A DNA stretch of 37,819 nucleotides, taken from positions 1-37,819 of the forward strand of contig JABCYQ010000027.1 of NCBI GenBank assembly GCA_013290125.1, read 5' to 3'. This document shows positions 1 to 37,819 of the stretch, piece after piece. How positions within the stretch are numbered: position 1 is the stretch's first letter; every line of letters starts with the position of its first letter. Origin of the DNA: Vulcanimicrobiota bacterium (GTDB lineage Bacteria > Vulcanimicrobiota > Vulcanimicrobiia > Eremiobacterales > Eremiobacteraceae). A model generated the notes under the pieces. It saw only the letters and a list, made by a program, of their open reading frames with translations. It was not told the DNA's origin and made no database searches. Position numbers and translations under genes: made by a program.

Positions 1-1
1 G

Positions 2-877
2 TGGCGCGGCGCGCTCAAAGACGGCTACCTCTACGCGTACGCCGCGCTCACGCTCATCCCCAGCTTCTTCTACTTTCGCCACGTGCACGCGATCGCGGAG
101 TGGCACTGGGCTTCCGGCATCACGGGGCTGCACGTTCTGCCCGCGCTGCGCACCGCGTTGACCTCTGCGCACGGTCTTCTCGCCGCGCTCCAGGGAATGC
201 TCGCACTGTTACGCATGCTCGCGTCAACCGTACTCGGGCCTGTTCTGTTCGCGACCTTCCTAGGCGCGTGGTTTGCGCTCCCCCGCGACGGAAGAGAACG
301 CGACCGGCAAATATTCTTCGGCGCTTGGCTCGTCGCGTTCGCGGTTTACGTCTTCACCGTCGTGAACGTCGAACGCGTCGACTACTATCTATTACCCGTA
401 CTGCCGCTTGCCGTGCTCATGACCGGCGGCGCGCTCGACAATCTCGCCACGTTGATCGCACTCCGACCGCGCTGGACGACGGCCGCCGCGCTTGCCGCCG
501 CTCTCTTCGTCGTCACCTACGCGAGCATGCTCGAGATCCACGCGTACTACACGTGGAGCCGCCCGGTGTATGCGGCCGCGAGCGAACTCGACCGCGTGCT
601 CCCCAGAGGGGCGCTCGTCGTGATGGGCCACTACGATCCGTCCGTGCTCTACGTGATCGGGCGCAAGGGCTGGGAGGAAGACCCGTTGTTGTGGACCGTC
701 CACGACATGCAGAGCGCGCAGCGCAAGGGCGCGGCGTATTTCGTCGCCGTGGAACTTCCGCGGCTGCGCGCCAACAAGCCCCTGTACGCGTACCTGCAGC
801 GCTTCGCGCGCGTGCCGGTCTCGTCGGGCTGGCGCGTCTACGACATGCGCCGACCCGCGCCGTCAGGGAATGGGTAG
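2..877 (+). CDS. Membrane glycosyltransferase-like protein, C-terminal part (5' end outside window)
   Basis: The reading frame is open from base 2 to the TAG at 875-877, giving 291 residues with no start needed inside the window, so the 5' end lies upstream; the GTG at 83 is probably internal. The visible part has several hydrophobic membrane segments (for example the stretches beginning YLYAYAALTLIPSFFYF, LGPVLFATFLGAW, YYLLPVLPLAVLM and TTAAALAAALFVVTYA) followed by a soluble C-terminal tail of about 110 residues. This layout is typical of ArnT/PMT-like (GT39 family) polyprenol-dependent glycosyltransferases, but the catalytic N-terminal loop is off-window, so the family call is inference. 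Its 3' end overlaps by 15 bases the 3' end of the convergent lipoprotein gene. Confidence 0.6.
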   Translation, partial: WRGALKDGYLYAYAALTLIPSFFYFRHVHAIAEWHWASGITGLHVLPALRTALTSAHGLLAALQGMLALLRMLASTVLGPVLFATFLGAWFALPRDGRERDRQIFFGAWLVAFAVYVFTVVNVERVDYYLLPVLPLAVLMTGGALDNLATLIALRPRWTTAAALAAALFVVTYASMLEIHAYYTWSRPVYAAASELDRVLPRGALVVMGHYDPSVLYVIGRKGWEEDPLLWTVHDMQSAQRKGAAYFVAVELPRLRANKPLYAYLQRFARVPVSSGWRVYDMRRPAPSGNG

Positions 878-1549
878 CAGCTCCGGGGCTTGCGTCTGCG
901 CTCCCTCGGTGCGGTTTTCCGCGCCTGATTGGACTAGCGCGCGATAGCTGACCAACCGTTGCGTCGAGCGATGCGCTTCGAACTCGAGGTTGTACGAGTC
1001 GACGATCGCCTTCGTCAGATGTCCGGTATCGTAGTCCGCACGAAAGGTCTTGAGCTCTTTCGCTATCTGCTTGTTCGCGGAGACGATCGTCTTCAGCCCA
1101 TCGGCTATCGAAGCGCCCATCGTCTCATACAGGGGGTAGTTCGCCAAGACGACCTCGCGGCGTATCTTCGCTTGCTCGATCTGCGTCGCGAGCGCCTGCG
1201 CGACCGAGTCGGACGGCGCGTACGCGAGCGCTTGTTCTATGTCAGCGCCGGCTTCATCGAGCTTGCTGTCGGTGAACTCAGCTTTGGCGCGCAGCGACAG
1301 CGCGGTGGCTAGCCCGGCGCGCGCCCGCACGTTTTTGCGGTCGAGCCGAAGTGCGAGCTCGTATTCGCCGAGGGCTTCGGCGACGTTGCCCGATTTCAGC
1401 GCGGCGTCGCCTTGCGATGTGCGTAGATCCACCATCCACCGGGAAGCACCTCCGCACCCGCTCACGACGAGTGCAACCGAAATAACGAAGACGGCTGCGA
1501 GCGGTCTAGTGATGGTGGATGCCATGATCGTAGAGGAATCTTGCGACAT
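863..1549 (-). CDS. TPR-containing lipoprotein of unknown function
   Basis: 228 residues. The N-terminus has a hydrophobic segment ending in a lipobox (VVSGC, Cys at 32), so the protein should be lipid-anchored in the envelope. Residues about 42-110 look like two or three TPR-type helical hairpins (QGDAALKSGNVAEALGEYEL, then a unit starting RARAGLATAL), which usually bind proteins. The C-terminal half is helical with no motif I recognise. The ATG at 1549 has GGGAG about 10 bases upstream; an internal ATG at 1525 gives a more standard signal peptide but no ribosome site. It overlaps the end of the Amj-like gene by 44 bases (20 with the later start) and is the last gene of the long minus-strand run, so it may assist the envelope functions just upstream. 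Confidence 0.75.
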   Translation of the reverse strand: MSQDSSTIMASTITRPLAAVFVISVALVVSGCGGASRWMVDLRTSQGDAALKSGNVAEALGEYELALRLDRKNVRARAGLATALSLRAKAEFTDSKLDEAGADIEQALAYAPSDSVAQALATQIEQAKIRREVVLANYPLYETMGASIADGLKTIVSANKQIAKELKTFRADYDTGHLTKAIVDSYNLEFEAHRSTQRLVSYRALVQSGAENRTEGAQTQAPELLPIP

Positions 1550-2348
1550 GCGCGATCACTCCCGCTGCCGGCACGAGCAGCACTTGAGACAAGAGCGTGC
1601 CGACGATACCGGTCAGCACGAGATACAGCAACATCGCTTTGACATCCGCTTCCGGCCGGTGTTCGAGCGCCGTCTGATCAGTTATCAGCGCCGCAGCGGG
1701 GTCGACGATGAGAGTCAGCGTGATCGTGGCGACACCCGTGATCAACCCGGAGAGCGCGATGCAGGTCGCCGTCACCTCCGGTGCAAGCACGCTTGCATAG
1801 AGACTCGAGAGCGGGCCTGCGACCCAGAACGCCGTGACGACGACGTTCCAGATGAGAAACGACTTCGGCAGCGCCTTCGCGTGGTAGCGCAGCGTCGCCG
1901 CCGTCGGCAGCCGGAATTCCGAGAAGACCCACGTGAAAACGGCCGGCGAAGCAAGGCGTCCGAGCGCGGCGATGAGCGAGCCCGTGCGCTCGAACGAGCC
2001 GATGCCGCGCGCAAGAATTCGAGACGCCCAAGGGATGAGCGCGCCGCCGATCACTGCGCCGAGTGTGGCGGCCACCATGACGAGGCGCAGACTCGAATCG
2101 AAGCCGCTGATGTCGTGTGTGCTGCGTGCATGATCGGTGAGCGACGAGAGCAGCGGAGCATAGAAGAGATTGAGCAGTCTGCCCGTGGTCGCGAACAGGT
2201 TGAACAACGTCAACCCGGTGGCGACGCGTTTTGTCCGGACGCCGGCGAGGCGCGCCGCACCTGATGCCATCTGCAGCGCCTGTGCGAACATGTACAGGAC
2301 GGCGGCGACGATGAGGTAGAGGTCTGGGAAGTGCCGGAATATCTCCAC
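1506..2348 (-). CDS. amj: Amj-family lipid II flippase (DUF2837-like)
   Basis: 280 residues, GTG start, nearly all hydrophobic with six or more membrane segments. The region at about residues 33-72 (ARLAGVRTKRVATGLTLFN, then RLLNLFYAPLLSSLTD) matches my memory of the conserved N-terminal block of Bacillus Amj/YdaH, which moves lipid II across the cytoplasmic membrane as an alternative to MurJ. Length agrees with that family (about 270). The gene starts 9 bases after the M16 peptidase stop and overlaps the lipoprotein start, so it is co-transcribed. Context fits: dxr, ispG and cdsA upstream supply lipid precursors and a polysaccharide deacetylase is two genes away. Family membership is from recognition; the flippase activity is inference from the family. 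Confidence 0.8.
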   Translation of the reverse strand: MEIFRHFPDLYLIVAAVLYMFAQALQMASGAARLAGVRTKRVATGLTLFNLFATTGRLLNLFYAPLLSSLTDHARSTHDISGFDSSLRLVMVAATLGAVIGGALIPWASRILARGIGSFERTGSLIAALGRLASPAVFTWVFSEFRLPTAATLRYHAKALPKSFLIWNVVVTAFWVAGPLSSLYASVLAPEVTATCIALSGLITGVATITLTLIVDPAAALITDQTALEHRPEADVKAMLLYLVLTGIVGTLLSQVLLVPAAGVIAHVARFLYDHGIHHH

Positions 2349-2357
2349 CGCGGCGCC

Positions 2358-3635
2358 TTACGCCGACTGCGCTAGCGCGTCGCCGTCAAACGCCTCATCG
2401 ACTGGACCGACCACGGTCATCGCGAATCTGCCCGATCCGAACATCGAGGCGGCCAGCGCATCGACGTCTGATTTCGTCACCGCATCGATCCGCTCGGCGA
2501 CTTCGACAGCCGGCACGTTGCGGCCGACGTTGAGTTCCGTGCGCCCGAGGCGCAGCATCCTCGTGCTCGTGCTCTCCAGCGAAAGCAGCATCCCGCCTTT
2601 GAGATGTTCCTTCGCGCGAGCCACCTCAAGTTCGCTGACGCCGCCGACCGCGATCTGCCCAAGTTCGGAGCGGATCAGGCGCACGACTTCCGCCGCGTTC
2701 TGCGGTCGCGCCGCCGCAGCCACGGCAAATGTGCCGCCGGGCCGATATGCGTTATGCATCGAGTACACGCTGTACACGAGGCCGCGTTTCTCACGTATCT
2801 CCTGAAAAAGACGCGACGCCATGCCGCCGCCGAGTATCGCGTCCAGGATCGATATCGTATACCGTCGCTCGTCGGAAACCGCCATGCCTTCGACGCCGAT
2901 GAGGACGTAGGTCTGCTCGCAGTCCTTGCGCTGGACCACGCGCACGGGGAAGAACTCCGGCCTCGAAACGTCCTTCGGCGACAGACCCCCGAGCATCTGT
3001 CCGAGCAGGCGCTCTGCCTGCATGGCGAATTCGTCGTGATCGACATTGCCAGCCGCGGTCAGCACGACCGCGTCGGGCGAATAGCGCGTGCTCATGTAGG
3101 AACGGATGAGATCCGGCGTCACGCTCGACACGGTCGATGCGTACCCGATGATCGGTTCGCCGAGCGGGCTTCCGGACCACGCGGACTTCAAGAACAGGTC
3201 TTGGTTGATCTCATCGGGCGAATCGTCGTACATGCGGATCTCTTCAAGGATGACTTGCTGCTCCTTGCGCAGTTCCGCCGGATCGAAGTTGGAGTGCATG
3301 AACATGTCGGCGAGCACATCGAGCGCGAGCGGACCGTGCTCATCGACGACGCGCGCATGGTAGCACGTGGCCTCTTTGTCGGTGAACGCGTTGAGATTTC
3401 CGCCGATCGAATCCATCAACTCGGCGATCTGGCGCGCGCTGTGCATGGGCGTGCCTTTGAAAAGCATGTGCTCGATGACGTGGGAAATACCGCGCACACC
3501 TGACTCTTCGTGGGCCGATCCGATCCCGACCCAAAGTCCGAGGCTGATGCTGCGCACGTGCGCGATGCGTTCGGTGATCACGCGGATCCCGTTGCGCAGC
3601 GTGGATTTGCGATACGTGTCGTTTAGTTCCGCCAT
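2358..3635 (-). CDS. M16-family zinc peptidase (processing-protease-like)
   Basis: 425 residues from the ATG at 3635. The inverted zinc motif HVIEH lies at residues 52-56, with the third ligand expected at the EEI of KEQQVILEEIRMYDDSPDE (about residue 132). The protein matches bacterial PqqL/YmxG-like peptidases related to mitochondrial processing peptidase beta, at the usual length of about 420. The frame stays open far upstream of 3635, but that extension is Arg-rich and lies in the deacetylase gene; starting at MAELNDTYRKSTLRNGIRV gives the family N-terminus (TLxNGxRV). It overlaps the deacetylase 3' end by 13 bases. In many bacteria this gene sits near a polysaccharide deacetylase, as here. 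No signal peptide is evident, so it is likely cytoplasmic. Confidence 0.92.
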   Translation of the reverse strand: MAELNDTYRKSTLRNGIRVITERIAHVRSISLGLWVGIGSAHEESGVRGISHVIEHMLFKGTPMHSARQIAELMDSIGGNLNAFTDKEATCYHARVVDEHGPLALDVLADMFMHSNFDPAELRKEQQVILEEIRMYDDSPDEINQDLFLKSAWSGSPLGEPIIGYASTVSSVTPDLIRSYMSTRYSPDAVVLTAAGNVDHDEFAMQAERLLGQMLGGLSPKDVSRPEFFPVRVVQRKDCEQTYVLIGVEGMAVSDERRYTISILDAILGGGMASRLFQEIREKRGLVYSVYSMHNAYRPGGTFAVAAAARPQNAAEVVRLIRSELGQIAVGGVSELEVARAKEHLKGGMLLSLESTSTRMLRLGRTELNVGRNVPAVEVAERIDAVTKSDVDALAASMFGSGRFAMTVVGPVDEAFDGDALAQSA

Positions 3636-4792
3636 GCTCGATTTCGTCGCTTCAGATCCGCGGCCCACGCCGCATCGATGTACGCCCGCGAAGGTTGTCG
3701 GCCACGGCGAACCGCGATCGAAAACACCGTGCGATCGGTTGGTACGGCTAGGTCGCCTGCGACCGTCGCACCTTGCGGCACCGGTTGCGGCACCACCGCC
3801 CATACGTCGACTTCGCCGACGCTCGGCGCAGCGGCGAGCGCCGTCGCTGCCATCCCGCGTGCGTCCGTCTCGAATACGTCTGGGGTCACGGGCGCATGCA
3901 GTCCGCGGCCGGATAACATGATGCCGGCGACGGTCGCCGGCGGCACGTTCAAAACGCGGACCTTTTCAATCGGCTCGGGATACGAGTTCTGTAAGAGCCG
4001 GGCGCCGATGAGTTCGGCTACAGGAGCATCGTTCCCCTCGGCTCGGGCTCGCGCGATCGAAGCGATTGCCGCCTGGCTCGGGAGGGCCGGTCCGGCGTTC
4101 GTGCCTTCACCGAGAACCGAGCGGAACAGCGCAAGGCCGGCGCCGTGCACCACGCGATACCGCGGCAACGCGAACGCATCCGCCATGGCGCGCGGTCCGA
4201 TGCGGCCGGGCTGGGTCGTAAATGCGGCACCGACTCCGGCATGCGCGAGCGCGGCTTCGACACTCGCATCATAACGGCCGGCCGGATATGCGAAATCCGT
4301 GACCGGCATCTTTGTCCACGTTTGCAGCGTGTCGATCGAGTCGCCGATCTCCGCCGCGCGAGCCGCGGCGGAGAGCAGGGTCAGGTCAGCATGATGAACC
4401 GTGTGCGCGCCGAGCTCCATGCCCTGCGCATACAAACTCTGCACTTGCGCGACCGAGACGTGCCCTGGCTTTCCGACTTCGGCGGTCGCTATGAAGAACG
4501 TCCCCACGGCGCCATTTTCGATGAGCAGCGGCGCCGCGATCGTCGAAGCGTCGACGTAGCCATCGTCAAAGGTCAGCGCGACTTCGCACGGAGCGAGTTC
4601 GCCGTCGCGCGCATCGTGGATCAATCGCGACGCGAGCACGAGCGTACAGCCCCGGCGGCGCAGCCACCGCAACTGTTGCGCGAACTCTTGCGGAGAGACT
4701 GTGAGCGCGCGAGCGTACGGTCCGGGCGGCGCGCTCGCTGCGACATGGTGATACATGAACGCAGCGGCTACCGCCCCGACGAAGATCCGCAT
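3623..4792 (-). CDS. Polysaccharide deacetylase (NodB homology domain) with C-terminal extension
   Basis: 389 residues. The N-terminus has a short hydrophobic stretch (signal/anchor-like). The NodB domain shows motif 1 TFDDGY at 74-79 (catalytic and zinc Asp), motif 2 HTVHH at 130-134 (zinc His) and motif 3 FAYPAGRY at about 167-174, so it should be an active metal-dependent carbohydrate-esterase-4 deacetylase acting on N-acetyl sugars of cell-wall or surface glycans. About 150 residues after the domain form an extra region with no recognised motif. It starts 12 bases after the proS stop and overlaps the M16 peptidase start, so it is in the same transcript. Exact substrate cannot be read from sequence. 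Confidence 0.92.
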   Translation of the reverse strand: MRIFVGAVAAAFMYHHVAASAPPGPYARALTVSPQEFAQQLRWLRRRGCTLVLASRLIHDARDGELAPCEVALTFDDGYVDASTIAAPLLIENGAVGTFFIATAEVGKPGHVSVAQVQSLYAQGMELGAHTVHHADLTLLSAAARAAEIGDSIDTLQTWTKMPVTDFAYPAGRYDASVEAALAHAGVGAAFTTQPGRIGPRAMADAFALPRYRVVHGAGLALFRSVLGEGTNAGPALPSQAAIASIARARAEGNDAPVAELIGARLLQNSYPEPIEKVRVLNVPPATVAGIMLSGRGLHAPVTPDVFETDARGMAATALAAAPSVGEVDVWAVVPQPVPQGATVAGDLAVPTDRTVFSIAVRRGRQPSRAYIDAAWAADLKRRNRAWRN

Positions 4793-4804
4793 CGCGCCGG
4801 CGCG

Positions 4805-6250
4805 TCAGTACGAGCGCGCGAAAAACGCGCGGACCGGCGCCGGACAACCGCAGTATGCACAGACCGATCCCGGCTCCGCAGCGCCTGCGATGACGCGCGA
4901 CACGGCGCTCGTCTCCGCTTTGATATCCAGCTCGCACTCGGTGCGCGCGCACCACAGCGATTCGACGAAGCCCGTCTGCGCCACAAGCCCGTCGACGAAC
5001 GACTTCCGATCGTGCGCGACCACGGTCCGGCGTTCGCGTTCTGCAAGGGCGCGCGCATACAGCGAGCGTTGGATGTCAGCGAGGATTTCGCTGACGCGCG
5101 CGGCGAGCTGCTCGCGCGGCACCGCCACCTTCTCAAGCGTATCGCGGCGCGCGAGCGTCACCTGGCCGGCTGCGATATCGCGTGGGCCGATCTCGGCGCG
5201 CAGCGGCACGCCGCGCATCTCCCACTCGTTGAACTTCCAGGGCGCGGTCTGCTCCGGTCGGTCGTCCACATGCGTCCGCGCAACGCCTTGAAGCAGTGCT
5301 GCGATTTCGCGGGCGGCGACGGCCACCGTATCGTCGCCTTTTTTCGGAATGGGGACGACGACGACTTGATGCGGTGCGATCGCCGGCGGCAACACGAGCC
5401 CGCGGTCGTCGCCGTGCACCATGATCACGCCGCCCAATATGCGCCACGACACGCCCCACGACGTGGTCCAGACATGCTTGATCTGTTCGTCGGTATCGGT
5501 GAACTTGATATCGTACGCTTTCGCGAAGTGCTGGCCGAGTTCGTGCGACGTGCCGGCCTGAAGTGCTTTGCCGTCGGGCATGAGCGCTTCGATGGCGAAC
5601 GTCGCTGCGGCGCCCGCGAATTTCTCGTGCTCGCTCTTACGCCCGGTGATGACCGGTAGGCACAATATATCCTCTGCCACGGAACGGTAGATCTCGAGCA
5701 TTTGCTGTACTTCTTCAGACGCTTCGGCCTGCGTCGCGTGCGCGGTATGCCCTTCTTGCCATAAGAATTCCAGGGTCCGCAGAAACGGCCGCGTGGCTTT
5801 CTCCCAGCGCACGACGTTCGCCCACTGATTGATCAAGACGGGAAGATCCCGGTGCGATTGGATCCAGCGCGCGTACATCATGCCGACGATCACTTCCGAA
5901 GTCGGCCGGATGGCGAGCCGTTCGGTGAGTTTTTCACCGCCGCCCTCGGTCACCCAGGCGACCTCCGGCGCAAAACCCTCGACGTGCTCGGCTTCGCGCG
6001 CGAGCAAGCTCTCCGGTATGAACAGCGGGAAATACGCGTTCTGATGTCCGGTGGCTTTGAAGCGGCGGTCGAACTCCTCGCGGATCAGATCCCAGATCGC
6101 GAAACCGTACGGGCGGAGCACGATGCAGCCGCGCACGGGTGCGTAGTCCACGAGCTGCGCGCGCAGGCAGACCTGCGTATACCAATCCGAAAGGTCCGCG
6201 CCCTTCGGTGGAATGCTCTTCATCTCTCGCTTGGCTGCGTCGTCAGGCAT
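4805..6250 (-). CDS. proS: Prolyl-tRNA synthetase, archaeal/eukaryote-like short form
   Basis: 481 residues. Charges tRNA-Pro with proline. It is the short class II form without the editing insertion of the E. coli-type enzyme: class II motifs are visible (motif 2 around RTLEFLWQEGHTAH, motif 3 around HGDDRGLVLPP), followed by an anticodon-binding domain and a C-terminal zinc-binding domain with Cys pairs (CARTEC and CAYCGC). It ends in Tyr (FFARSY), matching the family feature in which the C-terminal Tyr folds back to the active site. The genomic position, downstream of rseP and ispG, is where proS is commonly found, but there it is usually the long bacterial type. Downstream gene follows after 12 bases. 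Confidence 0.96.
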   Translation of the reverse strand: MPDDAAKREMKSIPPKGADLSDWYTQVCLRAQLVDYAPVRGCIVLRPYGFAIWDLIREEFDRRFKATGHQNAYFPLFIPESLLAREAEHVEGFAPEVAWVTEGGGEKLTERLAIRPTSEVIVGMMYARWIQSHRDLPVLINQWANVVRWEKATRPFLRTLEFLWQEGHTAHATQAEASEEVQQMLEIYRSVAEDILCLPVITGRKSEHEKFAGAAATFAIEALMPDGKALQAGTSHELGQHFAKAYDIKFTDTDEQIKHVWTTSWGVSWRILGGVIMVHGDDRGLVLPPAIAPHQVVVVPIPKKGDDTVAVAAREIAALLQGVARTHVDDRPEQTAPWKFNEWEMRGVPLRAEIGPRDIAAGQVTLARRDTLEKVAVPREQLAARVSEILADIQRSLYARALAERERRTVVAHDRKSFVDGLVAQTGFVESLWCARTECELDIKAETSAVSRVIAGAAEPGSVCAYCGCPAPVRAFFARSY

Positions 6251-6287
6251 GCGCGTTCAATTCCGGCGGCCTAGTGAAAAACCTTGG

Positions 6288-7727
6288 TCACGTATGGAAG
6301 AGCGCGACATGCACGGATTCCCCGGGCACATCGCGAGGGAAATACCATTGACCGCCGAGCTGATATGTCGCTGTCAAGAAATGCGCCACGCGCAATTGCG
6401 GGTCCACCTGAAATGGTTGATACTCGATGTACCAGATGCGCGCGCGTCCGCGTAGCGCGTCAATAGTGGCCGTCACGTCGTCAGGAGAGAGCAGCCCGCC
6501 ATACGTTCGGCCCGCCAGCAGATCCGTACGATCGATGACGCGGATCGGCGTGCCCCGTACGAAGACGAAGACGTCGGAGGCGGACGCGTTGGATCGCAGC
6601 ACGCTCGCCACGGCCGGCCAGTCCGCCGTGTAGTTGGACGGAATCACGGAGTACGCGAGCGCTTGCGCTGCGAGCGCGGCGCCGGCGGCGGCAAGCCCGA
6701 CCCGCGTCCACGCACGATCGGATCGCAGTACATCGGCAACGGCCACGCCGACCCACGCGCACAATCCATACGCAGCGATCAGATAGTAGCGATCCAAGTA
6801 CAATGCTTTGTGCTCAAGCACGCTTGCGATCACCGTCAACACGGCGGGCAACGCTATAAATGGAAGCATCGTTGAGCCGGCGCGCCGCAACGTCACGGCA
6901 AACGCACCGGCGGCTGCGAGCCAGACGATCGCGGCCACCACGTACAGCAGGGTTCCTTGCGCAAACGGTGCGATAGTCGCTTGCGCCGCCAGCACCGCGA
7001 TCGATGTGGGAACATCGCCCAATTGCTGCGCGAATGCCAATCCGCCGCGCGGTGTCTGATGCTCGAACGTCGCGAGCTGCGGCAGCCACGCGGTAATCGC
7101 CACCGCGGCGCCGGCGAGCCCCCGAATAAATGCGTCACGCCGCGCGACGATCAGAAATATCAGTTGAGCTGCGATGACGAAAAAGCCGAGATACAGCAGC
7201 CAGATGCTCAACAAGAGACAGGCCGACCACCCGATCCAGGCCCAGCGGCGGGCGCCGATCCCGATGTCGTCACGCTGTATCGCGATCGATAGCAAGAGAA
7301 ACGAGGCCAAAACCACGGCGTCAAACGGTGCATACATGCGGATCATGCCGTCGTAGAAGATGAACGACGGCATCAGCGCGGCAGCGGCGCCCGCGGCAAT
7401 GGCGGCGGCTGGATCCATCTTCCAGACGAGCAACAGACGCATGAGCAGCCAGACGGAGAGCGTACCGAACGCAGCCATCGCGACGCGCACGGCGACATCC
7501 GGCGCGTGAAGCGCGAGAAACAGTTTGAGGAGGACGGTGAAGCCAGGTGGATGGACGTCCGCGTGATAGAGGTACGCTAAGGCATCGCTCAACTTCTCGC
7601 CGGCGAGCTGGAGCGAAAGCCCTTCATCGACGTGGAGCGGTCGCGCGATCGCCTCGTACACGCGTAAGGCCGCGGCCACAGCGAGGACCGCGGCCATGCC
7701 GCGACTAGAAAACCAGAACTTGCTCAA
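6288..7727 (-). CDS. GT39/ArnT-like membrane glycosyltransferase
   Basis: 479 residues with about 11 membrane segments and a C-terminal soluble region. Near the N-terminus RPLHVDEGLS carries the Asp-Glu pair typical of the first periplasmic loop of polyprenyl-phosphate-sugar-dependent (PMT/ArnT/GT39) glycosyltransferases, and HADVHPPG resembles their second conserved loop. It probably transfers a sugar from a polyprenyl phosphate donor to an envelope acceptor. The TTG start overlaps the ispG stop as TTGA, so translation is likely coupled. This gene is an insertion relative to the usual ispG-proS adjacency. The acceptor is unknown. Confidence 0.8.
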   Translation of the reverse strand: MSKFWFSSRGMAAVLAVAAALRVYEAIARPLHVDEGLSLQLAGEKLSDALAYLYHADVHPPGFTVLLKLFLALHAPDVAVRVAMAAFGTLSVWLLMRLLLVWKMDPAAAIAAGAAAALMPSFIFYDGMIRMYAPFDAVVLASFLLLSIAIQRDDIGIGARRWAWIGWSACLLLSIWLLYLGFFVIAAQLIFLIVARRDAFIRGLAGAAVAITAWLPQLATFEHQTPRGGLAFAQQLGDVPTSIAVLAAQATIAPFAQGTLLYVVAAIVWLAAAGAFAVTLRRAGSTMLPFIALPAVLTVIASVLEHKALYLDRYYLIAAYGLCAWVGVAVADVLRSDRAWTRVGLAAAGAALAAQALAYSVIPSNYTADWPAVASVLRSNASASDVFVFVRGTPIRVIDRTDLLAGRTYGGLLSPDDVTATIDALRGRARIWYIEYQPFQVDPQLRVAHFLTATYQLGGQWYFPRDVPGESVHVALFHT

Positions 7728-8860
7728 CGATAGCCAGGATAACGCTCGGCGATGACCTTTTCTATCTCCTCACGCAGACCGTCAAGAAGTTCGGCCTCGG
7801 GCAAGGACCGCACTTTCACGCCGTCGCGATAGATAAGCCCCATCCCCTTGCCGCCGGCGATACCCACGTCCGCCATGGAAGCCTCGCCCGGCCCGTTGAC
7901 CGCGCAGCCCATGACAGCGACCTTCACAGGCGCGCGGTATTCCGCCGTGACTTTTTCTACCATATCGGCGAGTTTGAGAATATCGACTTGCACGCGCCCG
8001 CACGACGGACACGCGGTGATCTCCGCGCCGCGCTCGCGCAGGCCGAGCGATTTCAAAATCTCCCAGCAGACCGGAACCTCTTCGATGGGGTCGGCGGCAA
8101 GCGACACGCGGATGGTGTCGCCGATGCCCTCGGCGAGCAGGATGCCCAATCCGACGCTGCTCTTCACGGTGCCGGTGCGCAGCGTGCCTGCCTCGGTGAT
8201 GCCGAGATGGAGCGGATAATCGCACTCCGTCGCAAGCATCCGATAGGCGAGCACGGTCGAGCGGACGTCGTGTGCCTTCAGCGAGACGACGGTGTCGAAG
8301 AAGTCGAGCTCTTCGAGAATGCGGATGTGTCGGCGCGCGGATTCCACCATGCCGGCCGGCGTGCGCCCGAGCGTCTGCACGATATCGGGGGCGAGCGAAC
8401 CCATGTTCACGCCGATGCGGATCGGCATGGACTGCGCCTTCGCCGCCCGCACGACCTCGCGGACTTTCTGCGCATCGCGGATGTTGCCCGGGTTCAGCCG
8501 CAGCTTATCCCAGCCGGCGTCGATGGCCGCGAGGGCGAAGCGATGATCGAAATGGATGTCGGCGACGAGCGGCACGGTCGCTCCGGACTTTATCTTCTTG
8601 CACGCGGCAGCCGCTTTCTGATCCGGCACGGAGACGCGGACGATCTCGCACCCCGCTGCGGCGAGCTGTTCGACTTGGTCGAGCGTCGCGGCCCAATCAT
8701 CGGTCTTGGTCGTGGTCATGGATTGCACGCTGACCGGCGCACCGCCGCCGATAGCGACTCGTCCGACATTCACGCGGCGCGAAGCACGTCTGGGTGCGAT
8801 CGGCGCTTGTGCCTCGCGATCGCGTACGCCGGTCCACTGTGGGACCTGGTCGAGGGTCAC
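7724..8860 (-). CDS. ispG: 4-hydroxy-3-methylbut-2-enyl diphosphate synthase (flavodoxin/ferredoxin)
   Basis: About 378 residues. Converts MEcPP to HMBPP in the MEP isoprenoid pathway. Visible landmarks: the TIM-barrel start VSVQSMTTTKTDD, the region ADIHFDHRFALAA, and the iron-sulfur ligands CPSC and GCAVNGPGE near the C-terminus, with the final VAERYPGYR-like tail. I choose the GTG at 8860: it overlaps the rseP stop as GTGA and has AGGAAAGG 7 bases upstream. An ATG at 8884 in the same frame would add eight residues but has no ribosome site. Its neighbours dxr and rseP are the usual partners. Confidence 0.96.
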   Translation of the reverse strand: MTLDQVPQWTGVRDREAQAPIAPRRASRRVNVGRVAIGGGAPVSVQSMTTTKTDDWAATLDQVEQLAAAGCEIVRVSVPDQKAAAACKKIKSGATVPLVADIHFDHRFALAAIDAGWDKLRLNPGNIRDAQKVREVVRAAKAQSMPIRIGVNMGSLAPDIVQTLGRTPAGMVESARRHIRILEELDFFDTVVSLKAHDVRSTVLAYRMLATECDYPLHLGITEAGTLRTGTVKSSVGLGILLAEGIGDTIRVSLAADPIEEVPVCWEILKSLGLRERGAEITACPSCGRVQVDILKLADMVEKVTAEYRAPVKVAVMGCAVNGPGEASMADVGIAGGKGMGLIYRDGVKVRSLPEAELLDGLREEIEKVIAERYPGYR

Positions 8861-9963
8861 AAGCCGCCCTTTCCTGAGACCCATTGGGCGATGTCGTGGT
8901 ACGTGACCACGATGAAGAGCACCATGATCAACGCGAACCCGGTCAGGTGGACGAGCCCTTCCTTTTCGGGATCGACGGGTCGTCCGCGCGCGCCTTCGAC
9001 TAATAGAAACGCCAACCGTCCGCCGTCGAGCGCCGGGATCGGCAAGAGGTTGAACAGCGCGAGCACCACCGAAAGCTCGCCTGCGATCGTGAGCACGTAC
9101 AGCGCGCCCGACTGCTCCGCTTGAATCACGATTCGAGCGACACCGACCGTTCCGTGGATAGCGGACGAGTCGTGGCGCTGTATCGCACTCACAATCGAAG
9201 TCACTTCGAGATTGACAAAATCTCCGACATTGGTAAAACCATAAAGAAGAGCCACGAACGCTGACCCTTGGACGAGCGTGGGTCTCGGGATAAATCCGAA
9301 TAGCCCAACCGTCGTGCCGTTGGGCAACGTGGTCGAATCCGTTGTGAGCCGGTAGTGAAATATCGCATGTCCGCGACGCACATCGATCGTGACTGGTTTC
9401 CGGACTTCACGGTGGATCGAATCGACAAGCTGGTCGCCGCTCTTCACGGGCTGGCCGTTGAACGCAACGATCTCGTCCCCCGGCACAAGCCCTGCACGCG
9501 CCGCAGGCATTCCGGGCAATAGTGAATCGATGATGTTGGTTCGTCCTGTCGGCACGCCAAACGTGAAGCCGACGAAAGCGAATATCAGCACGGCCAGTAT
9601 CAGGTTGAACACCGGCCCCGCTAAGATGATGATGAATCGCTGCCAGAGCTTCTTGTGTTGGAAATTGCCGGGATCGGCAGTGCCGTCGTCGGCGGTATCC
9701 TCGCCCGTCATCTTGCAATAGCCGCCTAATGGCAGCGCGTTGATGCTGTACGCCGTGTCGCCGCGGGTGATGGATACAAGCCGAGGACCGAAGCCGACCG
9801 CGAACTCTTCGACTCGAACGCCGAAACGCTTGGCGAAGACGAAGTGCCCGAACTCGTGGAACACGACGAGGACCGCAAGCATGAGGAGAAAGATCGCGAC
9901 CTGCCAGATGACCGCTGGGTCGAAGGCGAGGAGCAGCGTGACCGTGGACAGGGTTGCGATCAC
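8857..9963 (-). CDS. rseP: RIP site-2 metalloprotease (RseP/RasP family)
   Basis: 368 residues, GTG start. An intramembrane zinc protease that cleaves membrane-bound regulators such as anti-sigma factors. The zinc motif HEFGH is at residues 36-40 within the first membrane helix; a single PDZ domain spans about 140-200 (GDEIVAFNGQPV); the third ligand motif NLLPIPALDGGR is at 305-316; about four membrane helices in total. Length is that of the one-PDZ Gram-positive/cyanobacterial type rather than the 450-residue two-PDZ E. coli RseP. It follows dxr after 15 bases and overlaps ispG, the conserved order. Confidence 0.95.
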   Translation of the reverse strand: MIATLSTVTLLLAFDPAVIWQVAIFLLMLAVLVVFHEFGHFVFAKRFGVRVEEFAVGFGPRLVSITRGDTAYSINALPLGGYCKMTGEDTADDGTADPGNFQHKKLWQRFIIILAGPVFNLILAVLIFAFVGFTFGVPTGRTNIIDSLLPGMPAARAGLVPGDEIVAFNGQPVKSGDQLVDSIHREVRKPVTIDVRRGHAIFHYRLTTDSTTLPNGTTVGLFGFIPRPTLVQGSAFVALLYGFTNVGDFVNLEVTSIVSAIQRHDSSAIHGTVGVARIVIQAEQSGALYVLTIAGELSVVLALFNLLPIPALDGGRLAFLLVEGARGRPVDPEKEGLVHLTGFALIMVLFIVVTYHDIAQWVSGKGGL

Positions 9964-9978
9964 TATTTTTCCCGTGCG

Positions 9979-11154
9979 CTAATGCGCGGCTGCGAGTATT
10001 GCGGCGTGAGCGTGCGCACGCGCCCAATGGTCCGCTTCTGCCACCGCTTCTTCTGAAACGGCTCGGCTTTCGTGGGCCTCGAGCGCGCCGGCGACCAGCG
10101 CTGCGATGTCGGTGAGTTGGATTTTCCCCGCGAGGTATGCCCGTCCTGCCTCTTCGTTCGCGGCCGACAGCACGGCCGGATACGTGCCGCCGCGCGCGAG
10201 GGCGTCATATGCGAGCCGAAGGCACGGAAATCGCTCATCGTCGACCGGTTCAAATGCGAGTGCCGTCGCACGGCCGCCAAGTCCGATCGCGCGTCGAGTC
10301 GGCTGCTCGCCCGGGCCAGACGGCAGACGTTCCGGATAGGCGAGCGCGTAGCCGATCGGCAGCCGCATATCCGGCGACGCCAGCTGCGATTTGACGCTTC
10401 CGTCACGGAAGAGCACAAACGCATGCAGGACGCTCTCGCGGTGGATGACCACTTCAATCTGCTTCCCCGTCAGTCCGAAGAGCCTGCTCGCTTCGATGAC
10501 TTCGAGCCCCTTGTTCATGAGCGTCGCAGAGTCTATCGAGTTCTTCGCGCCCATCACCCACGTCGGGTGACGCATCGCTTGCGCCGGCGTCGCCTTTCGC
10601 ATCTCGTCGAACGAGCTCTCCCAAAACGGACCGCCGCTCGCCGTGAGGACGATGCCGGCGACGTCGCCGGATCGCTCACCTTGCATGCACTGAAAAACCG
10701 CGCTGTGTTCTGAGTCGACCGGAAGAATGCGCGCGCCCGCGCTCACGGCATCGGCGATAAGGAGATCGCCGGCTGCGACGATGATCTCTTTGTTCGATAG
10801 CGCGACGTCCACGCCGGCGCGCGCCGCCGCGAAGACAGCGCGCCACGCCGCCATGCCGTCCGTCGCGGCTAGTAGCCGGTCGGCACCGCTTTCGACCGCG
10901 CAGACGCGCAGTCCATCGGAGCCCCAGACGATTCGCGGTTCGTAGTCGAGGGCGGCGGAAAGCGGCTCGACGTATTCACGCTTTCCCACTGAGACGACTG
11001 ATGGGCGGAACGCGTTCGCCTGAACGGCCAAAGCCTCGACGCTCGAGTTCGCGGCGAGCGCGCAGACGCGAAACCGGTCGCCGTGCGCGGCGATCACGTC
11101 CAGCGCTTGGCGGCCGATGGATCCGGTGGACCCCAGCACCGCGATCGAGCGCAC
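9979..11154 (-). CDS. dxr: 1-deoxy-D-xylulose-5-phosphate reductoisomerase
   Basis: 391 residues. Makes MEP from DXP with NADPH, the committed step of the MEP pathway. The N-terminus shows the NADPH loop GSTGSIG at residues 8-14. Further landmarks are ALSNKEIIV, the metal and substrate segment PVDSEHSAVFQC, GAKNSIDSATLMNKGLEVIE and VVIHRESVLHAF. Length is normal. It begins 12 bases after the cdsA stop and is followed by rseP. Confidence 0.97.
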   Translation of the reverse strand: MRSIAVLGSTGSIGRQALDVIAAHGDRFRVCALAANSSVEALAVQANAFRPSVVSVGKREYVEPLSAALDYEPRIVWGSDGLRVCAVESGADRLLAATDGMAAWRAVFAAARAGVDVALSNKEIIVAAGDLLIADAVSAGARILPVDSEHSAVFQCMQGERSGDVAGIVLTASGGPFWESSFDEMRKATPAQAMRHPTWVMGAKNSIDSATLMNKGLEVIEASRLFGLTGKQIEVVIHRESVLHAFVLFRDGSVKSQLASPDMRLPIGYALAYPERLPSGPGEQPTRRAIGLGGRATALAFEPVDDERFPCLRLAYDALARGGTYPAVLSAANEEAGRAYLAGKIQLTDIAALVAGALEAHESRAVSEEAVAEADHWARAHAHAAILAAAH

Positions 11155-11166
11155 GACTCTTCTTCT

Positions 11167-12020
11167 CTATAGCCGCCCGGCAGCGCCGAGCACGGTGTAC
11201 GCGATGAAGCCCGCCACGAGATAGGAATCAAAGCGGTCGAGCACCCCGCCGTGCCCGGGCATGATCTCGCCGGAATCCTTGACGTGAGCGTTGCGCTTCA
11301 ACGCGGATTCGACGAGATCGCCGACGACGGCCGCACACGAAACGGAGAATCCGAATACGAGGCCTAGCCACCACGGCACCGCGATCTGCGGCGCGAATCC
11401 CAATAGCGTGGCCGCGCCCGTCGCCACGATGCACGCTGCGATCGCGCCCTCCCATGTCTTGCGGGGCGAGAGGTGCGGAGCAAGCGGCGTGCGTCCGATG
11501 CGCAATCCGACGACCATTCCGACGATGTCGGTGAGCGCGACGACGACGATCGTCCAGATCGTGATCGCGATCCCGTGAGCCACGGAACCGCTCTTGTCGA
11601 GCAGCAAGAAGTACGACAGCGGTTTTCCGAGATACAGCGCGGCGAACGCCGTGCGGCTCGATCGCTCGAAGAACGTCGCTGTGCCGTGCCGGAACGCCGA
11701 GAGCATGGAACCGAGGACGATAAAACCGACGAGACCGGATTCGAAACGCTGCAGCTGGCCGAGCAGCGGCAGGACCACGTAGGCGAGACTGCCGCACAGC
11801 GAGACCGGAAGCGAGAAGTCGCCGCCAGCGCGCCGCGCGAGGTTGCGCAACTCGATTATCCCAAACGTCGCGATGACTGCGAGGATGAGCGCGAGCGCGG
11901 GAGGATAGAAAACGGACCCGATCCCTGCCGCCGCGACGAGCGCGCCATTGAGCAAGCGCCGCCCGCTCAAAGCCGCGCCAAAACCGGCGACGGGCACGAC
12001 TGTGGCGGCTGGCCCGGCGC

Positions 12021-12024
<4 letters not shown>
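11167..12024 (-). CDS. cdsA: Phosphatidate cytidylyltransferase
   Basis: 285 residues, GTG start overlapping the frr stop as GTGA. Makes CDP-diacylglycerol from CTP and phosphatidic acid for phospholipid synthesis. It is a polytopic membrane protein with the CDS signature near the C-terminus (ESALKRNAHVKDSGEIMPGH, then GGVLDRFDS), including the metal-binding KDxG and HGG elements. In many bacteria uppS lies between frr and cdsA; the 4-base overlap here leaves no room for it. Confidence 0.94.
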
Positions 12025-13874
<1,850 letters not shown>

Positions 13875-13908
13875 CGAACTGATTCTCTCTTCATCGTATC
13901 CTTAATAC

Positions 13909-13933
13909 GGAGGGCAAGCGCTGCTTGCCCTCC
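13909..13933 (-). promoter_or_regulatory. Perfect 11-bp intercistronic hairpin between rpsB and tsf
   Basis: Arms at 13909-13919 and 13923-13933 are perfect complements around a 3-base GCT loop. The whole stem is GC-rich. On the transcribed minus strand no run of U follows, so it is not a canonical intrinsic terminator. A hairpin here could attenuate transcription, block 3' exonucleases or mark an RNase cut, setting the rpsB to tsf ratio. The structure is read directly; the role is inference. Confidence 0.7.
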
Positions 13934-13943
13934 TGGTGCTTTC

Positions 13944-14741
13944 TCAAGCCGTCGCCGGACTCGGTTCCGGCACGACGGCGGGCGCGGGCGCGGGCGGAGC
14001 CGCCGCCGGTGTGACCGCGGCCTCTACGGGTTCGGCGCCGGATTCCGCTTCTGTCCGGCCCTCGATCACGGCGTCCGCGATCTTACCGGCCATCAGCTTG
14101 ACGGCTCTGATCGCGTCGTCGTTGCCGGGAATCGCAAAGTCGATCTCATCCGGATCGCAGTTCGTATCCACGACGGCGATGATCGGGATCTTGAGCTTGC
14201 GGGCTTCCAGAACCGCGATGCGCTCTTTGCGCGGGTCGATGATGAACAATGCGTCAGGTAAGCGCGGCATGTCTTTGATACCGCCGAGGAAACGCTCCAA
14301 TCGCTGCAGCTCGTCGTCGAGGCGGCTCACTTCTTTCTTCGGCAGGACGTCGAACGATCCCGTATCGCGCATGCGCTCGAGCTCCCGCAGGCGCGTGATG
14401 CGCTTTTGCATCGTCTGGAAATTGGTGAGCGTACCGCCAAGCCAGCGCTGAGTGACGTAGTACATCCCGCAGCGATCCGCTTCTTCTTTGATCGCATCTT
14501 GGGCTTGCTTCTTTGTGCCGACGAACAAGAAGATCTTGCCGCGTCGCGACATCTCTTTGACGGCGGAATAGACCTGGCGCAGTTTTACGACGGTCTTCTG
14601 GAGATCGATGATGTAGATCCCATTGCGCTCTTGGAAGATGTACTTCGCCATCTTCGGGTTCCAGCGGCGGGTCTGGTGGCCGAAATGGACGCCGGCTTCA
14701 AGCAGCTGCTTCATGGAGATGACGGATGCGGAGGCAGACAA
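13944..14741 (-). CDS. rpsB: 30S ribosomal protein S2
   Basis: 265 residues with the TTG start at 14741. The core is unmistakable: [20 protein letters not shown], the [18 protein letters not shown] segment, and the C-terminal region [13 protein letters not shown] prefer TTG 14741 because it gives [20 protein letters not shown], matching the usual S2 N-terminus (VISMKxLLEAG), and has TAGG 6 bases upstream. A TTG at 14759 and an ATG at 14714 are alternatives. The protein ends in a low-complexity Ala/Pro tail of about 30 residues beyond the S2 fold. First gene of the long operon. Confidence 0.96.
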
Positions 14742-14853
14742 AAGAGACCTACTTTCCAACCGGTCCTGGCGGACCGGCCACGTCTAAACGTTCGCTAGGA
14801 CCGGAGACGGTCCTAAAGTTTGGCAGCAGGCCAAATTCATCGGCCTTTTGCCC
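14742..14853 (-). promoter_or_regulatory. Structured rpsB 5' leader (candidate S2 autoregulatory region)
   Basis: About 110 transcribed bases lie between the promoter and the rpsB start. Three hairpins are visible: arms TTTGGC/GCCAAA at 14819-14835; an 8-bp stem with a 4-base loop at 14796-14815; and a 7-bp stem with a TGGC loop at 14760-14777. The last two share the same GGACCG/CGGTCC arms, so they could swap partners, which is the hallmark of a switchable leader. rpsB leaders in many bacteria are bound by S2 for feedback; that this is one is inference. Confidence 0.55.
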
Positions 14854-14858
14854 ACGGT

Positions 14859-14887
14859 AGTATAGCACAGCCGGCTTTCTCGCGCAA
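14859..14887 (-). promoter_or_regulatory. Sigma-70-type promoter for the rpsB operon
   Basis: Read on the minus strand, a -35 TTGCGC (14882-14887) and a -10 TATACT (14859-14864) are separated by exactly 17 bases. The -10 differs from consensus at one position. It sits upstream of the structured leader and is the best promoter near rpsB. Confidence 0.75.
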
Positions 14888-14951
14888 ATGCGGGTCGCGA
14901 AGTATTGCGTGGCGCGAAGGGCACGCCAAACGTCGCTTGAAAGTCTGCGTG

Positions 14952-15866
14952 ATGTTCCGCGACGCCTTTGGGTTGCGAACCGACCCTTTCCTCGACACCG
15001 CCGACCCTTCATTCTACTACGAGACCCTGGCCTGTGCTCACGGCAAACGGCGGCTGACCGACTGTCTGTCACAGGGTCAAGGGCTTGCGGTCGTCGTCGG
15101 CGCCATAGGAGCAGGCAAGACCGCATTACTCAATGCGGTGCAAGATGCACTGCTCGCTTCCGACCGCATCGTGGTCGCGTCGATCCTCGACCCCGCATTC
15201 AACGACGAATTCGAGCTGCTCGCAGCCATCTGCGGCGCATTCGGCTTTCCGGTTAGCGTCGCCGCCCCCGTCCGCACGGTAAAGGAAGAGTTAAAGCGCG
15301 AGCTCTTCGCGACGTCGGCCGGACCCGGACGGCAAGCAGTGCTTTTCGTCGACGAGGCACAGTTGCTCCAGCCGGCCGCTCTCGAGTGTCTCCGATCGCT
15401 GCTGAACTATCAATTGGACGACCGAAAACTGCTTTCGATCGTCATCGCCGGTCAGCCCGAACTTGGGATCAATCTGCAGGGTCAGCCCAATCTGAGCGAT
15501 CGCATCGCGCTGCTCTTGCATCTCCAGCCGCTCACGGAAAGCGACGCGGCCGCGCTGTTGCATCATCGCCTGCGCAAGGCGGGGTACGCGCGACCGGATC
15601 CGCCCTTCGATCCAGAAGCGGCGACGATGCTCTGGAGACTCTCCGGAGGATTGCCGCGCCGTCTGACCTATCTCGCGCGCGAAAGTATGGAAGACGCTGC
15701 GCAATCCGGCCGCGATCGGGTCGCGCTCCGCGACGTCGAATCGGCCGATGCTCGCTCACTCGCGCACTTGCCATCGCAGCAAGCCGTGCGAGTGCCGGAA
15801 CGGCGCGCCGAACAGGTGCAAGTCCCATCGCGACCTTGGTGGGCTTTCTGGCAGAAGGCGTCATGA
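14952..15866 (+). CDS. ExeA/GspA-like AAA+ ATPase
   Basis: 304 residues from the ATG at 14952 (a GTG directly before it is also possible). The N-terminus FRDAFGLRTDPFLDTADP is the typical start of ExeA-type ATPases. Walker A is GAIGAGKT at 50-57, Walker B AVLFVDEAQ at 129-137, a sensor-like region IVIAGQPEL at about 164-171, and a sensor-2-like GLPRRLTYLARE later. There is no C-terminal peptidoglycan-binding domain and no membrane segment, so it differs from GspA/ExeA proper; the protein ends PWWAFWQKAS. Such ATPases serve secretion, pilus or transposition systems. Its stop overlaps the next start as ATGA, so the two products likely act together. Confidence 0.82.
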   Translation: MFRDAFGLRTDPFLDTADPSFYYETLACAHGKRRLTDCLSQGQGLAVVVGAIGAGKTALLNAVQDALLASDRIVVASILDPAFNDEFELLAAICGAFGFPVSVAAPVRTVKEELKRELFATSAGPGRQAVLFVDEAQLLQPAALECLRSLLNYQLDDRKLLSIVIAGQPELGINLQGQPNLSDRIALLLHLQPLTESDAAALLHHRLRKAGYARPDPPFDPEAATMLWRLSGGLPRRLTYLARESMEDAAQSGRDRVALRDVESADARSLAHLPSQQAVRVPERRAEQVQVPSRPWWAFWQKAS

Positions 15867-16573
15867 GTTCTGGCGACGTGCCGATATCGGCTGACATGCT
15901 TCTGGTGCGCGCGCGGCAGCGACGCATTCAATCGGGTTCTCGCGAGACAGCGCTGCCGACCGATCGCGCGCAGGGCGATGCCGACGAACTTCTCATGGCC
16001 GATGAAGATGCGATACTCTACCCCGGGCCACAGGGAGCCGCAGCTCCTGATGCGCTCGGCGAGCGGCAGACGACGTCGTCAGCGAGTTTTACATTTCTGC
16101 GACCGCTAACCGGAGTAAGCCTGGCCGGCGTGGCATGGTCGGGTGCGATCGACCACGCAGTTCTGCAGGACGCCATCGGATGCGCGCCGGCCGTTCACGA
16201 CGCACGATTCGCGGCGCTTCTGCAGAGCCTACCGGGTCGACCGCTTTCGGGGGCAGCGCGCGGCGAGCCGGCGCTCTGCGTGACCATGGCGCCAGCCGAT
16301 CTCGCATTCCTCGAGAGGGCGCTTGAGCGAGCCGATGGCGGATCGCGCGAACGCCTCGCGTGCGCGGCGTTGCTTCCGGATTCGCTGTCGGATGCACCCT
16401 CGGCTGCGACTGCGGCGGCGGCGCACTCGCTAGCCGACTATCGTTCGGTGGCTTTGGTCGCGGCGTGGCGAAGCGTTATGGGGCTTGCGGCGTCAGCGGA
16501 GAGCGCGCGAGAGCTCGAGGCATCTGCAGCGCGGCTGCTTTCGACCATGCGCGCTTTTCTCGGGGAGACGTAA
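15863..16573 (+). CDS. Unrecognised protein coupled to the ExeA-like ATPase
   Basis: 236 residues from the ATG at 15863, which overlaps the ATPase stop (ATGA). I do not recognise the family. It is soluble, Ala/Arg/Glu-rich, with a probably disordered segment at about 20-70 and a helical second half ending in LLSTMRAFLGE. The same frame is open upstream inside the ATPase gene but that part is Arg-rich shadow sequence. Coupling suggests a partner or substrate of the ATPase. It ends 4 bases before the convergent csrA stop. Confidence 0.7.
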   Translation: MSSGDVPISADMLLVRARQRRIQSGSRETALPTDRAQGDADELLMADEDAILYPGPQGAAAPDALGERQTTSSASFTFLRPLTGVSLAGVAWSGAIDHAVLQDAIGCAPAVHDARFAALLQSLPGRPLSGAARGEPALCVTMAPADLAFLERALERADGGSRERLACAALLPDSLSDAPSAATAAAAHSLADYRSVALVAAWRSVMGLAASAESARELEASAARLLSTMRAFLGET

Positions 16574-16577
16574 GGGT

Positions 16578-16784
16578 TCAGCCGACCGTGGCCGGCTCCC
16601 GGATGCCGTCGAGTTTGACGACCTGCGCGGCTCGCTCGCGGAGCACTTCCGAGCGGTGAACGGGAATGGAGCGCGGGGCCGTGATCCCCAATTTGACCTG
16701 ATCGCCGCCGACGGCGACGATCGTTATCCGGATGTCATCCCCGATGACGATCTCTTGATTGAGCTTGCGGGTCAAAACAAGCAT
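16578..16784 (-). CDS. csrA: Carbon storage regulator CsrA (RNA-binding translational regulator)
   Basis: 68 residues from the ATG at 16784, which gives the canonical MLVLTRK start with GGTGG 6 bases upstream; a GTG at 16793 would add three residues. The whole family pattern is present: [37 protein letters not shown], including the RNA-contacting L4, R6 and the HR pair. CsrA binds GGA motifs in mRNA leaders and often represses flagellin or carbon-storage genes. It lies 98 bases after a FlgM-like gene on the same strand. Confidence 0.96.
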
Positions 16785-16860
16785 TGCGGCCACCGTACGA
16801 AGTCAGTGCCAAATGGGGGAATCAGCGGTTCCACCGGGGTTGAGGTCCATCCTCCGGCGA

Positions 16861-16879
16861 CATTCCGGCTACCGGAATG
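16861..16879 (-). promoter_or_regulatory. Hairpin in the flgM-csrA intergenic space
   Basis: A perfect 8-bp inverted repeat (arms CATTCCGG/CCGGAATG, CTA loop in plus orientation) lies between the flgM stop and csrA. On the minus strand the space from 16785 to 16882 also holds four GGA trinucleotides, one in the context ATGGA. This could be a CsrA autoregulatory leader; that is inference. Confidence 0.4.
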
Positions 16880-16882
16880 CGA

Positions 16883-17158
16883 CTACTCTGTTATGAGGCC
16901 CGCGGCAAGCCGGCCCAAGAGCGCCTCGACGATCTCGGCGCTCGATATGAAATAGCTGCCTTTGCGGACTTTCGCGCGCAACTCGTGCACGACGATATCG
17001 CGTTCTTCTGGCATGAGATTTAGGAAACGATGCAGCTCTTCATCCCGCTTCGTCGTCACGGCTGAAGGGCTCGCTGCTTTCGACGTCGTTCCAGTGGCGA
17101 GCCGGTCGCGCAAGTATGCGTCGACGGCGGCTTTGACCTGGCGCGCAGATATCTTCAT
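16883..17158 (-). CDS. flgM: FlgM-like anti-sigma-28 factor
   Basis: 91 residues. The N-terminus MKISARQVKAAVDAYLRD and the C-terminal block VRKGSYFISSAEIVEALLGR resemble FlgM, which has a disordered N-terminal half and a C-terminal helix region (xGxYxVdxxxIAexLL) binding the flagellar sigma factor FliA. The middle (about 22-40) is Ser/Thr/Ala-rich and likely disordered. Length fits the family. csrA follows on the same strand, a pairing seen in flagellar clusters, but no other flagellar gene is in the window. Call is by motif only. Confidence 0.7.
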   Translation of the reverse strand: MKISARQVKAAVDAYLRDRLATGTTSKAASPSAVTTKRDEELHRFLNLMPEERDIVVHELRAKVRKGSYFISSAEIVEALLGRLAAGLITE

Positions 17159-17341
17159 GTTCGTGATACCATCGGCCGCGTAATGACGTTAGTGAAGGGA
17201 GGGCTCGTCACACACGGCCAAGTCCGTCCCGATTCTCACTTTCGCTGGTCTGTCGCACCGCGCACATCGTATGACTGTTGTGAATCTGGTCACGATGCGC
17301 GAGCGACGCGCTCACACCGCACACGAGGTAATCGATCTTCG

Positions 17342-17842
17342 ATGAGAACCTTTCTCTGCACCGCCGCGGCCGTCGCGCTGCTCGCGATCACACAGCCGCT
17401 CGCCGCGGCGGCAGACGTGCCGCTTGCCGTCGGCAAACCCGCGCCGCCGATCTCGCTGTTGTCGGTGGGCGGCAAGCCCATCACGCTTGCGCAATTCAAG
17501 GGCCGGCCGCTGTACGTCAACTTCTTCGCGAGCTGGTGCGGGCCGTGTAAAATAGAACTCCCGTTTATCATCAAACAGTACCCGGCGTATAAGTCGCGCG
17601 TCACATTTCTCGGCATCGACGAGCTGGAGTCGCCTGCGCAAGTGAACGCCTTCACGAAGCAGATCGCCATCCCGTATCTGATCGCCCTCGACCCCGGTCC
17701 GGCCGGCAGTTCGTACGAGATCGAAAGCCTGCCGAAGAGCATCTTCATCGACAAGAACGGGATCGTCCGCGCGATCTGGCGCGGCTACATCACGCCGACG
17801 ATCTTCCGGCAGAACATGGACGTGATCGCCGGCTCTCCGTGA
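17342..17842 (+). CDS. Secreted TlpA/ResA-like thiol-disulfide oxidoreductase
   Basis: 166 residues from the ATG at 17342. A signal peptide (about 1-24) is followed by an AhpC/TSA-thioredoxin-type domain: GKPAPPISLLSVGGKPITLA, the active site WCGPC at 65-69, and the cis-proline region SLPKSIFIDKNG. It should act in the periplasm or on the cell surface as a thiol reductant, for example in cytochrome c maturation. The stop overlaps the next start (GTGA), which is an unusual partner. Confidence 0.9.
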   Translation: MRTFLCTAAAVALLAITQPLAAAADVPLAVGKPAPPISLLSVGGKPITLAQFKGRPLYVNFFASWCGPCKIELPFIIKQYPAYKSRVTFLGIDELESPAQVNAFTKQIAIPYLIALDPGPAGSSYEIESLPKSIFIDKNGIVRAIWRGYITPTIFRQNMDVIAGSP

Positions 17843-19416
17843 ACCTGGCGCTGGTCGTCTCCGAGTTCATCGATCGAGCGCGCTCGCTCTACGGATCGGA
17901 GCTCGCGGTGACCTGTGGGTCCGTGCAGCTCACATATCGCGCGCTCGCCGAACGGATCGACCGGCTCTCAGGTGGCCTTGCCGGCCTCGGCGTTAAACGC
18001 GGCGATGTCGTCGCCTACGTGTCTTTCAATTGCCATCGTTTGTTGGAAGGCTACTACGCGGTTCCGCAGATCGGCGCGGTGCTGTTGCCGATCAACATCA
18101 GGCTCAAGCCGCACGAAATCGAATACATCCTTGCTGACGCCGGCGCAAGCGTCGTGATCGTGGACCGAGCGCTGACGGCGCTCATCGCCCCGATCGCGAG
18201 CAGACTACCGGCGTTGCGGCGCGTCGTCCTAATGGGCGATGCGCCGGCCGATCCGGCACTCGACGGCGACGACTACGAGCAATTGCTTTCGAGCGCACCG
18301 CCGTCGTTCGCTCGCCCTGAGCTCCAGGAGTCGGACCTCGCCGAACTCTTCTACACGAGCGGCACGACGGCCCAACCAAAAGGGGTGATGCTGACCCAGC
18401 GGCAGCTCTATCTGCACGCCTTGCATTGCCTGATGAGCCTCTTCTTGGATGACACGACAGTGCTGCTGCACAGCATCCCTCTCTTTCACGTGAATGGTTG
18501 GGGCTCTCCGCATTTCATCACGCTTGTCGGTGGACGACACGTCATGCTCGCGCGATTCGATCCGGCTCAGGTTCTCGCAACTATCGAGCGCGAACGCGTG
18601 ACGCTCATTTTTCTGGTGCCGACGATGGCGCACGCCCTTGCCTCGGACCCGTCCTGGCCGACACGCGACCTCCGGTCCTTGAAGCGAGTCATGCTCGGGG
18701 GCGCCGCCGCCTCGCCGAGCCTGCTCCGCGCACTGGATGAGCGGCTCCCGGATTGCCTCGTGACTTGCGGTTACGGCCTCTCGGAAACGTCGCCCGTCCT
18801 GACCATCGCGAACGTCAAGCGCGGCGGCGCCACAACGATCGATGGATCGCGCGCAGTGCGCTCAACCGCTGGCTTGCCTATACCAGGCGCAAGGATCGAG
18901 CTGATGGATGACGATGGCGCGCTGCTGCCGCACGACGGCGCGAGCACCGGGGAGATCGTTGTACGATCGAACTGGGTCATGGACGGCTACTGGCGGCAGC
19001 CGGAGGCTTCAGCCGGGGCGTTGGCGCACGGCTGGTTTCACACCGGCGACGTCGGTTCCATAGATGCAGACGGATACGTGCACATCGTCGATCGAAAAAA
19101 AGACATCATCATCACGGGCGGCGAGAACGTGCCGTCGATCGAGATCGAAAAAGCGATCTACGAACATGCAGCCGTCGCGGAGTGCGCGGTCATAGCGGCG
19201 CCCGATGAGCGGTGGGGTGAAATCCCGCTCGCCATCGTCTTCCTTAGACCGGATGCGCGCGCAGACGAAGCCGAGATAATCGAACATTGCAAGCGCGTTC
19301 TGGCGAACTTTAAAGTACCGCGGCGCGTCGTCTTCGCCGATGCACCGCTTCCGAAAGGCGGCACCGGCAAAATTCTCAAGCGCGAACTCCGCGACCGCTA
19401 CCTCAAATCGCTCTGA
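17839..19416 (+). CDS. AMP-forming acyl-CoA synthetase (long-chain fatty acid-CoA ligase type)
   Basis: 525 residues, GTG start overlapping the thioredoxin stop. Activates a carboxylic acid to acyl-AMP and then acyl-CoA. ANL-family motifs: YTSGTTAQPKG at 172-182 (ATP loop), GYGLSETSP, GWFHTGDVG, DRKKDIIITGGENV (hinge and A8), and the C-terminal catalytic Lys in GGTGKILKRELR. Substrate chain length cannot be read from sequence; the beta-oxidation genes at 27-31 kb suggest fatty acids. Confidence 0.93.
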   Translation: MNLALVVSEFIDRARSLYGSELAVTCGSVQLTYRALAERIDRLSGGLAGLGVKRGDVVAYVSFNCHRLLEGYYAVPQIGAVLLPINIRLKPHEIEYILADAGASVVIVDRALTALIAPIASRLPALRRVVLMGDAPADPALDGDDYEQLLSSAPPSFARPELQESDLAELFYTSGTTAQPKGVMLTQRQLYLHALHCLMSLFLDDTTVLLHSIPLFHVNGWGSPHFITLVGGRHVMLARFDPAQVLATIERERVTLIFLVPTMAHALASDPSWPTRDLRSLKRVMLGGAAASPSLLRALDERLPDCLVTCGYGLSETSPVLTIANVKRGGATTIDGSRAVRSTAGLPIPGARIELMDDDGALLPHDGASTGEIVVRSNWVMDGYWRQPEASAGALAHGWFHTGDVGSIDADGYVHIVDRKKDIIITGGENVPSIEIEKAIYEHAAVAECAVIAAPDERWGEIPLAIVFLRPDARADEAEIIEHCKRVLANFKVPRRVVFADAPLPKGGTGKILKRELRDRYLKSL

Positions 19417-19422
19417 CCTCGA

Positions 19423-19827
19423 TTGTCTGAAGGGGCCGATTTTATATCGGCCCTCGCTGAATTCGCCTCAACATCACCGGTCGATGTCTTCGCAGGAGGC
19501 TGTCAACGGCCGCGCAGCATGCCCGCGAGGACGCTCCTTCGCTCGCATCCAGCGAGGCGAAGTTCTCTCGGTTCACTTCGTCGCTCTCGCCATCCATGGC
19601 TCCGCTCCTCGTTCAACGCCTCGCTTGGCATGCCGCGTCGGCCGTTGACGTCGCATCCCCACGGCATCACCGGCGATGGCGAAAGCCGGGGCGTCTGAGG
19701 CGGCGAGAGCCGCCGAAGTCGAGCGGCGGAATTTGCCATCCCGATGCTCCGCCGCGTCCCCGGCGAAGACATCGACCGGTGATGCTGCGACGAGGATAGG
19801 ACCGATCAGATCGGCCTATTCAGACAA
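19423..19827. repeat. 405-bp non-coding element with long inverted terminal arms
   Basis: This fills nearly all of the 415 bases between two convergent genes. The ends TTGTCTGAA (19423) and TTCAGACAA (to 19827) are exact complements. Next inward each arm carries a small GGCCGAT-type hairpin (19433-19453, and an imperfect one at about 19792-19817). Then follows a perfect 22-base inverted repeat at 19472-19493 versus 19763-19784. Inside are further hairpins: a long imperfect one with arms at about 19501-19530 and 19622-19651 (shared GTCAACGGCCG and GCATGCC), a 6-bp stem with GAGA loop at 19699-19714, and an 8-bp stem at 19723-19755. No convincing gene lies inside. It resembles a MITE-like or palindromic intergenic element, or a multi-branch structured RNA. 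No target-site duplication is obvious. Confidence 0.75.
19428..19454. repeat. GGCCGAT hairpin, copy shared with the 29.1-kb locus
   Basis: An 8-bp stem (GGGCCGAT/ATCGGCCC) around a 5-base AT-rich loop, preceded by TGAAG. The 25 bases from 19428 are identical to those from 29126. No U-run follows on either strand. Confidence 0.8.
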
Positions 19828-19831
19828 GCTC

Positions 19832-20608
19832 TCAACCGGAGAGGCGACGGCGTAGAACGCGTTGCGGCAGCCACACGACAAGGACTATCGCTAAAGCGAG
19901 CCACCCGACTTCTCGCAGCGTGGACAGACTCGGCGTGCCCGCGATCAAGGCGCGGCAAGCGCTGACCGCATGATAGAGCGGCGTAGCCCACGCGACATAC
20001 TGCGTCCACCGCGGTAGCCTGTCCAGCGGGAAGAACACGCCGGCGAACATCACAAGCGGCGTGACGAGCAGCGCGAAGTAATAGAAGAGATGTTCCGGCG
20101 TCTTGACGATGAACGCCACATAGAGCGCCGGAATCGCGAACAGCAAGCCGGTCAGCGCGAGGACCGGTAAACAGAGCAGTGCCAGCCACGAGTGCACGAG
20201 ACCGAGCGCCGCGATCACCACGAGAAAGATCGCGCCGTACAGCGTCGCGCGAAACGCCTGCCAGAGATATTCGCCGGCGGCGATCTCTTCCGGTTCTACA
20301 GGTGCGGTGACCATGGATTCGTAGACGCCGTTTGTGGTCAGCCGCTCGTAGCCGCCCCACGCGGCGTCGAACGTCGCAGCGTTGACCGCGGTCAGTGCGA
20401 GCATTCCCGGCCCGAGGTACTGCAAGAGAGAGCCCTGTCCGCCGAAACTGAAGTAGGCGCCGAAGCCGTAGCCGAAGGCGACGAAGTACACCAGCGGCTC
20501 GATGATGTTGATCGTGATGCTCGACCAGGCAAAAGTTTTCCACGCGAGCAGATTGCGGTGAAACACGCGCCACGCGTTCGGACGAAGGAAAGCGAGCAGC
20601 GGATTCAA
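19832..20608 (-). CDS. ABC-2 type exporter permease, NodJ-like
   Basis: 258 residues. I choose the TTG at 20608, whose bases overlap the ATPase stop as TTGA; the frame is open upstream but that is shadow of the ATPase gene. Six membrane segments are visible. The pattern, including FVAFGYGFGAYF, YLGPGMLALTAVNAATFDAA and the LVTPLVMFAGVFFPLDRLP region, matches NodJ/DrrB-type permeases. With the ATPase it should form an exporter of a lipid, oligosaccharide or drug-like molecule. Substrate unknown. Confidence 0.88.
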   Translation of the reverse strand: MNPLLAFLRPNAWRVFHRNLLAWKTFAWSSITINIIEPLVYFVAFGYGFGAYFSFGGQGSLLQYLGPGMLALTAVNAATFDAAWGGYERLTTNGVYESMVTAPVEPEEIAAGEYLWQAFRATLYGAIFLVVIAALGLVHSWLALLCLPVLALTGLLFAIPALYVAFIVKTPEHLFYYFALLVTPLVMFAGVFFPLDRLPRWTQYVAWATPLYHAVSACRALIAGTPSLSTLREVGWLALAIVLVVWLPQRVLRRRLSG

Positions 20609-21528
20609 TCCCGCAGCTCTCGTCCGGTGATGTTCAAGAACACATCTTCGAGCGTCGCAGGTCGGGCGACGTGCCGTTGCAGTTCGATACCGTGCACCGC
20701 GAGCGCGTGCAGAAGCGCGCCGTTGTCTCTGGTATAGAGGTAGTCGGTCTCGCCGAGCCGTTCGCGCCGGACGAGCAGGCTGCCGGCTGCGGCGGCAAGC
20801 GCCTCCCCATCCGCACCGCTGACTTCGAGCACATCGGGCGCCGCGTACGCGGCGATGAGTTCCGCCGGAGTGCCCAAAGCGAAGATGCGGCCTTCGTCCA
20901 TGATCGCGATGCGATCGCACAGCCGAGCCGCCTCATCCATATAGTGCGTCGTCAGGACGATCGTGAGCCCGCTCCGTTTCAGCGCCGCGAGCGTCTCCCA
21001 GACGAGAAGTCGTGCCTGCGGGTCAAGGCCGGTCGTCGGTTCGTCGAGGATCAGCAGCTCAGGATCGGTCACAAGCGCCTTCGCGATGACCAACCTGCGC
21101 TGCATACCGCCGGATAGTTCTCGGACGCGGTCGCCGGTCCGGCCGGAAAGGTTGAGCAGCGCGAGCGCGCCATCAGCTTTTGCTCGGCTTCGGGACGCCG
21201 GGATATCGAAAAATGACGCATACGTCAGCAGATTTTCCAGCACGCTCAGTTCCGGATCGAGCGCGTTCGCCTGCGTCACGACGCCGAGCCTGCGTCTGAT
21301 CTCCGCTGAATGCGAAGCGGCGTCGAGACCTACGACGCGCAATTTGCCGCTCGTGGCACCGATGCGGCAATAGACCATCTTCATAGTCGTGGTCTTGCCG
21401 GCGCCGTTGACGCCGAGGAATCCGAAACATTCCTGCCGGCGGATGTGGAAGTTTATTCCACGGACGGCGTGGACTGTGCCGTAGTCTTTCTTGAGCTCGG
21501 TCGCTTCGACGATCTCTTCGCCCGACAT
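20605..21528 (-). CDS. ABC exporter ATP-binding protein, NodI/DrrA-like
   Basis: 307 residues from the ATG at 21528 (MSGEEIVEATELKKDYGTVH). Walker A GVNGAGKTT at 39-47, signature LSGGMQ at 138-143, Walker B LLILDEP at 158-164, H-loop in LTTHYMDEA. The roughly 80-residue C-terminal extension is typical of the DrrA/NodI group. The frame extends upstream to 21609 without family sequence. Pairs with the overlapping permease. Confidence 0.93.
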   Translation of the reverse strand: MSGEEIVEATELKKDYGTVHAVRGINFHIRRQECFGFLGVNGAGKTTTMKMVYCRIGATSGKLRVVGLDAASHSAEIRRRLGVVTQANALDPELSVLENLLTYASFFDIPASRSRAKADGALALLNLSGRTGDRVRELSGGMQRRLVIAKALVTDPELLILDEPTTGLDPQARLLVWETLAALKRSGLTIVLTTHYMDEAARLCDRIAIMDEGRIFALGTPAELIAAYAAPDVLEVSGADGEALAAAAGSLLVRRERLGETDYLYTRDNGALLHALAVHGIELQRHVARPATLEDVFLNITGRELRD

Positions 21529-21733
21529 GACCGGCGCGGATTCGTCGCGCGGACTATAGCCGCCTTGGCTGGTCCGGCTCCGGAAGGAGAGGACACAAAA
21601 GCCGGGCAATCGGGCTCGGCGAAATCATTGTATCGACAAGGACCCGTTTCTTGATACGTCACCTCTTCCGATTGAACAAACAACCAAAACTGCCGCCGGC
21701 GTGTCCAAGCCGCACCATGCCCGGAGGCTGTTG

Positions 21734-23191
21734 ATGCGCGCACCGTGCAGCGCAAACGCGCACGAAGTCCTCTCCGCCCCCGACAGGGCGCGATACGTCG
21801 CAGAGCATCTTCCCCCGGATCTCTTCCGCAGCGTCGTCGGACCCGACCAAGCCGAGGTCGCGCAGACCGCTTGGCGCATCTCTCCGGAGCCGTTCCCGCT
21901 CAAACCATCCACCGTTGCCGCATTCGAAGTCCTAGGCGCTGATCTTCTCGCCTTCTATCGCGCCGTCAACAAGCTGTATTTCCGCAGCGTGCGCCGGACA
22001 GCGCCGCCTTTCATAGCGGAGTATCTCGAGATGGGCAAGCCGGAACACATCGTCCGGCTGCAGCGGCAGAACCGCTTCAAGAATGACGTCCCCGGTGTTA
22101 TCAGGCCGGATGTGATTCTCACGGACGACGGATTCATCGCAAGCGAGTTGGACTCGGTGCCTGGCGGTCTCGGCTTTGTCGGCGCGATGGGTGAGACGTA
22201 TTGTCAGCTCGGCTTTGACCAGATCGGCGAGTTCGACGGAATCGTGCGCGGCTTCGTGCGCATGTTGAGCGCGCTGACGAACGGCAAGGAGAAGCCGGTC
22301 GTCGCGATCGCTATATCTCGCGAATCGCACGATTACCGCGGCGAGATGGAATGGCTTGCGGGGGCTATTACGCGCACGGGTCTGGCGGAAGCGGTCGCGG
22401 TCTCGCCCGATGAGGTGGTCTTCACCGAAGAGGCGCTCGTGGTGGACACGGCTGAGGGGCGCCGAAAAGTCGACGTGCTCTATCGCTTCTTCGAATTATT
22501 CGATCTGCTCAACATTCCCAAGCAAGAGCTCATGCTCTATTCGGCGCGACACAAGCGCGTCGCATTCACCGCACCGCCGAAGTCGTTTCTCGAAGAGAAG
22601 CTGCTCTTCGCGCTGTTCCACAATCCGGCTCTCGAAACGCTTTGGCGCAAGGAGCTCGGTTCAGAGGCGTTCGAGCGGCTGACGAAGATATTCCCGCAGA
22701 CATGGATCCTCGATCCGCGACCGCTTCCGCCCCAAGCGGCGATCGCGGGATTGACCGCCGATGGCCGCCCGCTGCAGTCGTGGAGTCAATTGTACGGACT
22801 CTCAAAATCGGAAAGGCAATTCGTCGTCAAACCTTCCGGCTTCAGCGAGCTCGCCTGGGGCAGCCGGGGAGTGCACGTCGCGAACGATCTCACGCACGAC
22901 GAATGGATGGCGGTCATCGACGGCGGTCTCGCGATCTTCGAGCGAACGCCGCACATCCTGCAGCGCTTCCACAAAGGCAAGCGCATCCAGGTCTCCTACT
23001 TGGACAATGCCTCAGGCGGCGTCCGGCCGATGGACGGCCGCGTCCGGCTATGCCCGTACTATTTCGTGGCCGGCGACGAAGCGCTGCTGTCCGGTGTACT
23101 CGCCACGATCGCGCCTGCGGACAAGCGCTTGATCCACGGCATGAGCGACGCCGTTATGACCACTGCTCGAGTGTCCGACGCGGGCTACTGA
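21734..23191 (+). CDS. Unrecognised protein, possibly ATP-grasp-like
   Basis: 485 residues from the ATG at 21734, chosen because GGAGG lies 6 bases upstream; a GTG at 21701 is also in frame. I do not recognise the family with certainty. Features that recall ATP-grasp or glutathionylspermidine-synthase-like enzymes are a Gly-rich acidic motif (ASELDSVPGGLGFVGAMGE), a Lys/Ser/Glu region QFVVKPSGFSELAWGSRGV and, later, YLDNASGG and GRVRLCPYYFVAGD. No signal peptide or membrane segment, so cytoplasmic. Its stop abuts the stop of the convergent aminotransferase. A ligase role is inference. Confidence 0.6.
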   Translation: MRAPCSANAHEVLSAPDRARYVAEHLPPDLFRSVVGPDQAEVAQTAWRISPEPFPLKPSTVAAFEVLGADLLAFYRAVNKLYFRSVRRTAPPFIAEYLEMGKPEHIVRLQRQNRFKNDVPGVIRPDVILTDDGFIASELDSVPGGLGFVGAMGETYCQLGFDQIGEFDGIVRGFVRMLSALTNGKEKPVVAIAISRESHDYRGEMEWLAGAITRTGLAEAVAVSPDEVVFTEEALVVDTAEGRRKVDVLYRFFELFDLLNIPKQELMLYSARHKRVAFTAPPKSFLEEKLLFALFHNPALETLWRKELGSEAFERLTKIFPQTWILDPRPLPPQAAIAGLTADGRPLQSWSQLYGLSKSERQFVVKPSGFSELAWGSRGVHVANDLTHDEWMAVIDGGLAIFERTPHILQRFHKGKRIQVSYLDNASGGVRPMDGRVRLCPYYFVAGDEALLSGVLATIAPADKRLIHGMSDAVMTTARVSDAGY

Positions 23192-24340
23192 TCAGTCGAT
23201 CGCGTCGAGAACTCTGTCGATCTCGTCTGGGGTGTTGTAGCCGTGCGGTGCGATGCGCACGCCGGATTCCCTGACCGTGACCTGGACGCGCGCTTCGTCG
23301 ACGCGGTGCTGCAAGTCAGTGACGCTCCGACTGCCGCGTCCGACGAGCACGATGCCCGAGCGCGTTCCTGGAGATAAGGAACTCAAGATCTCGTGGCCGG
23401 GCTCAGAGCAGCCGCGGATCAGGCGATCCGTCAGCGCGAGCACATGCGCTTCGATTTTTTCGAATCCCGCTGCGCCGAGTAGCCGCAGACTTTCGCCGAA
23501 CGCGATCAGAGCCGGGTAGTTGATCGTTCCGCCTTCGAAACGGGCCGCGCCCTGCGCGAATTCCTGAGTGTAGTCCAAGAAGTTCATGGGGTCTTTGACC
23601 GATCGCCATGAAGCCGTCGCGGGCCGTAGTCGGTCACGGAGGTCGCGGCTCACGAAAACGACGCTCAAGCCCTGCGGAGAGAGCAGCCACTTCGCAACGC
23701 CGAAATAGCAAAGTCCCGCGCCGCATGCTCGCACGTCCAGCGGCAGTTGCCCAAAGCCCTGAATCGCGTCGATCGCGAAGATCACGCCGCGTTCGCGGCA
23801 CCATGCGCCCAACGCCGCGAGATCGTGGCGATAGCCGTCGCCGAAACTGACGTACGAGACGGTGACCAGCCGCGTGCGGCTGGTCGCGAGACGCTCGAGC
23901 GTCTCCACGGTCAGACGCTCGGCCGGTGCGCGAACGAGCCTGACGTGCACGCCCTTGTCACGCAGGTTCAGCCACGGGTAGGCGTTCGCACCGAATTCGT
24001 TGTCGGTCAGAACTATTTCGTCGCCTGGCCGCCAGTCGATGCCGTTGGCGCCGAGGAGCGCGCCGTCCGACGTGGCGCGCATGAACGCTATCTCATCGGG
24101 GTCTGCGTTGATCGAGGCCGCGACGGCGGCGCGAACCTCTTCTTTACGGGCCTCGACGTCGAGGACGCCGTTGCAGCCGTCGGCCATCTGCGCGTCCATC
24201 GCGGCCATCATCGCGGCGTGCGCCGGCCGCGGCAACGGTCCGACCGCGGCATGATTGCAGTACGCCCATCGCTCGCAGACGGGGAACAGCGCACGGTCGA
24301 GCGGCGAAGTGGCAACCGTCACTTTGTCGGCGATTGTCAA
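23192..24340 (-). CDS. Class V PLP-dependent aminotransferase-like enzyme
   Basis: About 382 residues with a TTG start at 24340; a GTG at 24322 is an alternative. The fold-type I pattern of the isopenicillin-N-epimerase/cysteine-desulfurase-like group is clear: YCNHAAVGPLPRP near the start, FMRATSDGALLGANGI, the PLP Asp in IFAIDAIQGFGQLP, and the likely PLP Lys in GVAKWLLSPQG. The C-terminal ARFEGGTINYPALIAFGESL also fits. The reaction is not determinable; no sulfur-transfer partner is adjacent. It is tail-to-tail with the ATP-grasp-like gene with no gap. Confidence 0.85.
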   Translation of the reverse strand: MTIADKVTVATSPLDRALFPVCERWAYCNHAAVGPLPRPAHAAMMAAMDAQMADGCNGVLDVEARKEEVRAAVAASINADPDEIAFMRATSDGALLGANGIDWRPGDEIVLTDNEFGANAYPWLNLRDKGVHVRLVRAPAERLTVETLERLATSRTRLVTVSYVSFGDGYRHDLAALGAWCRERGVIFAIDAIQGFGQLPLDVRACGAGLCYFGVAKWLLSPQGLSVVFVSRDLRDRLRPATASWRSVKDPMNFLDYTQEFAQGAARFEGGTINYPALIAFGESLRLLGAAGFEKIEAHVLALTDRLIRGCSEPGHEILSSLSPGTRSGIVLVGRGSRSVTDLQHRVDEARVQVTVRESGVRIAPHGYNTPDEIDRVLDAID

Positions 24341-24381
24341 CGATCTGTGTTCTCCGTCACCGCCCGCATGCGCGTTTCCTA

Positions 24382-24406
24382 GTTCAATCGACTCGATGCG
24401 TTGAAC
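24382..24406. promoter_or_regulatory. Inverted repeat in a divergent intergenic region
   Basis: GTTCAA (24382-24387) and TTGAAC (24401-24406) are exact complements 13 bases apart, between the divergent aminotransferase and CAP-domain genes. It could be an operator; no good -10 boxes sit at the right distance from either half. Confidence 0.25.
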
Positions 24407-24428
24407 AAGGGAGACCGCCGTACCTCCG

Positions 24429-25214
24429 ATGCTCCGACGACCAGCACTGACCCTCTGCGCGGCGATCGCCGCGCTCACTTTGGCATTTACGCAAAACGCA
24501 CCGGCGGCATCGATCCCGACGCTCTCGGAAGGCGAGCATGTTCTCGTCGCTGTGGAGCCGCTTCTCGCCTCCATGCAGATCGCGTATACGCTCGACGCTG
24601 GCCGCTTGGTCGTCGGCGACCACGCGTATATCGGGCCGATGGTGATCGACGACGGGATGCACTACGCAGAGCCGCGCGCGATCGCGAGCTTTCTCAACCT
24701 TTCACTTGTCTACGAAAACGGCGTGATGACATTCGCGCCTCCCGCTCCGCGCGCAGGCGCCGGCGGAACTGCGCCAAGCGCAGACGTCATCCAAAAGCTG
24801 CGAAACCGGCTCCTCGATCTGCTCAATGCGCACCGCGCGGCCGCCGGACTTCGACCCCTCGTGTTCGATAGCACGGCCGGCTCAGCGGCGGAAATGCAAG
24901 CCGAGGACATGGAAACCGCGGGGATCATGCGCCACACGGATAGTGAAGGGCGCAGTCCGTTTCAGCGCTTCAAGAGCGTTGGCGGCCACGCTTCGCTCTA
25001 CGGCGAGAACGTCGCATACTACGGTCTCCAGATATCTGACGAGGAGAACCTCTGGATCGCGATCGACAAGCTTGACGTGATGATGATGGCCGAACAACCG
25101 CCCGACGACGGACATCGCCGTGCGATTCTCAATCCCGCGTTCCAGTCCGTCGGGTTCGGCGTGGCTTCAGGCGCGAACGGAACGTATCTCGCCGAGGATT
25201 TCTTCGCGCGCTGA
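24429..25214 (+). CDS. Secreted CAP/SCP-domain protein
   Basis: 261 residues. A signal peptide (about 1-27) is followed by a roughly 75-residue domain (LSEGEHVLVAVEPLLASMQI onward) resembling the copper-amine-oxidase N-terminal-like domain found on many surface proteins. The CAP domain starts near LLNAHRAAAGLRPL and includes MRHTDSEGRSPFQRF, ENVAYYG and DDGHRRAILNPAFQSVGFGV, carrying the conserved His and Glu cavity residues. Bacterial CAP proteins are extracellular with poorly known roles. Divergent from the aminotransferase. Confidence 0.88.
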   Translation: MLRRPALTLCAAIAALTLAFTQNAPAASIPTLSEGEHVLVAVEPLLASMQIAYTLDAGRLVVGDHAYIGPMVIDDGMHYAEPRAIASFLNLSLVYENGVMTFAPPAPRAGAGGTAPSADVIQKLRNRLLDLLNAHRAAAGLRPLVFDSTAGSAAEMQAEDMETAGIMRHTDSEGRSPFQRFKSVGGHASLYGENVAYYGLQISDEENLWIAIDKLDVMMMAEQPPDDGHRRAILNPAFQSVGFGVASGANGTYLAEDFFAR

Positions 25215-25219
25215 GCCGC

Positions 25220-26851
25220 CTAGTGCAGGGACCAGCGCCACGACTGCCACTGCGGGATGATACCGCGCGACGGCGCGTATCCAGCCAGATCGTCCGTCAC
25301 CATCCCGACACGGTCTCTGAAATAGAGCGGTAGGCCGGCCATGGCCTCCATCCGCATCCGTTCGATCTGCGCGTAAAGCACCTTGCGCTGCGTGCGATCG
25401 TTTATCACAAGACCTTCTTCCTCTAACGCATCGAGGCGCGGGTCGCAATAGCGGCTCTCGTTCGCGCCCGCCGGCGAGAAGTACGCGCAGCCGTCGTAGT
25501 TCAGCGCGCCCGGATCGTAGTTCACGCTGAAGCTATACGTCGCAAGATCGAAGTTCGCCGTCCTGATCGGCCCGGTCAAGTTGAATATCATGTCGTAAGG
25601 ATAGTCTTTGATCGTCATGTCGGCGCCGACGCGCCGCAGATCGGCCTGGACGAGCGCGGCGAGCTGCGCGCCGGCGCCGTCGCCGGCAGTCACGACGAGC
25701 ACCATCGTCAAGCGCGTGCCGGCGCGATAGCGGTAGCCGTCCGAACCGAGGCGCCAGCCCGCTTGATCGAGCAGCGCTGCGGCGCGCGCGGGATCGTGCG
25801 GATAGCGCGGCACGTCCTTCGTATACGCCCAGCTCCACTTCGGCAGCCATTCATCGGCCAGCGTGCCCGCGTCGTGCGTCACGTCGTGCAGAAGGCGCGC
25901 GCGATCCACTGCAAAAGCGATGGCGCGGCGCACGAGCACATCGTCGAGCGGCGAGCGCGACGTGTTCATATCGAGCTCGCTCAAACGAAGACTCGGCGAA
26001 CGCACGGGGTGCATGCCGGCGACTGTGAGGAACTGCGGCAAGCGCTGCGGGCCCGCGTCCAAGTCGGCATCGATCTCGCCGGCGCGAAACCCGACGAGTT
26101 CGTTCTCCGTCGACGGCCGCGAGCTGAAGATGATCTGCCGCAGCGACGGCGCGCCACGCCAGTAGTGCGGATTGGCGGTAAACGTGACCGCGCCGCCGCG
26201 CACCCACGACTGTACGATGAACGGGCCGGTGCCGACCGGCTGGGCGCTATACGGCGCGTCGTTCATCTCCTTCAAGCCGGCGATCAAGTGCGCGGGCATG
26301 ACGGCGATCGGGCCCTCTTGGATCGCGGCGAAAAAGCGCGATACGAACGGCGCGTACGGCTTCGCCAGGTGCACGACCACCGTATGCGCATCCGGTGCGT
26401 CGATCGTCACGACCTGGGTGTAGCCGTCGCGCTCTTGGACATTGTTGCGCGGATTCATCACTTGGCGCCACGATGCGATGACGTCTTCTGACGTGAACGG
26501 CGCTCCGTCCGACCACGTGATGCCGCGTCTGAGCTTGTAAGTGATGCGCAGGCCGTCGCGGCTCACGCCGCCGTTCTCGAGCGTTGGCACGCGCTCGCAC
26601 AGGACGGCCACGATGTTCCCCTTGTCGTCCAACTGCACGAGGTATTCTAAGGTGTAACTCGCGAGCTGATAGACGAAGTCCGCGCCCGAAAGCATCGGAT
26701 TGAGCGTCGTCGGATCGGAGATGTCGCTGATGCGCAACACGCCGGGTTGTGCGCGCGCTTGCGGCCCGACCCCGCTGGACAGGCGGCCGCAACCAGCGAT
26801 GATCGACGCTGCCGCCGCGATCGCCAGGCCGATGACGTTATGTCCGCGCAT
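25220..26851 (-). CDS. Oligopeptide ABC transporter substrate-binding lipoprotein (SBP family 5)
   Basis: 543 residues from the ATG at 26851, which has GGGAG 9 bases upstream; the frame is open far beyond that without family sequence. A signal peptide ends in the lipobox IIAGC (Cys 21). The body matches DppA/OppA-like proteins: LRRGITWSDGAPFTSEDVI, the PVGTGPFIVQSW motif, and FAVDRARLLHDV. It should capture peptides or similar solutes outside the membrane. No permease or ATPase genes adjoin it, so it is an orphan or pairs with a distant transporter. Confidence 0.93.
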   Translation of the reverse strand: MRGHNVIGLAIAAAASIIAGCGRLSSGVGPQARAQPGVLRISDISDPTTLNPMLSGADFVYQLASYTLEYLVQLDDKGNIVAVLCERVPTLENGGVSRDGLRITYKLRRGITWSDGAPFTSEDVIASWRQVMNPRNNVQERDGYTQVVTIDAPDAHTVVVHLAKPYAPFVSRFFAAIQEGPIAVMPAHLIAGLKEMNDAPYSAQPVGTGPFIVQSWVRGGAVTFTANPHYWRGAPSLRQIIFSSRPSTENELVGFRAGEIDADLDAGPQRLPQFLTVAGMHPVRSPSLRLSELDMNTSRSPLDDVLVRRAIAFAVDRARLLHDVTHDAGTLADEWLPKWSWAYTKDVPRYPHDPARAAALLDQAGWRLGSDGYRYRAGTRLTMVLVVTAGDGAGAQLAALVQADLRRVGADMTIKDYPYDMIFNLTGPIRTANFDLATYSFSVNYDPGALNYDGCAYFSPAGANESRYCDPRLDALEEEGLVINDRTQRKVLYAQIERMRMEAMAGLPLYFRDRVGMVTDDLAGYAPSRGIIPQWQSWRWSLH

Positions 26852-26912
26852 GATGGGCATCTCCCTTTCCGCGCCGTCGCACGCAATTCTTGCGAGCAGG
26901 GTCCACCGTCCG

Positions 26913-26938
26913 CTTGACCCAACTGTGTCGCGGTCAAG
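26913..26938. promoter_or_regulatory. Inverted repeat between divergent transporter and fatty-acid genes
   Basis: CTTGACC (26913-26919) and GGTCAAG (26932-26938) are exact complements 12 bases apart, in the 112-base space between the peptide-binding protein and the 3-hydroxyacyl-CoA dehydrogenase. Spacing suits a dimeric regulator; TTGACC could also serve as a -35 box but the matching -10 is poor. Confidence 0.35.
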
Positions 26939-26963
26939 GATCATTGCGAAAGGGCCTATTTCC

Positions 26964-27851
26964 ATGCGGGAGATCAAGCGCGTCGGCGTGTGCGGTTGCG
27001 GGCTCATGGGGTCCGGCATCGCGCAAGTGGCAGCCATGTCCGGGCACGATGTCGTCATCCTCGAAGCAGTTCAGGCAGCGCTGGACAAAGGGATTGCGTC
27101 GATCGGTTCATCGCTTGCGAAATTCGCAGAGAAGAGCAAAACGCCCGATGGCCAGCCGTTCGACGCGAACCTTCGCGATGCGACGCTCGCGCGGATCAAG
27201 ACCACGACGAACATCGCCGATCTCGCGCCGTGCGATCTTGTCATCGAAGCGATCGTCGAGAACATGGCGGTCAAGCGGGAGCTCTTCGCCAAGCTGGATT
27301 CGCTGCTAGCGCCGCACGCGATCATCTGCTCGAACACATCGAGCTTATGTGTGATCGAGATGGCCGCAGCGACCAAGCGCCCTGAGCAGATCGCCGGTCT
27401 GCACTTCTTCAATCCGGTCCCGATCATGAAACTCGTCGAAGTGGTCAAGACGATCGTGACGAGCCAAGAGACTATCGACACGCTCTACGCGTTCGCGAAG
27501 AAGTTGGGAAAGGCGCCCGTCCTCGCGCAAGACACGCCGGGATTTATCGTCAATCGGCTCCTCGTGCCGTATCTGCTGTACGCCATCCGCATGTACGAAG
27601 CCGGCCTCGCTTCGCGCGAAGACATCGACGAAAGCATGAAGCTCGGTTGCGGTTACCCGATGGGTCCGTTGACGCTGCTCGATTTTGTGGGCTTGGACAC
27701 GACGTACTTCATCGCCGAGATCATGTTCGACGAGTTCAAAGATCCGCTGATGGCGCCGCCGCCCCTGTTGAAGCGCATGGTGCTCGCAGGACATCACGGC
27801 CGAAAGTCGGGGCGCGGCTTCTATGACTACTCCGCAGCCGCGAAGAAGTAG
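26964..27851 (+). CDS. 3-hydroxybutyryl/3-hydroxyacyl-CoA dehydrogenase
   Basis: 295 residues from the ATG at 26964 (AAAGGG about 10 bases upstream). Oxidises 3-hydroxyacyl-CoA with NAD, or the reverse. The NAD-binding loop GCGLMGSGIA is at 11-20, EAIVEN and SNTSS at about 96-127, and catalytic GLHFFNP (His 147) follows. The C-terminal domain has DTPGFIVNRLLVPY and a GCGYPMGPLTLLDFVGLD block. Length matches the short PaaH/Hbd form. It heads a row with an SCP2-like gene and an enoyl-CoA hydratase. Confidence 0.96.
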   Translation: MREIKRVGVCGCGLMGSGIAQVAAMSGHDVVILEAVQAALDKGIASIGSSLAKFAEKSKTPDGQPFDANLRDATLARIKTTTNIADLAPCDLVIEAIVENMAVKRELFAKLDSLLAPHAIICSNTSSLCVIEMAAATKRPEQIAGLHFFNPVPIMKLVEVVKTIVTSQETIDTLYAFAKKLGKAPVLAQDTPGFIVNRLLVPYLLYAIRMYEAGLASREDIDESMKLGCGYPMGPLTLLDFVGLDTTYFIAEIMFDEFKDPLMAPPPLLKRMVLAGHHGRKSGRGFYDYSAAAKK

Positions 27852-27856
27852 CTTGC

Positions 27857-28273
27857 GTGAGTCTGGATCTGTTCGGCGCGGATTGGCTGAACGCGTGGCA
27901 GCGAGAACTCAATGCCAACGTGGCGTACCGAGACGCGGCCGCCCAATGGGAATGGCCGTTGATCCTGTGCGCATGTGGTGAAGACGGTTCGCAAAAGGTC
28001 TGCGCGTATCTCGACCTGTGGCGCGGTGAGTGCCGCGAGGCGCGGCCGGCCATAGCGCAAGACGACGAGCGGGCGCGATTCAGCATCAGCGGATCGTTCG
28101 CGGTCTGGAAGCAGGTCTTGGATGGCCGGCTTGAGGTGGTCTCCGCGATCATGCTGCGCAGGCTTACGCTCGACAAGGGGAGCGTCTCAAGCCTGCTCGG
28201 GTATATCGGGGCGGCGAAAGCTCTCGTTGTGACCGCCGCGGCCTTAGACACAGCATATCCGGTTGGCACGTGA
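27857..28273 (+). CDS. Small SCP2-like (sterol carrier) domain protein
   Basis: 138 residues, GTG start 5 bases after the dehydrogenase stop. The C-terminal half (FSISGSFAVWKQVLDGRLEV, then a hydrophobic TLDKGSVSSLLGYIGAAKAL) resembles SCP2-fold lipid-binding proteins, which often accompany fatty-acid oxidation genes. The N-terminus has a typical LNANVAYRDAAAQWEWPLIL segment. It probably carries acyl-CoA or lipids; the call rests on pattern and context. Confidence 0.65.
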   Translation: MSLDLFGADWLNAWQRELNANVAYRDAAAQWEWPLILCACGEDGSQKVCAYLDLWRGECREARPAIAQDDERARFSISGSFAVWKQVLDGRLEVVSAIMLRRLTLDKGSVSSLLGYIGAAKALVVTAAALDTAYPVGT

Positions 28274-28283
28274 GGAGACAAAA

Positions 28284-29068
28284 GTGAGTTACGAGACCAT
28301 CTTACTCGAGAAGAGCGATGGCGTGGCGACCGTCACGCTGAACCGGCCTAAGGCGCTCAACGCGCTCAACGAAGCGTGCTCTCAGAACTCGTCACGGTGA
28401 TCGACGAGTTGGAAGCCGACGCAAGTGTGCGAGTCGTAATCGTCACGGGCAGCGGTGACAAAGCGTTCGCCGCCGGCGCCGATATCGGCGAACTAAGCCG
28501 GCTCGCCGATCGGGCTGCGGCAACTGCCAAGGCGCGCGCCGGACATCGCGTCACGGCGAAGATAGAACATTCGCGGTTGCCATTCATCATGGCGATCAAC
28601 GGCTTCGCGCTTGGCGGCGGTCTCGAACTAGCGATGGCGGGCGATATGCGCATCGCCGCCTCCAGCGCGAAGTTAGGACAGCCGGAGGTGAACTTAGGGA
28701 TCATCGCCGGCTTCGGCGGGTCGCAGCGGCTGCCAAGGCTTGTCGGTCAAGGAATGGCTTCCTATCTCTTGCTGTCCGGCGAGATGATCTCCGCCGACGA
28801 AGCCAAACAGGCAAATCTCGTCGAAAAAGTCGTGGCGGCGGATCAGTTGATGAGCGAAGTCAAGCGGATCGCAAACGTCATCGCAGCGAAAGCGCCGCTC
28901 GCGATCGCGGCGACAAAGCGCGCAATCCATAAGGGATTGAATCTCGACCTTCACGACGCGCTAAATCTCGAAGCGGAAGAGTTCGGCGCCGTCGCGATCA
29001 CGGCCGATGCCCGCGAAGGCACCGCGGCCTTCTTGGAAAAGCGCGCCCCCCGCTTCACCGGAACGTAA
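28284..29068 (+). pseudogene. Enoyl-CoA hydratase (crotonase) gene interrupted by a 1-base frameshift
   Basis: The GTG at 28284 has AGGAGA about 6 bases upstream and begins MSYETILLEKSDGVATVTLN, then RPKALNALNEA, a typical crotonase N-terminus, but this frame stops at a TGA about 38 codons in. The rest of the protein continues in another frame from 28376, MLSELVTVIDELEADASVRV. Inserting one A between 28376 and 28377 restores NEAMLSELV and a normal 261-residue protein. The rest is intact: AFAAGADI, GFALGGGLELAMAGD (oxyanion hole), GQPEVNLGI. It would hydrate 2-enoyl-CoA between the adjacent dehydrogenase and the thiolase. Real mutation or sequence error cannot be told apart here. Confidence 0.9.
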
Positions 29069-29108
29069 CGACACCTCGACGATTTGATCGATCGATCGGC
29101 AATCTCAC

Positions 29109-29221
29109 TGAAGGGGCCGACTTTTTGAAGGGGCCGATTTTATATCGGCCTGCCTTTCGTTCGCTCCACTCGGATTTTGAAGGGGCCGACGCTGGTCGGC
29201 CCTCAAAAACTGGGCCCCTTC
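29109..29221. repeat. Cluster of GAAGGGGCC/GGCCGAT hairpin repeats between convergent genes
   Basis: Three direct copies of TGAAGGGGCCGA begin at 29109, 29126 and 29178, and an inverted GGCCCCTTC lies at 29213-29221. The copy at 29126 is identical over 25 bases to 19428-19452. The copy at 29175-29208 forms a strong stem (GGCCGAC/GTCGGCC) flanked by TTTTGA/TCAAAA. A wider imperfect pairing (CGTTCG with CGAACG) encloses it. Neither strand shows a U-run after the stem. Confidence 0.75.
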
Positions 29222-29244
29222 GATATCCGAACGAAGTTAGATCG

Positions 29245-29997
29245 TCAAAGGCGGGCGACGTCGCTGCGTGCTATCTGCACGAGCTGCTGCGACGCGCTTG
29301 AGCCATCGGCCCAGCCGAACGCCACCCAAGAGACGGCGGCAGCGACCGCGACGGCCACGAGCGGCGCGAGGCGGCCCAGCTTTGAATTTGCGACGACCGT
29401 GCCCGACAGAAAATCCCCTAACCGTTGCCGCCGGCTGGTCACGGTCGCAAGCGCGAAACCAATCGCGCAGAGATCGAGCGGTTTGATGAGGTTGCGGATC
29501 AGCGCGCGCCCGATTCCGATTCGTTTGCCGTCCCATCGCATGACGCCGAGCGCGACGAGAGCTTTGCCGAGCGTAGCTCCAAACAACCCTTCCGCGATGA
29601 CGAAGTATAGGAGCACGGCCGAACCGATCGCGGGCCAGAGCACGGCATCGAGCGTCCAGGTAACCCCGCTGATGCGATTGTGCAGGGCAGTCGCCGCCGC
29701 GAAGATGCCGACCGCGATAAGAAAGCCAGCCCCGAAGATATCAAGGACGAGCGCCGTCAGGCGCCGCGCGATATAGACGCCGACGTCGCCGATCTCCGGC
29801 TTCGCGAGCGCTGGGGTCGGCGTGTTAGCCATGATCAGCGATGTCGGCCATGCGGCCGCGGCAGTCGGCGGCGACTCAGCGGCGGCAGCCGTCGGCGTCG
29901 AAGCTGCAGTATCGGGCCGATCCATCACCGCGCCGCAAGCCGTGCAGAATGCAGTGCGCTCGGCTTGGGCGGCGCCGCACTTACGGCAGGCCGGCAT
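29245..29997 (-). CDS. Zinc-ribbon RDD-family membrane protein
   Basis: 250 residues. The N-terminus is a zinc ribbon with C4, C7, C18 and C21 (CRKCG ... CTACG), followed by an Ala/Pro/Thr linker to about residue 70. The RDD domain comes next: ARRLTALVLDIF, three membrane segments, GATLGKALVALGVMRWDGK, and a final hydrophobic segment. RDD proteins are of uncertain role, some acting in ion or solute transport. Its start overlaps the thiolase stop by one base. Confidence 0.88.
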   Translation of the reverse strand: MPACRKCGAAQAERTAFCTACGAVMDRPDTAASTPTAAAAESPPTAAAAWPTSLIMANTPTPALAKPEIGDVGVYIARRLTALVLDIFGAGFLIAVGIFAAATALHNRISGVTWTLDAVLWPAIGSAVLLYFVIAEGLFGATLGKALVALGVMRWDGKRIGIGRALIRNLIKPLDLCAIGFALATVTSRRQRLGDFLSGTVVANSKLGRLAPLVAVAVAAAVSWVAFGWADGSSASQQLVQIARSDVARL

Positions 29998-31193
29998 CAG
30001 AGCGCTTCGACGATGCCCGCGATGCCCTGGCCGCCGCCGATGCAGGCGCTCGCGACACCGAAGCGTTTCTTGCGGCGCCGCAGTTCGTGCAGCAGCGAAT
30101 AGGTGATGCGGGCTCCGCTCGCACCGAGCGGGTGACCGAGCGCGATCGCTCCGCCGTTTGGATTCAGCCGTTCCATGTCAAGGTCCAACTCCTGGGCGCA
30201 CGCCAAGACTTGCGGAGCGAACGCCTCGTTGATCTCTACCACATCCAACTGCTGGAGTTTCATCCGGGCACGCTCGAGCGCTTGCGGAATCGCGAACGCC
30301 GGGCCGATGCCCATGATGTCCGGATCCACGCCGACGACGCCCCATGCGACCAGTCGTCCTATCGGCGAAAGTCCGTCGCGCGCGGCCTGCTCCGCAGTGG
30401 TCAGGACCACCGCGGCCGCGCCGTCCGTTATGCCGCTCGCGTTACCCGGCGTCACGACACCGCCCTCGATGAAGCGCGCGGGCAGGCGTGCGAGCTGCTC
30501 CATGGTCACTTCCGGTCGCGGACCTTCATCGGCCGAGATGACGACGGGGCCTTTGCGGCCGGGCGTCTCGACCGGCACGATCTCCTCGGCGAAGAATCCG
30601 CTCTTCATCGCAGCGGCGGCGCCTGCTTGAGAACGCAGGCTGAACTCGTCGCTCGCGACCCGCGAGATCGAATATTGCCGCGCGAGGTTCTCCGCCGTGA
30701 TGGCCATGGGCATGCCGTTGTAAGAGTCGGTGAGGCCCTCCCAGAGCGTGTCTTCGAACTTCGTCTGCTGGCCGAGCGCCAGGCCGGTGCGCGCGCCGCG
30801 GACGACGTGCGGAGCCTGACTCATATTCTCCATGCCGCCGGCAAGCACGTACGTGGCTTCGCCCAACAGCAGCTGTTGAGCGCCCGTCACGATGGCTTGC
30901 AGGCCCGAACCGCATAGGCGATTGAGCGTCAGAGCCGATGCGTCGCGGCGGCAGCCGGCTTTCAGGCCAACGTGCCGCGCCCCGTAGATCGCGTCGGCGC
31001 TGCTCTGGATCACGTTGCCGTAGATGACCTGGTCGATGCGCGCCGGATCGACTTTCGAACGCTCGAGAGCGCCTATAGCCGCGGCAACCCCGAGGTCGAT
31101 CGCCGTGACATCGCGCAGCGCGCCGCAGAAGTTGCCGAATGGCGTGCGCGCGCCGTTTACGATCACGATGTCGGGTCTGTCCGATGAGGCCAT
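29997..31193 (-). CDS. Thiolase (acetyl-CoA acetyltransferase)
   Basis: 398 residues. Cleaves 3-ketoacyl-CoA or condenses two acetyl-CoA. The nucleophile Cys94 lies in LNRLCGSGLQA; NPNGGAIALGHPLGASGAR carries the catalytic His, and CIGGGQG near the end the second Cys. Length is standard for the biosynthetic/degradative type II group. With the dehydrogenase and hydratase encoded on the other side of the 29.1-kb junction it completes a beta-oxidation-like cycle. It follows the Rid-family gene after 40 bases. Confidence 0.96.
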   Translation of the reverse strand: MASSDRPDIVIVNGARTPFGNFCGALRDVTAIDLGVAAAIGALERSKVDPARIDQVIYGNVIQSSADAIYGARHVGLKAGCRRDASALTLNRLCGSGLQAIVTGAQQLLLGEATYVLAGGMENMSQAPHVVRGARTGLALGQQTKFEDTLWEGLTDSYNGMPMAITAENLARQYSISRVASDEFSLRSQAGAAAAMKSGFFAEEIVPVETPGRKGPVVISADEGPRPEVTMEQLARLPARFIEGGVVTPGNASGITDGAAAVVLTTAEQAARDGLSPIGRLVAWGVVGVDPDIMGIGPAFAIPQALERARMKLQQLDVVEINEAFAPQVLACAQELDLDMERLNPNGGAIALGHPLGASGARITYSLLHELRRRKKRFGVASACIGGGQGIAGIVEAL

Positions 31194-31233
31194 GAGATGT
31201 TTCCCTTTGCCGCGATTGACGGCTGGTATGCGG

Positions 31234-31626
31234 CTACGCGCGCGCTACGGCGTCCGCTTCGATTTCGACGAGCAGCCGCGGGTCGATGAGCCGAACCACT
31301 TGGACCAGCGTCGACGCGGGCTTGATATGTGCGAATGATTCGCCGTGCGCGCGGCCGACCTGCTCGGCAAATGCGATATCCGTCACGAAGATGCGCGTTC
31401 GCACCACCTCGTTCATGCTCGCGCCGGCTTGCGCGAGCGCAGCGTCGATCTTCGCAAGGATCGCCTTGGCCTGCAGATACGGGTCGCCGCCCCCGATGAT
31501 CTCACCGCGTTCGTCTACTGCTGTGGTCCCGGCTACGAAGATCTGATCGCCGACGCGCACGGCCCTAGAGTAGCCGACGGTCGACTCCCACGGCGCACCT
31601 GACGAGATGAGCTTGCGCTCACTCAC
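31234..31626 (-). CDS. Rid-family (YjgF/UK114) protein lacking the catalytic arginine
   Basis: 130 residues from the GTG at 31626, which overlaps the leuB stop as GTGA; an upstream in-frame start at 31641 would add five residues. The fold is clear (FVAGTTAVDERGEI, RTRIFVTDI, EIEADAVA). In true RidA, the enamine/imine deaminase, the active-site Arg lies in PARSCVEVARL; the equivalent here reads PASTLVQVVRL, with Ser at that place. This is typical of Rid subfamilies of unknown activity. It is co-transcribed with leuB. Confidence 0.9.
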   Translation of the reverse strand: MSERKLISSGAPWESTVGYSRAVRVGDQIFVAGTTAVDERGEIIGGGDPYLQAKAILAKIDAALAQAGASMNEVVRTRIFVTDIAFAEQVGRAHGESFAHIKPASTLVQVVRLIDPRLLVEIEADAVARA

Positions 31627-32681
31627 GCGAGCGACGCGCAAACGAGGTCGCCGACCTCGCTCGTCTTCAGCCCGCTCGAAGCGTCGAGCGATGGGATGCG
31701 TTTGCTCGACAAGAGCTCCGCGATCGTTCTTTCGATCGCGGCGGCTGCGCGCTGTTCGCCGACATAGTCCAAGAGCATGCCGACGGCGGCGATGGCCGCG
31801 ACGGGGCTGACCACGTTGCGGCCTTTGTATTTCGGAGCCGATCCATGGATCGGTTCGAAGAGTGAGACCTTGCCCGGGTGGATGTTACCAGACGCTGCGA
31901 CGCCCATACCGCCTTGCAGCATCGCACCGAGATCCGTGATGATGTCGCCGAAGAGATTTGAAGTCACGATGACGTCAAACGTTTCAGGGTTTTTCACCAT
32001 CCACATGCAGGCCGCGTCCACGTACGCGAACTCCCGCTCGATGTCCGCGTACTCCGCGCCCACTTCTTCCATCGTCCGGCGCCAGAGCTGCTGCACTTCG
32101 ATCGCATTGGACTTGTCGACGAGCGTCAGCTTCTTCTTCCCGGCGCGGGCCCGCGCAAGTTCGAACGCATAGCGGATGGCCCGCTCCACGCCTTTGCGAG
32201 TGAAGATCTGATTCGCGATGACGACTTCGTCCGGCGTGCCCTTCTTGAAGTGGCCGCCGAGGCCGGTGTAAAGATCCTCGGTGTTCTCCCGCACGACCAC
32301 CATGTCTATGTCGCGCGGCGTCTTGCCCTTGATCGGGCAGAGGTGTTCGGCATAGAGCTTTATCGGCCGCAGGTTGATGTAGAGATCAAGTCCGAAGCGC
32401 GTCGCCGCGATCACCCCGCGTTCCACCAATCCCGCCGGAAGTCGCGGATCGCCGATGGCTCCGAGATAGATCGCATCCATCGTTCTGAACTCGTCGAGCT
32501 GCCCGGGCGGCATGAACTCATGCGTGGCCAAGTAGTGGTCGGCGCCGAACGGATACATTTTCGTATGGTAGGTGAAATCAAAAAGGCTCGCCGCGCGTTC
32601 GAGAACCTTCAGAGCTTCATCGGTCACTTCCGGACCGACACCGTCACCTGGGATGACGGCGATCGTGTACGGTGCCGGCAC
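31623..32681 (-). CDS. leuB: 3-isopropylmalate dehydrogenase
   Basis: 352 residues, GTG start. Oxidatively decarboxylates 3-isopropylmalate in leucine synthesis with NAD. The isocitrate/isopropylmalate family pattern is clear: IPGDGVGPEV, INLRPIKLY, VVRENTEDLYTG, and the signature region VIVTSNLFGDIITDLGA, then FEPIHGSAPKY. Sequence alone does not exclude tartrate/malate or isocitrate specificity, but leuD and leuC directly upstream make leuB the best call. leuA is not in the window. Confidence 0.9.
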   Translation of the reverse strand: MPAPYTIAVIPGDGVGPEVTDEALKVLERAASLFDFTYHTKMYPFGADHYLATHEFMPPGQLDEFRTMDAIYLGAIGDPRLPAGLVERGVIAATRFGLDLYINLRPIKLYAEHLCPIKGKTPRDIDMVVVRENTEDLYTGLGGHFKKGTPDEVVIANQIFTRKGVERAIRYAFELARARAGKKKLTLVDKSNAIEVQQLWRRTMEEVGAEYADIEREFAYVDAACMWMVKNPETFDVIVTSNLFGDIITDLGAMLQGGMGVAASGNIHPGKVSLFEPIHGSAPKYKGRNVVSPVAAIAAVGMLLDYVGEQRAAAAIERTIAELLSSKRIPSLDASSGLKTSEVGDLVCASLA

Positions 32682-32684
32682 GGG

Positions 32685-33188
32685 CTACTTCGATTTCTCG
32701 ACGAGCCGCTTCTCGACGTAGCGAAGCAAGCCGCCCATTGCGATCAGATCCTGCATGAAGGGCGGCATCTGCGTGGCGGAATACGTCTTGCCCGTCGACT
32801 CGTTTGTGATCACGCCGTTTGCGGCGTCGACCGTGATGGTATCGCCATCCTTGATGCCGTCGACGCCCTCGACGCACTCGAATATCGGCAATCCGGTGTT
32901 GATGGCGTTGCGGTAGAATATCCGGGCGAATGACTTGGCGACGACGCCGGAGACACCCGCGCCCTTGAGCGCTACCGCCGCCACTTCGCGCGAAGACCCA
33001 CAGCCGAAGTTTGTGTCGGCGACGATGAGATCGCCCGGCTTGACCTTCTTCACGAAGTTCACGTCGAGATCTTCGAGCGCGTGCTTGCCGAGCTCCACCG
33101 GATCGATCAAATTGCAGTAGCGGCCGGGGATGATCACGTCGGTGTCGACGTTCTTGCCGTACTTGTGGGCCGTGCCTTTGAGGATCAT
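32685..33188 (-). CDS. leuD: 3-isopropylmalate dehydratase small subunit
   Basis: 167 residues from the ATG at 33188, overlapping the leuC stop as ATGA. It shows the short, archaeal-like form of LeuD: GKNVDTDVIIPGRYC, NFGCGSSREVA, and SFARIFYRNAINTGLP. Isomerises 2- to 3-isopropylmalate with LeuC. The frame extends upstream through leuC but without family sequence. Confidence 0.95.
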   Translation of the reverse strand: MILKGTAHKYGKNVDTDVIIPGRYCNLIDPVELGKHALEDLDVNFVKKVKPGDLIVADTNFGCGSSREVAAVALKGAGVSGVVAKSFARIFYRNAINTGLPIFECVEGVDGIKDGDTITVDAANGVITNESTGKTYSATQMPPFMQDLIAMGGLLRYVEKRLVEKSK

Positions 33189-34471
33189 GCGGGCACCTTT
33201 GCCTGGAGTTCTTCCGGACCACAGATGTATCCAGCGACGGCCGTGGAGGCCGCCACGTATGGCCCCGTGAGATAGACCTCGCTCTTCACATGACCCATCC
33301 GGCCGCGGAAATTTCGATTCGTGGTGGATATGCACCGTTCGCCGTCCGCCAAGACGCCCATGTGCCCGCCGACGCATGGTCCGCACGTTGGCGTCGAAAC
33401 GACGCAGCCCGCCTCGATGAACGTCTCGACCAGCCCCTCCTTGATGCACTGCATGTAAACTTTTTGACTGCCCGGGATCACGATGGCGCGGATCGACGGA
33501 TGCACTTTGCGGCCCTTCAAGATCTCTGCAGCCTGACGCATATCCTCGATGCGGCCGTTCGTGCAGGTGCCGATCACGGCTTGCTGCACGGTGATGTCGT
33601 GCAGATCCGATGCGTTGCGCGTGTTGTCGGGCAGCCACGGGATGGCCACCTGCGGCTCGATCTTCGCGCAATCGATGACGACGGTCTGCGTGTACTCCGC
33701 ATCCTTGTCGGCATGATAGATCGTATAGTTCTTCTTGCCGACCGCAGCGCAGTAGGCTTCCGTTGTGGCGTCGACGGGGAAAATGCCGTTCTTCGCACCG
33801 GCCTCGATGGACATGTTCGCCATCGTGAAGCGGCCGCTCATCGACAGATCTTTGAGCGCGGGTCCGGTGAATTCCAGCGCGGCATACGTGGCGCCGTCCA
33901 CGCCGAGCTCGTTGATGGCTCGCAGGATCAGGTCTTTGCCGGAGACGTATTGGCGAAGTCCGTTCTCGAATACGATCTTGATGGAGTGCGGCACGCGCAG
34001 CCACATCTCGCCGGTGGCAAACGCCGCGGCGATGTCGGTGGAGCCGACGCCCGTCGCGAACGCGCCGATGCCGCCGTATGTCGTGGTGTGGCTGTCGCCG
34101 CCGATGATCGTCTCGCCGGGCCCGACCATGCCGTTCTCCGGCAGCACGACGTGTTCGATTCCGCCTCTGCCGACCTCGAAGTAGTTCTCGATCGCGTGCT
34201 CGGTCGCGAAATCGCGCATCATCTTCGATAGCGTCGCCGTCGCGATGTCTTTGTTCGGCGTGAAGTGACTCGGCACGAGCGCGATCTTGCTCCGGTCCCA
34301 GACCTTGTCGGCGCCCTTGATCTTCCTGAACTCCGTGATCGCGACCGCGGCGGAGAGCTCGTTCGCCATGACGAGGTCGAGTTCGATCGAGATGATGTCA
34401 CCCGGGGCCACCGACGCCTTACCTGCGTGGGCCGCGAGGATCTTCTCCGTCATAGTCATCGGGCGCGCCAT
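33185..34471 (-). CDS. leuC: 3-isopropylmalate dehydratase large subunit
   Basis: 428 residues from the ATG at 34471, with GGAGG 7 bases upstream; an in-frame extension to 34510 lacks support. Aconitase-family motifs: MTEKILAAHAG, the region GGDSHTTTYGGIGAFATGVG, and 4Fe-4S cluster ligands in GTCTNGR and TPTCGPCVGG. It belongs to the shorter LeuC/homoaconitase-like group of about 420 residues, matching the short LeuD. First gene of the leuC-leuD-leuB row. Confidence 0.95.
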   Translation of the reverse strand: MARPMTMTEKILAAHAGKASVAPGDIISIELDLVMANELSAAVAITEFRKIKGADKVWDRSKIALVPSHFTPNKDIATATLSKMMRDFATEHAIENYFEVGRGGIEHVVLPENGMVGPGETIIGGDSHTTTYGGIGAFATGVGSTDIAAAFATGEMWLRVPHSIKIVFENGLRQYVSGKDLILRAINELGVDGATYAALEFTGPALKDLSMSGRFTMANMSIEAGAKNGIFPVDATTEAYCAAVGKKNYTIYHADKDAEYTQTVVIDCAKIEPQVAIPWLPDNTRNASDLHDITVQQAVIGTCTNGRIEDMRQAAEILKGRKVHPSIRAIVIPGSQKVYMQCIKEGLVETFIEAGCVVSTPTCGPCVGGHMGVLADGERCISTTNRNFRGRMGHVKSEVYLTGPYVAASTAVAGYICGPEELQAKVPA

Positions 34472-34581
34472 ACCACAACCTCCGCTAGGAAGCCAAAGCG
34501 GTGCGCCCAAGTGCGCGCACTGCGGATCAATTCAGGGGAGTGGTCGAGTCGTTCTGCGCGCTTCGCGCCGGCGCCTTTAGC

Positions 34582-35433
34582 CTATTTACCTGCGAATGCC
34601 GAGACGTCGAAGTAGATGACATCTGTGGACTTGTCGCTTGCGCAGACGACGTCGAACTCGTCGTACCACTTCTCGCCGGCGGCGACGGTGGTCTGCGTCA
34701 CGATGTTCCACGAACTGCCTTGCCCGCACGTCAGTCCCTTGATGTACGAGTATTCCAGGTCCAACCCCGCACTTGACGATGCGGCTTTGACGATCACGGC
34801 CTTCAGCATCGTCGAGCCGTTGCGGCCGCCCGAAGAATCCAAGAGGGCGGGGGTCGGCGTCGCCAGCGACTGCACCGGTTGCGTGAGGTCGATATCGGTG
34901 AGCACGCCAGAGTCGAAACCGTACACCCAGCGAACGCCTGCCAAATTTCCGTAGACGCGGTTGCCGTTGTCGGCCACCGTGACCGGCTGTCCGCGGAGCG
35001 ACGTCACTTGGTCCACGGTCATGCCGAGCGAAACGCCGTACGGATCTTGCAGCGCCGACTTCTTCGTGCCGTTCGGACTCAAGGTCACGCTGAGCGCGCT
35101 ATCGTTCGCGAAGACGATCGCCAGCACGGCGTGGCCGCCGTCCGTGTTCCACGTCCACATTTCGCCGACGTTCACCGGCACGACTTGCGATGGTCTGCCA
35201 AGTGACTTCGTCGCGTCCGCGCGTGTGTCGCCGAGCGTCACCCCGTCGAAAGAATTCACAAGAGGTGTCTGCGTTGCGACGGCGAGCGGGTTGGGCGTCG
35301 GTGCGCCCGGCAGCGCCGCCGGCGTGACGAACGGAAATGGGGTCGGCGAAGCAGCAGCAGCCGCAACGATCGGCGATCCGGTCGATGGCGCGGCCGCGGC
35401 GATCAAGAAGGTCAGGGCGAATACCGGCAGCAT
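34582..35433 (-). CDS. Secreted protein with two BamE/SmpA-like units
   Basis: 283 residues, AGAGG about 10 bases before the ATG. A signal peptide (about 1-19) is followed by a Pro/Thr/Ala-rich linker to about residue 60. Two related units follow, at about 63-110 (FDGVTLGDTRADATKSLGRP) and 132-182 (YGVSLGMTVDQVTSLRGQP); each starts with the GxxLGxT/M-x(3-6)-LG(R/x)P pattern of SmpA/BamE-like domains. The C-terminal 90 residues are beta-rich with two Cys. Function not known; export to the envelope is likely. Confidence 0.65.
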   Translation of the reverse strand: MLPVFALTFLIAAAAPSTGSPIVAAAAASPTPFPFVTPAALPGAPTPNPLAVATQTPLVNSFDGVTLGDTRADATKSLGRPSQVVPVNVGEMWTWNTDGGHAVLAIVFANDSALSVTLSPNGTKKSALQDPYGVSLGMTVDQVTSLRGQPVTVADNGNRVYGNLAGVRWVYGFDSGVLTDIDLTQPVQSLATPTPALLDSSGGRNGSTMLKAVIVKAASSSAGLDLEYSYIKGLTCGQGSSWNIVTQTTVAAGEKWYDEFDVVCASDKSTDVIYFDVSAFAGK

Positions 35434-35464
35434 CCCGGAAAACCTCTCCTATAGAATAGACGCC

Positions 35465-35478
35465 GGCGCCGAAGCGCC
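35465..35478 (-). promoter_or_regulatory. UUCG tetraloop hairpin upstream of the secreted-protein gene
   Basis: On the minus strand GGCGC-TTCG-GCGCC forms a 5-bp stem with the extra-stable UUCG loop. It lies 32 bases before the ATG at 35433 and after the APC transporter stop, so it could be a 5'-leader element or the 3' end of the upstream transcript. No U-run follows. Confidence 0.4.
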
Positions 35479-35541
35479 CGTATATTCTAATGTATCGGAT
35501 GGAAGGGCGAAGAGGGACAGCGGGGTGGAAAGCCTGGTGGA

Positions 35542-36930
35542 TTATGCCGCGGGACGCTGCTCGAGGGGCACCAAGCGCCGCCTCATAGCCGCGGCGTAGA
35601 CCACGCCGACTGCCAGAGCGCCTACCGCCAGCCACTGCACGTTCGGCGCTAGGCTGGCGAAATTGACGGCCAGCAAGGCCACGATCGTCACGACGCCTAT
35701 CATGGGCAAGACCACGCGCGTGAGATCCGTCGCGGGCACGCCGGCGCGAAGGAAGTGCGTTGCGCAGGCGAGCCCGGTGATGATGAACGTCAGTCCGAGC
35801 ACGAACGTCTCGGTATCGAGAACGTAGGTCCACTGCGCGTTGACGTTCGGCGCGAACCCTGTCAGCAGAGTGACGACCAGCACGCCGACGTTGATCGTCG
35901 CGATGCTGATGTGGGGCGTGCCGAACTGCGGATGGACGTCGGTCAGCACGCGCGGAAAAAGCCGATCGCGAGCCATCGAAAAGGCTATGCGCGAAAGGCC
36001 GAGCTGCGTGGTCCAAAGCGTGGCGCCCGTGGACAAGAGCACGACTGCGATCATGACATCCGTATAGAGGCCGCCGCCGAGCTGCCCGGCTATGTATGCG
36101 AGCGTATCCGACGAGTGATCCGAGAATGCGTGCAACGGCCCGATACGCATGAATGCGATCATGCAGAGCAGCGTCAGCGCCGTTGTCGCCACCAATCCGA
36201 TGATGCCGCCCTTGCCGGGATCCTTGGCTGTGCCTTTGCCCTCCTCCGACGTGCAGCTCGAGACCTCCCAGCCGTCGATCACCCAGATCGCCGATACGGT
36301 TGCGCTCGCGAAGCCCGCTAGTCCGAGCGGCCCGAGCGTGAAGAGCGATGTGACAGGCGCGGCGCCGTGCGCGATGGGATGCGCGAATGCGATGCCGACG
36401 AACGCGAGCAACGCACCGATCTCGATCCAAAGGAAAAGACCAGACGCGTTGGCAGTGGGTTTGACGCCGCCGATCAACAGGATGCTCGCGCCGATCACCC
36501 ACAGTCCGCCGGCCACCGCGACTGCGGCAGGCTGCTCGACAAGAGACGGACTCAGCAGATGGATCTGCGGATTGGACAGCAATTCGAGCGTGTATGTTCC
36601 GGCGGGCACGACCGCCGCGACCGCGCCGAAGAAATACGAGAGCACGACGATCCACGCCGAGAAGGCGCCGGCCGTGCGTCCGAACACGATGCGCGACCAC
36701 GCATACGTGGAACCTGCATCAGGCTTGACGGCGCACAGTCGATGGAAGGCGAGTGCGATGAACGCGACCGGTATGGAAAGGAAGAGCAGCGCGAGCGGTG
36801 CGCCTGCGCCGGCTGCCGCGATCATGATGCCGAAGGTGGTAGCGATGGAGTAGGCGGGTGCCATGCTGGCCGAGGCAAGTATCGAAAGGTCGCCCAAGCC
36901 CAAGACTCGGGCGAGACCCCGTTGCGCCAC
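35542..36930 (-). CDS. APC-family amino-acid permease
   Basis: 462 residues from the GTG at 36930. About 12 membrane segments. The N-terminus GLARVLGLGDLSILASASMAP and the later FHRLCAVKPDAGSTYAW are typical of amino acid-polyamine-organocation transporters. The frame is open up to 36966, but the promoter at 36981-37009 would place transcription start near 36974, leaving only about 8 leader bases, so the later start is favoured. Substrate unknown. Confidence 0.9.
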   Translation of the reverse strand: MAQRGLARVLGLGDLSILASASMAPAYSIATTFGIMIAAAGAGAPLALLFLSIPVAFIALAFHRLCAVKPDAGSTYAWSRIVFGRTAGAFSAWIVVLSYFFGAVAAVVPAGTYTLELLSNPQIHLLSPSLVEQPAAVAVAGGLWVIGASILLIGGVKPTANASGLFLWIEIGALLAFVGIAFAHPIAHGAAPVTSLFTLGPLGLAGFASATVSAIWVIDGWEVSSCTSEEGKGTAKDPGKGGIIGLVATTALTLLCMIAFMRIGPLHAFSDHSSDTLAYIAGQLGGGLYTDVMIAVVLLSTGATLWTTQLGLSRIAFSMARDRLFPRVLTDVHPQFGTPHISIATINVGVLVVTLLTGFAPNVNAQWTYVLDTETFVLGLTFIITGLACATHFLRAGVPATDLTRVVLPMIGVVTIVALLAVNFASLAPNVQWLAVGALAVGVVYAAAMRRRLVPLEQRPAA

Positions 36931-36940
36931 TACCGAAATG

Positions 36941-36960
36941 CGCCCGCTACAAGGCGGGCG
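36941..36960 (-). promoter_or_regulatory. Hairpin in the APC-transporter leader
   Basis: CGCCCGC and GCGGGCG form a perfect 7-bp stem with a 6-base loop, between the predicted transcription start (about 36974) and the GTG at 36930. It could affect ribosome access; nothing more can be said from the sequence. Confidence 0.4.
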
Positions 36961-36980
36961 TTGCACGCGTTCACGACGTT

Positions 36981-37009
36981 ACTATACACAAGGCGTGCCC
37001 CTCACGCAA
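36981..37009 (-). promoter_or_regulatory. Sigma-70-type promoter for the APC transporter
   Basis: On the minus strand TTGCGT (37004-37009) and TATAGT (36981-36986) are 17 bases apart. It uses almost the same boxes as the rpsB promoter, and lies in the AT-richer gap after the protease gene. Confidence 0.7.
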
Positions 37010-37063
37010 GATTTTTTTCAGGCCGACGCCTCCGCCTTAATGTTTCCGGTCACTTTAACGCCT

Positions 37064-37819
37064 TCAGATCTGCGGATCGTTCAGCGTCGCCTGCGCGTCG
37101 ATGCGGCCGGCGCCTTGGTGCGGGTCACCGATGTCGGCGGCGTGGTTGATGATCAGCTGACGCGCCGTGGCTGGCGTCAGCGGCTTGCCGTCGGCAAGCG
37201 CTTTGCTCTTCATCAGCGCCACCAGGCCCGCCACGTGCGGCGAAGCCTGCGAGGTCCCCGCGAAGAACGCCTCAGGCCCTGGCCCGCTAAACGCGGTATT
37301 CGAATAGAGATTGAAGATCCACTGAAGGTAGTCGCAATTGGCGAGGCTCTGCGAGCACGCGTTCACCTGCGCTTGCGTCGGCCCGCCGCCGGGAGCGACG
37401 ACGGCCAGCTGCGGCCCGAAATTCGAAAAGCCCGTCACCACTTCAACCGCGCCGATCGGATTGTTCGGCGTCACGTCTTGCAGCACGGTAGCGCCGACGG
37501 CGATGACGCCTGGATCGGCCGCCGGGAAGTCGATCGTGTTTTTCCCGTCGTTGCCGGCCGCGGCGACGACCGACACGCCTTGGGCGAGCGCCGTCGCGAC
37601 CGCGCTCTCTTCGTTCGGATCCGCCGTTGCAGAGCCAAGGCTCAAGTTGATGACGTTCGCGCTTTGCGGCGGCGAAATCGCCCAGAGAATCCCGTTCGCG
37701 ATATCGCTCGCAAACGCGCTCGGGTTTTGACACGCTTGCGTCGGATGGCCGAAAACGCGTACGTCGATAAGGCCTACGTTGTAGCCGACACCGGCAACGT
37801 CGAAAGCGTTGTTCGTATC
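37064..37819 (-). CDS. Subtilisin-like serine protease (S8), C-terminal part
   Basis: 251 residues are visible and the frame is open to the window edge, so the 5' end lies outside. The part begins DTNNAFDVAGVGYNVGLIDV, followed by RVFG and then INLSLGSA, continuing with the oxyanion Asn in VVAAAGNDG and the catalytic Ser in FAGTSQASPHVAGLVALM. The catalytic Asp and His are upstream and cannot be checked. It ends shortly after the peptidase domain, so there is no long C-terminal anchor. Probably secreted. Confidence 0.92.
   Translation of the reverse strand, partial: DTNNAFDVAGVGYNVGLIDVRVFGHPTQACQNPSAFASDIANGILWAISPPQSANVINLSLGSATADPNEESAVATALAQGVSVVAAAGNDGKNTIDFPAADPGVIAVGATVLQDVTPNNPIGAVEVVTGFSNFGPQLAVVAPGGGPTQAQVNACSQSLANCDYLQWIFNLYSNTAFSGPGPEAFFAGTSQASPHVAGLVALMKSKALADGKPLTPATARQLIINHAADIGDPHQGAGRIDAQATLNDPQI

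Follow-up and report, generated by a model that had tools for sequence, protein, structure and literature searches.

What kind of element fills the gap between two convergent genes in this genome, and how did it come to be there? The window, which is the whole stretch of 37,819 nucleotides that was analysed, belongs to a Vulcanimicrobiota genome of 2.9 Mb in 55 contigs (G000). In this window, a plus-strand gene for an AMP-binding long-chain fatty-acid--CoA ligase (17839-19416; PRK06187 subfamily, 558 bits with a cut-off of 476) faces a minus-strand gene for a NodJ-like ABC-2 permease (19832-20608) that scored below the NCBIfam cut-off and above the Pfam cut-off. The space between the two stop codons is filled by one element at 19423-19827, to which no strand was assigned. 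An earlier note on this DNA had given its coordinates, its convergent-gene setting, tips that are exact 9-base complements (19423-19431 and 19819-19827) and a perfect 22-base inverted repeat (19472-19493 and 19763-19784), and all of these were exact on re-check. Around the tips and the 22-base repeat the pairing extends further, with arms of 34 nt (88%) and 23 nt (83%). The MFE of the element was -222 kcal/mol, compared with -164.7 ± 6.0 kcal/mol for 100 shuffled sequences (z = -9.5), none of which folded as low.

The element is a composite with the order REP - D - C - B - inverted REP. The left REP hairpin, CTGAAGGGGCCGATTTTATATCGGCCC (19427-19453, plus strand), carries a 13-mer head that is repeated genome-wide, and this hairpin type also flanks the gene for a REP-associated tyrosine transposase (RAYT) on contig C26 of G000. 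The right REP hairpin, GGACCGATCAGATCGGCCTATTCAG (19799-19823, minus strand), is inverted. A hairpin had been proposed for each arm; the right one is a degenerate copy, the intact counterpart of which is present in other copies of the element. Between the two REPs lie arm D (19463-19496, plus strand), which repeats the 3′ arm of module B in inverted form (34 nt, 88%), the palindromic module C (19506-19651, plus strand; covariance-model core 19514-19637), and the palindromic, cloverleaf-like module B (19661-19790, plus strand; model core 19670-19781), which has 29 matches in G000. The 22-base repeat is D paired with B. The REP-to-REP spacer is approximately 345 bp and falls outside the usual 20-100 bp, a range that is typical of REPIN/BIME elements and does not define them. 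Because its right REP is degenerate, the window copy is probably immobile. The last four bases of each tip are outside the repeat consensus, and the pairing of these bases is absent from other copies. Outward growth of the palindrome at REPIN tips was rejected as a general rule, as 12 of 13 pairs (some sharing an end) had no extra paired base, and the four extra paired bases of the window element may therefore be chance.

A search of G000 with the element returned 94 match pieces and approximately 28 strong copies with 76-93% identity, and many further places matched the outer hairpin only. The earlier note had been prepared to give up its proposal if no second copy turned up; dozens were found in this genome. 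The motif of the outer hairpin, the 13-mer CTGAAGGGGCCGA, has 298 exact occurrences in G000 compared with none for the reversed control, and it is a high-copy short palindrome of the kind that characterizes REPIN/BIME elements. When the copies were placed side by side, they formed a mosaic of three layouts: REP - B - inverted REP (~200 bp), REP - C - B - inverted REP, and the window type, REP - D - C - B - inverted REP (~400 bp). Among the 28 B-bearing copies, a REP was present on both sides in 12 and on one side in 11, with a chance expectation of about 1.7% per side; these counts are conservative, as degenerate REPs, the right one of the window among them, escape the scan and one copy ends at a contig edge. 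The scan detected no REP in the other five, one of which (L007) is cut by the contig end. A conserved tag is present at the outer foot of the REP hairpin, as in REPIN/BIME elements, where it is most often GTAG; here it reads CTGAAGG, not GTAG or CGTC. In a pattern scan of the genome contig collection, the lone match of the B core lay in an apparent coding sequence of an unrelated record and was judged to be chance. The window also contains a second REP cluster (29108-29225), in which partial CTGAAGGGGCCGA units in tandem, together with two hairpins, lie between genes that were called convergent. Elsewhere in the genome, five CTGAAGGGGCCGA REP heads in tandem at 18-base spacing adjoin a REPIN (L067, C2:150804-150888), and similar short tandem arrays follow L006 and L022.

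A Pfam search found a single Y1 transposase gene in G000, the one on C26, which matches NF047646 (REP_Tyr_transpos) with 91.8 bits and a cut-off of 80. It is flanked by four tandem hairpins of the CTGAAGGGGCCGA type on the left and by three inverted ones on the right. RAYT-type genes were present in 10 of the 14 genomes of the family, and nearly all of them are flanked by their own REP in the same arrangement; several of these REPs begin with GTAG. G000 also contains 23 exact units that consist of compact inverted REP pairs of 66-70 bp with related spacers. Inverse-orientation doublets at a preferred spacing are represented by these compact units, whereas the unit in the window, though inverted, is long and has one degenerate REP. 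REPIN/BIME elements are known from the literature by their inverted REP pairs, a high REP copy number and a RAYT gene with the cognate REP on its flanks (PMC3116915, PMC8266576). At the RAYT locus of G001 (L078, 1097-1384), about nine to ten tandem GTAG-type REPs lie upstream of the gene, and relics of a GTAG-type REP were seen in G000 as well, for example beside L002 and L016.

The history of the site was read from relatives. In G001, which is of the same genus (85% protein identity), the orthologous gap holds a single REP in the same place with the same TTGTCTGAAGGGGCCGA. In the more distant relatives G002, G004 and G011 there is no REP at the locus and the two stop codons almost abut. A gain of the repeat, or else parallel losses of it, must therefore postdate the split of the lineages of these five genomes. 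Presence and absence at orthologous sites, which is taken as a sign of mobility for REPIN/BIME elements, was thus observed at the window locus itself.

The element is very likely a composite, non-autonomous repeat of the REPIN/BIME type, in which two inverse REP hairpins, of the type taken to be the substrate of the RAYT, form a shell around a spacer that holds C, and B with its truncated inverted partner D. Points against this reading are the CTGAAGG tag, the degenerate right REP, a spacer several times longer than usual, the B copies without a REP and the presence of C in genomes without a detected Y1 gene. The earlier note knew of no named family with this layout, which is still the case for the interior modules, as a literature search of open-access papers found no described family that matches B or C; the shell, however, belongs to a named one. 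In the mechanism that we propose, the RAYT protein would mobilise REP doublets as single-stranded hairpins, so that the interior modules would travel along with the REP shell. The copies would persist mainly just downstream of stop codons, where they would do the least harm and may shape mRNA 3′ ends, and template switching at replication, in which one arm is corrected from the other, would account for at least part of the maintained pairing of the arms.

Searches of 61 genomes with covariance models of B and C gave different distributions for the two modules. Module B (~130 bp) was found in 9 of the 14 genomes of the family, with one marginal match outside it. Module C (~125 bp core) was matched in 35 of the 61 genomes, some of them from families whose genomes mostly gave no Y1 gene, and its core sequence is conserved across the bacterial class. 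In sister genera, B often occurs in inverted B′-B pairs approximately 20-50 bp apart (L118, L119, L128, L134, L136 and L149), and D may thus be the stump of a second, inverted B. Copies of B or C are also located in frame inside conserved genes, namely those for the ImuB-type polymerase (IMS domain) of G000, G001 and G002 and, in G005, those for a Mur-ligase/F420-ligase fusion and an Mfd-like protein (UvrB-interaction domain). In the imuB genes of G003, G004, G006 and G008, which lack the insert, the segments that flank the insertion site are at most ~22 nt apart, indicating that the insert kept the frame. In-frame insertion of this kind, as known from Rickettsia, is a property of other B and C copies and not of the window copy.

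These distributions bear on the strongest rival explanation, in which B and C would be selfish palindromes of the RPE type that move independently by a mobiliser of their own and for which REPINs are one landing site among others. It is a serious contender, somewhat more probably wrong than right. The presence of C in genomes without a detected Y1 gene, together with the B copies without a REP, indicates that the interior does not depend on the RAYT. The occurrence of both modules without REPs and in sister genera, the in-frame copies in imuB, the Mur-ligase fusion and mfd, and the presence or absence of C at the atpG-atpD junction described below also fit this explanation. On the other side, 23 of the 28 B copies in G000 adjoin REPs at similar spacing, which suggests that the whole unit was copied in this genome.

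The gene context of the copies raises the second alternative, which is that the element is a selected bidirectional terminator or mRNA 3′-end stabiliser between convergent genes, with copies domesticated for that role. In G000, 14 copies are in convergent, 10 in tandem and 2 in divergent gaps (26 intergenic), and 1 is intragenic; the C copies of other genomes were convergent in 14 cases, tandem in 20, divergent in 1, intragenic in 1 and unclassified in 4. The copies are usually located just 3′ of stop codons, and the gene pairs of the window, used as the only baseline, suggest that convergent gaps are a small minority. This enrichment at convergent gaps and near stop codons favours a role at transcript ends, as does the rarity of the divergent context (2 of 26 in G000, and 1 of the 35 C copies across the class for which both neighbouring genes were called) and the T-rich inner side of the REP hairpins in other copies (39% T compared with 26% outside). 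However, no intrinsic terminator, defined as a GC-rich stem followed by a T run, was matched in the window between 19200 and 20000, and relatives do without the element at the same locus. The same 3′-end bias has been described for REPs in general (PMC3733652) and would be expected of any tolerated insert, so the bias fits tolerance, a 3′-end role, or both. The bidirectional terminator suggested earlier is therefore borne out by position but not by a terminator signal in the window copy, and selection for such a role is rather unlikely to be the explanation.

The stems of both modules covary strongly. In B (62 distinct rows), 96.8% of the cells were paired and 204 cells were double-changed compared with 39.5 after shuffling, and in C the double-changed cells numbered 63 compared with 12.8, in alignments that were fitted to the structure by the covariance models and so lean towards it, and in which related copies inflate the counts. 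When the partner was shifted by one base, the signal was lost. The compensatory changes, the lack of which would have spoken against the proposal in the earlier note, are thus present in strength. Because of the fitted alignments and related copies, an alignment-free test was added for the arms outside the C core. Over 40 C copies taken from genomes other than G000, an arm scored 22.3 on average with its own partner and 6.9 across loci, and the own partner was the best in 35 of the 40. An earlier, overlapping set of C copies gave -32.9 kcal/mol with the own partner compared with -19.6 kcal/mol for cross-pairing, and the B arms gave a weaker difference (-30.8 compared with -23.5 kcal/mol). In 36 of the 40 copies, the C arm stem had a mean of 35 pairs, 88% of which were Watson-Crick. 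The C arms of different copies were barely more alike than shuffled arms.

Strong covariation in B and C, and the conservation of the C core sequence over the class, would also be expected if the two modules were functional structured RNAs in their own right and were located inside REPINs by chance. This third alternative appears improbable. Rfam searches with strict and permissive settings gave no relevant match at the element and none at gathering score. Some copies of the modules are read in frame as part of proteins, and relative to genes the modules are found in either orientation. The changes in B are mostly double-sided with few G-U intermediates. In the C arms (L181-L220, model strand), A.C mismatches exceeded G.U mismatches (54 versus 18 and 30 versus 6), and this excess does not follow the transcribed strand. 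Being independent of gene orientation, the asymmetry was not accepted as evidence that the transcribed strand is under selection. Of the structured RNA suggested in the earlier note, the covarying stems stand, but their pairing may have DNA-level causes.

What was most surprising in the analysis were the arms of C, which are self-complementary and in part match the host. The C copies have arms that are specific to each locus, and in one genus a copy at an apparent atpG-atpD junction (the gene names come from how the translated ends read) is present in G046, G055, G052, G026 and G045 and absent from G016, G041, G053 and G021. The left arm of this copy opens with the final codons, Gly-Val-Glu-stop, of the gene upstream, which are recognisable in the element-free relatives too, and the right arm is an inverted copy of this host gene end. 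The valine codon varies between GTA, GTC and GTT, and the far arm agrees with it in G046, G052 and G026. There is no such agreement in G055, and G045 has diverged further. A comparison of G046 with G055 revealed a two-base insertion and two substitutions, each matched in both arms. Such a matched insertion would be poorly explained by single-step selection and well explained by template switching, which has been documented for other hairpins (PMC8794818, PMC8604942). A coding region extends into the C arm at 14 of 45 facing gene ends, as judged by our own simple gene caller. At a second site, where G028 was compared with the element-free G051, the stop codon is likewise located in the arm, but the gene end differs from that of relatives, so that the copying may have run in either direction. 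Within the ATP synthase operon (L221-L223, L225 and L228), the core of the element has opposite orientations in different species.

The host-derived arms are a strong lead from one well-sampled locus and no proven rule. A tentative reading, which we hold to be somewhat short of evenly balanced, is that C is a class-wide, self-extending palindrome with a dispersed core. At each site, the flanking host sequence would serve as the template for an inverted copy that forms the outer stem, and this template could include the stop and last codons of an adjacent gene; the stem would later be kept paired by arm-to-arm correction.

The last alternative is a classical MITE, which would be mobilised by a DDE transposase and leave target-site duplications. 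It is very improbable: the size and terminal inverted repeats fit, but visual inspection of unit ends showed no direct duplication, and these ends are REP hairpins common to the RAYT locus. The MITE-like transposable element of the earlier note is thus supported as to kind, a dispersed and apparently mobile repeat, but the family is REPIN/BIME, tied to the RAYT Y1 transposase.

With the composite REPIN/BIME-type repeat as the preferred reading, the shell is known, and the long nested mosaic interior and the host-matching arms are new. REPINs would then serve, in an uncharacterised lineage, as shells for much larger folded cargo. The copies, of which there are dozens, can be set against empty sites in closely related genomes and so provide natural test beds for the origin and upkeep of long paired stems, by selection on RNA or by arm copying. 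Should host flanks prove to be the source of the arms, covariation by itself would be unsafe evidence of a functional RNA in such repeats.

The element is similar to the REPINs (PMC3116915) and BIMEs (PMC8266576) described previously in its inverted REP pair, in a REP copy number in the hundreds, in the presence of this REP around the RAYT gene, and in the compact doublets of fixed length and the neighbourhood of stop codons. It differs in the spacer, which consists of approximately 345 bp of other repeat families in place of the usual 20-100 bp (PMC3733652), and in the tag, CTGAAGG in place of GTAG or CGTC. The GTAG/CGTC REP dimers with structured spacers (PMC3733652) likewise have their tags outside and spacers with stem-loops of their own, are located mostly in convergent or tandem gaps near stops, and include inserts in DNA-repair genes; in contrast to these, the spacer modules described here are dispersed families, one of which is widespread in the class and found outside REP dimers. 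The B and C copies in frame in conserved proteins resemble the Rickettsia palindromic elements (RPE; described in PMC3733652), but the bacteria are unrelated and most of the copies here are intergenic and often wrapped by REPs. With template-switch palindromes (PMC8794818, PMC8604942) they share double-sided changes, few intermediates, a compensated indel and an inverted copy of adjacent host sequence, with the difference that the process would here work at the edge of a dispersed repeat and extend its stem into the coding ends of host genes.
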